Part shown: positions 1 to 64,000 of the stretch, piece after piece
Position numbering within the stretch: the stretch's first letter is position 1
Layout: every line of letters begins with the position of its first letter
NCBI RefSeq assembly: GCF_000182745.2
Contig: NC_016027.1
Location: 2,765,001 to 2,829,000, forward strand
DNA length: 64,000 nt
Direction: 5' to 3'
DNA from: Komagataeibacter medellinensis NBRC 3288
GTDB lineage: Bacteria > Pseudomonadota > Alphaproteobacteria > Acetobacterales > Acetobacteraceae
The notes under the pieces: model-generated
The model's database searches: none
Told to the model about the DNA's origin: nothing
The model's input: only the letters and a program-made list of their open reading frames with translations
Made by a program: the position numbers and the translations under genes

Positions 1-390
1 GGGCGCCCCCGCCGCTGTGGCTGGTTTGATGCCGTGCTGGTGCGCCGTGCGGTGCGCGTGGGGGGCGTAAACGGCCTGGCGCTGACCAAGCTGGATGTGC
101 TGGACGGGCTGGACGAAATCAGCATCTGCGTCGGTTATGAACTGGACGGCAAGAAGATTACGTCTTTCCCTTCCGCTCCCGGCGCGCAGCAGCGTATCCG
201 CCCGGTGTTCGAGACGATGGAAGGTTGGAAGGACAGCACAAAAGGCGCACGCTCCTGGGCTGAACTGCCTGCGCAGGCCATCAAGTATGTCCGTCGAATC
301 GAGGAACTGGTGGAAGCGCCAGTTACCCTGCTGTCCACCAGCCCCGAACGTGACGATACCATCCTGATGCGCGACCCGTTCGAGGACTGA
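1..390 (+). CDS. purA: adenylosuccinate synthetase, C-terminal part (cut by window start)
   Basis: The reading frame is open from base 1 and ends in TGA at 388-390, giving about 129 residues of the C-terminal third of adenylosuccinate synthetase. This enzyme makes adenylosuccinate from IMP, aspartate and GTP in the cytoplasm, the first committed step to AMP. The family motif [11 protein letters not shown] is at the very start, followed by the conserved [18 protein letters not shown] stretch and the tail [17 protein letters not shown]. The N-terminal GTP-binding part lies outside the window. It converges with rpoH across a shared bidirectional terminator. Identification is secure; only the missing 5' end limits it. 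Confidence 0.95.
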
Positions 391-409
391 TCAAAACGGG
401 ACAGATGTT

Positions 410-456
410 TCTGTGTGCCGCTTTTTTTGAAATGCGGCATTTCCTGAATGTCTTTA
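410..456. repeat. decayed copy of intergenic repeat family A
   Basis: The stretch GTGTGCCGC, a T-run, then GCGGCATTTCCTGAATG and TCTTTAAAAA resembles the left hairpin and spacer of the family A repeats found intact at 19654, 42216 and 46160. The second hairpin is missing. I treat it as a degenerate copy between purA and its terminator. Confidence 0.4.
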
Positions 457-460
457 AAAA

Positions 461-495
461 AAGCCCCACAGGCCATTGGCCTGCGGGGCTTTTTT
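461..495. terminator. bidirectional terminator between purA and rpoH
   Basis: AAGCCCC-A-CAGGCC pairs with GGCCTG-C-GGGGCTT around a 3-nt loop, flanked by a T-run on the plus side and an A-run on the other. It can terminate both converging genes. Confidence 0.85.
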
Positions 496-521
496 AATAA
501 TAGGGCGGGGAAAGTGTGGGG

Positions 522-1418
522 TCAGGCCGGAACCTGTTCCCCGTGCTGCGCGCGGCGGGTGGCGACTTCCGCCTTCATGGCAGCCTGTAGCTTTTCAAAG
601 GCGCGAACCTCGATCTGGCGCACGCGCTCACGCGAAATGCTGTAGACATGGGACAGGTCTTCCAGCGTGGCCGGTTCATCTTTGAGCCGCCGTTCAGTCA
701 GGATATGGCGTTCACGGTCATTCAGCGTTTTCAGCGCATTGGCCAGAAGCGCCTGCCGACCGGAATATTCCTCGCTCTGGGCAAGGGTTTCTTCCTGGTT
801 GTCGTTGTCATCAACCAGCCAGTCCTGCCATTCCCCTTCGCCGTCCATACGCAGCGGCGCGTTCAGGCTGTGGTCGGGGGCGGCAAGCCTGCGATTCATG
901 TTGACCACGTCCTGCTCGGGCACACCAAGGGACTGGGCAATCTTGTTGACCTGCTCGGGCTTGAGGTCACCATCATCAATGGCCTGCATCTGCCCCTTCA
1001 GGCGGCGCAGGTTGAAGAACAGCTTTTTCTGGGCAGCGGTCGTACCGATTTTCACAAGCGACCAGCTATGCAAGATGTATTCCTGTATAGCGGCCCGGAT
1101 CCACCACATGGCGTATGTCGCCAGCCTGAAGCCACGATCAGGGTCGAAGCGGCGGACCGCCTGCATCATCCCGATATTGCCTTCGCTGATCAATTCACCA
1201 ACCGGCAGGCCATAACCACGGTAGCCCATGGCAATCTTGGCAACCAGCCGCAGGTGGGAGGTAACAAGTTTATGCGCGGCTTCGGTATCGCCCTTGTCTT
1301 TCCAGGAGCGAGACAGGCGGAGTTCCTCCTCGGGGGAGAGCATGGGGAATTTACGGATATCCCGAAGATATTTGGACAGGTTGTTTTCGGGACCGGAAAT
1401 GAGAGCAGAAGAGGCCAT
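522..1418 (-). CDS. rpoH: RNA polymerase heat-shock sigma factor RpoH (sigma-32)
   Basis: This 298-residue sigma-70 family protein has region 1.2 (LSKYLRDIRKFPMLSPEEE), region 2 (GYRGYGLPVGELISEGNIGMMQAVRRFDP, then ATYAMWWIRAAIQEYI) and region 4 (YSISRERVRQIEVRAFEKL). The RpoH box QKKLFFNLRRLK follows region 2 and separates RpoH from the housekeeping RpoD. It directs transcription of chaperone and protease genes such as htpG, also in this window. The start ATG is preceded by ACAGGAG at good spacing. It is apparently monocistronic and converges with purA. Alphaproteobacteria often carry more than one RpoH, so which paralogue this is cannot be told here. Confidence 0.95.
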   Translation of the reverse strand: MASSALISGPENNLSKYLRDIRKFPMLSPEEELRLSRSWKDKGDTEAAHKLVTSHLRLVAKIAMGYRGYGLPVGELISEGNIGMMQAVRRFDPDRGFRLATYAMWWIRAAIQEYILHSWSLVKIGTTAAQKKLFFNLRRLKGQMQAIDDGDLKPEQVNKIAQSLGVPEQDVVNMNRRLAAPDHSLNAPLRMDGEGEWQDWLVDDNDNQEETLAQSEEYSGRQALLANALKTLNDRERHILTERRLKDEPATLEDLSHVYSISRERVRQIEVRAFEKLQAAMKAEVATRRAQHGEQVPA

Positions 1419-1661
1419 TGCAACGGACTCCTGTTCCAGAGGGATGGGGCATGTGTTAATCCGGTCTAACGTGACCGTAACCGGCGGGGTTGCATCATCA
1501 CTCTGCTAGACGCACGACTGGACTTCTCACGTCCCCGTATCCAGCCCCCGATTGAGCAGCCTGATACAGGACGTCCAGTTAGCCTGGGGGCGTCGGCCCC
1601 GGCGAACAATCACCGAACATACGGATATGACCCCGCTGAGTCAAGAAATGAAGGTTCCGCT

Positions 1662-2633
1662 TCAGGCAATACTGCCCAGCAGGCTGGTAAAATCATCTGG
1701 TGGCGCGGTTTCAAACAGCATCGGCTCACCGCTGCGCGGATGGACAAAGCCCAGCCTGCGCGCGTGCAGCGCTTGGCGGGGAAAGTCGAGTGCCGCATCT
1801 TTTGCAGCCGGTGACAGGGCGCGCGCCGCTGCCGGTATGCGGCGCAGGTAAACCGGGTCACCCACCAGTGCGTGCCCGGCATGGGCGAAATGCACCCGGA
1901 TCTGATGAGTGCGCCCGGTGGCCAGCTTGCATTCCACATGTGCCAGACCGCCATGGAAGGTTTCGAGGATACGGTAATGGGTCAGTGCATGCTTGCCGCC
2001 ACCATTGGCAATAACCGCCATGCGTTTGCGGTCGCGCCGGTCCCGGCCAATCGCACCATCGAACGATCCCTGTGCCGGGGTGGGAATGCCCCAGCAGATG
2101 GCCTGATAGGCGCGGTCCATCCGACGTTCGGCAAAGGCGAGGGAAAGCGCCTGATGTGCCATTTCCGTCTTGGCTGCGACCATGATGCCCGATGTGTCCT
2201 TATCCAGCCTGTGTACGATGCCCGGCCGCCGCTCGCCACCTATGCCGGTCAGGCTGTCGCCGCAATGGGCCAGCAGGGCGTTGACCAGGGTGCCGTCCTC
2301 GTTGCCCGGTGCGGGGTGGACCACCATGCCCGCAGGCTTGTCGAGCACGATCAGGTCGCGGTCCTCATATAATATATCCAGCGCAATGTCCTGTCCCTGT
2401 GGGGTGGTGGGGATTGCGGGGGGGATGTGAATTTCATAACACATGCCTGCCCGCACCGGTTCGGCAGGGTCGCGCAGGGGGCTGCCATTGCGTAGCAGGT
2501 GACCGCTTTCCATGAGTGACTTCACGCGCGAGCGCGACAGTGTGTCCACCATGGTGGCGATGAAGCGGTCGGTACGCTGCCCCGCGTCATCCGCACTGGC
2601 GATGACGGGGGCAGGGGGGGCTGTGTCGGTCAT
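1662..2633 (-). CDS. rluD: RluA-family 23S rRNA pseudouridine synthase (RluD-like)
   Basis: A 323-residue protein with an N-terminal S4 RNA-binding domain (about residues 20-80: DRFIATMVDTLSRSRVKSLMESG) followed by the catalytic pseudouridine synthase domain. The signature HRLDKDTSGIMV contains the catalytic Asp, and GRTHQIRVHFAHAGHALVGDPVY is the other conserved block. Length and S4 domain fit RluD, which modifies helix 69 of 23S rRNA; RluC-like specificity cannot be excluded. It is divergent from the small membrane protein at 2682. The 243-bp gap between its stop and rpoH holds the rpoH promoter region; I could not pick a promoter with confidence. Confidence 0.85.
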   Translation of the reverse strand: MTDTAPPAPVIASADDAGQRTDRFIATMVDTLSRSRVKSLMESGHLLRNGSPLRDPAEPVRAGMCYEIHIPPAIPTTPQGQDIALDILYEDRDLIVLDKPAGMVVHPAPGNEDGTLVNALLAHCGDSLTGIGGERRPGIVHRLDKDTSGIMVAAKTEMAHQALSLAFAERRMDRAYQAICWGIPTPAQGSFDGAIGRDRRDRKRMAVIANGGGKHALTHYRILETFHGGLAHVECKLATGRTHQIRVHFAHAGHALVGDPVYLRRIPAAARALSPAAKDAALDFPRQALHARRLGFVHPRSGEPMLFETAPPDDFTSLLGSIA

Positions 2634-2681
2634 GGCATGTGTCTATCGGAAAAAACGGCATTCGGGAACGGAAAGCACATA

Positions 2682-3035
2682 ATGGAAAAACAGGGCTCAC
2701 GCGCGCTGCTTGCTGCGGTTATCGGGATGGGGGTGCTGCTGTTCATCGGTTCGCTGGTGCTGGTCGGGGTGCTGGTGCATCGTATGATGCACCCCCGTCC
2801 CGCCGTGCAGTCGGATGCACAAGTGGCTGCATTGCCGGCACGGCCAATGGATGGCGGCATACAGGCGCCGCTGCTGCTGGATGAGGCGCCGGGCACGCAT
2901 GTCGCATCCGTGACGGCCCGGTCCGACGGGCTGCTGGCCATCGGGTTGTCTGGCGGGGAGGGGGCGGACCGTATCGTGATATGGGACCCGGCGGGGCAGC
3001 GTATCGTGGCGCGGTTGGTGATCGGCCATCCCTGA
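2682..3035 (+). CDS. small membrane protein, DUF6476-like
   Basis: A 117-residue protein with one N-terminal transmembrane helix (about residues 8-32, LLAAVIGMGVLLFIGSLVLVGVLV) and a hydrophilic C-terminal domain ending IVIWDPAGQRIVARLVIGHP. That tail and the position divergent from rluD and beside a tRNA match, from memory, the alphaproteobacterial DUF6476 family of unknown function. I start at ATG 2682 because it has GGAAAG upstream; an ATG at 2637 would overlap the start of rluD. No function can be assigned. Confidence 0.7.
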   Translation: MEKQGSRALLAAVIGMGVLLFIGSLVLVGVLVHRMMHPRPAVQSDAQVAALPARPMDGGIQAPLLLDEAPGTHVASVTARSDGLLAIGLSGGEGADRIVIWDPAGQRIVARLVIGHP

Positions 3036-3126
3036 ATTGTGGAACCTGGCAGAAAACCGGGAAGGGGGAGTGATTATCCCCTTGCATCAGGTCCGCAGAT
3101 CGCATAGAAGGCGGCCATCGGCCAGT

Positions 3127-3202
3127 GTCCCGTTCGTCTAGAGGCCTAGGACGCCGCCCTCTCACGGCGGCAACACGAGTTCGAATCTCGTACGGGACGC
3201 CA
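3127..3202 (+). tRNA. tRNA-Glu (anticodon CTC)
   Basis: The acceptor stem GTCCCGT pairs with ACGGGAC at 3192-3198. The D-arm is GTCTAGAGGCCTAGGAC, the anticodon stem CCGCC/GGCGG encloses CTCTCAC with anticodon CTC, and the T-arm is CGAGTTCGAATCTCG. The discriminator is G and CCA is encoded. Its own terminator follows 30 bases downstream. Confidence 0.95.
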
Positions 3203-3231
3203 TTTTTTCTCAATAATATGGTCGCTTCATG

Positions 3232-3255
3232 AAACCCGCCTCAAGGCGGGTTTTT
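3232..3255 (+). terminator. terminator of tRNA-Glu
   Basis: AAACCCGCC-TCAA-GGCGGGTTTTT is a perfect GC-rich hairpin with a UUCG-free 4-nt loop and a T-run. It separates the tRNA from the cellulose locus. Confidence 0.9.
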
Positions 3256-3290
3256 CGTATGTAATCAGGGTTATCTATTTTTATCGAACA

Positions 3291-3320
3291 GCAATCTTTT
3301 CCTGTTCATGGCAATCTTTT
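3291..3320 (+). repeat. two direct repeats GCAATCTTTT spaced 20 bp
   Basis: GCAATCTTTT occurs at 3291-3300 and again at 3311-3320. A start-to-start distance of 20 bp is two helical turns, so both copies face the same side of DNA, as expected for tandem regulator sites. No regulator is identified. Confidence 0.4.
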
Positions 3321-3380
3321 TTATATTAATATATAATAAAGGCATCTTATGCCTCTATTTTTGCCGTCCGTCTAAAAACA

Positions 3381-3394
3381 TTGATTTAGATCAA
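3381..3394. promoter_or_regulatory. FNR/CRP-family binding site in the cellulose leader
   Basis: TTGATTTAGATCAA is a perfect match to the FNR-type consensus TTGAT-N4-ATCAA. It lies about 430 bp upstream of bcsZ in the AT-rich promoter area. From memory, a CRP/FNR-family protein has been linked genetically to cellulose-gene expression in Komagataeibacter hansenii, which agrees with a functional site. Confidence 0.6.
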
Positions 3395-3823
3395 CGTGCA
3401 TTGAAATTTAAAAATATTTTCCGTCTTTTAATTTTCAGGCAGATGGCAGCATAGTGGAATCCTGTCATTTTCCGTATTTATCCTTTGAATTTCTGCAAGA
3501 ATTATCCCCGGTAACCGGGAGGACGTGAGTCGGAGCCGACGTGACATAAATGCAACTTTTCTTGCGTTCCGGTTTGTTGGTGTGTGGGGGCTGTTTCACC
3601 GCGGGGGCGTAAGACGTTATGGTTCCCCCGGAATGAAGTCCTTAATCTGACATCGGTACCCTTTATCTTGCAGGATGAAGGAGTTTGCGATTAAGCCGTG
3701 ATGGCACGGCGGACGGGAAACTGAACATCGAACCCTGCTGGTGATTGCATGGGTTCTGATTTCTGAGTGGTATGGTGATCGATGCTGTTGGATTTTATGA
3801 AGCTGCAAAAACAGGTATCCGGA

Positions 3824-4861
3824 ATGGAACGTCGTTCTTTTCTGTCTGTCATGGCGGCAGTTGGCAGTATGTCGTTCATTTCTTCCGCAGTTGCAGCAGA
3901 TGACCCTGTCATAAACGCCCAGTGGGCCATTTTCCGCACAAAATATTTTCATGCCGATGGCCGGATTATCGATACCGGCAATAGTGGTGAGTCCCATAGT
4001 GAAGGGCAGGGCTACGGCATGCTCTTCGCCGCAACCGCAGGCGACCAGACTACGTTCGAAGCCCTGTGGGCCTGGACACGTACCAACCTGCAACACAAGA
4101 CCGACAAGCTGTTTTCCTGGCGCTACCTTGATGGGCACAATCCGCCGGTAGCCGACAAGAATAATGCGACCGATGGTGATCTGCTGATTGCGCTGGGTCT
4201 GGTACGCGCCGGGAAGCGTTGGGACAGGGCCGACTATATTCAGGACGCTATTGCCATCTATGGTGATGTGCTGAAGCTCATGACCATGCAGGTCGGGCCC
4301 TATAAGGTCCTGCTCCCTGGCGGTGTGGGTTTCGTGAATAAGGATTCGGTTACGCTTAACCTGTCCTACTACGTCATGCCCTCCCTCATGCAGGCGGTTG
4401 CGCTGTCTGGTGATGCAGGCTGGCAGAAGGTGATAGCGGACGGGCTCCTAATCATCGGTCAGGCCCGATTCGGGGAATGGAAGCTTCCACCGGATTGGAT
4501 TTCGATCAATCGACAGAGCGTGCATGTCTCCATCGCCAAGGGGTGGCCGCCACGTTTCTCCTATGATGCGATTCGTGTGCCGCTGTACCTTTACTGGGCC
4601 CATATGCTTTCCCCGGAACTGCTGGCTGGCTATGCAAACTTCTGGAACCATTTCGGCGCGTCCGCCCTGCCGGGCTGGGTCGATCTGACCAACGGGACTC
4701 GTTCGCCTTACAACGCGCCGCCAGGGTATCTTGCTGTAGCAACGTGTTCCGGCCTGGCGTCTGCCGGTGGGTTACCGACGCTGAACAATGCGCCGGATTA
4801 TTATTCTGCTGCCCTGACATTGCTGGTTTATATTGCCCGTGGCGAGGGAGGGGGAATGTGA
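3824..4861 (+). CDS. bcsZ: endo-beta-1,4-glucanase, GH8 (CMCax)
   Basis: A secreted cellulase of glycoside hydrolase family 8 that trims nascent glucan in the periplasm and improves cellulose yield and assembly. From ATG 3824 it has 345 residues, the usual CMCax length. The catalytic acid is in SHSEGQGYGM (Glu60) and the catalytic base region is RFSYDAIRVPLY (Asp248). The N-terminus MERRSFLSVMAAVGSM to AVAA is a signal peptide with an RRSFL pair that resembles a Tat motif. In-frame ATGs at 3782 and 3797 would add a hydrophilic extension. The gene opens the cellulose operon, and its stop overlaps the GTG start of ccpAx in GTGA. Confidence 0.93.
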   Translation: MERRSFLSVMAAVGSMSFISSAVAADDPVINAQWAIFRTKYFHADGRIIDTGNSGESHSEGQGYGMLFAATAGDQTTFEALWAWTRTNLQHKTDKLFSWRYLDGHNPPVADKNNATDGDLLIALGLVRAGKRWDRADYIQDAIAIYGDVLKLMTMQVGPYKVLLPGGVGFVNKDSVTLNLSYYVMPSLMQAVALSGDAGWQKVIADGLLIIGQARFGEWKLPPDWISINRQSVHVSIAKGWPPRFSYDAIRVPLYLYWAHMLSPELLAGYANFWNHFGASALPGWVDLTNGTRSPYNAPPGYLAVATCSGLASAGGLPTLNNAPDYYSAALTLLVYIARGEGGGM

Positions 4862-5850
4862 CTACGTCCAATAAGGAAAATGTGGTAGCGACTCCGCGTC
4901 CGACTGTGGATATGAATAATCCGCAGGACGTGGCCCGTATGCTGACCGGTGGCTATGGACTGAGCGGGGAGGGGTTTCATTATCATTCCTTTACGCGCCC
5001 GGTCATGCTGGATGTGACACCGGATCTACCCTCTGGTTACGAGGATGACACACGGCACCATTTGGACGATAACGTCACCGAATGCTCCTCCGTTCCGACT
5101 GCGGAGCCGGAACCCGTGGCCGAACCGGTGCATACGCCCGTAGCGCCTCCAGTTATTGCCGAAATTGCGCCCACGCCTCCTCCGCCGCCGCCTGCACCAC
5201 CGCCGCCGCCGCCCCATACGCCGGTCGTGGCGCCTGCGCCGCATCAGCCCGAAGTGGTGGTGGACGTGCCTGTGCCCGAACCTGTGGTTGAAGTTGCCAA
5301 GGCGCAGGTTTCCGTCGCACCGGAAAAACCCCAGTTCGCGCCGACGGCGCAGGTTGCCCCTGCACCTTCTGCCGATACAGCGGCAACGGCCGGACGTGAA
5401 CGGCGTGGACTACAGCCTTTTGCTGCTTCGCCCTCCACCCCTGCCGCCGCTACGCCGCCGCGTGCGGCTTTCTCCGATGCGCCGACGGTCCAGGCCGATG
5501 ACTGGGCACCGGTGCCAAAGGCCCAGCAGCGCCGCGGTCAGCGCCCGACCGGACCGGGATTCTTTTTTGCCAAAGGGAATGACCGGGTCGTGACCGCCCG
5601 TCTGTTTCAGCCGGTAGCAGTGACACGTCCTGCTCCCAAACCTGCCACCAAGGTGACCACGATGACCAAATTCGACAAGAACGCACAGAATAACCCGGTG
5701 GGGCGTCGTCCTGCACCATCTGACAATTCGCCGACCCTGACGGAAGTTTTCATGACACTGGGCGGTCGCGCCACGGACCGCCTGGTCCCCAAGCCCAGCC
5801 TGCGTGATGCCCTGTTACGCAAGCGCGAGGAAGAAAACGGGCAATCCTGA
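4858..5850 (+). CDS. ccpAx: cellulose-complementing protein CcpAx (BcsH)
   Basis: A Komagataeibacter-specific accessory protein needed for ordered crystalline cellulose; from memory it interacts with BcsD and helps line up the terminal complexes. I choose GTG 4858, which overlaps the bcsZ stop (GTGA) and has the strong site GAGGGAGGGGGA just upstream, giving 330 residues. After a short N-terminal domain (about 1-60, with GYGLSGEGFHYHSFTRPV) comes a long low-complexity Pro/Ala/Val region (about 80-230) that is probably disordered. The conserved C-terminal motif EVFMTLGGRATDRL followed by PSLRDALLRKREEE identifies the family. No signal peptide or membrane helix is visible, so it is cytoplasmic. 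A 185-bp gap separates it from bcsA. Confidence 0.9.
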   Translation: MTTSNKENVVATPRPTVDMNNPQDVARMLTGGYGLSGEGFHYHSFTRPVMLDVTPDLPSGYEDDTRHHLDDNVTECSSVPTAEPEPVAEPVHTPVAPPVIAEIAPTPPPPPPAPPPPPPHTPVVAPAPHQPEVVVDVPVPEPVVEVAKAQVSVAPEKPQFAPTAQVAPAPSADTAATAGRERRGLQPFAASPSTPAAATPPRAAFSDAPTVQADDWAPVPKAQQRRGQRPTGPGFFFAKGNDRVVTARLFQPVAVTRPAPKPATKVTTMTKFDKNAQNNPVGRRPAPSDNSPTLTEVFMTLGGRATDRLVPKPSLRDALLRKREEENGQS

Positions 5851-6035
5851 GCTTGCCCGGGGCGCGTAGGGCCTGATGGCAGCCTGTCTGTTATGGATAA
5901 GGGATGCAGGCCCCGCCCCTATGAACCGCATGCCATGCGGGCCGAAAGGCGACATGAAGGACCGGAAGCGTCTGAAGGTTTTCTTTTTAGTGTAACTATC
6001 TGTTTTATCAGTATTTATTATCGGACGAATTATTG

Positions 6036-8273
6036 ATGCCAGAGGTTCAGTCGTCAGCGCCCGCAGAAAGTTGGTTTGATCGCTTTTCCAACAGGATACT
6101 GTCACTGCGTGGTGCCAGTTATATCGTTGGGGCCGTGGGCCTGCTTGCCCTGCTTGCTGCGACCACGGTTACGCTGTCGCTAAATGAGCAGCTGATTGTG
6201 GCATTAGTGTGCATTGCGGTCTTTTTTATCGTTGGTCGCCGCAAGAGCCGTCGTACCCAGATCTTCCTGGAAGTCCTGTCGGCACTGGTATCGCTGCGCT
6301 ACCTGACATGGCGTCTGACTGAAACGCTGGATTTCGAGACATGGCTCCAGGGCATGCTGGGTGTCACGCTGCTTCTGGCGGAACTGTACGCGCTCTACAT
6401 GCTGTTCCTCAGCTATTTCCAGACCATTTCTCCCCTTCATCGCGCGCCGATCCCCCTCTCGCCCAACCCGGATGACTGGCCGACGGTCGACATCTTTATT
6501 CCGACCTACGATGAGAGCCTGAGCATCGTGCGCCTGACGGTGCTGGGGGCGCTGGGTATCGACTGGCCACCGGAGAAGGTAAACGTCTATATCCTTGATG
6601 ATGGCAAACGTGAGGAGTTCGCCCGTTTTGCCGAGGAATGTGGCGCCCGCTACATCGCCCGCCCCGATAATGCACATGCCAAGGCCGGCAACCTTAACTA
6701 CGCCATCAAGCATACGTCTGGTGAACACATCCTGATCCTGGACTGCGATCACATCCCGACCCGCGCGTTCCTGCAGATCGCGATGGGGTGGATGGTCGAG
6801 GATCCGAAGATTGCCCTGATGCAGACGCCGCATCACTTCTATTCCCCCGATCCGTTCCAGCGGAACCTGGCGGTTGGTTACCGTACGCCGCCTGAAGGCA
6901 ATCTGTTTTATGGCGTTATTCAGGACGGTAACGATTTCTGGGATGCCACCTTCTTCTGCGGTTCGTGCGCCATCCTGCGCCGTAAGGCGATTGAGGAGAT
7001 TGACGGCTTCGCAACCGAGACCGTAACGGAAGATGCCCATACCGCCCTGCGCATGCAGCGTCGGGGATGGTCAACCGCCTATTTGCGCATCCCGCTTGCC
7101 AGTGGTCTGGCAACGGAACGCCTCATGACGCATATTGGTCAGCGCATGCGCTGGGCGCGTGGCATGATCCAGATCTTCCGCGTTGATAATCCCCTGCTCG
7201 GGCCCGGCCTGACGCTGGGCCAGCGGCTTTGCTATCTCTCGGCGATGACATCGTTCTTCTTCGCCGTCCCCCGTGTCATCTTCCTTGCTTCCCCGCTGGC
7301 GTTCCTGTTCTTCAACCAGAATATCATTGCAGCTTCGCCCGTAGCGGTTCTGGCTTACGCCATTCCTCACATGTTCCACTCCATCGCGACTGCGTCAAAG
7401 GTGAACAAGGGGTGGCGCTATTCATTCTGGAGCGAAGTGTACGAGACCGTCATGGCACTGTTCCTTGTGCGCGTGACCATCGTGACGATGCTGTTCCCTT
7501 CCAAGGGCAAGTTCAACGTGACGGAAAAAGGTGGTGTTCTGGAGAACGAGGAATTCGACCTCGGTGCGACATATCCGAACATCATCTTCGCTGTGATCAT
7601 GGCGGTTGGCCTGCTGCGCGGGCTATATGCCCTGATCTTCCAGCATTTGGACATAATCGGAGAGCGCGCTTACGCGCTGAACTGCATCTGGTCCGTGATC
7701 AGTCTCATCATCCTGCTTGCGGCCATTGCGGTGGGGCGTGAGACCAAGCAGATCCGGCACAGTCATCGTGTTGCCGCATGTATTCCCGTAACCGTTTACG
7801 ATTACGAAGGGAATTCAAGTCACGGGGTCACGCAGGATGTCTCCATGGGTGGCGTGGCCATTCACATGCCGTGGCGTAATGTAACACCGGACCAGCCGGT
7901 GCAGGCCGTGGTTCATGCCGTGCTGGATGGTGAGGTCGTCAATCTTCCCGCCACCATGATCCGCTCTGTAAACGGCAAGGCGGTTTTTACCTGGAACATC
8001 ACTTCGCTCTCGATTGAAGCCGCTGTCGTCCGGTTTGTGTTCGGTCGTGCCGATGCCTGGCTGCAGTGGAATGATTACGAAAATGACCAGCCGTTGCGAA
8101 GCCTGTGGAGCCTGATCTTCAGCATCAAGGCGCTGTTCCGCAAGAGGGGGCAGATAATGGCCCATAGTCGTCCGCAAAATAAACCCGTTGCATTGCCGGT
8201 TGAGCGCAGGGAGCCAACAAGCAGTCAGGGTGGTCAGAAACAGGAAGGAAAGATCAGTCGTGCGGCCTCGTGA
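6036..8273 (+). CDS. bcsA: cellulose synthase catalytic subunit BcsA (type I)
   Basis: The inner-membrane GT2 enzyme that polymerises UDP-glucose into beta-1,4-glucan and moves the chain through its own channel, activated by cyclic di-GMP. From ATG 6036 it has 745 residues. N-terminal helices cover about 25-130. The glycosyltransferase motifs are DDG (188-190), DCDH (236-239), TED (331-333) and QRMRW (369-373). Membrane helices follow between about 390 and 565. The C-terminal PilZ domain carries RHSHR (573-577) and DVSMGG (about 601-606), both intact, so c-di-GMP binding is expected. It is separate from bcsB, not fused as in some strains, and ends one base before the bcsB ATG. Confidence 0.97.
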
Positions 8274-8274
8274 T

Positions 8275-9816
8275 ATGAAAATGGTGTCCCTGATCGCGCT
8301 GCTGGTCTTTGCAACGGGAGCGCAGGCCGCGCCGGTTGCATCCAAAGCGCCAGCCCCCCAGCCAACGGGCGATAACCTGCCACCGCTGCCTGTTGCAGCA
8401 CCCACGCCCGCTGCCCGGCCGACTTCCGCCGCGGCTCCTGCCGTCGATCCGGCTGCTGCCAGCGCGGTTAATACCATTGTGGACAATGCGGAAAACGCCG
8501 CCGGAATTGGTTCCGACGTGGCGACGGTGCATACCTACTCCCTGCGTGAGCTTGGTGCGCAGAGCGCGCTGACCATGCGCGGCGCTGCCCCCTTGCAGGG
8601 GCTGCAGTTCGGTATCCCGGCCGATCAACTCGTAACCTCGGCCCGGCTTGTCGTGTCGGGTGCGATGTCGCCCAATCTCCAGCCTGATAGCAGCGCGGTC
8701 ACGATCACGCTGAACGAGCAGTATATCGGCACGCTGCGTCCAAATCCGTCACATCCGGCCTTCGGTCCGCTGTCCTTTGATATCAACCCGATCTTCTTTG
8801 TCAGCGGCAACCGCCTGAACTTCAATTTTGCGGCCGGTTCAAAAGGCTGCGCCGATCCCAGTAACGGGTTGCAGTGGGCCAGTGTGTCCGAGCACTCCGA
8901 ACTTCAGATCACAACCATCCCGCTGCCTCCCCATCGTGAGTTGTCCCGGCTGCCGCAGCCGTTCTTTGATAAGAACGTAAGACAGAAAACGGTCATTCCG
9001 TTCGTGCTTGCACAAACATTTGATCCCGAAGTGCTGAAGGCATCCGGCATCCTGGCATCCTGGTTCGGCCAGCAGACCGATTTTCGTGGCGTGAACTTCC
9101 CGGTATTCTCCACCATTCCGCAGACGGGCAACGCCGTTGTGGTTGGTGTGGCGGATGAACTGCCGTCCGCTCTTGGCCGTCCCGCCATCAATGGCCCGAC
9201 CCTGATGGAAGTTGCCAATCCTTCCGATCCCAACGGCACGATCCTGCTGGTAACAGGCCGGGACCGCGATGAAGTCATTGCTGCGAGCAAGGGTATAGGT
9301 TTCGGTTCTAGCGCGCTGCCGGTCGCGGCGCGCATGGATGTGGCACCGATTGATGTCGCGTCCCGCGTACCGAATGATGCGCCGTCCTTCATTCCGACCA
9401 ACCGGCCTGTCCGGTTTGGGGAACTGGTGCCGGTCAGTGCCTTGCAGGGCGAGGGCTATACCCCAGGCGTGCTGTCCGTGCCGTTCCGCACATCACCTGA
9501 CCTGTATACATGGCGTGACCGGCCGTACAAGCTGAACGTGCGCTTCCGTGCGCCCGATGGGCCGATCATTGACCTTGAGCGTTCGCATCTGGATGTGGGT
9601 ATCAACAATACCTACCTGCAATCCTACTCCCTGCATGAAAAAAGCAGCATGGTGGACCAGTTGTTCCAGCGGATCAGCGGGGGAAACCAGACATCCAGCG
9701 TGCAGCAGCATACGCTTACCATTCCGCCATGGATGGTATTCGGCCAGGATCAGCTGCAGTTCTATTTTGATGCAGCTCCCCTGACCCGGCCCGAGCTTGA
9801 TTCACATGTCGGTTGA
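8275..9816 (+). CDS. bcsB: bcsB 5' fragment: signal peptide and N-terminal periplasmic domains
   Basis: This frame encodes 513 residues. [18 protein letters not shown] is a signal peptide, followed by an Ala/Pro-rich linker to about residue 75 and then the first carbohydrate-binding and flavodoxin-like domains. It reaches FYFDAAPLT of the second carbohydrate-binding domain. The last nine or so residues (RPELDSHVG) are out of frame. The product would be a soluble periplasmic fragment without the membrane anchor. Frames starting upstream at 8188 overlap bcsA and are not used. Confidence 0.8.
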
Positions 9817-10651
9817 TCCGGATTCCACGATCGACCTGTCCAACGCCTACCACATCACGCGCATGCCTAACCTGGCTTACATGGCCAGCGCTGGGTACCC
9901 GTTCACCACCTATGCCGATCTGTCGCGCTCGGCCATGGTGCTGCCTGACCACCCGAATGGTACGATTATCAGCGCCTATCTCGATCTCATGGGCTTCATG
10001 GGGGCGACGACGTGGTACCCGGTATCGGGGCTCGATATCGTTTCGGCCGACCATGTAAACGATGTGGCGGACAGGAACCTGATCGTCCTGTCTACCCTGA
10101 GCGATAGCGGGGAGGTTTCTTCCCTGCTGTCGAATTCATCGTACCAGATTTCGGACGGGCGCCTGCACATGGGGATACGCTCCACTCTCAGGGGTGTGTG
10201 GAACATTTTCCAGGACCCGATGGCTGCCATCAACAATACCCACCCGACCGAGGTCGAAACGACGTTGAGCGGTGGCGTGGGGGCTATGGTGGAAGCGGAA
10301 TCTCCGCTTTCATCGGGGAAAACCGTTCTCGCCCTGCTTTCGGCTGACGGGCAGGGGCTGGACAACCTGGTCCAGATCCTGGGGCAGCGTAAGAACCAGG
10401 CCAAGATTCAGGGTGATCTCGTGCTTGCGCATGGGGATGACCTGACATCATACCGTAGTTCACCTGTTTACACTGTTGGCACGCTGCCGATGTGGCTCAT
10501 GCCGGACTGGTATATGCATAACCATCCCGTCCGTGTGATTGTGGTGGGGCTGTTTGGGTGCCTGTTAATTGTGGCTGTTCTGGTTCGTGCCCTGCTGCGG
10601 CATGCACTGTTCCGTCGGCGGCAGTTGCAGGAAGAAAGGCAGAAATCGTGA
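9797..10651 (+). CDS. bcsB: bcsB 3' fragment: second flavodoxin-like domain and membrane anchor
   Basis: This frame holds the last 284 residues of BcsB, from [20 protein letters not shown] to the end. The C-terminal helix [21 protein letters not shown] anchors normal BcsB beside BcsA and is followed by a basic tail ([12 protein letters not shown]). Possible restart codons are TTG 9797 and ATG 9806; the ATG is 6 nt before the TGA of the first frame, so reinitiation is imaginable. The fragment has no signal peptide and so is unlikely to complement the first part. Its open frame and intact sequence suggest a recent mutation. Confidence 0.75.
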
Positions 10652-10653
10652 GT

Positions 10654-13600
10654 ATGAACAGACGATACGTCTTTTCCCTTTCTGCCGGCCTGCTTGCCAG
10701 CAGTTGCATGACCGTGCTGGTCGCGGTGCCGGTGGCGGTGCGTGCCCAGCAGGCTTCCACTGCCATGACCGGAGCCCAGGCTTCGGGCGGGTCGGCGGCA
10801 CCGCGGCAGATCCTGTTGCAGCAGGCGCGTTTCTGGCTCCAGCAGCAGCAGTATGACAATGCGCGTCAGGCCTTGCAGAATGCCCAGCGTATAGCCCCGA
10901 ACTCCCCCGATGTGCTTGAGGTGCAGGGCGAGTACCAGACGGCAATGGGCAACCGGGAAGCCGCTGCCGATACGCTGCGCCATCTTCAGGAGGTGGCACC
11001 CGGCAGCACGGCCGCAAACAGCCTGAGTGATCTGCTGCACGAACGCTCCATCTCTGCGTCTGACCTGTCGCAGGTGCGTTCACTTGCCGCATCCGGGCAT
11101 AATGCGCAGGCAGTGCAGGGGTACCAGAAGCTGTTCAGTGGTGGTAAGCCACCACGCTCGCTGGCGGTGGAATACTACCAGACCATGGCGGGCCTGCCGG
11201 TTGAATGGAGTCAGGCGCGGGCCGGGCTTGCCGGTATCGTGGCGGCCAATCCGCAGGATTATCATGCCCAACTCGCCTTTGCGCAGGCGCTGACATACAA
11301 TACGACCACCCGTATGGAAGGACTGTCGCGGCTCAAGGACCTGCAGGGTTTCCGTAGCCAGGCCCCGGTCGAGGCCGCTGCTGCGACCCAGTCCTACCGG
11401 CAGACGCTTGGCTGGCTGCCCGTAACGCCGACCACCCAGCCGCTCATGCAGCAGTGGATTGATGCGCATCCCAACGATACCGAATTGCGCGAGCACATGG
11501 CCCATTCGTCCGGCGGGGCTCCGGACAAGGCTGGCCTTGCGCGCCAGGCAGGCTACCAGCAGCTCAATTCCGGCCGAATCTCTGCTGCCGAGCAGTCATT
11601 CCAGTCCGCATTGCAGATCAATTCCCATGATGCTGATGCCCTTGGCGGCATGGGTCTGGTCAGCATGCGGCAGGGTGATGCCGCAGAAGCGCGCCGTTAT
11701 TTTCAGGAAGCGATGGCGGCCGACCCCAAGACGGCGGACCGCTGGCGTCCGGCGCTGGCAGGCATGGAAATCAGCGGTGACTATGCCGCGGTCCGCCAGC
11801 TTATTGCCGCCCATCAGTATGATGCGGCCAAGCAGCGCCTATCCTCTCTGGCACGCCGACCGGGCCAGTTTACCGGGGCCACGCTCATGCTGGCCGACCT
11901 GCAGCGTACGACAGGTCAGACCGGCAGCGCCGAGCAGGACTACCAGGCCGTGCTGTCGCGTGATCCTAACAGCCAGCTTGCCCTGATGGGCCTGGCGCGC
12001 GTGTATATGGAGCAGGGGAAAACGGCTGAAGCCCGACAGCTCCTGTCGCGTGTCGGACCGCAATACGCGACCCAGGTGGGGGAAATTCAGGTAACGGGCC
12101 TGATGACTGCCGCATCACAGACCTCGGATTCCGCGCGCAAGGTATCCATCTTGCGTGAGGCCATGGCCCAGGCCCCGCGCGACCCATGGGTGCGGATTAA
12201 CCTGGCCAATGCCCTGCAGCAGCAGGGAGACATGGCGGAAGCCAGCCGTGTCATGCAGCCGATCCTGTCAAACCCCGTTACCGCGCAGGACCGGCAGGCC
12301 GGTATCCTGTTCACCTATGGCAGCGGTAATGATGCGATGACACGCCGCCTGCTTTCCGGCCTTTCACCCGATGACTATTCCCCCGCGATCCGTGCCATCG
12401 CAACGGAAATGGAAATCAAGCAGGATCTGGCCAGCCGCCTGGCCATGGTTGCCAATCCTGTTCCGCTGATCCGTGAAGCCCTGTCCCCGCCCGATCCGAC
12501 GGGCGCGCGTGGTGTGGCGGTGGCCGACCTGTTCCGTCAGCGTGGTGATATGATCCATGCCCGGATGGCCTTGCGTATCGCTTCGTCCCGCACATTGGAT
12601 CTTTCGCCTGACCAGCGGCTGGCTTACGCCACGGAATATATGAAGATCAGCAACCCGGTTGCCGCGGCCCGCCTGCTGGCTCCGCTGGGTGATGGCAGCG
12701 GCACGGGAGCGGGCAATGCCCTTCCGCCCGAACAGGTGCAGACCCTGCAGCAACTGCGCATGGGCATTGCCGTGGCTCAGTCCGACCTGCTCAACCAGCG
12801 TGGCGATCAGGCTCAGGCTTATGATCAGTTGGCCCCGGCCCTGCATGCCGATCCTGAAGCGACATCGCCCAAGCTGGCGCTGGCGCGGCTCTATAATGGT
12901 CAGGGTAAATCCGGCAAGGCACTGGACATCGACCTGGCCGTGCTACGGCATAACCCGCAGGATCTGGATGCGCGGCAGGCCGCCGTGCAGGCTGCCGTCA
13001 ACAGCGATCGCAAAAGCCTTGCCACCCGCCTTGCAATGGATGGCGTGCAGGAAAGCCCGATGGATGCCCGCGCCTGGCTTGCGATGGCCGTGGCCGACCA
13101 GGCCGATGGCCATGGCCACCGGACCATCAGTGACCTGCGCCGGGCCTATGACCTGCGTCTGCAGCAGGTGGAGGGCACGCGGGCGAATGTCGGGGCGGGA
13201 GCGGGTGAACAGGAATCGCTCCAGCCCCCGTCAAGCAACCCGTTCCGCCATCATGGCTATGGACGGCAGACGGAGCTTGGCGCGCCGGTCACAGGCGGTT
13301 CCTACAGCATGGAAGCGACATCCCCCGAAGCGTCTGACCAGATGCTCTCCTCCATTGCCGGGCAGATCACCACGCTGCGTGAAAACCTGGCGCCTTCCAT
13401 TGATGGCGGGCTGGGGTTCCGCTCGCGTTCGGGCGAGCACGGCATGGGCCGCCTGACGGAAGCGAATATTCCCATCGTAGGACGCCTGCCGCTGCAGGCG
13501 GGTGAATCCAGCCTGACCTTCTCGATCACGCCAACCATGATCTGGTCGGGCCAACTTGATACCGGTTCTGTCTATGACGTGCCCCGATATGGTACCAACA

Positions 13601-14661
13601 TGGCGACACAGGCGCTTAACCAGTATGTCCGTTACCTGAACCATAACAACCCGAACGCAACCGGTGGTTATCATGGTGAGCGTATACAGGGCGGAGAGGG
13701 TGAAGCAGGCTTCGCGCCTGATGTCCAGTTCGGCAATAGCTGGGTGCGTGCCGATGTTGGGGCTTCCCCGATCGGATTCCCTATCACCAATGTGCTGGGT
13801 GGGGTCGAGTTTTCGCCGCGCGTCGGGCCGGTGACATTCCGTGTCAGTGCGGAACGCCGTTCGATTACGAACAGCGTCCTGTCCTACGGCGGTCTGCGTG
13901 ATCCGAACTGGGAAAACAATATCGGGCGGTATTATCGGGAAATTTCCCGTCTGGCCGATAGGACTTTTGGCACTCATCTTGCTTCGGAATGGAGAGGGGA
14001 GTGGGGCGGCGTCGTCACCAACCATTTCCATGGTCAGGTCGAGGCGACACTGGGCAATACCATCCTGTACGGTGGCGGTGGCTATGCCATCCAGACCGGC
14101 AAGAACGTCAAGCAGAATAATGAGCGTGAGGCAGGGATTGGTGTCAACACGCTGGTCTGGCATAATGCCAACATGCTGGTGCGCATCGGTGTCAGCCTGA
14201 CCTATTTCGGTTATGCCAAAAATCAGGATTTCTATACATATGGACAGGGTGGTTACTTCTCGCCCCAGTCCTATTACGCGGCAACCGTGCCCATCCGTTA
14301 CGCCGGGCAGCACAAGCGGCTGGACTGGGATGTGACAGGAAGCGTGGGTTACCAGGTGTTCCATGAACACTCGGCCCCGTTCTTCCCCACATCATCGCTC
14401 ATGCAGGCCGGTGCCGAAACAGTGGCCGCCAGTTATCTGGCCAATGCAACGCCATCGGATTATCTCTCCCAGGAGACAGTCAACAGCGCCTACTATCCGG
14501 GGGATAGTATTGCTAGTCTTACTGGCGGATTTAATGCTAGGGTCGGGTATCGATTTACCCACAATCTTCGTCTTGATCTGTCGGGGCGCTGGCAGAAGGC
14601 CGGCAACTGGACTGAAAGCGGCGCCATGATTTCCGCACACTATCTTATTATGGACCAGTAA
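10654..14661 (+). CDS. bcsC: cellulose export subunit BcsC (TPR and outer-membrane barrel)
   Basis: The outer-membrane exporter for the glucan. From ATG 10654 it has 1335 residues. MNRRYVFSLSAGLLASSCMTVLVAVPVAVRAQ is a signal peptide. About residues 35-850 are helical TPR repeats (QYDNARQALQNAQRIAPNSPDVLEVQGEY is typical) that bind peptidoglycan and position the channel. About 950-1335 form the BCSC C-terminal beta-barrel, ending with SGRWQKAGNWTESGAMISAHYLIM. The start lies 2 nt after the bcsB stop, so its translation is normally coupled to bcsB; the bcsB 3' frame is still open up to this point. The stop overlaps bcsD by one base. Confidence 0.96.
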   Translation: MNRRYVFSLSAGLLASSCMTVLVAVPVAVRAQQASTAMTGAQASGGSAAPRQILLQQARFWLQQQQYDNARQALQNAQRIAPNSPDVLEVQGEYQTAMGNREAAADTLRHLQEVAPGSTAANSLSDLLHERSISASDLSQVRSLAASGHNAQAVQGYQKLFSGGKPPRSLAVEYYQTMAGLPVEWSQARAGLAGIVAANPQDYHAQLAFAQALTYNTTTRMEGLSRLKDLQGFRSQAPVEAAAATQSYRQTLGWLPVTPTTQPLMQQWIDAHPNDTELREHMAHSSGGAPDKAGLARQAGYQQLNSGRISAAEQSFQSALQINSHDADALGGMGLVSMRQGDAAEARRYFQEAMAADPKTADRWRPALAGMEISGDYAAVRQLIAAHQYDAAKQRLSSLARRPGQFTGATLMLADLQRTTGQTGSAEQDYQAVLSRDPNSQLALMGLARVYMEQGKTAEARQLLSRVGPQYATQVGEIQVTGLMTAASQTSDSARKVSILREAMAQAPRDPWVRINLANALQQQGDMAEASRVMQPILSNPVTAQDRQAGILFTYGSGNDAMTRRLLSGLSPDDYSPAIRAIATEMEIKQDLASRLAMVANPVPLIREALSPPDPTGARGVAVADLFRQRGDMIHARMALRIASSRTLDLSPDQRLAYATEYMKISNPVAAARLLAPLGDGSGTGAGNALPPEQVQTLQQLRMGIAVAQSDLLNQRGDQAQAYDQLAPALHADPEATSPKLALARLYNGQGKSGKALDIDLAVLRHNPQDLDARQAAVQAAVNSDRKSLATRLAMDGVQESPMDARAWLAMAVADQADGHGHRTISDLRRAYDLRLQQVEGTRANVGAGAGEQESLQPPSSNPFRHHGYGRQTELGAPVTGGSYSMEATSPEASDQMLSSIAGQITTLRENLAPSIDGGLGFRSRSGEHGMGRLTEANIPIVGRLPLQAGESSLTFSITPTMIWSGQLDTGSVYDVPRYGTNMATQALNQYVRYLNHNNPNATGGYHGERIQGGEGEAGFAPDVQFGNSWVRADVGASPIGFPITNVLGGVEFSPRVGPVTFRVSAERRSITNSVLSYGGLRDPNWENNIGRYYREISRLADRTFGTHLASEWRGEWGGVVTNHFHGQVEATLGNTILYGGGGYAIQTGKNVKQNNEREAGIGVNTLVWHNANMLVRIGVSLTYFGYAKNQDFYTYGQGGYFSPQSYYAATVPIRYAGQHKRLDWDVTGSVGYQVFHEHSAPFFPTSSLMQAGAETVAASYLANATPSDYLSQETVNSAYYPGDSIASLTGGFNARVGYRFTHNLRLDLSGRWQKAGNWTESGAMISAHYLIMDQ

Positions 14662-15131
14662 TGACAACTTTCAACGCAAAACCGGACTTTTCGCTGTTCC
14701 TGCAGGCCCTGTCCTGGGAGATTGATGATCAGGCCGGCATTGAGGTGAGGAACGACCTGCTGCGCGAGGTCGGTCGTGGCATGGCGGGTCGGCTGCAGCC
14801 GCCGCTGTGTAACACCATTCACCAGTTGCAGATCGAACTGAACGCTCTGCTGGCCATGATCAACTGGGGCTATGTGCAGCTTGAACTGCTGCCCGAAGAC
14901 CAGGCCATGCGTATCGTCCATGAAGAACTGCCGCAGGTGGGCAGCGCAGGTGAGCCGGCAGGCACGTGGCTGGCGCCGGTGCTCGAAGGGCTGTATGGCC
15001 GCTGGATCACGTCGCAGCCCGGTGCGTTTGGTGATTATGTCGTTACGCGCGATGTGGATGCGGAAGATCTCAACTCCGTTCCCAGCCAGACGATCATTCT
15101 GTACATGCGCACCCGCAGCAGCGCCAGCTGA
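14661..15131 (+). CDS. bcsD: cellulose synthase subunit BcsD (crystallisation)
   Basis: A 156-residue protein, the full family length. BcsD is a periplasmic or terminal-complex octamer through which several glucan chains pass, and loss lowers crystalline cellulose yield. Recognisable stretches are FSLFLQALSWEIDDQAG near the start, GEPAGTWLAPVLEGLYGRWITSQ in the middle and DYVVTRDVDAEDLNSVP near the end. No signal peptide is visible, which is usual for annotated BcsD. TAATG couples it to bcsC. The terminator at 15166-15209 closes the operon. Confidence 0.96.
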   Translation: MTTFNAKPDFSLFLQALSWEIDDQAGIEVRNDLLREVGRGMAGRLQPPLCNTIHQLQIELNALLAMINWGYVQLELLPEDQAMRIVHEELPQVGSAGEPAGTWLAPVLEGLYGRWITSQPGAFGDYVVTRDVDAEDLNSVPSQTIILYMRTRSSAS

Positions 15132-15165
15132 CCGGACCGCGCCCCGTGTCCTGATCTGGTGCACA

Positions 15166-15209
15166 GACCCTGCCCGCAGGCATATCCATGCCTTGCTGGC
15201 AGGGTTTTT
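15166..15209 (+). terminator. terminator of the bcs operon
   Basis: ACCCTGCC at 15167-15174 pairs with GGCAGGGT at 15198-15205, with inner pairing GCAGGCAT/ATGCCTTGC, followed by TTTTT. It places bglxA in a separate transcription unit, at least in part. Confidence 0.85.
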
Positions 15210-15322
15210 CGTATGGGACGCTGATTTCTGCATACAGGATTGCGCTAGATCATGCGGGCCGGGGGAGGAATGTTTCACATTGTTATCATGGTGGCGCGCC
15301 ATTAGCCTGCCACATGCCGTGA

Positions 15323-15338
15323 TGTGACTTTTGTCACA
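15323..15338. promoter_or_regulatory. CRP/FNR-family palindrome in front of bglxA
   Basis: TGTGACTTTTGTCACA matches the CRP consensus TGTGA-N6-TCACA in both half-sites. It ends only 3 bases before the Shine-Dalgarno AAGGAGGAG (15342-15350), so it lies in the 5' untranslated or early promoter region and could act as a roadblock or an overlapping operator. Memory of CRP/FNR-dependent bglAx expression in K. hansenii supports it. Confidence 0.7.
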
Positions 15339-15358
15339 ACCAAGGAGGAGCAAGCCGC

Positions 15359-17560
15359 ATGAGACTGTCCCGCAAGATATGCCTGCTTTCCGCCGTGGCG
15401 TGGGGGCTGGGCGCTGGCGTGCCCGCTCAGGCCCGTCATGCCGCCACAGCCAGTGATCTGGCCGATGAGCAGGCGCGGCAGGTACTCGCGCATATGAGCC
15501 TGCAGGACAAGATGGCCCTGCTGTTCAGCGTGGATGGCGGCGGTTTCAATGGCAGTGTTGCCCCTCCTGGTGGCCTGGGTTCGGCGGCTTACCTGCGCGC
15601 GCCTCCCGGTTCGGGCCTGCCGGACTTGCAGATATCGGATGCTGGGGTTGGCGTGCGCAATCCTGCGCATATCCGCCCCAATGGCGCGGCGGTCTCCCTG
15701 CCATCCGGTCTGGCCACAGCCAGTAGTTGGGATATGGACATGGCCCGGCAGGCGGGCGAGATGATCGGGCGGGAGGCATGGCGCAGCGGTTTTAACATCC
15801 TGCTGGGCGGGGGGGCGGACCTTACGCGTGACCCGCGTGGCGGCCGTAACTTTGAATATGCGGGTGAAGACCCGCTCCAGACCGGGCGCATGGTGGGCAG
15901 CACCATTGCTGGCGTGCAGTCGCAGCACGTCATTTCCACGCTCAAGCATTACGCGATGAATGATCTTGAAACATCGCGCATGACCATGAGCGCCGACATC
16001 GACCCTGTGGCGATGCGCGAGAGCGACCTGCTGGGCTTCGAGATTGCGATTGAAACCGGACACCCCGGTTCCGTCATGTGCTCGTACAACCGGGTGAATG
16101 ACCTGTATGCGTGTGAAAACCCCTATCTGCTGAATACGACGCTGAAGCAGGACTGGCACTATCCCGGCTTTGTCATGTCCGACTGGGGGGCCACGCATTC
16201 TTCTGCCCGCGCGGCGCTGGCGGGGCTGGATCAGGAGTCAGCAGGGGACCATGCCGATGCGCGCCCCTATTTCACGGCCCTGCTTGCAGCAGACGTCAAG
16301 GCCGGGCGCGTGCCTGCTTCCCGTATTGATGACATGGCCCAGCGCATTGTCCGTTCCCTGTTTGCGGCAGGGCTGGTCAGCCATCCGCCCCAGCGCGGGC
16401 CACTGGATGTCGTAACCGATACCCTGGTAGCCCAGCATGATGAGGAGGAAGGCGCGGTCCTGCTGCGTAATGAAGGGGGTATCCTGCCGCTTTCGCCCAC
16501 GGCGCGGATCGCGGTCATTGGCGGGCATGCCGATGCGGGCGTGATTTCGGGTGGCGGGTCCAGCCAGGTCGATCCCATCGGGGGGGAAGCGGTAAAGGGG
16601 CCGGGCAAGAAGGAATGGCCGGGTGATCCGGTCTATTTCCCCTCATCACCGCTCAAGGCCATGCGGGCCGAGGCACCTGATGCCCATATCACGTATGAGT
16701 CAGGCACCAATATTGCCGCTGCCGTGCGCGCCGCGCGGGCGGCCGACGTGGCGGTCGTGTATGCAACACAGTTCACCTTTGAGGGGATGGACGCGCCCAG
16801 TATGCATCTGGACGCCAATGCCGATGCCCTGATTACGGCCGTGGCCGCAGCCAACCCGCGTACCGTGGTGGTGATGGAAACCGGCGACCCGGTGCTCATG
16901 CCGTGGAACAGCAGCGTGGCTGGCGTGCTGGAGGCATGGTTTCCCGGTTCCGGTGGTGGCCCTGCCATTGCGCGCCTGCTGTTTGGCAAGGTCGCGCCTT
17001 CGGGGCACCTGACCATGACCTTCCCGCAGGCTGAAAGCCAGTTGGCCCACCCCGATATTGCCGGTGTCACGGCGGACAACGTGTTCGAGATGCAATTCCA
17101 TACCGATCAGGAACTGGTCTATGACGAAGGCAGTGATGTGGGTTACCGCTGGTTCGACCGCAATCACCTCAAGCCGCTCTACCCGTTCGGGTATGGCCTG
17201 ACCTACACCACCTTCAGCACCGATGGGCTGGCGGTGCACAAGCATCATGATACGGTCAGCGTAACCTTTAACGTGCATAATACCGGTAACCGTGCCGGTG
17301 TGGATGTGCCGCAGGTTTATGTGGGTCTGCCTGATGGCGGCGCACGCAGGCTTGCTGGCTGGCAGCGGGTGAGTCTGGCGCCAGGTGAGAGCCGTGAGGT
17401 CACGGTCCAGCTCGATCCGCGTCTGCTGGCGCATTTTGATGGCAGGAAGGACCGCTGGAGTATTCCTTCGGGTAAGTTCCGGCTGTGGCTTGCGGATTCG
17501 GCAGCCGATGAGCGCCAGCAGGTGAGCATGCACCTGCCCGGTCACACCCTGGCGCCCTGA
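15359..17560 (+). CDS. bglxA: beta-glucosidase of glycoside hydrolase family 3 (BglAx)
   Basis: A secreted 733-residue GH3 enzyme that releases glucose from cello-oligosaccharides and shows some transfer activity; it is the standard downstream partner of the type I bcs operon. MRLSRKICLLSAVAWGLGAGVPAQA is a signal peptide. The N-terminal barrel carries KHYAMNDLE and the nucleophile motif GFVMSDWGATHS (Asp275). The second domain has AVLLRNEGGILPL and GVLEAWFPGSGGGPAIARLLFG. A fibronectin III-like domain ends the protein (about 620-725). The start has an excellent AAGGAGGAG site. The gene sits downstream of the bcs terminator, so it probably has its own promoter regulated at the palindrome 15323-15338. 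Confidence 0.95.
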   Translation: MRLSRKICLLSAVAWGLGAGVPAQARHAATASDLADEQARQVLAHMSLQDKMALLFSVDGGGFNGSVAPPGGLGSAAYLRAPPGSGLPDLQISDAGVGVRNPAHIRPNGAAVSLPSGLATASSWDMDMARQAGEMIGREAWRSGFNILLGGGADLTRDPRGGRNFEYAGEDPLQTGRMVGSTIAGVQSQHVISTLKHYAMNDLETSRMTMSADIDPVAMRESDLLGFEIAIETGHPGSVMCSYNRVNDLYACENPYLLNTTLKQDWHYPGFVMSDWGATHSSARAALAGLDQESAGDHADARPYFTALLAADVKAGRVPASRIDDMAQRIVRSLFAAGLVSHPPQRGPLDVVTDTLVAQHDEEEGAVLLRNEGGILPLSPTARIAVIGGHADAGVISGGGSSQVDPIGGEAVKGPGKKEWPGDPVYFPSSPLKAMRAEAPDAHITYESGTNIAAAVRAARAADVAVVYATQFTFEGMDAPSMHLDANADALITAVAAANPRTVVVMETGDPVLMPWNSSVAGVLEAWFPGSGGGPAIARLLFGKVAPSGHLTMTFPQAESQLAHPDIAGVTADNVFEMQFHTDQELVYDEGSDVGYRWFDRNHLKPLYPFGYGLTYTTFSTDGLAVHKHHDTVSVTFNVHNTGNRAGVDVPQVYVGLPDGGARRLAGWQRVSLAPGESREVTVQLDPRLLAHFDGRKDRWSIPSGKFRLWLADSAADERQQVSMHLPGHTLAP

Positions 17561-17568
17561 GGCGGATC

Positions 17569-18207
17569 ATGTGGCGCGCGACCTGTCTTGTGCTGGGGGC
17601 GGCTGTGCTGGCTGTCTCCACTCCGGTCCATGCCGTGTCCCTGCCCGATACCCCGCTCAACCGCGCACGCGCACAGATGGCCGTGCAGGAACTGGAAATT
17701 ATGCTGCTGACCCACCCCAGCGCCACCCTTGCGCTGGAGGCGTGGTGCACCACCCACCACCTGGCCGATAGCCCGGTCGTGACAGCACGTAAGATGACGG
17801 TGGCCGAGCCTGACGATGCGCCCCCTGCCGTGCGCGCCAACCTGGGTGTTAGCGCCACGCAACGGGTACGACACCGACAGGTGCAGCTTGTCTGTGGCGC
17901 GCATGTGCTTTCGGTGGCCGATAACTGGTATGTGCCCGATCGGCTCCCGGCACAGATGAATGTCATATTGGAACAGACCGATACATCATTCGGTCATGTG
18001 GTGGCACCGCTGCATTTTTCACGCACCCGTCTGGAGTTCGACCGCCTGTGGTCTCCATGGCCGGGCCTGATGCCTGCGGCCAGCCTTGCCGTGCCCGCGA
18101 TAATCGTGCGCCAGCGCGCGGTGCTGCATGATGAACACGGCCAGCCCTTTAGCGAAGTTGTGGAAACCTATACCGATCAGACGCTTGATTTCCTGTCCGC
18201 TGGCTAG
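17569..18207 (+). CDS. secreted protein resembling the UbiC/chorismate-lyase fold
   Basis: A 212-residue protein beginning 8 nt after the bglxA stop with GAGGCGG as ribosome-binding site, so the two are translated together. MWRATCLVLGAAVLAVSTPVHA is a signal peptide. The pattern HPSATLALEAWC, then VRHRQVQL, ADNWYVPDRL, SFGHVVAPL...RTRLEF and PFSEVVETY resembles the chorismate-lyase/UTRA fold, including an Arg and a Glu near the expected ligand site. A periplasmic location does not fit ubiquinone synthesis, so the function is unknown. The resemblance is by eye and could be superficial. Confidence 0.55.
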   Translation: MWRATCLVLGAAVLAVSTPVHAVSLPDTPLNRARAQMAVQELEIMLLTHPSATLALEAWCTTHHLADSPVVTARKMTVAEPDDAPPAVRANLGVSATQRVRHRQVQLVCGAHVLSVADNWYVPDRLPAQMNVILEQTDTSFGHVVAPLHFSRTRLEFDRLWSPWPGLMPAASLAVPAIIVRQRAVLHDEHGQPFSEVVETYTDQTLDFLSAG

Positions 18208-18210
18208 CAG

Positions 18211-18342
18211 GCTGTCGGATTGGGATTTTTTACGCAACAACATTGCTTGAATTATGAAAATCATAGAATTTTCGACGTAACGAACAGGAATATGTTTTCA
18301 TAAGTTATGAATAATATCCATTTTAGTTTCCAATCCGACAGC
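18211..18342. mobile_element. MITE-like element with 13-bp perfect terminal inverted repeats
   Basis: GCTGTCGGATTGG at 18211-18223 is the exact reverse complement of CCAATCCGACAGC at 18330-18342. The 106 bp between them are AT-rich, unlike the neighbourhood, and encode nothing. This is the form of a non-autonomous insertion element. A target duplication is not clear; CTAG occurs a few bases outside both ends (18204-18207 and 18347-18350). No related transposase is in the window. Confidence 0.6.
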
Positions 18343-18348
18343 TTTTCT

Positions 18349-18453
18349 AGAGTATATCCTGTTTGAATGCATGTCTCCAAACAGGTGGAGATACTTTAAA
18401 AACAATAAACTAGAACATTGTTGCCAAACCGGTTTCCGGTGGAGCTGCTCTGG
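18349..18453. repeat. intergenic repeat family B, copy 1
   Basis: A 105-bp element: CCTGTTTGAATGC, then CCAAACAGG, AAAACAATAAAC, AGAACATT and CCGGTTTCCGGTGG to GCTCTGG. It shares order and sequence with the copies at 36842 and 45609. It is the most diverged of the three and abuts the MITE-like element. Confidence 0.7.
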
Positions 18454-18525
18454 CGGCCTGTCTTGCGGCGTGAGGACAGTGGCGTTACGCCAGTATATGG
18501 CCCGTTACCCGAGCAAGGACAGCCC

Positions 18526-18984
18526 ATGACAGACCTGCGAGATCCCACCACGCCCGCTGATGATGTGCGGCGCGTACTGGGTTTGCAACCTCACCCCGAA
18601 GGCGGCAGTTACCGCGAGATATGGCGTGATACGCCCGACGATGGTACGCGGGGCGCGGTCTCGACCATTACCTTCGTGCTGGCAGCAGGCGAGCGTTCGC
18701 ACTGGCATCGGGTGGATGCAGCGGAAATCTGGTGCTGGCAGGGTGGTAGCCCTCTTGTGCTGGAAATTGCCATGGGAGCCGGGGCACCGGTTACGCAGGT
18801 CGTACTCGGCCCGCTACCGGAGCAGGGGCAGGTGCTGCAGGCGGTCGTGCCAGCGGGGGCATGGCAGGCAGCGGCCAGCCAGGGGGGCTGGAGCCTGATG
18901 GGGTGCCAGGTTGCGCCCGCCTTTCAGTTCAGCAGCTTTGAACTGGCTCCCCCTGACTGGTTGCCAGAAAGGGCACGCGCATGA
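18526..18984 (+). CDS. cupin-family protein (DUF985)
   Basis: A 152-residue protein with the DUF985 cupin pattern: LGLQPHPEGGSYREIWRD, then AGERSHWHRVDAAEIWCWQGG and the C-terminal VAPAFQFSSFELA. The His residues of SHWHRV and the Glu of AEIW would face the cupin pocket. The family is cytoplasmic and of unsettled function, possibly a small-molecule epimerase or binding protein. I start at ATG 18526; the open frame upstream runs into repeat B. Its stop overlaps the start of the NUDIX gene (ATGA), so they form an operon. Confidence 0.85.
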   Translation: MTDLRDPTTPADDVRRVLGLQPHPEGGSYREIWRDTPDDGTRGAVSTITFVLAAGERSHWHRVDAAEIWCWQGGSPLVLEIAMGAGAPVTQVVLGPLPEQGQVLQAVVPAGAWQAAASQGGWSLMGCQVAPAFQFSSFELAPPDWLPERARA

Positions 18985-19619
18985 AGACGCCCCTCGTACC
19001 GAAATGGTTGGTCTGGGCGCGTGACCTGCAGGCGCTGGCGCAGAGTGGATTGGCCTATGCCGAGAGCCCGTTCGACCGGGAACGCTATGAAAGCATAATG
19101 AAAATCGCAGCTGATATGATGGCTACAGGTAGCAATGCGGATATGGCCCGTGTGCTGGATCTGTTTGCGGGGCAGGAGGGTTATGCCACGCCCAAGGCCG
19201 TGGTGCGTGCGGCCGTGTTCGATGCGCAGGGGCGTATCCTGCTGGTGCGCGAAGTGCTGGACCAGCACCGCTGGACCCTGCCCGGCGGTTGGGCGGACGT
19301 TAATCTTACCCCCGTTGAGAACACAATCAAAGAAGTGCGGGAGGAAAGCGGCTTCGATGTCCGTGTCACCCGACTTGCTGCCGTGTGGGACCGTGACCGG
19401 CAGGGGCATCCGCCGGGTCCGTTCTCATGCTATACGCTGTGCTTCGTGTGTGAACTGACGGGTGGCACGGCTACGACCAGTGTCGAGACATCGGAGATCG
19501 GCTGGTTTGCCGAGGGTGAGATACCCGCTGACCTGTCATTGGGCCGGGTGCTGCCTGCCCAGATCGCCCGCTTGTTCGCCCACCGTCGCCATGCTGGCCT
19601 ACCCACGGATTTTGACTGA
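18981..19619 (+). CDS. NUDIX hydrolase with N-terminal extension
   Basis: A 212-residue NUDIX hydrolase. The NUDIX box runs from GGWADVNLTPVENTIKEV to REESGF (about residues 103-126) with the metal-binding REESG core intact, though the first Gly is followed by an unusual GWADVN. The N-terminal 60 residues (WARDLQALAQSGLAYAESPFDRERYESI) match the helical domain found in NUDIX enzymes acting on ADP-ribose or related nucleotide sugars. The substrate cannot be fixed from sequence. It overlaps the cupin gene by 4 bp and is followed by a family A repeat. Confidence 0.88.
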   Translation: MKTPLVPKWLVWARDLQALAQSGLAYAESPFDRERYESIMKIAADMMATGSNADMARVLDLFAGQEGYATPKAVVRAAVFDAQGRILLVREVLDQHRWTLPGGWADVNLTPVENTIKEVREESGFDVRVTRLAAVWDRDRQGHPPGPFSCYTLCFVCELTGGTATTSVETSEIGWFAEGEIPADLSLGRVLPAQIARLFAHRRHAGLPTDFD

Positions 19620-19653
19620 GTGCGCGCGCCAAAATAACCGGTTGATGAGGAAT

Positions 19654-19728
19654 AAAAGTTTTTGGGTGCTGCTTTTTTTTAAAAGGCGGCGTTTCCTTAA
19701 AGGCTTTTTGAAAAAAGCTTCACCAGAA
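19654..19728. repeat. intergenic repeat family A, copy 2 (forward)
   Basis: AAAAGTTTTTGGGTGCTGC, a T-run, AAAAGGCGGCGTTTCC, then GGCTTTTTGAAAAAAGCTTCACCAG. Two adjacent hairpins (GC-rich stem with A/T arms, then AAGCTTTTT/AAAAAAGCTT). The remainder of the gap up to htpG (19729-19879) shows no gene and probably contains the htpG promoter. Confidence 0.75.
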
Positions 19729-19879
19729 CGTCCGGTTCATTTACGGGGTGCTTCAAAGGCCGGATACTGGAACGGTTTGTGCATCCGGGCGCGGTGCAGG
19801 TCATTGAAAAGGCCGTAAAGATTTCCATATTCAATACAAATTGTAATTCATCGTATTTCAACAGTTACAGGAACAGTCC

Positions 19880-21763
<1,884 letters not shown>

Positions 21764-21782
21764 TCTGCCTGACTGCCAGTGT

Positions 21783-21828
21783 GATCTGCCCCGCCATGCA
21801 TGCCGCATGGCGGGGCAGATCCGTTTTG
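21783..21828 (+). terminator. terminator of htpG with a 17-bp perfect stem
   Basis: GATCTGCCCCGCCATGC and its exact reverse complement GCATGGCGGGGCAGATC flank the 5-nt loop ATGCC (21783-21821), followed by CCGTTTT. The stem is unusually long. Confidence 0.8.
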
Positions 21829-21834
21829 AAGCGT

Positions 21835-21900
21835 GAAAAAATTTTTGGTGAAGCTTTTTTCAAAAAGCTTCGACGAACGCTGCCGTCCTGAAAAGAAGGG
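21835..21900. repeat. intergenic repeat family A, copy 3 (reverse)
   Basis: AAAAAATTTTTGGTGAAGC, TTTTTTCAAAAAGCTTC, then GAACGCTGCCGTCCTGAAAAG. The order GAAGC-hairpin first marks it as inverted relative to copy 2; its second hairpin is degenerate. Confidence 0.65.
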
Positions 21901-21918
21901 GTAATCTGGAAATTTTTA

Positions 21919-22705
21919 TTATTTCTTCTCAATGGTTTTTGGGGCCACAAGAATAAGCATGGGGGACCGGCGCAGTGTATCTTCCAGATCAGGCCGGCCC
22001 TGCAGGATATCGGCAGGCGGGCAGGGCTTGGCTAGATGGCGGAGCCGGAAGCCACAGTCGAGAAGCGTGTTGACGTAGGTTTCCATCGTGCAGTGGTATT
22101 TGATTACCCCATCAACAAACCATGACGTGCTGCGCGCAGCCCTGCTGCAACTAGTGGTCGGGTGGCCAGTGCAGCTTGTTGCCCTCCGCATCACGCACCC
22201 ACCCCACGGGGTGGGCGGTCTGGAGCGGATGCTCGACGGAAAAAATGAAGGTGCCGCCGGGTTTCAGGCTATCGAAAACGCGGCGCACCACGGCCGGATA
22301 ATCCGCGATGTAGTGCAGGGCAAGGGATGAAACCACAAGGTCGAAGGCCGCCTGTGCCGTCACGCAGTCCTCGATGGAGGCGTGCAGGTAGGTAATGGCC
22401 GGATCATGGGTCAGCGCGCGTGCGGCCTCGATCATGTTTGCCGATACATCCAGCGCGGTAACCCGGTCTGCGCCCTGTGCGCGGGCATGGCGGGCAAAGT
22501 CGCCAAACCCGCATCCCAGATCGAGTACGGCCCTGCCGCGCAGGTCGGGCAGCAGGCCGCGCATGGCCGGGATCTCCAGTGCGCCGTTCAGCCCCGTGTC
22601 CTGTTCACGAAGGGTGCGGTACCCTTCAAAAAAACGCGGATCATCATAAATGTTCTGCGGTGATGGGGCGGGCGCCGTGTTATGGTTTTCGTGTGAAGTC
22701 GTCAT
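21919..22705 (-). pseudogene. class I SAM-dependent methyltransferase, frameshifted
   Basis: The first frame (22705 to 22151) encodes 184 residues of a class I methyltransferase with motif I AVLDLGCGFGDFARHA, then VTALDVSANMIEAAR and YLHASIEDC. It stops at TAG directly after LHWPPDH. The expected continuation, SWFVDGVIKYH...ETYVNTLLDCGFRLRHLAKP, is present in another frame (to 21919) and ends the protein at about 245-260 residues. One extra or two missing bases near 22140-22153 explain this. The substrate is unknown. An FMN riboswitch lies directly upstream on the same strand. It could be a sequencing error, but the stop and shift are clear in the given sequence. Confidence 0.75.
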
Positions 22706-22793
22706 GTGTCATGTCTCCCCTGGTGGACTCGGTCGTCATCCAGGGCGATCACGGGCGCGCACCGATCGCCCGCATGGGCCGTGCAGCCGCCAG

Positions 22794-22937
22794 TTCTCTT
22801 CTATCCGGACTGTAACCGTCGGCTCTGGTTTCCCACCAGATCTGCTGACTCCGGCACGCAGGGCATGCCGGGCGCTCGCGGGCTTCAGGCCGTGCGCCTG
22901 TTACCGCCGGTAGGGACTTCCACCCCGCCCTGAGAAC
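22794..22937 (-). ncRNA. FMN riboswitch (RFN element)
   Basis: Read on the minus strand the element shows the conserved RFN blocks in order: TTCTCAGGGCGGGGTG, AAGTCCCTACCGGCGGTAA, GCCCGCGAGCG, AGATCTGGTGGG, CCGACGGTTACAGTCCGGAT and AGAGAA closing P1. It binds FMN and normally represses riboflavin synthesis or uptake genes. Downstream a hairpin GGGCGATC/GATCGCCC (22743-22771) and CCACCAGGGGAG at the methyltransferase start follow. CTGGTGG inside the aptamer (22833-22839) can pair with CCACCAG next to the ribosome-binding site (22720-22726). Confidence 0.92.
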
Positions 22938-23146
22938 ACTGGCACCCACAATAAGGGGAGTGCTGCAATGGCAGCAAGCCTGTGGAGACATCCATGATCC
23001 GGTTGTATGATAAAGGGACGCTGCAAGGGACCAGATCTGCCGGAATTAAAGGCGCATGGTAGATCAGGGCTTGAATAACAGCCTGCCGAATGTTTCCCTA
23101 CGCTCCCTTTTGTGTGTTCTGGCTTTTCAATGGCGGCAAGTATTAT

Positions 23147-24238
23147 ATGAAAATTGATAACGTCTCTTATCGCAGCGTATGGGTGGACACGGATGATGGC
23201 TGGTCGGTCCATATCTTTGACCAGACCCGTCTGCCGTGGTCGCTTGATATCCTGCGCCTGACCGGGCGTGACCAGGTGGCGCACGCCATCCGCACTATGC
23301 AGGTGCGTGGCGCACCGCTGATCGGGGCTGTTGCGGCCTACGGGCTGGCGCTGGCGCTGCGACATGACAGCAGCGATGCAGCCATGGAACGTGACGCGGC
23401 CCTGCTTGCGGCCACGCGGCCCACGGCGGTCAACCTTGGCTGGGCGATCCGACGCATGCTGACCCGCCTGCGCACCACGGCCGTCGCGGACCGTGCTGCG
23501 GCAGCGTATGACGAAGCCGGGCGCATCTGTGATGAAGACGTGATCCAGAACGAGGCCATTGGTCGGCAGGGCCTTGAACTGATCGTGGAAATCGCTGCCC
23601 GCCGTCCCGGCCCGGTCAATATTATGACCCACTGTAACGCTGGCTGGATTGCAACCGTGGATTGGGGCACCGCCCTTGCCCCGATCTACATGGCGCATGA
23701 CCGGGGTATTGACGTGCATGTGTGGGTGGATGAAACCCGCCCGCGCAACCAGGGGGCCTCGCTGACGGCATGGGAACTGGGGCGCCACGGGGTTAAGCAC
23801 ACGGTCATTGCCGATAACGCTGGCGGCCACCTGATGCAGCATGGCCAGGTGGACATGGTGATTGTGGGTACCGACCGCGTGACCCGCACGGGAGATGTGG
23901 CCAACAAGATCGGCACCTATCTCAAGGCGCTGGCGGCGCATGACAATGGCGTGCCCTTCTGGGTGGCGCTGCCATCTACCACCATCGACTGGACCATCAG
24001 TGATGGCGTGAAGGAAATCCCGATCGAGGAACGCAGCGGGCGGGAAGTCACCCACATACAGGGCCGGGATCAAGCAGGTCATGTGACCAGCGTACAGCTT
24101 GTGCCCGATGGCAGTGCGGCCGCCAATCCGGCGTTTGACGTGACCCCCGCGCGCCTTGTGACCGGGCTGATTACCGAACGCGGCCGCTGCCCCGCTACTG
24201 CGGACGGGCTGTGCGACCTGTTCCCCGAATACGTGTAA
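23147..24238 (+). CDS. mtnA: S-methyl-5-thioribose-1-phosphate isomerase
   Basis: A 363-residue enzyme of the methionine salvage pathway that converts methylthioribose 1-phosphate to methylthioribulose 1-phosphate; relatives act on other aldose 1-phosphates. Family blocks are [34 protein letters not shown]-type sequence (here [19 protein letters not shown], with the catalytic Cys), [17 protein letters not shown], and [24 protein letters not shown] with the catalytic Asp. I choose ATG 23147; an upstream in-frame start at 23090 would add a poorly conserved, aromatic-rich stretch. It stands alone, divergent from the riboswitch unit, and no other salvage gene is near. Confidence 0.93.
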
Positions 24239-24372
24239 GGTACGGCCCCGCAGGCCGGGGCTGCCACCTATAACCTTGACAGGCGCGGGTGGGATTGGCT
24301 TTGTCGCGCCTGCAACCGGGTGTGGCCCCATGGGGCGCACTCCCCCAAATCTGGTAGAATCAGGACAAGATC

Positions 24373-26169
24373 ATGCATCCCTATCGTACCCATAGCTGTG
24401 CGGCCCTGCGGGCTGCCGACGCCGGGCAGACGGCCCGCCTTTCTGGATGGGTACATTCCAAGCGCGATCATGGCGGCCTGCTGTTCATTGATCTGCGCGA
24501 CCATTTCGGCATGACGCAGATCGTGATCCCCGCAGGCTCCCCCGTGCTGGAAACGGCGGAGCGCGTGCGCGTGGAAAGCGTGCTGACGGTTACTGGAGAA
24601 GTCGTGCTGCGTGATGGTGCGACCAAGAACCCGAACCTGCCCACGGGCGAGATTGAACTGCGTGCGCGTGAGATCGCGGTCCAGTCCAGCGCCGACGTGC
24701 TGCCGCTACAGGTGGCGGGCAACGAGCACTACCCCGAGGACCTGCGCCTGACCTACCGCTACATCGACCTGCGGCGTGACAAGGTGCATCGCAACATCAT
24801 GCTGCGCGCGCAGGTGATCGCCAGCCTGCGCAGGCGGATGACGGATCTGGGCTTTGTGGAATTCCAGACCCCGATCCTGACCGCGTCTTCGCCCGAAGGC
24901 GCGCGCGACTTCCTGGTGCCCGCGCGCATGCATCCAGGCAAGTTCTATGCCCTGCCGCAGGCCCCGCAGCAGTTCAAGCAGTTGGCGATGGTGGCGGGCT
25001 TTGACCGCTATTTCCAGATCGCGCCCTGCTTCCGTGACGAAGCCGCCCGCGCCGACCGCTCGCCCGGTGAGTTCTACCAGCTTGATTTTGAAATGGCGTT
25101 CGCCACACAGGAAGATGTGTTCGCAACCCTTGAGCCGGTTATGGAAGGCGTGTTTCGCGAATTCGGTGGCGGCCGCATCGTAAGTGAAGGCCCGTTCGAG
25201 CGTATTCCCTATGCCACGGCCATGGCAGTCTATGGCAGCGACAAGCCTGACCTGCGCAACCCGCTCAAACTCTCGGACGTGACCGAAGCCTTCGCCGGGT
25301 CCGGCTTTGGCCTGTTTGCGCGCATCGCGGCCGATGGCGGCCAGATCCGCGCCATCCCGGCCCCCGGCGCGGGTGACCGCCCGCGTGCGTTCTTTGACAA
25401 GCTGAACAACTGGGCGCGCGAATCCGGTGCCGGCGGCCTTGGCTACATCATTTTTGCCGAAGATGGCGGCAAGGGCCCGATCGCCAAGAACCTTGAGACC
25501 GACCGGATTGAGGCCATTCGTGCCAAGACCGGCCTGAAGGCGGGCGACGCCGTGTTCTTCGTCGCGGGCAAGGGCGATGAGATGGTCAAGTTCTCCGGTG
25601 CCGTGCGCACGCGCGTTGCAACCGAACTGGACCTGATCGAACAGAATGCCTTCCGCTTCTGCTGGATCACGGATTTCCCGATGTATGAGCGCAACGAGGA
25701 AACGGGCGAGATCGATTTCTCTCACAACCCGTTCTCCATGCCGCAGGGTGGCATGGACGCGCTGCTCAATCAGGACCCGCTGACCATCAAGGCATTCCAG
25801 TACGATATCGTGTGCAACGGCATCGAACTGTCCTCTGGCGCGATCCGTAACCACCAGCCTGATGTGATGATCCGCGCCTTTGAGATCGCAGGCTATCCGG
25901 CCAGCGAGGTCGAGGCCCGCTTTGGCGGCATGCTCAACGCCTTCCGCTACGGCGCGCCGCCGCATGGTGGCTCGGCGCCGGGCGTAGACCGCATCGTGAT
26001 GCTGCTGGCCGATGAGCCGAACATCCGCGAAGTGATCCTGTTCCCGCTTAACCAGCAGGGCGAGGACCTGATGATGGGCGCGCCTGCACCGGTCGAGCCG
26101 CAGCGGCTCAAGGAACTCTCCCTTGCCCTTGACCTGCCGCGCCCTAAGCCCGGACAGGCCAAGAACTGA
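24373..26169 (+). CDS. aspS: aspartyl-tRNA synthetase, bacterial type
   Basis: A 598-residue class II synthetase. The anticodon-binding OB-fold is at the N-terminus ([21 protein letters not shown]). Motif 2 is [22 protein letters not shown]. The bacterial GAD insertion spans about 280-420, and motif 3 is [14 protein letters not shown]. His33 in KRDHGG is the residue seen in non-discriminating bacterial enzymes, where discriminating ones have Leu. This suggests it also charges tRNA-Asn, with GatCAB finishing the product; that is inference. It is followed after 5 nt by the EipB gene. Confidence 0.96.
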
Positions 26170-26174
26170 CCTGC

Positions 26175-27071
26175 ATGCCCGGCATGCCGCCCTTCCAGCC
26201 CGCCGCCCGTGCCGGGTGGCTGGTCCATGGCTGGGTGGCTGTGGGGGTTTCGGCTGCATGGCTGTGGGCTGGTCCTGCCGATGCAGCCCCCGCCATGGCG
26301 GCCCACCGCGCGGTCTATGACCTGACGCTGGCGGCCGTAAGCGGCGGGGATGTGGTTACGGCGGAAGGCCAGTTGACCTTCGTGCTGTCGGATATGTGTT
26401 CGGCATGGTCCACCCAGCAGCAGCTACACCTGCGCACGGTGAACCGGGAGGGGGCCGAATCGCTCAGCGATTCGGATTATGCGGTGCTGGAAGACAAGGA
26501 CGGATCATCCCTTGTCTTCCGCGCCGACCAGACGGAAAACGGCCATCCCGCCCCCCGTATAGCGGGGGAGGCCCATATGGGCCGCAGGGGCGGTTCCGTG
26601 CATTACACGGCCCCCGCGCCGCATGATGTGGTGTTGCCTGCGGGCACGCTGTTCCCCGTGGGGCATACCGCCGCCATTATCGCGGCGGGGCAGGCGGGGC
26701 AGGGGGAAATTTCGCCCACCCTGTTTGATGGTACGGTGGAGACCGGCGCACTGGGCACCTATGTGTTGCTACTGGGCCATGAGGCACCGCCTGTTGCCAC
26801 CACCTTCCCCGCATTGGCCAACCTGTCAGCACAGCGGGTGCATGTAGCCTACTACAACCCCGCCACACGCGACATGACGCCGCTATTCGAGACCGGTATG
26901 CGCTACTTCACCAATGGCGTGGCTGACCGGGTGGACATGGATTTCGGCCAGTTCCGTATGGCGGGCACGCTGCGCGAGTTTCGGCTGCTGCCCATGTCGG
27001 TGCACTGTCCTGCTCCGGTCAGTGCACCTGCCGCGCCCACGCTCAGGCCGCAGCACCCGCCGCCAGCGTAA
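26175..27071 (+). CDS. EipB-family (DUF1849) periplasmic cell-envelope protein
   Basis: A 298-residue secreted protein. A signal peptide ends near PADAAPA, with MAAHRAVYDLTLAAVSGGDVVTAEGQLTF beginning the mature barrel. Two Cys, in DMCSAW and SVHCPAP, correspond to the conserved disulfide of EipB. In Brucella EipB is a spiral beta-barrel that helps maintain envelope integrity. The overall match is from memory of DUF1849. ATG 26175 and ATG 26184 are both possible starts. The 3' end overlaps the converging xth by 29 bp. Confidence 0.8.
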   Translation: MPGMPPFQPAARAGWLVHGWVAVGVSAAWLWAGPADAAPAMAAHRAVYDLTLAAVSGGDVVTAEGQLTFVLSDMCSAWSTQQQLHLRTVNREGAESLSDSDYAVLEDKDGSSLVFRADQTENGHPAPRIAGEAHMGRRGGSVHYTAPAPHDVVLPAGTLFPVGHTAAIIAAGQAGQGEISPTLFDGTVETGALGTYVLLLGHEAPPVATTFPALANLSAQRVHVAYYNPATRDMTPLFETGMRYFTNGVADRVDMDFGQFRMAGTLREFRLLPMSVHCPAPVSAPAAPTLRPQHPPPA

Positions 27072-27828
27072 TGGCCAGCGGCACATGGTCCGATGGCTGT
27101 GCCTTGCCACGTTCATCACGCGCGGGGAGGGCGGTCAGCAGCCGCTCCGCAACGCGGGGGGAAAGCAGGGCATGGTCGATCCGCAGCCCGCTGTTGCGCT
27201 GCCACGCGGCGGCCTGATAATCCCAGAACGTATAGAACCGCCCGGTGGGGTGGAGTGCGCGCAGCGCATCGGTCAGCCCCAGCCAGAGCAGTCGGCGGAA
27301 GGCGGCCCGGCTTTCAGGGCGGACCAGCGCATCGGTGGGGGGCAGGGCACCTGCAGCGTAATCTTCATCGGTGGGGCAGACATTGTAGTCGCCCATCAGC
27401 ACGAAATCCTGCCCCGCCTCCAGCATGCTACGGGCATGGAGGGCCAGCGCTTCCATGAAGGCGAGCTTGGAGTCGTATCCTGCACTCCCGCCGGAATTGC
27501 CGTTGGGCAGGTACAGGTTACCCACTACCAGGCGGCCCGTGCGGATCTCCACATAGCGGGCCTGTGGTGGGTCGGTTTCCCAGCCGGGCAGGCCGGTATG
27601 CGTGACTTCAAACGGCTGGCGCGACAGGATGGCTACGCCATTGTAGCTTTTCTGCCCGACCACGGTGCAGTCATACCCCGCCTGCGTGAACGTATCGGCG
27701 GGAAAGATGTCGGTAGCGCACTTGATTTCCTGTAGCGCCAGCACGTCGGGCTGTTCGCGGGTCAGGTAGTCCAGCACATGGTCACAGCGCTGGCGGATGG
27801 AATTGACGTTCCAGGTAACGAGTTTCAT
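27043..27828 (-). CDS. xth: exodeoxyribonuclease III (AP endonuclease)
   Basis: A 261-residue EEP-superfamily nuclease for base-excision repair, cutting at abasic sites and degrading 3' ends. The active-site motifs are present: LVTWNVNSIRQR, ALQEIKC with the metal-binding Glu, GNLYLPNGN, GDYNVCPTDED, and the C-terminal PSDHVPL with catalytic His. The start ATG at 27828 overlaps the erpA stop as TGATG, so it is translationally coupled to the Fe-S carrier gene. An in-frame extension upstream lies inside erpA and is not used. Confidence 0.93.
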   Translation of the reverse strand: MKLVTWNVNSIRQRCDHVLDYLTREQPDVLALQEIKCATDIFPADTFTQAGYDCTVVGQKSYNGVAILSRQPFEVTHTGLPGWETDPPQARYVEIRTGRLVVGNLYLPNGNSGGSAGYDSKLAFMEALALHARSMLEAGQDFVLMGDYNVCPTDEDYAAGALPPTDALVRPESRAAFRRLLWLGLTDALRALHPTGRFYTFWDYQAAAWQRNSGLRIDHALLSPRVAERLLTALPARDERGKAQPSDHVPLAITLAAGAAA

Positions 27829-28193
27829 CATGCAACCGAGAAGCTGGTGCCACACCCGCATGATGACGCGGCATTGGGGTTGCGCACGGTAAAATGCGCG
27901 CCCATCAGACTGTCATTGAAGTCCAGTTCTGCACCCGCCAGCAGGTCAAGGCTGGCCGGGTCCACCAGCACGCGCGCGGTGCCGGCGGGGATGATGACGT
28001 CATCGGCGGCAACAGTGTTATCGAGCGCGAATTTGTACTGGAAGCCATTGCACCCCCCTGCTTCAACCGCGACCCGTAGCGCGGGTTCACCTTCGGGGGT
28101 TTGGGGCTGTTCATCCAGGATCTCGCGCAGGCGGCGCGCGGCCGATTCCGATACACGGAAGCCATCGGTGGCGGGGGCGGGGGGCTGGGACAT
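27828..28193 (-). CDS. erpA: A-type iron-sulfur cluster carrier (ErpA/IscA family)
   Basis: A 121-residue protein that carries Fe-S clusters to target apoproteins. The three cluster-binding Cys are in the family arrangement: GGCNGFQYKF and, near the end, SSCGCGTSF. N-terminal helix FRVSESAARRLREIL is typical. The C-terminus and the position near xth agree with ErpA of alphaproteobacteria, but IscA or HesB naming is equally possible by sequence alone. It heads the two-gene unit with xth and is divergent from dgt across 126 bp. Confidence 0.88.
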   Translation of the reverse strand: MSQPPAPATDGFRVSESAARRLREILDEQPQTPEGEPALRVAVEAGGCNGFQYKFALDNTVAADDVIIPAGTARVLVDPASLDLLAGAELDFNDSLMGAHFTVRNPNAASSCGCGTSFSVA

Positions 28194-28319
28194 CAGGCTT
28201 CACCATGGTCAATGCGGCGCGTGGGGCTGGATCATGTTGGCCACGGCGCGCGCGCGGGTTATGGATGGAAAGCGGCTGCATCATATGCCGTCCCATCCAT
28301 GGCTGGATACTGATCTTAT

Positions 28320-29498
28320 ATGAGTACTGCACCCTATGCTGTCCAGCCCGCCACTGCCCGTGGCAGGCTTTACCCCGAGGCCGAGGCCCCGACCCGCAGC
28401 CCATGGCAGCGCGACCGGGACCGGATACTGCATTCGGCAGGCTTTCGCACGCTGCAGTACAAGACGCAGGTGTTCCTCAACCACGAAGGTGATTTTTTCC
28501 GCACGCGCCTGACCCATTCGCTGGAAGTGGCCCAGGTTGCCCGCTCCATCGCGCGCAGGCTGCAACTGGAGGAAGACCTGACCGAGGGCCTGGCTCTGGC
28601 GCACGACCTTGGTCATACCCCCTTTGGCCATGCGGGCGAGGAAGCTCTGGCGAGCGCCATGAAGCCGTGGGGCGGGTTTGACCACAACACCCAGTCCCTG
28701 CGGCTGGTCACCTTGCTGGAGCGGCGGTATTTTGCCTTTGACGGGCTGAACCTGACATGGGAGATGCTGGAGGGGCTGGCCAAGCATAATGGCCCCGTAG
28801 ACCATCCCACCCCCTATGTGGCCCGTTACGCCGCCCGCCACCGGCTGGAACTGGAAAGCTATGCCTCCGCCGAGGCGCAGGTTGCCGCCCTGTCCGATGA
28901 TATCGCATACCATGCCCATGACCTTGATGACGGTCTGCGCGCGGGGCTTTTACATATCGAGGAACTCGAGGCCCTGCCCGTCGTGCGCGAGGCGCTGGCC
29001 GAGGCCCGCCACGCCCAGCATGAGGCGACCCATGCAGGCGGCAATAATGACCCTCGCCTGCGCCACGAGACAATCCGCCGTGTCATCAACACGCTGGCCA
29101 TGGACCTGATCCGCCAGACCCAGCGCAATCTTGAACAGCTTGCTCCCCGCAGTGCGGATGACATCCGTCACGCCGCCCGCCCGGTTGTGGCTTACAGCCC
29201 GGAAATCGGGGCGGCGAATCTGGAAATTCGCAAGTTCCTGTATGCGCGGCTTTACCGTCACTGGCGCGTCAACCGCATGGCGCGGAAGGCAAGGCTTACG
29301 GTCGAATCGATCTTTTCCATCCTGTCCGGTAACATGACCCTGCTGCCCGATGGCTGGCGCGAGGCCGCCCTTGCAGCGCAGGAGGCTGGCGATATGGCGC
29401 GTGCGTGCCGCGAGGTGGCGGATTATGTGGCCGGTATGACCGATCGCTGCGCGATGGAGGAATATCGACGGTTGACGGACCTGTCCTCGCCGGGGTGA
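28320..29498 (+). CDS. dgt: deoxyguanosinetriphosphate triphosphohydrolase-like HD protein
   Basis: A 392-residue HD-domain phosphohydrolase that removes triphosphate from dNTPs. Motifs are RDRDRILHSAGFRTLQYKTQVF, FFRTRLTHSLEVAQVAR (metal His), ALAHDLGHTPFGHAGE (the HD pair) and ALSDDIAYHAHDLDDGL. The length fits the type 2 Dgt-like subfamily. It heads a run with argS, which starts 110 nt later, so co-transcription with the argS-SPOR-scpAB-tatBC-serS genes is likely; that order is common in alphaproteobacteria. Confidence 0.92.
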   Translation: MSTAPYAVQPATARGRLYPEAEAPTRSPWQRDRDRILHSAGFRTLQYKTQVFLNHEGDFFRTRLTHSLEVAQVARSIARRLQLEEDLTEGLALAHDLGHTPFGHAGEEALASAMKPWGGFDHNTQSLRLVTLLERRYFAFDGLNLTWEMLEGLAKHNGPVDHPTPYVARYAARHRLELESYASAEAQVAALSDDIAYHAHDLDDGLRAGLLHIEELEALPVVREALAEARHAQHEATHAGGNNDPRLRHETIRRVINTLAMDLIRQTQRNLEQLAPRSADDIRHAARPVVAYSPEIGAANLEIRKFLYARLYRHWRVNRMARKARLTVESIFSILSGNMTLLPDGWREAALAAQEAGDMARACREVADYVAGMTDRCAMEEYRRLTDLSSPG

Positions 29499-29608
29499 AA
29501 CACCCGCAGCACGCCTGTGCGGCGGCCCCCCTTGCGGGTGGGACGCTGCGGGCAATCCACGCCGGGCCACAGGGTCCGTTACTGTATTTTGTCGGGAAAC
29601 CAAACCGC

Positions 29609-31414
29609 ATGTCAGACTGTCTGTTCGCCCGTTACCTTACGCATGTGCGCGATGCGTTGCGCACGATCATGCCCGATCTGCCTGATGATGCGCTGGCGCG
29701 GGTTGAGGTCACGCCGACCCGTGATCCCGCTCATGGTGACCTGGCGACCAATGCGGCCCTTGTCATTTCCAAAGCTGCCCGCCGCCGTCCGGCGGATATT
29801 GCGGGCGAACTGGTCACGGCCCTTGCCACCGTGCCCGGCATTGCGCAGGCGGAGGTGGCGGGTCCCGGCTTTGTCAACATGCGGCTGACGCCTACCGTGT
29901 GGCAGGGCGTGGCCCATGCCGTGCTGGCGGCGGGCGAGGGCTATGGCACCTCCACTGCCGGTAACGGGGTGAAGGTGAACGTGGAATATGTGTCCGCCAA
30001 CCCCACGGGACCGATGCATGTGGGTCACTGCCGGGGTGCCGTGGTGGGTGATGTGCTGGCCAACCTGCTGGCCAAGGCTGGCTACGCGGTCACCAAGGAA
30101 TACTACATCAACGATGCTGGCGCGCAGGTGATCGCGCTGGCATGGGCTACCTACTGGCGCTATCTGCAGGCGCTGGGCACCGCCCTGAGCGAGGACGAAT
30201 TCGCGCAGTCCGTGCCCGGTGGCAAGGTGCAGTATGGCGGCGACTACCTTGTGCCTGTAGGCCGGGCGCTGGCTGAAAAACATGGTGACACGCTGGCAGC
30301 CCCCGACCTGCGCCCCGCCAGTCCTGCCTTGTGGCTCGAAACCGTGAAGAAGGAAGCGGTTGATACCATGATGGGCATGATCCGCGCGGATCTTGCAGCT
30401 CTTGGCGTGCACCATGATGTTTTCACCAGCGAGGCGAAAATCCTGGCCGATGGCGAGACCGACCGCGCCATCGCAGCACTCAATGCCAGGGGCCTGATTT
30501 ACGAAGGCGTGCTCGAGCCCCCCAAGGGCAAGCTGCCCGATGACTGGGAAGCCCGGCCCCAGACCCTGTTCCGCTCCACCGAATTTGGTGATGACGTGGA
30601 TCGCCCGCTGCGCAAGTCCGACGGGTCGAACACCTATTTCGCCAATGATATCGGCTACCACGCCGACAAGATCCGCCGGGGTGCTGATGTGCTGGTGGAT
30701 GTGTGGGGTGCCGACCATGGTGGCTATGTCACGCGCATGAAGGCGGCGGTGGCGGCCCTTGCAACGGATGGCAAGCCGGTGCTGGACGTGCTTTTGTGCC
30801 AGATCGTGCGCATTGTGCGTGACGGGCAGCCGGTGCGCATGTCCAAGCGCGCGGGCACGTTCGTTACCCTGCGCGACCTGATTGACGAGGTGGGGCTTGA
30901 TGCCGTGCGCTTTACCATGCTGACCCGCAAGGCCGATGCCCAGATGGAGTTCGATCTGGATCAGGTGGTGGCGCAGAGCCGCGACAACCCGGTCTTTTAC
31001 GTGCAGTACGCCCATGCGCGCTGCCGCTCGGTGCTGCGTGGCGCTGCCGAGATGGTGGAAAAGGGTGTATTCCCGGCTCCTTTCACCCCGGCCAGCCTGT
31101 GTGAGGCCGACCTGTCGGGCCTGACATCGGATGCGGAGCTTGCCCTGCTGCGGCGCATGGCGCAGTGGCCCCGCATGGTGGAGGCAGCCGCCAGCGCGCA
31201 TGAGCCGCATCGCATTGCCTTTTATCTGAATGAACTGGCATCGGATTTCCACGCGCTGTGGAACCGGGGGCGTGATGACACGACCCTGCGCTTCCTGCAG
31301 GAAGATGATGTCGCCACCACCCGCACAAAGCTCGCCCTTGTCGAAGCGACGGCAACCGTGCTGCGTTCGGGTCTGAGCGTGCTCGGCGTGCAGCCGGTCG
31401 AGGAGATGCGATGA
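29609..31414 (+). CDS. argS: arginyl-tRNA synthetase
   Basis: A class I synthetase of 601 residues from ATG 29609. The N-terminal additional domain contacts the tRNA D-loop. VEYVSANPTGPMHVGHCRGAVVGD holds the HIGH-type motif (HVGH), and MSKRAGTFVTL holds a KMSKS-like motif, more complete than in many ArgRS. The C-terminal anticodon-binding helices include HYVQYAHAR-type sequence (FYVQYAHARCRS). An upstream in-frame start at 29405 would overlap dgt. The stop overlaps the next gene in ATGA. Confidence 0.95.
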   Translation: MSDCLFARYLTHVRDALRTIMPDLPDDALARVEVTPTRDPAHGDLATNAALVISKAARRRPADIAGELVTALATVPGIAQAEVAGPGFVNMRLTPTVWQGVAHAVLAAGEGYGTSTAGNGVKVNVEYVSANPTGPMHVGHCRGAVVGDVLANLLAKAGYAVTKEYYINDAGAQVIALAWATYWRYLQALGTALSEDEFAQSVPGGKVQYGGDYLVPVGRALAEKHGDTLAAPDLRPASPALWLETVKKEAVDTMMGMIRADLAALGVHHDVFTSEAKILADGETDRAIAALNARGLIYEGVLEPPKGKLPDDWEARPQTLFRSTEFGDDVDRPLRKSDGSNTYFANDIGYHADKIRRGADVLVDVWGADHGGYVTRMKAAVAALATDGKPVLDVLLCQIVRIVRDGQPVRMSKRAGTFVTLRDLIDEVGLDAVRFTMLTRKADAQMEFDLDQVVAQSRDNPVFYVQYAHARCRSVLRGAAEMVEKGVFPAPFTPASLCEADLSGLTSDAELALLRRMAQWPRMVEAAASAHEPHRIAFYLNELASDFHALWNRGRDDTTLRFLQEDDVATTRTKLALVEATATVLRSGLSVLGVQPVEEMR

Positions 31415-32451
31415 GTCCTGACGAAACGCCGCCCCCCGGCGGCACCCGTAACGGCAGGCCGGACAACCCGGTCGCCCCCGATCCCTATACTGAACGCACC
31501 ATGGCGGCCCGTGAGCGCATGGGGGCGGATTCGGACCCCGACCACGAAACGCGCACGCCCATGGAGCCAGCGGATGAAAGGCCCGCCAGCAGGCCCCCAC
31601 GCGGCAAGGGTGGGTTTGATATCAAGGCCCTGATGGCGCGCATGGCGGGCAGCAGCCTGCTTGGCGATGACCCGCTTACGCGCAGGCTGGTTTATGGCGC
31701 GGCAGGGCTGGGTGGCGTGCTGGTGGTGGCCATTGGTGGCTGGTCGCTGTTCGGCCACCACCAGGGTGGCATTCCCGTCCTGGGGCCGCCGCCGGGGCCA
31801 GTGCGGGTCAAGCCCGCCGATCCGGGTGGCATGCAGATACTGGGGGCCGCTGATGGCATGCCGGCCGATGGCGGTGTGATGCGCCTTTCCCCCCCGCCCG
31901 AGCAGCCCCAGCCCGATGCCATGGCCCGCCAGTATGGCCAGACGGCCACGGGTGATGATACGGGGGCGACCGCCCCGGTGGGCAGTGCGCCATCCGGCCA
32001 GCAGCCAGTTCCCGCCCAGCCCCCGGCGGACATGGCTGCTGCTCCGGCCCAGCCAGCTCCGCCCCAGCCTTCTCCGGCCCAGCCTGCCGCGCAGGAGGAA
32101 GGTACGCAGGACGACGTGCAGGACGAATCGCCCGCGGCGCCCCCTCCTGCTCCCCGTCACCTGCCTGCTCCTACGCCGCGTGCGACCAGTGGTGCCAGCC
32201 AGGGGACAGGCAGCTATGGAGTGCAGCTTGCCGCGCTTGATACGCATGAGGCGGCCCAGAAAAGCTGGAGCCATCTTGCCAGCCGGTACCCTGACCTGTT
32301 CGGGAGCTATCAGCCAAGCGTGATAGAGGTACAGAAGGGGGGCAAAACGCTCTATCGCCTGCGGGTAAAGGGCCTGGGCAAGGCCCAGGCCACGGCATTG
32401 TGCGAGAAAGCGAAGGCAAAGAGCCTGCCATGCGATCTGGTCCATTCCTGA
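31411..32451 (+). CDS. SPOR-domain inner-membrane protein
   Basis: A 346-residue protein with a cytoplasmic N-terminus (about 1-88), one transmembrane helix (about 90-110, LVYGAAGLGGVLVVAIGGWSLFG), a long Pro/Ala/Gln-rich periplasmic linker (about 120-265) and a C-terminal SPOR domain (about 268-345: YGVQLAALDTHEAAQKSW ... LYRLRVKGLGKAQATALCEKAK). SPOR domains bind denuded peptidoglycan at division septa, so a role in cell division or wall remodelling is likely. Many alphaproteobacteria have nagZ after this gene; here scpA follows after 7 nt and nagZ is absent from the position. Confidence 0.88.
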   Translation: MSPDETPPPGGTRNGRPDNPVAPDPYTERTMAARERMGADSDPDHETRTPMEPADERPASRPPRGKGGFDIKALMARMAGSSLLGDDPLTRRLVYGAAGLGGVLVVAIGGWSLFGHHQGGIPVLGPPPGPVRVKPADPGGMQILGAADGMPADGGVMRLSPPPEQPQPDAMARQYGQTATGDDTGATAPVGSAPSGQQPVPAQPPADMAAAPAQPAPPQPSPAQPAAQEEGTQDDVQDESPAAPPPAPRHLPAPTPRATSGASQGTGSYGVQLAALDTHEAAQKSWSHLASRYPDLFGSYQPSVIEVQKGGKTLYRLRVKGLGKAQATALCEKAKAKSLPCDLVHS

Positions 32452-32458
32452 TGACCCC

Positions 32459-33340
32459 ATGACGGAGGTTCACCCGCCACGGCAGGGGCCGGTGGGCGGG
32501 GGGGATGGACCCGGTACCACCATGGTTGCGCCGTCCTCGGCACCCATCGTGCACCTTGAGGGGTTCGATGGGCCGATGGACCTGCTGCTGGAACTCGCAC
32601 GCGCGCAGAAGGTTGACCTGTGGCGTATTTCCATCCTGCAACTGGTGGAGCAGTATTTGGCCGTGGTACGGGCGGCACAGGGCATGGTCCGGCTGGAACA
32701 GGCAGCGGACTGGCTGGTCATGGCGGCATGGCTGGCCTGGCTCAAATCCCGCCTGCTCCTGCCCGAGGATGATGAAGAAGCCACTGATGCGGAGGAAGCC
32801 GCCGCCCTGCTGCATGAGCGGTTGCTGGAACTTGAGCGCATGGTCCAGCTTGGCCGCTGGCTGGGCGCACGCGACCAGTTGGGTCTTGAGGTGTTCGAGC
32901 GTGGTCAGGCGGAAAGTCTGGTGGAAGTAGACCGTTCGGGTCTGGCGGTTGAAGTGCCGCAACTCATGCGCGGCTATATGGCGGCCATGCGCAGGCGGGT
33001 GCGCAAATCCGTCTACCAGCCGCGCGTGCTGCATTTCTGGACGGTGCAGGACGCCCTGGGCCGCCTGCGGCGGATGCTGGGGGGGCATGATACGCGGGTA
33101 CAGTGGTGCGGGCTGGAGCATTTCCTGCCTGAACTGCCCCCCCGGGCCGATATGACGGATACCATGGCCGAAACCGGACGTCGCGCCGCCGTGGCAGGCA
33201 CGCTGCTGGCCAGTCTGGAGATGGCGCGCAACGGCGCGATCGAACTGCGGCAGGCCGAGCAGTTCGGCCGTATCCTGCTGCGTGAACGGACGGACCGGGA
33301 CGTCGGTGACGAAGCACAACCCGAAGAGGATATGGCCTGA
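32459..33340 (+). CDS. scpA: segregation and condensation protein A
   Basis: The kleisin subunit of the SMC-ScpAB condensin, 293 residues. The N-terminal SMC-binding part shows VHLEGFDGPMDLLLELARAQKVDLWRISILQLVEQYL and ADWLVMAAWLAWLKSRLLLP, which are the best family markers. The C-terminal winged helix ends in IELRQAEQFGRILLRE. The first 25 residues before HLEGF are Pro/Gly-rich and may be over-extended. It is followed by scpB with a one-base TGATG overlap, as expected for subunits made in proportion. Confidence 0.92.
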   Translation: MTEVHPPRQGPVGGGDGPGTTMVAPSSAPIVHLEGFDGPMDLLLELARAQKVDLWRISILQLVEQYLAVVRAAQGMVRLEQAADWLVMAAWLAWLKSRLLLPEDDEEATDAEEAAALLHERLLELERMVQLGRWLGARDQLGLEVFERGQAESLVEVDRSGLAVEVPQLMRGYMAAMRRRVRKSVYQPRVLHFWTVQDALGRLRRMLGGHDTRVQWCGLEHFLPELPPRADMTDTMAETGRRAAVAGTLLASLEMARNGAIELRQAEQFGRILLRERTDRDVGDEAQPEEDMA

Positions 33341-34074
33341 TGACAGATGAGCGGCAGCCCGACCTGCTACCCGATGATATGCCCGCCCCCATAACGGTGC
33401 GCGCCTTTTCCCTGCGGCTGGTCGAAGCCCTGGTCTTTGCCCGCGCCGACCCGCTGAGCACGCGCGCCATAGCCGAGGTACTGACCGCGCAGGGGGGCAT
33501 ACCGCATGATGTCATGGACCGCGATGCATATGTTGCCGCGACCCTTGCCGCCCTGGGCGCGCAGTATGAAGGGGGCGGCGTGGTGCTGGTGGAGGTGGCG
33601 GGCGGCTGGCAGTTCCGCACCGCGCCCGACCTTGCGCCGCGCCTGACCCGCGTCATGCCGCGCCCGCGCAGGCTTGCGCGCTCGACCATGGAAACGCTGG
33701 CCATCATTGCCTATCACCAGCCCTGTACCCGCGCCGAGATCGAGGAAATCCGTGGTGTGAGCCTGAGCCAGCAGGTGCTGGACACCCTGCTGGAAGCAGA
33801 ACTGATCCTGCCGCTGGGGCGCAAGGAAGTGCCGGGGCGACCGATCCTGTGGGGCACGTCAGCGGGCTTTTTGCGGCATTTCGGGCTGAAAGACCTGGGT
33901 GACCTGCCCCGGCGCGAGGAACTGCTGGTGGATGTGCCCGACAGTCCGGCACCCGTCGGCATGCCGGAGGCGGACACGCGGGCCGCCGAGGCACCGGACG
34001 GCCCTGGTATGCTGGACTTCGATATGCCGGACGAGGATGCACACGGCGAGGTTCCTGACCCGCCCGCGTCGTGA
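33340..34074 (+). CDS. scpB: segregation and condensation protein B
   Basis: The 244-residue winged-helix partner of ScpA in chromosome condensation. Markers are LVEALVFARADPLSTRAIAEVL at the start, GGWQFRTAPDLAPRL and RSTMETLAIIAYHQPCTRAEIEEIRGV, then LGRKEVPGRPILWGTS with FLRHFGLKDLGDLP. An acidic tail of about 50 residues follows and is not conserved. It is coupled to scpA. A 78-nt gap follows before tatB. Confidence 0.93.
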   Translation: MTDERQPDLLPDDMPAPITVRAFSLRLVEALVFARADPLSTRAIAEVLTAQGGIPHDVMDRDAYVAATLAALGAQYEGGGVVLVEVAGGWQFRTAPDLAPRLTRVMPRPRRLARSTMETLAIIAYHQPCTRAEIEEIRGVSLSQQVLDTLLEAELILPLGRKEVPGRPILWGTSAGFLRHFGLKDLGDLPRREELLVDVPDSPAPVGMPEADTRAAEAPDGPGMLDFDMPDEDAHGEVPDPPAS

Positions 34075-34152
34075 TAGGTGTGCGGGGCGATATGGTGATA
34101 TGCGGTTCTGCGGGCATGGTGGCCGCCCGCGCGGTGGGGAAGGAAACTGGTC

Positions 34153-34725
34153 ATGTTCGATTTTGCGTGGTCTGAATTTGCCCTGATCGGGGTGGTGGGC
34201 CTGCTCCTGATCGGCCCCAAGGACATGCCTGTCGCCATCCGCACGGTAACGGGGCTGATCAAGAAGGCACGCGGACTGGCGACCGAATTCCAGTCCCATG
34301 TGGATGAAATGGTGCGCGAGGCCGATCTGGGCGAAGCCCGTGATCAGTTGGGCAAGCTCAAACGCATGAACGTGCGCGACAAGATCATGGACGCGATTGA
34401 TGGTGATGGCGCATTGCGGCGCTCGCTTGATGATACGCAGCATGTCGCCAGCACCGCGCTCTCGCCCCCTGTAACACGACCCCCGCCAGTTGAGGCACTC
34501 CCCGAACAGCGTGTGCCCTCACGGCATTACATCCCGCCGCTGGTTGATCCGGTCCCGCTGGATGGGGGAGCGGCACCAGTTGACGCCCCGCCCTTCCTGC
34601 CGCCACGCGCGGCACGCCGCATTGCTGCTGAACTGCCTAGCCTGATCCCGCCCGCCTTCCTGCCGCCGGTGCGTGTTATCCATCGCGGGCAGCGCGTCAG
34701 CGTGACCGATGGCGCGCAGGGATAA
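34153..34725 (+). CDS. tatB: Sec-independent protein translocase subunit TatB
   Basis: A 190-residue protein with one N-terminal membrane helix (SEFALIGVVGLLLIGPKDMP), an amphipathic helix and a variable tail. TatB works with TatC as the receptor for twin-arginine signal peptides. The length and the helix after the GPKD(M)P hinge fit TatB and not the shorter TatA. No tatA lies between scpB and tatB, where many alphaproteobacteria have it. Proteins with apparent Tat signals are in this window (53156 and perhaps bcsZ). Confidence 0.9.
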   Translation: MFDFAWSEFALIGVVGLLLIGPKDMPVAIRTVTGLIKKARGLATEFQSHVDEMVREADLGEARDQLGKLKRMNVRDKIMDAIDGDGALRRSLDDTQHVASTALSPPVTRPPPVEALPEQRVPSRHYIPPLVDPVPLDGGAAPVDAPPFLPPRAARRIAAELPSLIPPAFLPPVRVIHRGQRVSVTDGAQG

Positions 34726-34732
34726 AAGCACG

Positions 34733-35545
34733 ATGGATGCAGGAGACGAGACCCTGAAGCGCGATGACATGATCAATGACCAGCCTATGCCGCTGCTCGA
34801 GCATCTGGTCGAACTGCGGCGCAGGCTACTGTGGTCCATGGCATCGTTCGTGGTGTGCTTTGCCGTCTGTTACTATTATTCGGAACAGATCTACTTCTTC
34901 CTGGCCAAGCCGCTGGGCGACATCATGCGCCAGAAGGGGGAACAGCCGCACCTGATCTATACCGCGCTGTACGAAGCCTTCTTTACCTATATGAAGGTTG
35001 CCTTCTTTGGCGCGGCCTGCCTGTCGTTCCCCATGGTGGCGGTGCAGGCGTGGATCTTCATCGCACCGGGGCTGTACCGTAGCGAGAAGCGGGCCTTCGC
35101 GCCGTTTCTGGTGGCCACCCCCATCATGTTCGCCATTGGGGCTGCGCTGGCGTACTATTTCATCTTCCCCGCCGCGTGGAAGTTCTTCCTGTCCTTCCAG
35201 ACAGCGGACGGGCAGGACGGGCTACAGATCGAACTGCAGGCCAAGGTATCGGAATACCTTTCGCTGGTGATGAAGCTGATCCTGGCATTCGGCATGGCGT
35301 TCGAACTGCCGGTCGTGCTGACACTCATGGCGCGCGTGGGGCTGGTCACATCGAAGGGACTGGCGCGCGTGCGGCGCTACGCCTATGTCGGCGCGTTCGT
35401 GGCTGCCGCCATCCTGACCCCGCCCGACGTGATTACCCAGACCGGTCTGGCCGTGCCGCTGATCGGGCTGTACGAGATTTCCATCATCTGTGCCCGCCTT
35501 GTTGAGCCGCGCACCCCGCCTGAAGACACCGAGGAGACTCCCTGA
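34733..35545 (+). CDS. tatC: Sec-independent protein translocase subunit TatC
   Basis: The six-helix core of the Tat system, 270 residues from ATG 34733. The conserved N-terminal [15 protein letters not shown] recognises twin-arginine signals. Further markers are [38 protein letters not shown] and [11 protein letters not shown], with [10 protein letters not shown] before the last helix. I prefer 34733, preceded by AGGGA; ATG 34709 would overlap tatB by 17 bp. The stop overlaps serS by one base. Confidence 0.93.
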
Positions 35546-36816
35546 TGCACGACCTGCGCGCCCTTCGCGCCGATCCCGACGGTTTTGATGCTGACCTGAA
35601 GCGGCGGGGCGAACCTGCCGTGGCGCAGGCCGTGGTGCTGCTGGACCATGACCGTCGTGCTGCTGAAACCGCATTGCAGGAACTGCAGGCACGCCGGAAG
35701 CAGATTTCCAAGGAAATCGGGGTCATGCGCAAATCCGGCGCGGACAGTGCGGCCCTGGAAGCCGAAGTGACCAGCGCCAAGGCCCGGATGGAAGAACTAC
35801 AGGCCCGAGTGGGGGATCTGGATGGCCAGATCCGTGGCACGCTGGAACGCCTGCCCAACCGGCTGGACGAAAGCGTACCCGCAGGGGCAGATGAAAGCGG
35901 TAACGTGCAAGTGCACCAGCATGGCACGCCGCGCGAATTCGCCTTTGCCGCGCGTGAGCATTTCGAACTGGGCGAAGCGCTGGGCATGATGGATTTTGAA
36001 ACCGCATCCCGCCTGTCGGGCGCGCGGTTTGTGGTGCTGCGCGGCGCCCTTGCACGCATGGAGCGGGCGCTGGGCCAGTTCATGCTGGATCTGCATACGG
36101 GTGAAAACGGCTATACCGAGACCGCCGTGCCAGTGCTGGTCAATAACGAGGCGATGTACGGCACTGACAAGCTGCCCAAGTTTGCCGAACAGTCCTTCCG
36201 CACCGAAGATGGCCGCTGGCTGGTCCCCACGGCGGAAGTACCGCTGACCGCCAGCGTTGGGGGGCAGATCCTGCCGGGCGACGTGCTGCCGCGCCGCCTT
36301 GTCGCCCTGTCGTCATGTTTTCGAAGCGAGGCCGGGGCCGCGGGCCGGGACACGCGCGGCATGCTGCGCCAGCACCAGTTCCAGAAGGTGGAAATGGTTT
36401 CCATCACCACGCCGGAGGAGAGTGATGCCGAGCACGAGCGCATGACCCGCTGCGCGGAAATGGTGCTGGAAAAGCTGGGCCTTCCCTATCGCCGCATGCT
36501 GCTCTGCGCGGGCGATACCGGCTTTGGCGCAGCAAAGACGTTTGACCTTGAGGCATGGCTGCCGGGACAAAAGGCGTGGCGTGAGATCTCGTCGTGTTCC
36601 ACCACACGCGATTTTCAGGCCCGACGCATGAATGCCCGTTACCGGGCAGCAGACGGAAAGCCTGCCTTTGTCCATACCCTCAACGGATCTGGCCTTGCCG
36701 TTGGCCGTACGCTGATTGCGGTGATGGAGAACTACCAGACCGGGGACGGCAGCATCACGGTGCCCGATGTGCTGCGGCCGTATATGGGTGGTATCGAGAT
36801 CATTCGTCGCGCGTAA
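35545..36816 (+). CDS. serS: seryl-tRNA synthetase
   Basis: A 423-residue class II synthetase. [22 protein letters not shown] opens the N-terminal coiled-coil arm (about 25-110) that binds the long variable arm of tRNA-Ser. Motif 2 is [27 protein letters not shown], and motif 3 lies in [20 protein letters not shown]. It ends the operon that began with argS or dgt and is followed by repeats B and A instead of a simple terminator. Confidence 0.96.
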
Positions 36817-36841
36817 AAGCCTGCTTACGGCACGGCTGGGG

Positions 36842-36942
36842 CAGATCGTGTTTGAATGCGTGCACTCAAACAGGTGAGGATGCCCGTAAAACGATAAACC
36901 AGAACATGATTACCGAAAACCAGTTCGGTGATCATGTTCTGG
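36842..36942. repeat. intergenic repeat family B, copy 2
   Basis: CAGATCGTGTTTGAATGC, GCACTCAAACAGGTGAGG, GTAAAACGATAAACCAGAACATGATTACCGAA, TTCGGTGATCATGTTCTGG. The second hairpin pairs CCAGAACATGATTACCGAA with TTCGGTGATCATGTTCTGG almost perfectly, and the first pairs TGTTTGAATGC with GCACTCAAACA. Confidence 0.8.
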
Positions 36943-36952
36943 AAAACCAAAG

Positions 36953-37032
36953 GAAGTTTTGGTGAAGCTTTTTTAAAAAAGCTTCAGGGAACACCGTCTT
37001 TTTGAAAAAAGGCGGCACCCAAATACTTCTAT
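36953..37032. repeat. intergenic repeat family A, copy 4 (reverse)
   Basis: AAGTTTTGGTGAAGC, TTTTTTAAAAAAGCTTC, ACACCGTC, TTTTTGAAAAAAGGCGGCACCCAAATACTT. Both hairpins are intact, so it could also act as a terminator between serS and the converging helicase gene. It sits 10 bp after repeat B copy 2. Confidence 0.8.
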
Positions 37033-37058
37033 TCCTTATTTGATGACCTTCTTCCGGT

Positions 37059-39512
37059 TCAGCGCCCCTTGCGGTGGGGGCGTCTGCCCTTTGGTGGGCC
37101 GCCGCCATCACGGCCACGGCGCCCGGGCGGGTTGGCGCGGCTGTCCGGGCTGAAGGGAAAGGCACCGGGCGCGCGGGCGCGGGTGCTCTGCTGGCGCAGC
37201 ACGTCCTCGATCCAGTCATTCAGGCGTGCGGTGGTGGCCTCGGCGTCCTCGCGGTTAACGTAGGCTTCAGGGAAGCGTAGCGCCAGCCACCGCCACGCCA
37301 CCAGCCGCTTGTGGCGCTTTTCGGCGCGTTCCAGTTCCGTGCGCTCGGCGCGTTCGGCAGGCGGCAGACTGCCCGTGCCCGGCGGCGGCACGGCATTGCC
37401 TGCCGCATGGTCCGCCGCCCAGTGCACAAGACGCTGGATGCCGTTGTCGCGGTCATCGACCGGACACATGGCGTAAACCCAGCGCTGCGCCAGTGTCAGG
37501 TCGGCCACACCTTCCAGTGCGGTGGCAATGGCGAAGGCCTGTTCCATGTTGGCCAGACGGTAATTGGGGTCATCACGTCGCAGCACCGCGCGGCGGATGC
37601 GCACCAGCACGCCGAACAGGCTGTCGGACCCGATTTCGGCCGCGACGGCCTGCACGATGTCGGCATCGGGCTGCACCTGCGGGCGCATGTCCTCGATCGG
37701 CTGCGGGGGGGCGGCCAGCATGGCATGGATGAAGGACGGGCTGCCTACGCCTTCCAGCACGGCCACCACACCCTGTTCATGCTTGCCATAGCGCCCGGCG
37801 CGGCCGCCAATCTGCTTGACTTCCTGCGGGTTGAGGTCGCGCGTCTGGTTGCCGTCATATTTGCGCAATGCTGCAAAGACCACGCGGCGGATAGTCAGGT
37901 TCAGCCCCATGCCGATGGCGTCGGTCGCGATCAGGATGTCGGCATCGCCATTGTTGAAGCGCTGTGCCTCTGCCCGGCGCACTTCGGGGCTGAGCGCGCC
38001 ATACACCACCGCCACCCGCTTGCCCTGCGCCAGCAGCAGGGCGCGCAGGTCCAGCACCTCGCGGCGCGAGAAGGCGATCAGCGCATCGTGCTTTTGCAAC
38101 TCATGCAGGCTGACCGAGCGTTCAGCCGCAACCAGCGGACTTTTGCGCTCCAGCCGGATTTCATCCACCGGGTCGCCACACAGTTCGGCAATGCGCTTCA
38201 CCATGGGAATGCAGTCGGGCGCGCCAAGGATGAACAGATGCCGCGCCGGTGCCCCCATGATAGCCGCCGTCCACGCGGCTCCCCGGTCGGGGTCGGTCAG
38301 CATCTGGGCTTCGTCGATGATGGCGACATCGACCGGGTTGTTCAGCGGGCACATTTCCACGGTCGCGGCCAGGTGACGGCTGCCGGGCACGTCAATGCGT
38401 TCTTCGCCCGTGGCGAGCGAGGTCGGTACGCCACGCGCAGTCAGCGATTCGCGGAACTCATGGGCCAGCAACCGTAGTGGGGCCAGCGCCAGACCGCTTT
38501 CGGCGCGTGCAAGCGCATCGAGTGCCGTGTGCGACTTGCCGCTGTTGGTCGGCCCCGTCACCAGTGTAATGCGGCGGTTGAGTGCGCGCGCGGTGCGGAA
38601 ATGGGCAGCATAGCGATCAAGGGCCGCAACCTGCGCAATCACGGCATTACCAATGCGCTGGTTGCCAAGGTCCGGCGCCAGTGGTGCGCGACCCGGCCCC
38701 TGTGGCCCCTCCCTGCGCCATTGCGGCAGGTTCTGGCGCAGGGCCATGAGTTCGCCGGGATCGAACTCCCAGCGTTCCTGCCCGCCCGCCTGCGGCACGC
38801 GGCGGGCAACGGGCAGGCGATTTTCAGCAATCCAGCGCAGCGCCTCACGCTGGGAGCAGCGTAGCAGGCCGGGCACGTCGGTGAAGGGGACAAGGCTCTT
38901 TTCCCACTCGCGCAGGCGCAGCACTTCCTCGCGCCGGCGGGTGCGCGCCGTCTCCTCTATGCGCGCATCGCGGTCCTTGCGGCTGGTATCCTCGTGCTCC
39001 AGTTCGGTGGCGAAGGCTGCGGGGTCGGGCAGTGCAAACGCATCGGCCACGGCCAGGGCAAGGGTGCGGATTTCGGTGGGCGCAAGGGTGCGGCCCGTGC
39101 CGTCAAACAGGTCTGCGCGCACATTATCCATGGCCGCGCGCGCGCTGTCACCCTGCGCGCGCAGTTTCTCGCGCAGTACGGGGGTAAGTGCGGCCAGCAG
39201 GCGGGCATCATCGGGTTCGGGGTCATCGACCGTAATGGCGGCGGCTTCCGTATCCGCGCGCGTAACCCATACCTGCCCTGCACGGCGGGTCAGGTCCATC
39301 AGGCGCGACCCCCACGGCTTGCGGCGGACGGTACACAGGGCGGCGCGGAAGCCAGTATCGTCTATCCGCTCGGCGCCGGGGGGCAGCATGCGGGCGATCA
39401 CGCGCTCCAGCTTGGGGCGTTCGCGGGTTTCAACATGCAGGCCGGTTGCGGCAATCGCCGCATCCAGCGCCAGCAGGGCAGGGGCGGCCCGATCGGGGAA
39501 TTCAGAAGTCAT
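37059..39512 (-). CDS. SUV3-type ATP-dependent RNA/DNA helicase
   Basis: A large superfamily 2 helicase, 817 residues from ATG 39512. The N-terminal 290 residues are poorly conserved. The helicase core starts with GPTNSGKSHTALDAL (Walker A), then AIIDEAQML (DEAQ-like motif II) and ATDAIGMGLNL with IGGRAGRYG (motifs V and VI). The C-terminus holds a SUV3-like domain and ends in a basic Gly/Arg-rich tail (RGRDGGGPPKGRRPHRKGR), which suggests RNA binding. Relatives of mitochondrial Suv3 take part in RNA turnover. The start is uncertain because no clear ribosome-binding site precedes it. Confidence 0.85.
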   Translation of the reverse strand: MTSEFPDRAAPALLALDAAIAATGLHVETRERPKLERVIARMLPPGAERIDDTGFRAALCTVRRKPWGSRLMDLTRRAGQVWVTRADTEAAAITVDDPEPDDARLLAALTPVLREKLRAQGDSARAAMDNVRADLFDGTGRTLAPTEIRTLALAVADAFALPDPAAFATELEHEDTSRKDRDARIEETARTRRREEVLRLREWEKSLVPFTDVPGLLRCSQREALRWIAENRLPVARRVPQAGGQERWEFDPGELMALRQNLPQWRREGPQGPGRAPLAPDLGNQRIGNAVIAQVAALDRYAAHFRTARALNRRITLVTGPTNSGKSHTALDALARAESGLALAPLRLLAHEFRESLTARGVPTSLATGEERIDVPGSRHLAATVEMCPLNNPVDVAIIDEAQMLTDPDRGAAWTAAIMGAPARHLFILGAPDCIPMVKRIAELCGDPVDEIRLERKSPLVAAERSVSLHELQKHDALIAFSRREVLDLRALLLAQGKRVAVVYGALSPEVRRAEAQRFNNGDADILIATDAIGMGLNLTIRRVVFAALRKYDGNQTRDLNPQEVKQIGGRAGRYGKHEQGVVAVLEGVGSPSFIHAMLAAPPQPIEDMRPQVQPDADIVQAVAAEIGSDSLFGVLVRIRRAVLRRDDPNYRLANMEQAFAIATALEGVADLTLAQRWVYAMCPVDDRDNGIQRLVHWAADHAAGNAVPPPGTGSLPPAERAERTELERAEKRHKRLVAWRWLALRFPEAYVNREDAEATTARLNDWIEDVLRQQSTRARAPGAFPFSPDSRANPPGRRGRDGGGPPKGRRPHRKGR

Positions 39513-39804
39513 GCTGTCTATGTGCGTCATCCACGCGGCGGGGACAATGGAGATCAGGGCTTGCATCCGTGCGTGGAATCATCGGATACAGGCACGCATC
39601 GTACGCATGTGACGTGACATGAGCGCCCCGGAATGGGCATTGTGCGGTGAATTCAGCTTCCCGTGGCGCGAGATATGTTTGTTTGTGCTGGAATTCCACG
39701 CTGTGGATGGCCTAGACATGCCCGCCTGAGCGATATCGTTGTGGGGCGCATGTTTCAGGAAGTCCTGGATCTGCGTCATATCCAGCCGGGAGAGTGAGAA
39801 CCAG

Positions 39805-40683
39805 ATGTCCGATACGTTGATTGTGCCAACCGCTGAGACCATGCTCACCGGCCTTGCCCCGGTCGAGGGACAGGCAGGCGTGTTCCACCTTGCCGAGCCG
39901 GGCAAGGAATATGGCCACCTGAACGCGGAGACCGTGCTGTCCGTCCATCATTGGACCGACCGGCTGTTCAGCTTCACCACTACGCGCGACCCCGCGCTGC
40001 GCTTCGAGAACGGCCAGTTCACGATGATCGGTATCGAGGTCGAGGGCAAGCCACTGCTGCGCGCCTACAGCATTGCTAGCGCGAATTACGAGGACCACCT
40101 CGAATTCCTGTCGATCGCTGTGCCCGATGGCCCGCTGACTTCGCGCCTGCGCCATGTAAAAGTGGGCGATAAGGTGCTGATCGGCCGCAAGCCCGTTGGC
40201 ACCCTGCTGCTGGACAACCTGCGTCCGGGGCGCAACCTGTATTTCCTGTCCACCGGCACGGGGCTTGCGCCCTTCATGAGCCTGATCAAGGACCCGGAAT
40301 GCTATGAGCGCTACGAGCATGTGATCCTGAGCCACACGGTGCGGATCTCGGGCGAGTTGGCTTATGCCAACCACATCCGCCACGAACTGCCCGAACACGA
40401 GTTCCTGGGCGAGGACGTGAAAGGCAAGCTGCTGTACTACCCCGCCGTAACGCGTGAGGAATTTGCGGTGACCGACCGCATCACCAAGCTGATCGAGACG
40501 GGCAAGATCTTTACCGACCTGAATATCCCCGCACTCGACCCCGAGCATGACCGCGTGATGATCTGCGGTTCGCCCGAAATGCTGGCCGATACGGAAAAGC
40601 TGCTGCAGGACCGTGGCTTTGACGAGGGGAACAACTCTCACCCCGGTGCCTATGTAGTGGAAAAAGCGTTCGCTGAACGCTGA
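39805..40683 (+). CDS. fpr: ferredoxin--NADP reductase
   Basis: A 292-residue FAD-dependent reductase exchanging electrons between NADPH and ferredoxin or flavodoxin. The FAD motif is LLRAYSIASANYEDHLEF, the NADP motif YFLSTGTGLAPFMSLIKDPE, and the end has MICGSPEMLADTEKLLQDRGFDEG and VVEKAFAE, with the usual C-terminal residues of bacterial subclass II reductases. The start ATG 39805 has GGGAGAG upstream. It is closed by a strong terminator. The 292 bp between it and the divergent helicase gene show no gene. Confidence 0.94.
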   Translation: MSDTLIVPTAETMLTGLAPVEGQAGVFHLAEPGKEYGHLNAETVLSVHHWTDRLFSFTTTRDPALRFENGQFTMIGIEVEGKPLLRAYSIASANYEDHLEFLSIAVPDGPLTSRLRHVKVGDKVLIGRKPVGTLLLDNLRPGRNLYFLSTGTGLAPFMSLIKDPECYERYEHVILSHTVRISGELAYANHIRHELPEHEFLGEDVKGKLLYYPAVTREEFAVTDRITKLIETGKIFTDLNIPALDPEHDRVMICGSPEMLADTEKLLQDRGFDEGNNSHPGAYVVEKAFAER

Positions 40684-40693
40684 TCCCCAAGCC

Positions 40694-40725
40694 CCCCGGC
40701 CACACACCATGGCCGGGGTTTTTTT
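40694..40725 (+). terminator. terminator of fpr
   Basis: CCCCGGCC-ACACACCAT-GGCCGGGG followed by seven T. A perfect 8-bp GC stem. Confidence 0.92.
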
Positions 40726-40807
40726 ATTGGCCCCGCCCCATGTCACGGCGGGGAAAGCCGGAATGCGGCGTGCTGTCCCTCCGGCCGAGACAGGATGCAC
40801 AACCGGC

Positions 40808-42208
40808 ATGAGTCATGATTTTGATCTGTTTGTAATTGGCGCGGGTTCCGGCGGGGTGCGTTGCGCGCGCATCGCGGCCAGCCATGGTGCGCGCGTGGCG
40901 GTGGCGGAAAGTCGGCACTGGGGGGGCACCTGTGTCAACCTTGGCTGTGTGCCCAAGAAGCTGATGGTGCAGGCCAGCGATTATGGCGACTGGGTGGAGG
41001 ACAGCCACGGTTTTGGCTGGAACACAAAACGCGGCCAGCATGACTGGGCCGCCCTGATCGCCGCCAAGGACCGCGAGATCGAGCGCCTTAACGGCATCTA
41101 TGTCTCCATGCTGGAAAAGGCGGATGTGGCGCTATTTACCGGCCATGCCACCATTGAAGACGCGCACACCATCCGCATCGACCCCTCGCCGCTGGCCCCG
41201 CAGGTGCAACCCCGGCTCGTGACGGCCGCGCGCATTGTCATTGCCGTGGGCTCCACCCCTACCATGCCGAAGATACCGGGTGCGGAATACGCCATTTCCT
41301 CCGACCAGGCCTTTCATCTCAAGCATCGCCCGCAGCGGGTGTGCATGGTGGGTGGTGGTTATATCGGGGTGGAGTTTGCCGGAATCTTCCGCGGCTTTGG
41401 TTCGGAGGTGGATCTGGTCTACCGCCAGCCGCAGCCGCTGCGCGGATTCGATGTCGACCTGCGCCACGCCGTGCATGACGCCATCGACCTGCGTGGCATC
41501 CGCCAGCATGAAGGGGTCTCGCCGACCGAAATCGAGAAGCGTGCCGATGGCAGCTTTGCTGTCAGCCTTGATAACGGCACGCGGATTGAGACGGACTGCG
41601 TGTTCTTCGCCACCGGTCGCCACCCCAAGACCACCCATCTGGGTCTGACGCAGGTGGGTGTTGCCATGCAGGAAAACGGGCGTGTGATCGTTGATGAAAA
41701 TAGCGAGACATCCGTACCCGGCATCTATGCCATTGGCGATGTGACCAACCGGCTCAACCTGACCCCTGTTGCCATTGCCGAGGGGCATAACCTGGCCGAC
41801 CGCCTGTTTGGTACGGGCGCGCCACGCCAGTGGTCTTACGCCACCACACCCAAGGCCGTGTTCTTCACCCCTACCATCGCAAGTGTTGGCCTGACGGAGG
41901 TCGAGGCCGCGAAGGAAGGCGATGTGGATGTGTATGTCAGCCGCTTCCGCCCCATGCGCAATACGCTCAGTGGTCGTGCGCAGCGCACGTTCATGAAGCT
42001 GGTGGTTGATCAGGCCAGCCAGGTGGTGGTGGGCGCGCACATGCTGGGCGATGATGCGCCCGAGATCATGCAGGGGCTTGCCATTGCGGTCACGGCCCGG
42101 CTGACCAAGGCGGACTGGGATCGCACCATCGGCATTCATCCCACAGCGGCGGAAGAATTCGTAACCATGCGTACCCGCACGCGGGTTACGCCCCACAAAG
42201 TAGATTAG
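40808..42208 (+). CDS. gor: glutathione-disulfide reductase
   Basis: A 466-residue class I flavoprotein disulfide reductase that keeps glutathione reduced with NADPH. The FAD site is FDLFVIGAGSGGVRCARIAA, the redox-active disulfide GGTCVNLGCVPKKLMV, the NADPH site MVGGGYIGVEFAGIFRGFG, and the C-terminal dimer-interface His pair is in GIHPTAAEEFV. The usual glutathione-reductase residues SGGV after the first Gly-rich loop distinguish it from dihydrolipoamide dehydrogenase. ATG 40808 is the conserved start; an earlier frame overlaps the fpr terminator. Confidence 0.93.
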   Translation: MSHDFDLFVIGAGSGGVRCARIAASHGARVAVAESRHWGGTCVNLGCVPKKLMVQASDYGDWVEDSHGFGWNTKRGQHDWAALIAAKDREIERLNGIYVSMLEKADVALFTGHATIEDAHTIRIDPSPLAPQVQPRLVTAARIVIAVGSTPTMPKIPGAEYAISSDQAFHLKHRPQRVCMVGGGYIGVEFAGIFRGFGSEVDLVYRQPQPLRGFDVDLRHAVHDAIDLRGIRQHEGVSPTEIEKRADGSFAVSLDNGTRIETDCVFFATGRHPKTTHLGLTQVGVAMQENGRVIVDENSETSVPGIYAIGDVTNRLNLTPVAIAEGHNLADRLFGTGAPRQWSYATTPKAVFFTPTIASVGLTEVEAAKEGDVDVYVSRFRPMRNTLSGRAQRTFMKLVVDQASQVVVGAHMLGDDAPEIMQGLAIAVTARLTKADWDRTIGIHPTAAEEFVTMRTRTRVTPHKVD

Positions 42209-42215
42209 CGCAGGA

Positions 42216-42295
42216 TAAAAGTTTTTGGGTGCCGCCTTGTTTCAATAAAGGCGGTGTTTCCTGAAGCTTTTTGAAAAAAACTTCTTCACAGTCTT
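42216..42295. repeat. intergenic repeat family A, copy 5 (forward)
   Basis: ATAAAAGTTTTTGGGTGCCGCC, TTTCAATAAAGGCGGTGTTTCC, then GAAGCTTTTTGAAAAAAACTTC. Both hairpins are recognisable with a few mismatches. Confidence 0.8.
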
Positions 42296-42305
42296 TTAAA
42301 ATAAA

Positions 42306-42342
42306 AAACCGTTGCCAGAACAGGTCCGGCAACGGTTTTTTT
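42306..42342. terminator. bidirectional terminator between gor and the 113-residue protein
   Basis: AAACCGTTGCC-AGAACAGGTCC-GGCAACGGTTTTTTT. The stem has A-run and T-run on opposite sides and serves both converging genes. Confidence 0.9.
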
Positions 42343-42362
42343 ATGCATCGGGCAAGGGCAGC

Positions 42363-42704
42363 CTAGCGCGGTGCGACCCAGCCGTTGCCGGTGGAATCGC
42401 CAAGCTGGCCATCGCCATTGATGCCGCTGCTCTGGTAAGCAGAGCCGAATTTGGAAAGGTCGGTGCCCGTTACGGAATCACGGTGCACATGCTCCAGATG
42501 GTCGGGGTCCGGGCCATGGTTCAGTTCCATGGAGGGCGCTTCCTCATAACCGGGCGGCAGATGGTTGCGCTGGCCATGGACGGTCATCTTGTCCTCGCTC
42601 TGGCTGCTGTCATCCGTATCGCGCGGCGCGGCCATGGCTGTCACGCTGAACAGGCATAACCCGGCAGAGAAGGCGGTTAAGAGTTTCCCACGTGTGGTAG
42701 CCAT
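42363..42704 (-). CDS. small secreted protein of unknown function
   Basis: A 113-residue protein. MATTRGKLLTAFSAGLCLFSVTAMAA is a signal peptide. The mature part is hydrophilic and rich in His, Asp, Gly and Ser (KMTVHGQRNHLPPGYEEAP, then DPDHLEHVHRDSVTG), with no Cys and no recognised domain. The cluster of His and Asp could bind metal, but that is speculation. ACCTGGAGG (minus strand TTTTACCTGGAGG is on plus) is not its ribosome-binding site; AAAGGATAAC precedes its ATG. It is monocistronic. Confidence 0.65.
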   Translation of the reverse strand: MATTRGKLLTAFSAGLCLFSVTAMAAPRDTDDSSQSEDKMTVHGQRNHLPPGYEEAPSMELNHGPDPDHLEHVHRDSVTGTDLSKFGSAYQSSGINGDGQLGDSTGNGWVAPR

Positions 42705-43009
42705 GATCCGTTATCCTTTTACCTGGAGGCAGCATGCCAACCATGCGCCGCAAGGGAAAGGCGTGGTCTGGCAGGCCAACCATGTCGGTTTTACATATGG
42801 GTGAAGTCTGCTGGCAATACGACCGTAAAGTGCATGGACAGGGCAGCTTTGTGGCCCTGATGCAACATCCGCCGCGTGCGGGCAGGGCTGTCCGGGGGGC
42901 ATGGGGCAGAACAGGCTTTGCCATATCGGGGTTTTTTCGACATAAAGATCGCCCTTCCGCCACGGGCGGCGGGAACTGTCTTGTATCAAGAGGGATTAGG
43001 ATCCGACCC
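42705..43009. other. intergenic region between divergent genes, no gene found
   Basis: These 305 bp separate the 113-residue protein and DAHP synthase, which are divergent, so promoters for both should be here. A 14-codon ORF at 42901-42945 is not rich in aromatic residues and I do not count it as an attenuator leader. CCGCCACGGGCGG near 42958-42970 may form a small hairpin before the synthase. Confidence 0.4.
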
Positions 43010-44413
43010 ATGAGTGCGACGCACACCCACAGCAGTTCTTCCCGGCAGGCCTGGACGCCGGAGAGCTGGCGGTCGTTTCCGGTGCGGCAGATGCCGCGCT
43101 ATCCCGATGAAGATGCCCTGGAGAGTGTGGAGGCGCGCCTGCGCCGCTACCCGCCGCTGGTTTTCGCGGGGGAAGCCCGCCGCCTGCGCGCCCATCTGGC
43201 CAAGGCCGCCACGGGGCAGGCTTTTGTACTGCAAGGCGGCGCGTGCGCCGAAAGCTTCAGCGAATTCACCGCCGATATCGTGCGCGATACCTTCCGCGTG
43301 CTGCTGCAGATGGCGGTGGTGCTAACGTTCGGCGCCAAGGTGCCGGTGATCAAGATCGGGCGCATGGCCGGCCAGTATGCCAAGCCGCGTTCATCCGATA
43401 ACGAGACGAAGGATGGCGTGACCCTGCCATCCTATCGCGGTGACATCATCAATGGTTCGGATTTTACGCAAGCTGCGCGCATTCCCGACCCGAAGCGCAT
43501 GGAAACCGGCTACTTCCAGTCGGTCGGTACCATGAACCTGCTGCGTGCGTTCGCCAGCGGCGGCTATGCCAACCTGCATGAGGTGCATCGCTGGAACCTG
43601 GGTTTTGTCGAACGCTCCCCGCTGGCGCAGCGTTACGGCCAGCTTGCCGAACGCATCGGCGAGACACTGGACTTCATGGCCGCATGCGGCCTGACGGCAA
43701 GCACCACGCCACAGATCGACGAGACCGAGTTCTATACCTCGCATGAAGCCCTGCTGCTGCCCTACGAGCAGGCGCTGACCCGTATCGATTCGACATCGGG
43801 TGAATGGTATGACTGCTCGGCCCATTTCGTATGGATCGGCGACCGCACCCGTCAGCCCGACGGTGCGCATGTCGAGTTCCTGCGTGGCGTGCGTAACCCG
43901 ATTGGCATCAAGGTGGGTCCCACCACCACCATTGAGGACCTGGAGCAGTTGCTCGACATCCTCAACCCTGCTGATGAAGCCGGACGCATTTCGCTCATCT
44001 CGCGCATGGGGGCGGGCAAGGTACGTGACCATCTGCCGCCACTGCTCGAGAAAGTGATGGCCACGGGGCGGACGGTCACATGGTTGTGCGACCCTATGCA
44101 TGGCAATACCAGTTCAACCGCGACAGGGGTAAAAACCCGCTCCTTCGATGCCATCCTGTCCGAGATTCACGGCTTTTTTGACGTGTTTGAGGCAGCCGGC
44201 GCCCATCCCGGCGGCGTGCATTTCGAGATGACTGGCCAGAACGTGACCGAGTGCATCGGTGGTGCCCACCGCTTGACGGAAGCCGATCTTGGCGCGCGCT
44301 ATGAAACCTTCTGCGACCCGCGCCTGAATGCGGAACAGTCGCTTGAGATGGCGTTTCGCCTGTCGGAAGAACTCAAGACCCGGATGCACCGCATGGCAGG
44401 CGGGGCGCGCTAG
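43010..44413 (+). CDS. aroG: 3-deoxy-7-phosphoheptulonate synthase, class II
   Basis: The first enzyme of aromatic amino acid synthesis, joining phosphoenolpyruvate and erythrose 4-phosphate. The protein has 467 residues and is of the plant-like class II type: [87 protein letters not shown] and [13 protein letters not shown] are all present with the metal-binding Cys, His and Glu. The frame is open upstream to 42734, but ATG 43010 is the conserved start. The symbol is by function; class II genes are also named aroH or aroF. Confidence 0.92.
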
Positions 44414-44443
44414 TCCCGTCAGGGGGACATGATCGGAGGGGCC

Positions 44444-45610
44444 ATGACCCAAGGTGAGAAGACAGTGCGTGACAAAAAGGCAGGTGCCGTGGAGCACGAT
44501 GTGATCGCGGCCCGCACCGATGCGTATTTCAACCGCACACGCGCCATTGTCGAACACTTTGGGGACAGGAAGGTGACCTATGCCATCTTCCTGCGCCGCC
44601 CTGTTGTGTCGGCCCCGCGACTGATGGCGGACTGGCTGCAGGCCATTGCCGCCGAGCGCGGGATCTCTATTGAATGTGATCTCATGTTCCCCGAAGGGAC
44701 ATGGGTTGGGGCTGGCGAGCCACTGCTTTATGTGACGGGCTCGTTCGCGCAGCTTGCCCCGCTGGAGACGCTGCTGCTCCAGCGCCTTGGCCCTGCCTGT
44801 GTGGCGGCGCATAATGCCTACCAGATGGCCATGGCACTGCCACATGTGCGCTTCATGGCCATGGAGGCCCGGCACTGCGCGGGTTTTGGCATGCAGGAAC
44901 AGATGGCTTATGCCGCCTCCGTTGGCAGCCATGCCGCCCAGAAGGAGGGTGCGCTGGGTTTTGTGGGGGGCGCCAATGATGCGACGGCGCATTATTTCGG
45001 CACCACGAAGGGGCTAGGCACCATGCCGCATGCGCTGGTGGGCTATGCCGGTTCCACCCTGAGGGCGGCCGAGATGTTCCACGAGATCTATCCCGAAATG
45101 GACCTTGTGGTGCTGGTGGACTATTTCGGGCGTGAAGTGACGGACGCGCTGGAAGTCTGCCGCCATTTTCCCGAACTGGCGGCAGTCGGGCGGCTGGCCG
45201 TGCGGCTTGATACGCATGGTGGCCGCTTTCTGGAGGGATTGGACCCACAACTGTCCTATGATGTGCTCGAACGCCACACGCCGGGCAGCATCCGCCGCTA
45301 CCGTTCCGACAAGGAACTGCGCTACCTGGTGGGCACGGGGGTTTCGGCTGCCGCCATCTGGCGCATGCGTGAAGCGCTGGACGAGGCCGGATTTGCGCAT
45401 GTGCGCATCATCGCTTCATCAGGCTTCAGTGTTGAAAAATGCCTGAGCATGGCCGATGCCCATGCGCCGGTCGATGTGATCGGCACAGGATCGTTCATTC
45501 CCGATCACTGGTCCGAAACCTATGCCACGGCGGATATTGTGGCCTATGACGATGTGCCCCGCGTCAAGGCGGGGCGTGAGTTCCTGCTGCGTCATAACCG
45601 CGAACGCTAG
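44444..45610 (+). CDS. pncB: nicotinate phosphoribosyltransferase
   Basis: A 388-residue enzyme that makes nicotinate mononucleotide from nicotinate and PRPP in NAD salvage. Markers are DVIAARTDAYFNRTRAIVEHFGD, the phosphoribosyltransferase region VGGANDATAHYFGTTKGLGTMPHALVGYAG (with the His that is phosphorylated in the family), VVLVDYFGREVTDAL, AVRLDTHGGRFLEGLDP and the C-terminal DVIGTGSFIPD. ATG 44444 has GGAGGGG six bases upstream, better than 44429. It lies 30 bp after aroG, possibly in one transcript, and is followed at once by repeat B copy 3. Confidence 0.9.
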   Translation: MTQGEKTVRDKKAGAVEHDVIAARTDAYFNRTRAIVEHFGDRKVTYAIFLRRPVVSAPRLMADWLQAIAAERGISIECDLMFPEGTWVGAGEPLLYVTGSFAQLAPLETLLLQRLGPACVAAHNAYQMAMALPHVRFMAMEARHCAGFGMQEQMAYAASVGSHAAQKEGALGFVGGANDATAHYFGTTKGLGTMPHALVGYAGSTLRAAEMFHEIYPEMDLVVLVDYFGREVTDALEVCRHFPELAAVGRLAVRLDTHGGRFLEGLDPQLSYDVLERHTPGSIRRYRSDKELRYLVGTGVSAAAIWRMREALDEAGFAHVRIIASSGFSVEKCLSMADAHAPVDVIGTGSFIPDHWSETYATADIVAYDDVPRVKAGREFLLRHNRER

Positions 45611-45715
45611 AGCAGATCCTGTTTGAATGCGGGCATTCAAACAGGTGAAGGTGCTCGTATAAAAACAATAAACCAGAGCATTTTACCGAACGGGTTTTCG
45701 GTGGGAATGCTCTGG
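45609..45715. repeat. intergenic repeat family B, copy 3
   Basis: AGAGCAGATCCTGTTTGAATGC, GCATTCAAACAGGTGAAGG, AAAACAATAAACCAGAGCATTTTACCGAA, TTTTCGGTGGGAATGCTCTGG. Best preserved copy: CCTGTTTGAATGC/GCATTCAAACAGG is a perfect 13-bp inverted repeat, and CCAGAGCATT/AATGCTCTGG a perfect 10-bp one. It overlaps the last two bases of pncB (its TAG). Confidence 0.85.
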
Positions 45716-45720
45716 GCCGC

Positions 45721-46134
45721 ATGGTGGTGTTGTCGCCGTGCGACCGTTTAACGAAAGGCTTGATCTTGTCAGAAACCATTTTTGCCCCCGAAGGGGGGTG
45801 GCGCGTGCGGATACTGGACCTGTCCGGCGGGGCGGAAGACAATATTGTCGAGGAAGTAGGCGGTTTTCCCGACCTGATCCAGGCCAACGCTTTTGCCCGT
45901 GCCTATGTGCGCGACAGTATTGAACGCTGCCGCATGCCCGGCCTTTCGGCGGCTGACATCCTTAAGGCCTGGTTCTCCTTCGGTGAGGATGCGGAAGTGC
46001 TGGAAGCGGGCGATCAGGGCTGGCGTTCGGCCAATGAACTCGATGATTTCGCAGCCCATGCCGCAACCCCGATGGAACGCGACTGGCGCGCGTTTGATCC
46101 CCGCCGTGGCGGTGATGAGGATGACGAGGCGTGA
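45721..46134 (+). CDS. conserved hypothetical protein, acidic
   Basis: A 137-residue soluble protein without signal or membrane helix. The core from SETIFAPEGGWRVRILDLSGGAEDNIVEEVGGFPDLIQANAFARAYVRDSIERCR onward looks like a compact domain, with an acidic tail (GGDEDDEA). The pattern resembles small acetobacterial hypothetical proteins, but I recognise no domain. The ATG at 45721 lies 5 bp after repeat B and lacks a good ribosome-binding site; TTG 45767 (LSETIF, preceded by AAAGG) is an equal candidate start. Confidence 0.65.
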   Translation: MVVLSPCDRLTKGLILSETIFAPEGGWRVRILDLSGGAEDNIVEEVGGFPDLIQANAFARAYVRDSIERCRMPGLSAADILKAWFSFGEDAEVLEAGDQGWRSANELDDFAAHAATPMERDWRAFDPRRGGDEDDEA

Positions 46135-46159
46135 GAGCGCCCTTAAATCTGTAAAAGTA

Positions 46160-46235
46160 TAAAAGTTTTTGGGTGCCGCCTTTTTTTAAAAAGGCGGCAT
46201 TCTTTATAGCCCACCTGAAAAAACTTTCTCAAAGT
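46160..46235. repeat. intergenic repeat family A, copy 6 (forward)
   Basis: ATAAAAGTTTTTGGGTGCCGCC, T-run, AAAAAGGCGGCATTC, then CCACCTGAAAAAACTTTCTC. The first hairpin is perfect (GCCGCCTTTTTTT/AAAAAGGCGGC); the second is decayed. Confidence 0.75.
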
Positions 46236-46322
46236 GCCCGGTACTGCACGGCAGGCGCATTCCGCGCCAGATTGCGCATGTGTTCTCTGGCATTCGGGGC
46301 GTAATCGCCGCATATAGGGGAC

Positions 46323-47660
46323 ATGAAACTCCGTTTTGCGCCCAGCCCGACCGGGCTGATCCATGTCGGCAATGCGCGTCAGGCCATTGCCAATGCCCTG
46401 TTCGCCCGCCGCCACAAGGCCAGCTTTCTGCTGCGCATTGATGATACTGATCGCGGTCGCTCGAAAGAGGAATATGTACAGGCCCTGCAGGATGACCTGC
46501 GCTGGCTTGGCATTGGGTGGGATGAATATGTGCGCCAGTCGGACCGGCTGGACCGTTACGCGCTGGCCATTGAACAGCTGAAGGCCAGTGGGCGGCTCTA
46601 CCCGTGCTTTGAAAGTGAGCAGGAACTGGCCTCCAAGCGCGAGGCCCGTATCCGCATGCGCAAGCCGCCAGTCTATGATCGCGCCATGCTGCGCATGACG
46701 CCTCAGCAGCGCGCGCAGGCCGAAGCCAATGGCAAGGTGCCGTACTGGCGCTTCCGGCTGTCCGACCACCGCACGGTGGAGTGGAACGATCTGGTCATGG
46801 GGCCGTCGCGCGTCAAGCTGCCTGCCATTTCCGACCCCGTTCTGGTGCGCGCGGACGGGACGGTGCTGTACACGCTGGCTTCTGTTGTGGATGACATGGA
46901 ACTGGGCATCACCCACATCATCCGCGGCGAGGACCACGTGACCAATACCGGCGTGCAGATCGACATTGCCGAGGCGCTGGGAGCCAGACGCAACCAGTTC
47001 ACCTTCGCGCACCTGCCGCTTTTGCTGGATGAGGGCGGTGGCAAGCTGTCAAAGCGGTTCGATGGGCTGTCGATTCGCGCGCTCAGGCAGGACGGGGTCG
47101 AGCCTTCGGCCATCGTGTCCTATCTTGCGCGGCTGGGCAGTGCGGATGATCCGGCGCCACTGTCGTTTGATGAACTGGCCAAAACATATGACCTTGGGCG
47201 TGTGTCACGTTCTGCCGCGCGGTTTGACATGCGGCAGTTGTTGGGCCTGAACCGCCGCATCATGCATGCCATGCCGTTCGACGAAATCCGCACCCGCCTG
47301 CCCGAAGGTGCGACAGAAGCCTTCTGGCTGGCGGTGCGGGGCAATGTGGATATGGTAGGTGAACTGCGCCACTGGTGGGATGTCGTGTCCGGTGAGATCA
47401 TCCCCCCGGTGATCGAGGAAGAGGATCGTCCCTTCCTGTTGCAGGCACTGGAGACGCTTCCTGCGGAACCGTGGGATGAAACCACATGGAAGACATGGAC
47501 CACGGCTGTGAAGGACGCTACGGGCCGCACGGGCCGCGCCCTGTTCCACCCGCTGCGCCTTGCGCTGACGGGGGAGGATAGCGGGCCGGAAATGCGTGAC
47601 CTGCTGCCGCTTATGGGCCGGGCACGGGTGGCGGACCGGCTACAGATCGCCGCACGCTGA
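46323..47660 (+). CDS. gltX: glutamyl-tRNA synthetase
   Basis: A 445-residue class I synthetase. FAPSPTGLIHVGNARQAIANALFARR contains the HIGH-type motif and KLSKRFDGLS the KMSKS-type motif. RIDDTDRGRSKEEYVQALQDDLRWLGIGWDE is the conserved Asp-rich block. The C-terminal anticodon-binding domain is present, so it is a full GluRS and not the truncated Glu-Q enzyme. Alphaproteobacteria often have two GluRS and no GlnRS, with one enzyme also charging tRNA-Gln; which one this is cannot be told. Confidence 0.94.
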   Translation: MKLRFAPSPTGLIHVGNARQAIANALFARRHKASFLLRIDDTDRGRSKEEYVQALQDDLRWLGIGWDEYVRQSDRLDRYALAIEQLKASGRLYPCFESEQELASKREARIRMRKPPVYDRAMLRMTPQQRAQAEANGKVPYWRFRLSDHRTVEWNDLVMGPSRVKLPAISDPVLVRADGTVLYTLASVVDDMELGITHIIRGEDHVTNTGVQIDIAEALGARRNQFTFAHLPLLLDEGGGKLSKRFDGLSIRALRQDGVEPSAIVSYLARLGSADDPAPLSFDELAKTYDLGRVSRSAARFDMRQLLGLNRRIMHAMPFDEIRTRLPEGATEAFWLAVRGNVDMVGELRHWWDVVSGEIIPPVIEEEDRPFLLQALETLPAEPWDETTWKTWTTAVKDATGRTGRALFHPLRLALTGEDSGPEMRDLLPLMGRARVADRLQIAAR

Positions 47661-47667
47661 TATGAGA

Positions 47668-47696
47668 AAGGCCCGGTGTCATACCGGGCCTTTTTT
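47668..47696. terminator. terminator of gltX
   Basis: AAGGCCCGGT-GTCAT-ACCGGGCCTTTTTT. Perfect stem with T-run; the A-run on the other strand is short. Confidence 0.92.
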
Positions 47697-47703
47697 AACA
47701 GTA

Positions 47704-47779
47704 AGAAGTTTTTGGTGAAGCTTTTTGCAAAAGCTTCAAAGAACGCCGTCTTTAAAAAAGGCAGTACCCAGACACTTTA
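47704..47779. repeat. intergenic repeat family A, copy 7 (reverse)
   Basis: AGAAGTTTTTGGTGAAGC, TTTTTGCAAAAGCTTC, GAACGCCGTC, TTTAAAAAAGGCAGTACCCAGACACTT. It lies between the gltX terminator and the stop of trmJ; the first hairpin is intact, the second nearly so. Confidence 0.78.
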
Positions 47780-47784
47780 TATTC

Positions 47785-48570
47785 TTATTTATCGCGGTCC
47801 TGCCGTGCCTTGCGCCCACGCGACAGTTCCGTCACCACGCCATGCAGCGTGCGCAGTTCCTGTTCCGTCACCTCACCGCGCAGGAAGAAGTGCCGCAGGT
47901 TGCGTACCATGCCCGCGCGCTTTTGTTCATTGCGCAGGAAGCCGCACTCATCCAGATCAGTGATCAGGTGACGCATGAAGTTGTCCAACTCGCCACGGGT
48001 GGCGACATGCGTCTCGTTGGTCATGAGCGTGCGTGGTGGCGTATCGTCTGCCGCCATCCACCATTCATACGCCATGATCATCACCGCCTGCGCCAGGTTG
48101 AGCGACATGAAGGCAGGGTTGAGCGGGTAGCGGATCAGCGCATCGGCGCGGGCCATGTCCTCATTATCCAGCCCCGCGCGTTCAGGGCCGAACATCAGCC
48201 CGACCTTCAGCCCGCGATCCGTCATTTCACGCAGTTCGGCAGCGCCACCGCGTGCGGTCAGCACCGGCTTTACGATATGGCGCGGGCGGGGACAGGTAGC
48301 GAAGACATGGTGCAGGTCGGCCACCGCGTCATCCACCGTGTCAAACACCTGCGCGGATTCAAGGATACGGTCCGCACCGGATGCACTGCGCCATGCGCGT
48401 TCCTGGGGCCAGCCGTCACGCGGGGCAACAATCCGCATGTGGAACAGGCCGCCATTGGCCATGGCGCGCGCGGTTGTGCCGATGTTCTCGGCCATTTGGG
48501 GCCGGACAAGGATCACGACCGGGCTGTTGCCAATGGGGCCGATATCCGCCCCGCCGTCACGGCCGGTCAT
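47785..48570 (-). CDS. trmJ: tRNA 2'-O-methyltransferase TrmJ (SpoU/SPOUT family)
   Basis: A 261-residue SAM-dependent methyltransferase for ribose 32 of several tRNAs. VVILVRPQMAENIGTTARAMANGG is the N-terminal family block, and GLMFGPERAGLDNEDMARAD with LNPAFMSLNLAQAVMIMAYE form the C-terminal trefoil knot that holds SAM. A 70-residue C-terminal extension follows. I choose ATG 48570, which overlaps the cysS stop in ATGA; an ATG at 48582 is also in frame. Confidence 0.9.
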   Translation of the reverse strand: MTGRDGGADIGPIGNSPVVILVRPQMAENIGTTARAMANGGLFHMRIVAPRDGWPQERAWRSASGADRILESAQVFDTVDDAVADLHHVFATCPRPRHIVKPVLTARGGAAELREMTDRGLKVGLMFGPERAGLDNEDMARADALIRYPLNPAFMSLNLAQAVMIMAYEWWMAADDTPPRTLMTNETHVATRGELDNFMRHLITDLDECGFLRNEQKRAGMVRNLRHFFLRGEVTEQELRTLHGVVTELSRGRKARQDRDK

Positions 48571-49931
48571 GCCTGCCTCCATGTCGTGCCCTGCGGGCCG
48601 TCTTCCAGTAATATGCCCTGTGCCGCGAGGTCGTTACGGATTTCATCCGCGCGGGCAAAGTCACGCGCCTTGCGCGCGGCCAGCCGTTCTGCAATCAGGC
48701 TTTCGATCCTGGCTGGGTCCACCTTCGCGCCGCCACGGAACCATGCCTCCGGTGTGTCCTGTAACAGGCCCAGCAGGTTGCCCGCTGCCTTGAGCTGTGC
48801 CGCAGCCAGGCTGTCACCCGCCATGGCGGCATCGGCCAGTGCATGCATTTCCGCCAGCGCGCGCGGCGTGTTCAGGTCGTCACATAGCACCTGTACCACG
48901 TTATCGGGTGCGGGCACGGCGTCCTGCATGGGATCAAGATTTTCCAGCGCGCGGTAGAAGCGGTCGAGCATCTGGCGGGCTTCATTCAGCCCTTCGTGTG
49001 TAAAATTCAGCACAGAACGATACTGCGCGCGCAGCAGTAGCAGGCGCAGGGCCTCGGCGGGGGTATCGCGCAGCACGTCGCGCACGGTCAGGAAGTTGCC
49101 GAGTGACTTCGACATCTTCTCCCCGTTCACCAGCAGCATGGCGTTATGCACCCAGTGATTGGCAAAGTGGCCATGCGGGTGGCAGCACATACTCTGCGCG
49201 CGTTCGTTTTCATGGTGGGGGAACAGAAGGTCCGACCCGCCGCCATGAATGTCGAAGCTTTCACCCAGGTAACGCTGAGACATGGCCGAGCACTCGATAT
49301 GCCAGCCCGGACGGCCCCGGCCCCACGGGCTGTCCCATCCTGGCGTTTGGTCATCGGACGGCTTCCACAGCACGAAATCACCCGGATCACGCTTGTAGGG
49401 GGCTACTTCCACCCGCGCGCCCGCAATCAGGTCATCGGGCGTGCGGCCCGACAGCGCGCCGTAGGAGGAATAGGAAGCAACTGCGAACAGTACATGCCCC
49501 TCGGCTTCATAGGCATGGCCGGTTTCGATCAGGCGGGCGATCATGTCCTGCATCTCGCCAATATGATGGGTCGCGCGTGGCTCCACATCGGGCGGCAGGA
49601 TGGAAACGGCGGCCAGGTCCTCATGAAAATCACGGATGGTGCGCGCGGTCAGGTCGGCAATGGATTCGCCATTGGCATGAGCGCGGGCGTTGATCTTGTC
49701 ATCCACGTCCGTGATGTTGCGTACATAGGTCACGCGCGGGTACAGGTGGCGCAGCAGGCGCACCAGCACATCGGCCGTGAGCATGGCGCGCAGGTTGCCA
49801 ATATGCGCCAGGTCATAGACCGTGGGGCCGCAGTAATAGACCCGCACATTATCGGGTGCCAGCGGGACGAAGGGAACGGTGTTGCGTGTCCTGCTGTCGT
49901 GCAGGTGCAGGCGAGGCTGTGTGTCGGACAT
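48567..49931 (-). CDS. cysS: cysteinyl-tRNA synthetase
   Basis: A 454-residue class I synthetase. VYYCGPTVYDLAHIGNLRAML holds a zinc-binding Cys and the HIGH motif, HIECSAMSQRYLGESFDIHGGGSDLLFPHHENERAQS the zinc and cysteine site, and EKMSKSLGNFLTVRD the KMSKS motif. Cysteine selection depends on the bound zinc, and the needed Cys and His are present. It is transcribed ahead of trmJ with a 4-bp overlap. Confidence 0.96.
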   Translation of the reverse strand: MSDTQPRLHLHDSRTRNTVPFVPLAPDNVRVYYCGPTVYDLAHIGNLRAMLTADVLVRLLRHLYPRVTYVRNITDVDDKINARAHANGESIADLTARTIRDFHEDLAAVSILPPDVEPRATHHIGEMQDMIARLIETGHAYEAEGHVLFAVASYSSYGALSGRTPDDLIAGARVEVAPYKRDPGDFVLWKPSDDQTPGWDSPWGRGRPGWHIECSAMSQRYLGESFDIHGGGSDLLFPHHENERAQSMCCHPHGHFANHWVHNAMLLVNGEKMSKSLGNFLTVRDVLRDTPAEALRLLLLRAQYRSVLNFTHEGLNEARQMLDRFYRALENLDPMQDAVPAPDNVVQVLCDDLNTPRALAEMHALADAAMAGDSLAAAQLKAAGNLLGLLQDTPEAWFRGGAKVDPARIESLIAERLAARKARDFARADEIRNDLAAQGILLEDGPQGTTWRQA

Positions 49932-50017
49932 GATGGGCCTAGATGTGACAGACAGGCGGGATTAGGCAAGACCTCATCTGCGCCTGTAATGCGGGCCAGT
50001 TACGCTGGCCCGTCCGG

Positions 50018-51580
50018 TCAGGCGATTTCCTGCCCGATCTGCTTGATGTCATGGAACGTAAGGTCCGGGTTGCCTTCCGCCGTGCGCTTCATCATGAACG
50101 CTGAGGAGGCAAGGAAGACCGGATCCCCGTCAATATCATCCGCCATGGCCGTGCGGTTGGCCATGCAGAAGGTCTCCAGCTTTTCACGCGGGCCGGTGAC
50201 CCAGCGAGCAAGGTTGTAGGGCGTCGATTCGAAGCCGATCGCAACCCCGTATTCCCCCTTCAGCCGCGACTGCAGCACGTCAAGCTGTAGCGTGCCGACC
50301 ACGCCCACGATGGGTGGCGCGCCGTCTTGCGGGCGGAACAGCTGGACTACGCCTTCTTCCGCCAGTTCGGTCAGGGCCTGCCGCAGCTTTTTGGCCTTCA
50401 TCGCATCATCCAGTCGCACACGGCGCAGGATTTCGGGCGCGAAGTAGGGCACGCCCGTAAAGCGCAGGTCCTCGCCTTCCGTCAGCGTATCGCCAATGCG
50501 CAGCGTGCCGTGGTTGGGAATGCCCACCACGTCGCCTGCAAATGCTTCTTCGGCCAGTTGCCGGTCGCGCGCGAAGAAGAACTGCGGCGTATGCAGCGCG
50601 AACTGCTTGCCAATGCGCACATGCTTGAGCCGCATGCCGCGTTGCAGCTTGCCCGAACAGATACGCGCAAACGCCATGCGGTCGCGGTGGTTGGGGTCCA
50701 TGTTGGCCTGGATCTTGAACACCAGCGCAGTCAGCGCGGGTTCATCGGCACGTACATTGCGGGTCTCGGTTGCCTGGTCACGCGGTGGTGGGCCGAAGGC
50801 GGCCAGTGCGTCCAGCAGGTCGGTCACGCCAATTTCCTTCATGGCACTACCGAAGAAGACCGGCGTCAGGTGGCCCGCATTGAAGCTTTCAAGGTCGAAT
50901 TCCGGCAGTGCGGCTTCAACCAGTTCCAGGTCCTCGCCAAGCTGCACCATGCGCGGATCGGTCTGGTCCAGTTCTTCGGTGACGTGCAGTTCACGGTGGC
51001 GGATATCGTAGGTGCCGACAAACTTGGCAGCACGCCCCACCGGCCATGTGGCGGGTGAGGTATCGAGTGCCAGCGAGGACGAAATTTCATCGAGCAGGGC
51101 AAACGGGTCCTGCGATTCGCGGTCCATTTTGTTGATGAACGTGACGATGGGAATATCGCGCAGGCGGCAGATCTCGAACAGCTTGCGCGTCCGGGCCTCG
51201 ATCCCCTTGGCCGCGTCGATCACCATCACGGCGGCGTCCACCGCCGTCAGCGTGCGGTAGGTATCTTCCGAGAAGTCTTCATGGCCTGGCGTGTCGAGCA
51301 GGTTGAAGATGCAGCCGCCATATTCGAATGTCATGACCGATGTTACGACGGAAATGCCGCGGTCGCGCTCGATCCCCATCCAGTCTGAACGCGTACGCCG
51401 CCGCTCGCCCTTGGCCCGCACGTTGCCCGCCATCTGGATCGCGCCACCGGCGCGCAGGATACGCTCGGTCAGCGTGGTCTTGCCCGCATCAGGGTGGGAG
51501 ATGATGGCGAATGTGCGCCGCCGGGTAATTTCGGCGGCAAGTGGGGTATCGGCGACGGTGGCGGTCACGGTCTTGTCCAT
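50018..51580 (-). CDS. prfC: peptide chain release factor 3 (GTPase)
   Basis: A 520-residue translational GTPase that removes RF1 and RF2 from the ribosome after termination. G1 is ISHPDAGKTTLTERIL, the switch region follows in RRRTRSDWMGIERDRGISVVTSVMTFEY, G3 is DTPGHEDF and G4 FINKMDRE. The RF3 length and the GIERDRGISV form separate it from EF-G. The start ATG 51580 has GCAGGA upstream; an extension to 51655 is open but unconserved. Confidence 0.94.
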   Translation of the reverse strand: MDKTVTATVADTPLAAEITRRRTFAIISHPDAGKTTLTERILRAGGAIQMAGNVRAKGERRRTRSDWMGIERDRGISVVTSVMTFEYGGCIFNLLDTPGHEDFSEDTYRTLTAVDAAVMVIDAAKGIEARTRKLFEICRLRDIPIVTFINKMDRESQDPFALLDEISSSLALDTSPATWPVGRAAKFVGTYDIRHRELHVTEELDQTDPRMVQLGEDLELVEAALPEFDLESFNAGHLTPVFFGSAMKEIGVTDLLDALAAFGPPPRDQATETRNVRADEPALTALVFKIQANMDPNHRDRMAFARICSGKLQRGMRLKHVRIGKQFALHTPQFFFARDRQLAEEAFAGDVVGIPNHGTLRIGDTLTEGEDLRFTGVPYFAPEILRRVRLDDAMKAKKLRQALTELAEEGVVQLFRPQDGAPPIVGVVGTLQLDVLQSRLKGEYGVAIGFESTPYNLARWVTGPREKLETFCMANRTAMADDIDGDPVFLASSAFMMKRTAEGNPDLTFHDIKQIGQEIA

Positions 51581-51698
51581 TCCTGCGGCTGGCCCGATGG
51601 ACGGAAGGTGGAAGCGGGCAGGGGCCAGAAACGCGGACGCCGGACGCGGGGACAAAACCCCACGCCCGGCGTCACGCCTGCCCGGTTCCGGGACTTGA

Positions 51699-52316
51699 TC
51701 AGCGAGAGTAGAATTCGATGACCAGGTTCGGTTCCATCTGGACCGGATAGGGAACGTCGGACAGCTTGGGGCTGCGCAGGAACGAACCCTTCATCTGGCG
51801 GTGGTCCACTTCCATGTATTCCGGCACGTCGCGTTCACCGCTCTGTGCCGCATCCAGCACGATGGCCAGTTGCTTGGACTTTTCACGCACTTCGATCACG
51901 TCGCCATCACGCACCAGGTAGGACGGGATGTTGACCTTGCGACCGTTGACCGTGATGTGGCCGTGGCTGATGAACTGACGTGCCGCGAACGGGGTGATCG
52001 CGAACTTCAGGCGGTACACGACCGCATCCAGCCGGCGCTCCAGCAGGTCGATCAGGTTTTCGGAGGTATCGCCCTTGCGACGAACGGCCTCGTCATAATA
52101 CTTGCGGAACTGCTTTTCGCCGATGTTGCCGTAGTAGCCCTTCAGCTTCTGCTTGGCCATCAGCTGCACGGAGAAGTCAGAGGGCTTCTGCTTGCGGCGC
52201 TGACCATGCTGGCCGGGACCATATTCGCGCTTGTTGACCGGGGACTTGGCACGGCCCCACAGGTTTACGCCAAGGCGGCGGTTGATTTTATACTTGCTCT
52301 CAAGGCGCTTGCTCAT
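51699..52316 (-). CDS. rpsD: 30S ribosomal protein S4
   Basis: The 205-residue primary rRNA-binding protein that starts assembly of the 30S body. [41 protein letters not shown] is the usual N-terminus, and [40 protein letters not shown] the S4 RNA-binding domain. It has no zinc-binding Cys, so it is the C-minus type. It is alone here, not in an alpha operon, which is normal for alphaproteobacteria. Confidence 0.97.
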
Positions 52317-52628
52317 CTGTGCGCTCTCTCTTCATTCATGTGCATGGCATGCGGTCTGGCCGCCCGCCATGTCGTTGCACCGGTAGGTCCTGTTCCGCAT
52401 GAACAGGACGGGCGCGCCACGTATTACCGGCACCGGGGAGCAATCACCCATGGGCACCAGCCGTATCGTCCACGTTCCCGGCAGTCGGGCGCGTATAGAA
52501 GTACTGTCCCTGCCTGTCAATTGCCGTGCATGGGAGGAGGGGGCGCAAAAGACTGTATCATGCAAGCGCAGCACCCTGTTATGAAGCAGAAACCACGAAG
52601 AAGGCCGGAAGGCGGAAGGAGGCTACGC
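52317..52628. other. intergenic region between divergent rpsD and the HdeD-like gene
   Basis: This 312-bp stretch must contain the rpsD promoter on the minus strand and that of the HdeD-like gene on the plus. A perfect palindrome GTCCTGTTC-CGCAT-GAACAGGAC lies at 52387-52409, about 70 bp upstream of rpsD. It lacks a T-run and could be an operator or an element of the rpsD leader RNA. No gene is evident; the frame that runs through here belongs to the shadow of rpsD. Confidence 0.4.
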
Positions 52629-53177
52629 ATGGATACACCATTTACACAGCGCTGGGGGCTGTTTGTGGGGCTGGGAGTGGTTTCTTTCGCCCTTGGTATC
52701 GTGGCGTGGGTGGATGCGCTGTCCGTGTCGCTGGCCAGCACCATCATGCTGGGTGTGCTCCTGTTTGTGGCGGGCACGGTGCAACTCGTACATGCTTTTG
52801 TGGTGCGTGAGTGGGGCGGACGGCTCATGTCCATCCTGGGCGGCGCGCTTTATATATTGGCGGGCACCATGATGATGGAGGAACCGGTCACCGGCTCCAT
52901 GCTCATTACGCTGTTCATTGCCGCCTGCCTTGTGGTGTCGGGGATCGGGCGTATCATCATGGCCTTCCAGCAGCGCGGCCTGCAGGGCTGGTGGCTGATC
53001 GGGCTGGGTGGGCTGATCAGCCTGCTGGTGGGTGTCTGCCTGTATGCCACCCTGCCGTGGTCCGGGCTCTGGCTGATCGGCACGTTCGTGGCGGTTGAAC
53101 TGATTGCTGCGGGCCTGGGCTGGATCCAGTTCGGTCTGGCGCTGCGGCAGGCGGCTTACATTCCGCCCGCGAACTGA
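52629..53177 (+). CDS. HdeD-like (DUF308) membrane protein
   Basis: A 182-residue inner-membrane protein with six predicted helices in three similar pairs (for example GLFVGLGVVSFALGIVAWVDAL, STIMLGVLLFVAGTVQLVHAFVV, MSILGGALYILAGTMMM, LITLFIAACLVVSGIGRIIMAF). This matches the HdeD/DUF308 family, linked to acid resistance in E. coli; a role in acid tolerance would suit an acetic acid bacterium, but that is inference. ATG 52629 has AGGAGG just upstream. The 3' end overlaps the converging gene at 53156 by 22 bp. Confidence 0.85.
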   Translation: MDTPFTQRWGLFVGLGVVSFALGIVAWVDALSVSLASTIMLGVLLFVAGTVQLVHAFVVREWGGRLMSILGGALYILAGTMMMEEPVTGSMLITLFIAACLVVSGIGRIIMAFQQRGLQGWWLIGLGGLISLLVGVCLYATLPWSGLWLIGTFVAVELIAAGLGWIQFGLALRQAAYIPPAN

Positions 53178-53929
53178 GCGGCAAGGGTGCGGTTGACCGG
53201 ATTGTCGGCCGCAACGCCCAGCAGGCTGCGCAGGTCGCTGGCGTTCATCTGCGCCTCGAATCCGGGCCCGCCGGGCTGGAACAGCTTTGCCGATGCAAGG
53301 CTGCCTACCATGACCGGATCAAACCCGGCGTCATGGATCAGCCACCCTGCAGTGTATAGCGCCTGCGCCGCATCACCCGCCATGGGTAAGGCAAGGCGGG
53401 AAGGCGTGCGCCAGGCCTGGGCGGCAAGGGTCGTCATGTCTTCCGAATTGAAGCACCGCACTACGGCGGCAGACGGGAAAATGGTCTGGGTGACAATGCC
53501 CGCGCCTTTCTTCAGCGCCAGCCGGCCAAGCTTGCCATCACGCCAGCCATAGGGGTTGGTGGCATCGATCAGGGGCTTGCCGCTGATGCCTGCCCCGATG
53601 GTGTGCCCGACCTGTGGCAGCGCGCCGTATGGCACGGCCAGTACCACCACATCGCCAAATTTCGCGGCTTCCTGCACCGTGCCCGTACGGGAAAGGGGAT
53701 AGAGTTGGGATGCCAGCCGGTTCGCGGCTTCCATCCTTACGTCGGCAAACATGATAGTGTGGCCGGCCCGGTTCCACAGATGGCCCAGCGTGCCGCCCAC
53801 ATGGCCTGCGCCGATCATGCCGATACGTAGCTTCCTGCCTGCCTGGGCGCGCCCCGGTACGATCATGGGCAGCACGGTGGCAAGCAGGGCGCCCAGGCCC
53901 TGCCGGCGGGTCAGTTTCAGGACTGGCAT
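53156..53929 (-). CDS. NADP-binding F420-oxidoreductase-like protein with Tat signal
   Basis: A 257-residue protein. MPVLKLTRRQGLGALLATVLPMIVPGRAQA has a twin-arginine pair and hydrophobic core typical of Tat export. The mature part is a Rossmann fold, KLRIGMIGAGHVGGTLGHLWNRAGHTIMFADVR, followed by GDVVVLAVPYGALPQV, LIDATNPYG and VRCFNSEDM, as in F420-dependent NADP reductase relatives. Export through Tat suits a protein folded around a nucleotide. Natural substrate unknown. The ATG 53929 has AGGAG at 7 nt; upstream in-frame codons to 54214 are not used. Confidence 0.82.
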   Translation of the reverse strand: MPVLKLTRRQGLGALLATVLPMIVPGRAQAGRKLRIGMIGAGHVGGTLGHLWNRAGHTIMFADVRMEAANRLASQLYPLSRTGTVQEAAKFGDVVVLAVPYGALPQVGHTIGAGISGKPLIDATNPYGWRDGKLGRLALKKGAGIVTQTIFPSAAVVRCFNSEDMTTLAAQAWRTPSRLALPMAGDAAQALYTAGWLIHDAGFDPVMVGSLASAKLFQPGGPGFEAQMNASDLRSLLGVAADNPVNRTLAAQFAGGM

Positions 53930-54051
53930 GCATTTCTCCTGTTCTTGCGGCATGTGGTAGTATGGCACGTCATGACCTGATCTGTGGTCTGGTTCTTTGC
54001 CAGCGTGCCGGTATATGACACAGACTTGGCTGAAGCAGGAGTACAGCGTCA

Positions 54052-54408
54052 ATGACCGATATCCCCGATCAGGACAGCACAGTCGTCGCGCAATCCGCCG
54101 TTCCCGCTGGTGTGGACCATCCGGAGCAGATACTCCATGAAGCCGTGCAGGAAGATGAGGCCGCTCATGTTGCGGCCAACAACATTCCCGATCCCGGCCC
54201 GGTGCCCGGAGCACAGGAGCAGGTGGTCACGACCGACCATGATGCCGTGGCCACGACACAGGCCGCCGCCACGGCAGCAGCCAGTGAAAACCCTGACTTC
54301 ATGCCCTATCGTGAACTGTTCCAGCTTATGGGAGCCGTAGTGTTCGTGATGATCGTGCTGATGGTAGGCATCAGTGCGATGCATGATTCCGGCATCTGGC
54401 CTGAATAA
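54052..54408 (+). CDS. small single-pass membrane protein of unknown function
   Basis: A 118-residue protein with an acidic, Ala/Val/Asp-rich N-terminal part (about 1-85) and one C-terminal transmembrane helix (about 88-110, LFQLMGAVVFVMIVLMVGISAM). This tail-anchored layout gives no specific family. It has no signal peptide, so the N-terminal part probably stays in the cytoplasm. GAAGCAGGAG before ATG 54052 is a good ribosome-binding site, which supports it as a real gene. It is divergent from the Tat-exported protein. Confidence 0.65.
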   Translation: MTDIPDQDSTVVAQSAVPAGVDHPEQILHEAVQEDEAAHVAANNIPDPGPVPGAQEQVVTTDHDAVATTQAAATAAASENPDFMPYRELFQLMGAVVFVMIVLMVGISAMHDSGIWPE

Positions 54409-54417
54409 GTACCGGGT

Positions 54418-55362
54418 TCAAGGCAGGGACAGGCGCACTGATACCGGGCAGTGATCGGACAGGTGGATCATATTTCCCTGCGTGTCCGTATGGTAAAGCA
54501 TCACGCGCAGGCTTGCCGGTTGCAGCCAGTCGCGCGCCGGACCACCTGCCAGGATATGGTCAATAAAATAGCTGCCCTGTGCGCAGGGGCTTGCACGACC
54601 TGCGGTGGCCAGTGTGATGGGTCCGTTCTGGGCAAGGGCCTGTAGCGCCGGGTCATCGGGGGCAAGCTGGCGGTTGAAATCTCCCATCACGACAAAGGCT
54701 TCCCCTTCATCCTGCCGCTCCAGTATCCAGTCCTGCAGGACGGCAATCTGGCGCAGCAGCGTCCGGCAGGCCGCTTTACGGCTGCCCAGCGCCGAATCGC
54801 GACATCCCGCCTTCAGGTGTACGACCAGCACCCGCAGGCTGTCTGCTCCGGTGCCAATACTGACATCCAGCCCCGTGCGCAGGTGGCGGGGGGCCGTAGG
54901 GGGATAGACATCCAGCGCTGTGACATCCGCATGCCGCACCACGGTCAGTCCCGACCTTACGGCCAGCGCCACTTTCTGCACTACGGCATCATGGGTAACA
55001 AGAATGCGGTAGCTTGGCGGGGGAAACAGCCGGGCGGCGAGTTCCGGGCTGTCCACCTCCTCCAATGCGGCAATATCGGGTGCCAGACGTCGGGCATAAG
55101 CTGTCAGTTGATCCAGTTCCGCTGCCGTGCGGGGTGTGACATCGGCGGGTAGGGCGGGATCACCCTGCGGGCGGGTGGTCAGCCACTCCAGGTTCCAGGT
55201 TGAAAGCCGGATGTCCCCGCGCGCACAGGCGGCAGGGGGTAGGAGCAGCAGGCTGGAGAGGACGAACAGGCAGCGCCACGCCGCCTGTCCTGCTGCCCGG
55301 ACTGGTTCAGGTTGAGGGTGCGGCGGCAGCCTGCTGGGCGCGCAGTTTGGCGATTGCCTCAT
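54418..55362 (-). CDS. secreted endonuclease/exonuclease/phosphatase family protein
   Basis: About 314 residues of the EEP superfamily. RLSTWNLEWL, DIAALEEVDSPE, VVHLKAGCRD, FVVMGDFNRQL and LSDHCPVSVRL are the metal-binding and catalytic blocks. A hydrophobic stretch WRCLFVLSSLLLLPPAACA before them looks like a signal peptide, so the enzyme would act in the periplasm or outside, perhaps as a nuclease; substrate unknown. No start codon lies between the carbonic anhydrase stop and the signal, so the start must be inside that gene. ATG 55362 is the nearest and gives a 56-bp overlap. Confidence 0.78.
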   Translation of the reverse strand: MRQSPNCAPSRLPPHPQPEPVRAAGQAAWRCLFVLSSLLLLPPAACARGDIRLSTWNLEWLTTRPQGDPALPADVTPRTAAELDQLTAYARRLAPDIAALEEVDSPELAARLFPPPSYRILVTHDAVVQKVALAVRSGLTVVRHADVTALDVYPPTAPRHLRTGLDVSIGTGADSLRVLVVHLKAGCRDSALGSRKAACRTLLRQIAVLQDWILERQDEGEAFVVMGDFNRQLAPDDPALQALAQNGPITLATAGRASPCAQGSYFIDHILAGGPARDWLQPASLRVMLYHTDTQGNMIHLSDHCPVSVRLSLP

Positions 55363-55999
55363 CCACATGGATGAACGTGCGCGACGTCTCGTCCAGCACC
55401 ACAACTTCCCCACTGGCGATATCATAGAACCATCCCTGCAACGTCAGAGTGCCACGGGCAAGCCCTGCCGCCACGGCGGGATGGGTGCGCAGATGCGCGA
55501 TCTGGAGTTGCACGTTCTGCTCCGACAGGCTGCGCACGCTGGCAGGCCCCGCATCCGATGCTTCCAGTACGGCGCGTGCGGCTTCGGCATTGCGCAGCCA
55601 GCTTGCCACGGTGGGCATCTTGTTCAGGTTGCTGGATTCGGGGTCGAGCAGGGCCTTCATCGCGCCGCAGTTGGAATGACCGCATACGATGATGTGCGAG
55701 ACCTTGAGCGCGCTGACCGCATATTCAATGGCTGATGACACGCCGCCCAGCATTTCCCCATAGGCAGGGACGATATTGCCGATGTTGCGCAGCACGAACA
55801 GGTCGCCCGGTTGGGTCTGGGTGATCATGCTGGGGTTTACCCGACTGTCAGCGCAGGCGATGAACAGCGTATCGGGTGACTGGCTGTTGGCAAGGCTGGC
55901 AAACAGTTCACGGTTCTGCGGGAAGACTTCGGTGTTGAAACGTTCAACGCCGTGCAGCAGTTCGATAAGGGTATCCCGGGCGGTATTGGTATTGACCAT
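55307..55999 (-). CDS. can: beta-class carbonic anhydrase
   Basis: A 230-residue zinc enzyme interconverting CO2 and bicarbonate. The ligands are in FIACADSRVNP (Cys and Asp-Arg pair) and IIVCGHSNCGAMKAL (His and Cys). LFVLRNIGNIVPAYG and GSVSSAIEYAV-type sequence (GGVSSAIEYAVSAL) complete the family pattern. No signal peptide, so cytoplasmic, supplying bicarbonate for carboxylations. It is transcribed ahead of the EEP gene and overlaps it. Confidence 0.95.
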   Translation of the reverse strand: MVNTNTARDTLIELLHGVERFNTEVFPQNRELFASLANSQSPDTLFIACADSRVNPSMITQTQPGDLFVLRNIGNIVPAYGEMLGGVSSAIEYAVSALKVSHIIVCGHSNCGAMKALLDPESSNLNKMPTVASWLRNAEAARAVLEASDAGPASVRSLSEQNVQLQIAHLRTHPAVAAGLARGTLTLQGWFYDIASGEVVVLDETSRTFIHVDEAIAKLRAQQAAAAPST

Positions 56000-56240
56000 T
56001 GTAAAATCCTGTTACCTGAATGTCCGCACAAGGGGAAAAACCATGACCCGTGCCGGCATTGCCATGCAATTCGGTGGCGCCGGACCATCTCCCGTTTTCC
56101 TTGTAACATGAAAACACCGGTTGTTCCCAACAGTTTCTTCATGTGGCGGTATGGAAATACTATGTAATCGCAATATAATTAAGAAAACTTCATTTACTAT
56201 ATTGAAGTATTTTCATTCCTTTATATTGCGGCGTACAGCA

Positions 56241-56266
56241 CAACGGCGCACCTGGGCGCGCCGTTG
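56241..56266. terminator. possible hairpin downstream of alaS
   Basis: CAACGGCG-CACCTGGGCG-CGCCGTTG pairs over 8 bp about 30 bp past the alaS stop on the minus strand. It lacks a clear T-run, so termination is uncertain. The rest of 56000-56297 is AT-rich (56155-56225) and shows no gene. Confidence 0.4.
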
Positions 56267-56297
56267 CATGGTGGAACCAACTGGTACGGGACCGGCG

Positions 56298-58949
56298 TTA
56301 ACCGGCAACGCCCTGCTGTAGCGTGGTACGCACGGCCTCCAGCGCCGCATCTGCCTTGCTGATGTCCGGGCCACCGGCCTGAGCCATGTCGCGCCGACCG
56401 CCGCCACCCTTGCCATCCATGGCCGCGCTGGCCGCGCGCACCAGGGCCACGGCATCGACCTTCTCGGCCAGGTCGGGCGTGGCAGCGATGACAATGCTGC
56501 CCTTGCCATCGGCCGTGGAGATCAGCGCGATGACTCCGGAGCCGATTTCCTTGCGTAATGAATCCGCCAGTGGCTTGAGTTCCTTGGCCGGCAGTTCACC
56601 CACATTGCGGGCGTCCAGCTTTATGCCGCCCACGTCCACAATGCTGGCCGCTGCCTGGCTGCCCGATGCCAGCTTGCGCTGCAGGTCCGAAATCTGGCGT
56701 TCCATCACCTTGCGCTCTTCCAGCAGCACGGCCAGTCGCTCCGGCGCTTCCGCAGGCGGTACGCGCATCATGGCGGCCATCTGGTTCAGGCGCTCTTCAG
56801 TGGCGATGGTGGCATTCTGCGCGGACAGTCCGGTCACGGCCTCGATACGCCGCACGCCCGATGAGACGCCACTTTCAGACGTGATGCGGAACAGGCCGAT
56901 ATCACCCGTACGGCGCACATGGGTGCCGCCACACAGTTCGATCGACCAGCCGGCGCGGCCTTCTTCGGGGCCACCCATCGACACCACGCGGACCTCATCG
57001 CCATATTTCTCGCCAAATAAAGCCATCGCACCCTGCCCGATGGCTTCTTCCGGCGTCATGTGGCGGGTGGTGACATCCGTGTTTTCACGGATGCGGGCAT
57101 TTACCTCGGCCTCGATATCCGCCAGTTCCTCGGGCGTGATGGGGCGGGGCTGGCTTACGTCAAAGCGCAGGCGATCAGGTGCGTTCAGGCTGCCTTTCTG
57201 CGTTACATGATCGCCAAGCCTGCGGCGCATGGCCTCGTGCAGCAGGTGGGTGGCGGAGTGGTGGGCACGGATGGCGCTGCGGCGCTCATGATCGACCTGT
57301 GCGGTAACCGCCATGCCCGGTTTGACCGTGCCTTCGATGACCGTACCGTAATGCACCAGCAGGTCGCCCAGCTTCTTCTGCGTATCGGTAATGGCAATAT
57401 GCAGGCCGGGTGCGGTGATGGTGCCGGTATCGCCCACCTGCCCACCACTTTCGCCATAGAATGGGGTCTGGTTGAGCAGCAGGGCAACCTTGGTACCGGG
57501 GCCGGCGCTGTCCACCTGTGCATTGTCCACGATCACGGTCTGGACTTCGGCATCCGAGGTCTCTGTGGTGTAGCCAAGGAAATCGGTGGCGCCAAACGTA
57601 TCGCGTGCCTCGAACCATACGGTTTCGGTCGCATTGTCGCCTGAACCGCTCCATGCCGCGCGGGCGCGCTTGCGCTGTACGTCCATGGCCTCGTTGAAGC
57701 CTTCGACATCAACGCCGTGGCTGGTGCCGCGCAGGGCGTCCTGTGTCAGGTCAAGCGGGAATCCAAATGTGTCATACAGCTTGAACGCGACAGCGCCCGG
57801 CAGGGGCGCGCCATCGCCAAGGTGTTCCGTCTCGTCTGCCAGCAGCGACAGCCCGCGGTCCAGCATGGCCTTGAAGCGTTCTTCCTCGCCCTTCATCGTC
57901 CCCTCGATCAGGGCGCGGGCGTGGACCAGTTCGGGATAGGCTTCGCCCATCTGCCGGATCAGCGCGGGGACCAGCTTGTAGAATGTCGGCTCCGTCGTGC
58001 CCATCATGTGCAGGTGGCGCATGGCGCGGCGCATGATGCGGCGCAGCACGTAACCACGCCCATCCTTGGATGGCAGCACGCCATCGGCAATCAGGAACGA
58101 GGTGGAGCGCAGATGGTCTGCCACCACACGGTGGCTGGCGTTGAACGGGCCATCCGGGTCCTGGCCCGTGACTTCGGCGGAGGCCAGGATCAGCGCGCGG
58201 AAGGTGTCCGTATCATAATTGTCGCGCTTGCCCTGCAAGATGGCGGCAAAGCGCTCAAGTCCCAGCCCGGTATCAATGGATGGGCGCGGCAGGGGTGAGC
58301 GGGTGCCAGGCGGATTCTCGAAATACTGCATGAACACGAGGTTCCAGATTTCGGTAAACCGGTCGCCGTCTTCATCAGGGGAGCCGGGCGGGCCGCCCGC
58401 CACTTCGGGGCCATGGTCGTAGAAAATTTCAGAGCATGGGCCACACGGGCCGGTATCGCCCATGCGCCAGAAATTGTCGGAAGTGGGAATGCGGATGATC
58501 CGGTCATCGGACAGCCCCGCGATCCTGCGCCACAGGCTGGCTGCTTCCTCGTCATCGGCATAGACGGTGGTCAGCAGCTTTTCCTTGGGCAGACCGAATG
58601 TACCGGTGACCAGTTTCCACGCCAGTTCAATGGCTTCCGCCTTGAAATAATCCCCGAACGAGAAATTGCCCATCATCTCGAAAAAGGTATGATGGCGGGC
58701 GGTATAGCCCACATTGTCCAGGTCGTTGTGCTTGCCGCCCGCGCGCACGACCTTCTGTGCCGTAGTGGCGCGGGAATAGGGGCGCGTTTCCTGCCCGGTG
58801 AACACGTTCTTGAACTGCACCATACCAGCATTGGTAAACAGCAGTGTCGGATCGTTGTGCGGCACCAGGGACGAGGACGGCACGATCTGATGCCCTTTCC
58901 CCGCAAAATAGTCGAGGAAGGTGGCACGAATGTCGTTTGTTGTGGGCAT
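56298..58949 (-). CDS. alaS: alanyl-tRNA synthetase
   Basis: A class II synthetase of 883 residues from ATG 58949. [41 protein letters not shown] is the N-terminal catalytic block, and SGRGYVLR-type [16 protein letters not shown] motif 3 follows. The editing domain has [27 protein letters not shown] and [13 protein letters not shown] with zinc ligands. The C-Ala domain ends [14 protein letters not shown] with a Gly-rich DHHA1 loop. ATG 59006 is in frame but adds an unconserved stretch. Confidence 0.96.
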
Positions 58950-59103
58950 GGCGGGAAACAGACGATCCTGTATTGAAGGTATAGATATAAAACCGGATTC
59001 ACTCACCTAGCGCACGTAGCACCGGACCGGAAGTAAGAACATGCGTGTGTCGCCCATATGTCCACCACATAGCAGGCGGGACGCACCAGCAGGAGAGAGC
59101 AAC

Positions 59104-59808
59104 ATGACACGGGAATGGATAGCCGAACAGGACTGGCCTCTGCTGACAACGGGACTTGCAGGCCGCCTGCGCCGTGACTGCATGCCACAATGGATGGCAT
59201 TCGTGCGCCACCCCTTTGTTGATGGCGTGGCCGATGGCACACTATCGACCGATGCCTTCAGGAATTTCCTGATCCAGGATTATCTCTACCTGATCCAGTA
59301 TGCCCGGGCCTGCGCGCTGGCTGTGTACAAGGCTGATGGAATAACCGGCATGCGCGCAGCAGTCGGACTACTGTCGGGCCTGCTTGAGACCGAGTTGTCC
59401 CTGCATGTCGGCTATTGCCGGGAGTGGGAGATAGAAGAAAGCGCGCTGGAAAAGGCCGAGGAGTCACTCGAATTACTTGCCTACAGCCGCTTTATACTTG
59501 ATCGGGCACAGACCGGTGACCTGCTGGACCTGCTGGTGACCATGGCGCCCTGCCTGATCGGCTATGCGGAAGTGGGTGCGCGGCTGCATGCCAGCCTCCG
59601 TACACGCAGGGAAGGCAATCCTTACTGGTCATGGATCAGCCTGTATGGCGGTAGCGACTATACCGCGTTGGTAGAAGAGGGAATCCGCCGCCTTGACGAG
59701 GTGGGCGCGACCTGTGGCGCGGATGCGCGTTACCCCACCTTGCTGCGCGAGTTCACAACCGCCGTGCGACTAGAAACAGCATTCTGGGCCACGGCGCGTT
59801 CGGGCTGA
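59104..59808 (+). CDS. tenA: aminopyrimidine aminohydrolase TenA (thiaminase II family)
   Basis: A 234-residue all-helical protein that salvages thiamin breakdown products by hydrolysing aminopyrimidines. FVRHPFVDGVADGTLSTDAFRNFLIQDYLYLIQYARA is the N-terminal block, and TMAPCLIGYAEVGARL carries the active-site Cys, so it is of the Cys-containing (TenA_C) type. ATG 59104 is preceded by CAGGAGAG. No TPP riboswitch or thi genes are beside it. The 3' end overlaps the converging GtrA-family gene by 79 bp. Confidence 0.93.
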   Translation: MTREWIAEQDWPLLTTGLAGRLRRDCMPQWMAFVRHPFVDGVADGTLSTDAFRNFLIQDYLYLIQYARACALAVYKADGITGMRAAVGLLSGLLETELSLHVGYCREWEIEESALEKAEESLELLAYSRFILDRAQTGDLLDLLVTMAPCLIGYAEVGARLHASLRTRREGNPYWSWISLYGGSDYTALVEEGIRRLDEVGATCGADARYPTLLREFTTAVRLETAFWATARSG

Positions 59809-60257
59809 AAGGGCACGATCTCGGCGCCATCATGTTTGGCGGTATCGGGTGCTTCCCCATGAAAGACCAGTTTGCGGCTGATATGGAAATTGGCCATCAT
59901 GCCCGCCGCAGCCCCCGCCGTCAGCGCCAGGACTGGATTGGCCTTGAAAATGGGGGAAGTGTGAAACAGCATGAACACGCAGCCACGGTTGAGAAAAAAC
60001 CCAAGCGAATTTCCGGCAAGAAAGCGGAGCCACTGGATCACGAAGTGATGCTGGTTGCCCACCTTGCGAAATGTCCATAGCCGGTTGATCAGCCAGTTGA
60101 TCGAGGCTGCGATGAAGTAGGCGGCAATGGTCGCCGTGGTTAGCCCGATCAGTGGGCGCAGGCTATAGACAGCCGTTGTATCCCACCCTAGTCCTAGTAA
60201 TCCTACAATGCCGAATTTTAGGAATTGTGTAATCTTCTCGGAAGAGAGTCTGAGCAA
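59730..60257 (-). CDS. GtrA-family membrane protein
   Basis: A 175-residue protein with four helices: FLKFGIVGLLGLGWDTTAVYSL, ATIAAYFIAASINWLINRLWTF, the third around FLAGNSLGFFLNRGCVFML and the last around VLALTAGAAAGMMANFHISRKLVF. This is the GtrA/DPMS pattern; family members are thought to flip or hand over lipid-linked sugars such as undecaprenyl-phosphate glucose. The closing NFHISRKLVF is characteristic. The last 35 residues, past the helices, are hydrophilic and lie in the overlap with tenA. No glycosyltransferase partner is beside it. Confidence 0.86.
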   Translation of the reverse strand: MLRLSSEKITQFLKFGIVGLLGLGWDTTAVYSLRPLIGLTTATIAAYFIAASINWLINRLWTFRKVGNQHHFVIQWLRFLAGNSLGFFLNRGCVFMLFHTSPIFKANPVLALTAGAAAGMMANFHISRKLVFHGEAPDTAKHDGAEIVPFQPERAVAQNAVSSRTAVVNSRSKVG

Positions 60258-60380
60258 GGGATAATCCTTCTGCCTGTGGCAACAAGCCAGCAGGGCATAT
60301 GGTCAGGAGGATAGGCCTGCCATGGGGGGGCGCGACAGACACAAAGCGTTATATTATGGCAGATACTGCACCAATAAAAG

Positions 60381-60413
60381 AAAAAAGGGGGCACCGAAGT
60401 ACCCCCTTTTTTT
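60381..60413 (-). terminator. terminator of the first OmpA-type gene
   Basis: On the minus strand AAAGGGGGTACTTCGGTGCCCCCTTTTTT: a GC-rich stem with CTTCGG loop and T-run. The A-run on the other side makes it bidirectional. Confidence 0.92.
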
Positions 60414-60437
60414 GTCTTTACTGACGGCAGGTCGGGA

Positions 60438-61532
60438 TCAGTGCAGGATGATCTCGACGCGACGGTTCTGGGGCTCACGCGTGTCGGGGCCGGTCGGCAC
60501 CAGTGGGTGGGCTTCACCGTAGCCATGAATGTCGATGGCATTGGCAGGCACGCCGTCACGGATCAGTTCAGCCTTCACGCTGTCTGCACGGCGCATGGAC
60601 AGGCCAAGGTTATACTGCTGACCACGCGGGCCGGGATGGGCCGCCGTGTTGTCGGTGTAACCATTGACTTCGATACGCGTGGTCTGGACGTGGGTGGAAG
60701 CCTGGGCGGCCTCTGCCACGATCTCACGCGAGCGACCGGTCAGGGCTGCGCCGTCCCAGTCGAAGAACACCAGGTAGGTGCGGGCTGCGGTCGGTGCGGG
60801 CGGCACGACGGCAGGAGCCGGCGGCGGCGGCGGCGGCGCGTTGTTGAACGCGTAGCGGACGCCTACGATGAACTGGTGGTTGAAGCGGTGGTCGAAGCTG
60901 GCATGGCCCGAAGCTTCCGGCCCGCTGGCCGTGTAGTTGCCCATAGTGAAGGAGGAGGGCTGGCCGATCATGCGGTATTCGGTGGTCATCTGCAGGCCGG
61001 GGACACCGGGGATGTCATAGGCTGCACCGACGATACCCTGATAGGCGAAGCCACCCTTGGTGCCGCTCATGCTGCGGGCGGGGGAGTTGCCCACCGTCAC
61101 GTCATGCGCGTTCTGCCACAGGTAGCCAGCACCCACACCGACGAACGGCGTGACGGGCACATCAATGTTGAACAGGCGCTTCAGGTCGATGTCATACAGC
61201 ACGTTGACGAAGCCGCCATAGGAGCGGTCGCTCCCCTTGTCGCCACGGCTCTTGCTGGAGATTTCAGACCAGTTGTAGTCGCCTTCGACTTCAGCACGCA
61301 GGCCGTTGCCAAAACCCCAGCCAACCGCGCCGAAGCCGGTCCAGCCGTGACGGTGGCCGAGCTTTTCGCGGCCCGGGCCGTCTTCGGTATCAGCAAAATG
61401 CCCGTGCTGGGTCTGCGTCAGGTTATAGCCGCCGCCGATATCGACATAGGGGCCGGTGATGGTCGTGGCTTTGGCTGCGAACGGTGTCGCTACCAGCAGG
61501 CTGGTTGCCAGCAGGGCAGAGCGGAGACGCAT
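60438..61532 (-). CDS. OmpA-family outer-membrane protein (Gmp cluster member 1)
   Basis: A 364-residue protein. MRLRSALLATSLLVATPFAAKA is a signal peptide. About 25-215 form an eight-stranded barrel starting TTITGPYVDIGGGYNLTQTQ, with an insert in one loop. A PPPPPPAPAVVPPAP linker joins the OmpA C-terminal peptidoglycan-binding domain (TRIEVNGYTDNTAAHPGPRGQQYN, with the ligand Asp, and PQNRRVEIILH with the Arg). It resembles the GmpA-C trio of vinegar producers that I recall as quorum-sensing targets repressing oxidative fermentation. AAGGA precedes ATG 61532. Confidence 0.88.
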   Translation of the reverse strand: MRLRSALLATSLLVATPFAAKATTITGPYVDIGGGYNLTQTQHGHFADTEDGPGREKLGHRHGWTGFGAVGWGFGNGLRAEVEGDYNWSEISSKSRGDKGSDRSYGGFVNVLYDIDLKRLFNIDVPVTPFVGVGAGYLWQNAHDVTVGNSPARSMSGTKGGFAYQGIVGAAYDIPGVPGLQMTTEYRMIGQPSSFTMGNYTASGPEASGHASFDHRFNHQFIVGVRYAFNNAPPPPPPAPAVVPPAPTAARTYLVFFDWDGAALTGRSREIVAEAAQASTHVQTTRIEVNGYTDNTAAHPGPRGQQYNLGLSMRRADSVKAELIRDGVPANAIDIHGYGEAHPLVPTGPDTREPQNRRVEIILH

Positions 61533-61855
61533 ATGTTCGTCCTTCCTCATGTTATTACTTCTTTGTAAACCACATCACGCATGGGATGAGAAGATTAATC
61601 AATCCATATCCCTAAACACTGTGTGTTGCCTGGGGTTGCCTGGGCATTGATGCTGCAGGACGACATAACGGTAACACCTGGCGGGAAGAGAGCGGATCAA
61701 TCTCTTTTCCTATTATAGAACAATTCTCTAAATGGAGAATGCCTTATTGGAAACAAGAGTTTTACAAAATGTTCAGAGGGTTATGTTGTAAAAATATCAC
61801 AGAAAATTGGACGTATTTTAAAAAGTAAGAAATTTTTCATACTTTGAGGCGCGCA
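61533..61855. other. AT-rich intergenic region upstream of the first OmpA-type gene
   Basis: A 323-bp stretch without gene features. Its AT content is far above the coding background, especially 61700-61850 (for example TTATAGAACAATTCTC and AAATGGAGAATGCC). It should hold the promoter of the gene to its left on the minus strand. GAACAATTCTC-type inverted sequence (AGAACAATTCT) near 61725-61736 could be an operator. Confidence 0.4.
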
Positions 61856-61885
61856 TAAAAAAAGGAGCACCGAAGTGCTCCTTTT
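61856..61885 (-). terminator. terminator of the second OmpA-type gene
   Basis: On the minus strand AAGGAGCACTTCGGTGCTCCTTTTTTT: perfect GGAGCAC/GTGCTCC stem with TTCG loop and T-run. Confidence 0.93.
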
Positions 61886-61909
61886 CTTTCAGTGACCGGC
61901 AGGTCGGGA

Positions 61910-62995
61910 TCAGTGCAGGATGATCTCGACGCGACGGTTCTGGGGCTCACGCGTGTCGGGGCCGGTCGGCACCAGCGGGTGGGCTTCACCGTAGCCATGA
62001 ATGTCGATGGCATTGGCGGGCACGCCGTCACGGATCAGTTCAGCCTTCACGCTGTCTGCACGGCGCATGGACAGGCCAAGGTTATACTGCTGACCACGCG
62101 GACCGGGATGGGCCGCCGTGTTGTCGGTGTAACCATTGACTTCGATACGCGTGGTCTGGACGTGGGTGGAAGCCTGGGCGGCCTCTGCCACGATCTCACG
62201 CGAGCGGCCGGTCAGGGCTGCGCCGTCCCAGTCGAAGAACACCAGGTAGGTGCGGGCTGCGGTCGGTGCGGGCGGCACGACGGCAGGAGCCGGCGGCGGC
62301 GGCGGCGGCGCGTTGTTGAACGCGTAGCGGACGCCTACGATGAACTGGTGGTTGAAGCGGTGGTCGAAGCGGGCAGCATCGCCGCCAACGGCGTGGATAT
62401 TACCCATCGCAAAGTCTTCAACCTGACCAACCATACGATACTCGGTGGTCATCTGCAGACCGGATACACCCGGAATATCGTAAGCCGCACCGACGATACC
62501 CTGGTAGGCGAAGCTGCCATTGGTGCCAGCGATCTTGCCGCCTGCACCACTGATGTTGGCGTTTTCCCACAGGTAACCGGCACCGACACCGACGAACGGC
62601 GTGACAGGCACATCAATGTTGAACAGACGCTTCAGGTCAATGTCATACAGGACGTTGACGAAGCCACCGTAAGAGCGATCATGCCCCTTGGTTTTGACAG
62701 TATCAACGCTTTTGATGGCAGACCACGTGTAGGCACCTTCGACTTCGGCACGCAGGCCGTTGCCGAAGCCCCAGCCGACGTTGGCAAAGCCGGTCCAGCC
62801 ATGGCCGTGACGAACATGCGCGCCATCATCCCCCTGCGGGCCGGGCTTATTCTCAGCATCACGCATATGCTGGGTCTGGGTCAGGTCGTAACCACCGCCG
62901 ATGCCAACATAGGGGCCGGTGATGGTCGTGGCTTTGGCTGCGAACGGTGCCGCTGCCAGCAGGCTGGTTGCCAGTAACGCTGCGCGAAGACGCAT
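61910..62995 (-). CDS. OmpA-family outer-membrane protein (Gmp cluster member 2)
   Basis: A 361-residue paralogue of the gene at 60438. Signal peptide MRLRAALLATSLLAAAPFAAKA. The barrel differs in loops (HMRDAENKPGPQGDDGAHVRH and the KSVDTVKTKGHDRS area), while the linker and the whole C-terminal domain are identical in protein to member 1 and nearly so in DNA. The conserved NGYTDNTA and NRRVEI blocks bind peptidoglycan. It has its own terminator and AT-rich upstream region, so it is probably a separate transcript. Confidence 0.88.
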   Translation of the reverse strand: MRLRAALLATSLLAAAPFAAKATTITGPYVGIGGGYDLTQTQHMRDAENKPGPQGDDGAHVRHGHGWTGFANVGWGFGNGLRAEVEGAYTWSAIKSVDTVKTKGHDRSYGGFVNVLYDIDLKRLFNIDVPVTPFVGVGAGYLWENANISGAGGKIAGTNGSFAYQGIVGAAYDIPGVSGLQMTTEYRMVGQVEDFAMGNIHAVGGDAARFDHRFNHQFIVGVRYAFNNAPPPPPPAPAVVPPAPTAARTYLVFFDWDGAALTGRSREIVAEAAQASTHVQTTRIEVNGYTDNTAAHPGPRGQQYNLGLSMRRADSVKAELIRDGVPANAIDIHGYGEAHPLVPTGPDTREPQNRRVEIILH

Positions 62996-63336
62996 GTTTA
63001 AGTCCTTAAACTCTGTTGTTGCAGGGCAGAGCCCTATCTTGTGGTCCGGGCAATGGATTTGCCCCGAAGACAGGGCAGCCTGAGATTACCCGCAAGCTAT
63101 GATGCGGGGATTAGCCTGTCTGGGCAGGCTTGAGAATGGGCAAAATGGCGCAAGCGGATCATGTGTGGCAGAAAAAACACATATCTTTTAGGGAGCTTTA
63201 AGTAATCTTACGAAAAATCATGATTTTACAAGGGACTTTCCATACTATCTCGGATAGCCCCTTCTATTTTGCATAGGTCATTGCCGGAAATGGAGGAACT
63301 GTCTGACGACAGTCATGGCGCTGGACGATTCGATGC
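62996..63336. other. AT-rich intergenic region upstream of the second OmpA-type gene
   Basis: A 341-bp gap with no gene evident. The part next to the gene (62996-63130) is of mixed composition, and 63170-63280 is AT-rich. Promoter and leader of the gene at 61910 should be here. I see no riboswitch or repeat family in it. Confidence 0.4.
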
Positions 63337-63366
63337 AAAAAGGGAGAATGCCGAGCATTCTCCCTG
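63337..63366 (-). terminator. terminator of the third OmpA-type gene
   Basis: On the minus strand AGGGAGAATG-CTCGG-CATTCTCCCTTTTT: perfect 10-bp stem and T-run. Confidence 0.93.
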
Positions 63367-63406
63367 AATTTCCCATAAGTTTTTCGTTGCCGGGCCGGAT
63401 CGCTGC

Positions 63407-64000
63407 CTAATGCAGGATGATCTCCACGCGGCGGTTCTGCGGCTCGCGCGTGTCGGGGCCTGTGGGCACCAGCGGGCGGGCTTCACCATAGCCCTGCACG
63501 CCAATGGCGCTGGCGGGCACGCCATCACGGATCAGTTCGGCCTTAACACTGTCCGCGCGGCGCAGGGACAGGCCAAGATTGTACTGCTGGCCACGTGGGC
63601 CAGGCTGGGCGGCTGAATTGTCAGTATAGCCGTTCACCTCGATACGGGTGGTCTGGACATGGCTGGAGGCCTGTGCCGCCTGTGCCACGATCTCACGCGC
63701 GCGGCCGGTCAGGAGCGCGCCATCCCAGTCAAAGAACACCAGGTAGGTACGGGCCATGGTCGGTGCGGGCGGCACGATGGCAGGGGCCGGCGGCGGCGGT
63801 GGTGGGGCGGTGTTGAAGGCGTAGCGGACGCCGACAATGAACTGGTGGTTGAAGCGGTGGTCGTAGCTCGGGTGGCTGTTATCGGCGCCGTAATTGGCGT
63901 TGTAGGACTGGGTGATGTTGCCCATGCTGAACGACTCCACCTGGCCGACCATGCGGTATTCGGTGGTCATCTGCAGGCCGGCGACGCCCGGTATGTCGTA
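63407..64000 (-). CDS. OmpA-family outer-membrane protein (Gmp cluster member 3), cut by window end
   Basis: The frame is open to the right edge, so only the C-terminal 197 residues are seen. They cover the last barrel strands (YDIPGVAGLQMTTEYRMVGQ), the Pro-rich linker PPPPPPAPAIVPPAP and the OmpA C-terminal domain (EVNGYTDNSAAQPGPRGQQYN, NRRVEIILH). It is clearly more diverged from members 1 and 2 than these are from each other. The N-terminus and signal peptide lie beyond the window. Confidence 0.88.
   Translation of the reverse strand, partial: YDIPGVAGLQMTTEYRMVGQVESFSMGNITQSYNANYGADNSHPSYDHRFNHQFIVGVRYAFNTAPPPPPPAPAIVPPAPTMARTYLVFFDWDGALLTGRAREIVAQAAQASSHVQTTRIEVNGYTDNSAAQPGPRGQQYNLGLSLRRADSVKAELIRDGVPASAIGVQGYGEARPLVPTGPDTREPQNRRVEIILH

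Follow-up and report, generated by a model that had tools for sequence, protein, structure and literature searches.

A 17-bp deletion splits type I bcsB between two reading frames and almost certainly corresponds to the loss-of-function allele published for Komagataeibacter medellinensis NBRC 3288

The type I bcsB gene is split between two reading frames

The type I bcsB gene in the window, the 64,000-nucleotide stretch of DNA that was analysed as a whole, was split between two reading frames at the site of a 17-bp deletion, and we are nearly certain that this allele is the published loss-of-function bcsBI of Komagataeibacter medellinensis NBRC 3288. The window was judged to come from NBRC 3288, and both the break of bcsBI and its spontaneous reversal in that strain are already in print; the finding is accordingly correct but repeats earlier publications.

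The gene occupied positions 8275-10651 on the + strand and consisted of two different frames, represented by the open reading frames 8188-9816 and 9797-10651. The 5' piece (8275-9816, + strand) began at the ATG at 8275 with a signal-peptide-like start and ended at a premature TGA at 9814-9816, giving a product of 513 amino acids that reached to about two thirds of PF03170 (BcsB). The 3' piece (9785-10651, + strand; 288 codons) lay in the other frame and carried the PF03170 remainder and a C-terminal hydrophobic stretch. The second frame had a stop at 9782-9784 and was open only from 9785 on to 10651, which restricted the overlap with both frames open to 9785-9813. The frame junction was thus bounded by two stops (9782-9816, + strand), with the octamer CCCGGCCC at 9785-9792, equal to contig positions 2,774,785-2,774,792. 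The PF03170 matches were consecutive across the two pieces, covering profile positions 4-419 and then 431-606 of 606. The first-pass annotation had described bcsB as lying in two frames joined within 9781-9820, and the open reading frames, the Pfam matches and the positions of the stops all agreed with this description.

The split gene was part of a type I cellulose operon on the + strand in the order bcsZ-ccpAx-bcsA-bcsB-bcsC-bcsD-bglX. The other genes were open as had been claimed, and each matched its own family: the GH8 endoglucanase gene bcsZ/cmcAx (3782-4861, + strand; PF01270, E=3.6e-64), the cellulose-complementing protein gene ccpAx/bcsH (4744-5850, + strand; PF17040, E=5.3e-24), the gene for the catalytic subunit with PilZ domain, bcsA (6033-8273, + strand, with a putative start codon; Pfam match), bcsC (10648-14661, + strand; Pfam match), bcsD (14661-15131, + strand; PF03500, E=8e-43) and the GH3 beta-glucosidase gene bglX (15359-17560, + strand; Pfam match). 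The bcsB stop overlapped an in-frame GTG of the bcsC frame in the sequence GTGA, an arrangement that 15 of 18 relatives share with the window.

Relatives carry an unsplit bcsB that is longer at the junction

A 601-base query around the junction was searched in the genus and returned 19 genomes with its own included, all 19 of them matching. In all 18 other genomes bcsB was a single stop-free frame of 822-890 codons, and in three of these (L021-L023) the open frame continued past the upstream end of the fetched stretch. The junction stretch measured 71 bases in the window as compared to 88 in 17 of the 18 relatives and 91 in one (L021), making the window 17 bp shorter than 17 relatives and 20 bp shorter than one. 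The net difference over the whole match of about 600 bases was 17 in 15 relatives; one relative differed by 20 and two by 14, owing to other indels in the match. A loss of 17 bp shifts the frame. The alignment to Komagataeibacter bcsB that the first-pass annotation had proposed returned unsplit, longer relatives, and its statement that the allele would be 17 bp shorter agreed with the alignment count. The 16-letter peptide it had given for other strains was exact in 3 of the 18 relatives, while the others differed by at least one residue. The deleted codons include a cysteine that aligns, in the intact relative L006, with a cysteine of the BcsB of solved structure 6yg8, which we take to be E. 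coli BcsB.

Recombination between CCCGGC-type micro-repeats had also been proposed as the origin of the deletion. When the window was aligned to L006, five placements of the deletion tied at 113 of 120 matching positions, leaving the breakpoint ambiguous, and four of the five were flanked by CCC repeats. Microhomology of at least three bases for a 17-bp deletion is expected by chance at 123 of 2352 positions of the L006 gene (about 5%). A micro-repeat-mediated deletion may tentatively be considered a plausible origin of the allele, to judge from these placements. Recombination between the two CCCGGC copies of L006, as aligned, would delete 12 bp and keep the frame, hence it would not give this allele, and the exact CCCGGC version of the proposal fails.

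Among the 15 relatives sharing the GTGA overlap, two (L010 and L012) had a bcsC frame that ended after 38-39 codons. A table of one review lists a 5-bp bcsCI deletion for K. europaeus LMG 18890 (PMC7347698).

The allele corresponds to published bcsBI of NBRC 3288

The genome comprised 8 contigs and 3,513,191 bases, with the window on a contig of 3,136,818 bases starting at position 2,765,001. The bcsBI allele of NBRC 3288 was reportedly described by Ogino et al. 2011 and Matsutani et al. 2015, as relayed by later papers. The same figure of 3,513,191 is printed for K. medellinensis NBRC 3288, GCF_000182745.2, in the text available of PMC13028821, and excerpts of PMC6528568 give K. medellinensis as 8 pieces and 3.51 Mb with bcsBI disrupted by a frameshift. 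The review table of PMC7347698 lists a 17-bp deletion in bcsBI of NBRC 3288 and no cellulose. PMC6559206, in the passages available, gives an 18-bp deletion and a premature stop; the count here was 17. According to the excerpts of PMC8855687, the strain was a producer when isolated in 1954, and a report of 1999 described its production as completely lost. NBRC 3288 is described as a non-producer in the available parts of three papers (PMC6559206, PMC7347698 and PMC8855687), and one table scores its cellulose phenotype as +/- (PMC6528568).

Two revertants, R1 and R2, are tabulated with one-base changes in CCCGGCCC at the printed positions 277486 and 277491 (PMC7347698). Provided that print omitted one digit 7 from each number, these fit contig positions 2,774,786 and 2,774,791 (window 9786 and 9791).

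The window allele shared with the published allele the 17-bp deletion, the frameshift, the premature stop, CCCGGCCC and damage in the other bcs clusters. No difference between the two was found, and they were judged to be the same sequence from the allele together with the neighbouring lesions. The first-pass annotation had brought in NBRC 3288 as a parallel; the frameshift and reversion it cited are indeed reported, but they belong to the same strain and do not form a second independent case. The allele is unmentioned in the excerpts of PMC9135448 and PMC11999647. For this sequenced vinegar strain the genetic cause of cellulose loss is known and already in print, and it is useful to keepers of cellulose-producing cultures.

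Proposed consequence for cellulose synthesis

The C-terminal membrane helix of BcsB anchors the protein beside BcsA and is needed to support BcsA. Loss of this anchor through the frameshift had been predicted, and the hydrophobic stretch does sit in the second frame. We propose that the loss of 17 bp from the latter half of the BcsB domain shifts the frame such that the ribosome would stop at 9814-9816, and that the resulting truncated BcsB, without the end of its BcsB domain and without the membrane anchor, most likely cannot support BcsA. Early termination would probably lower bcsC as well by uncoupling its translation, since the bcsB stop overlaps the GTG in the bcsC frame, a putative start. 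Translation may restart near 9797-9806, in which case the product would be without a signal peptide. The reported revertants carry a second-site compensating small indel nearby; with one further base lost, the predicted BcsB has about six residues fewer than that of most relatives. The prediction in the first-pass annotation of a cellulose-negative strain is supported and agrees with the published phenotype.

Three further bcs clusters are present in the genome

BcsA-like sequence was present at four sites of the genome, and BcsB and BCSC_C at three each, the two pieces described here counting as a single BcsB site. A second bcs operon had been suggested as something to look for, and three further clusters (2, 3 and 4) were found. 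In cluster 2 bcsAB2 was open, and an IS66 transposase gene was located where bcsC2 begins (L056:10255-11865, + strand; chromosome 3,065,254-3,066,864). What remained of the bcsC2 frame opened where the IS66 gene ended, aligning with bcsC1 from residue 25 onward, and a stretch upstream of IS66 resembled a putative bcsC start. Cluster 3 contained a 976-aa AB3 frame without a BcsB match, overlapping the bcsC3 frame (L057:3812-9903, - strand). A 2195-bp loss in bcsAB3 is reported in the available part of PMC6559206, and the truncated bcsAB3 seen here is consistent with it. Cluster 4 contained an open bcsAB4 of 1545 codons, and the nearest BCSC_C match was tens of kilobases away.

Both lesions reported for NBRC 3288 in these clusters, a bcsCII broken by an insertion sequence and a bcsAB3 without most of BcsB, were found. 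The cluster damage, bcsY aside, matches the reports for this strain in the text available of PMC6559206 and PMC6528568. Judged from sequence, the other clusters would not substitute for the type I operon, with IS66 at bcsC2, no BcsB domain in bcsAB3 and no bcsC near bcsAB4.

The acyltransferase gene of cluster 2 (bcsY) was split in two frames (L056:7847-9041, + strand; chromosome 3,062,846-3,064,040). Its open reading frames, 7847-8485 and 8184-9041, matched PF01757 at positions 3-112 and 119-322 of 326.

The junction octamer is ordinary coding sequence

We consider it very unlikely that CCCGGCCC is unusually mutable or a weak +1 slip site; if it were, a low standing BcsB function and a return of pellicles faster than expected from ordinary indel rates would be predicted. 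The first-pass annotation had suggested that the locus may behave as a contingency switch for pellicle formation; in such an evolved phase-variation locus the C-rich tract would slip at a high rate and toggle the pellicle phenotype. Both tabulated revertants changed inside CCCGGCCC, and a comparable K. oboediens bcsC stretch seems sensitive to spontaneous mutation according to the same review (both in the available parts of PMC7347698). The clustering of the revertants may be sufficiently explained by the two stops about 30 bp apart, as compensation is possible only between them and this by itself concentrates revertants there. The tract consists of two C3 runs only, in a gene with 39 runs of at least three C, and bcsB has longer runs elsewhere, the longest being a C6 at 8354 and an A6 at 9638; no long simple-sequence repeat was found in bcsB, and the junction held C3 runs only. 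The exact octamer was present in 6 of the 18 relatives and the encoded Pro-Gly-Pro motif in 15, and the 64-kb window held 8 copies of the octamer on the + strand and 9 of its complement. Moreover, the off state arose by a 17-bp deletion and not by slippage in the tract. Among Komagataeibacter papers on phase variation and cellulose, none was about the bcsB locus by title. With a tract this short, equal or longer runs elsewhere in bcsB and a loss that did not involve slippage, the contingency locus was rejected as highly improbable. The octamer CCCGGCCC is better read as ordinary coding sequence for a widespread Pro-Gly-Pro motif, and the published loss and return of cellulose should not be taken to prove a contingency switch.

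Leaky or programmed +1 ribosomal frameshifting, by which the split allele would yield some full-length BcsB, has a smaller chance still of being correct. Low-level +1 slips are known at sites where CCC is followed by G. One such site, with the CCC in frame, was present at 9790-9793, in the sole stretch with both frames open, and the +/- score for cellulose (PMC6528568, one table) would suit some residual function. The descriptions of the strain as a non-producer (available parts of PMC6559206, PMC7347698 and PMC8855687) speak against it. Such a shift is needed by no relative, as bcsB was in a single frame in 18 of 18, and programmed frameshifting was rejected because bcsB was split in none of them. 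An error of sequencing or assembly in the deposited genome is the least probable alternative, for although frameshift errors are common in GC-rich tracts, a homopolymer miscall does not amount to 17 bp, and this allele, a phenotype that fits it and revertants are reported in the available parts of four papers that may share one original source (PMC6559206, PMC6528568, PMC7347698 and PMC8855687). The reading we retain is a loss-of-function bcsBI caused by the 17-bp deletion.

Comparison with other cases of cellulose loss

A bcsCI frameshift and its revertants in the K. oboediens MSKU 3 lineage were reportedly described by Taweecheep et al. 2019. This case resembles bcsBI of NBRC 3288 in the spontaneous loss by an indel and the reversion by a nearby compensating indel, and differs in that the gene was bcsC and the loss was a one-base insertion during passaging (review excerpts, PMC7347698). 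Agitated K. intermedius ENS15 is alike in that small bcs indels, including slippage events, accompany cellulose loss, whereas there bcsA and bcsC were affected, in evolving populations (available text of PMC13068021).

Other features of the window

A tRNA-Glu gene (CTC; 3127-3202, + strand) was located upstream of the cellulose operon and was the sole tRNA found by ARAGORN in the window. When the first 20 kb of the window were compared with plasmid records, six matched, only at the pseudouridine synthase gene and the tRNA gene. Directly after bglX was an open frame of 212 codons (17569-18207, + strand) without a Pfam match at an E of 0.001. An FMN riboswitch aptamer of ordinary kind was detected at 22789-22941 on the - strand, scoring far over the Rfam cut-off.
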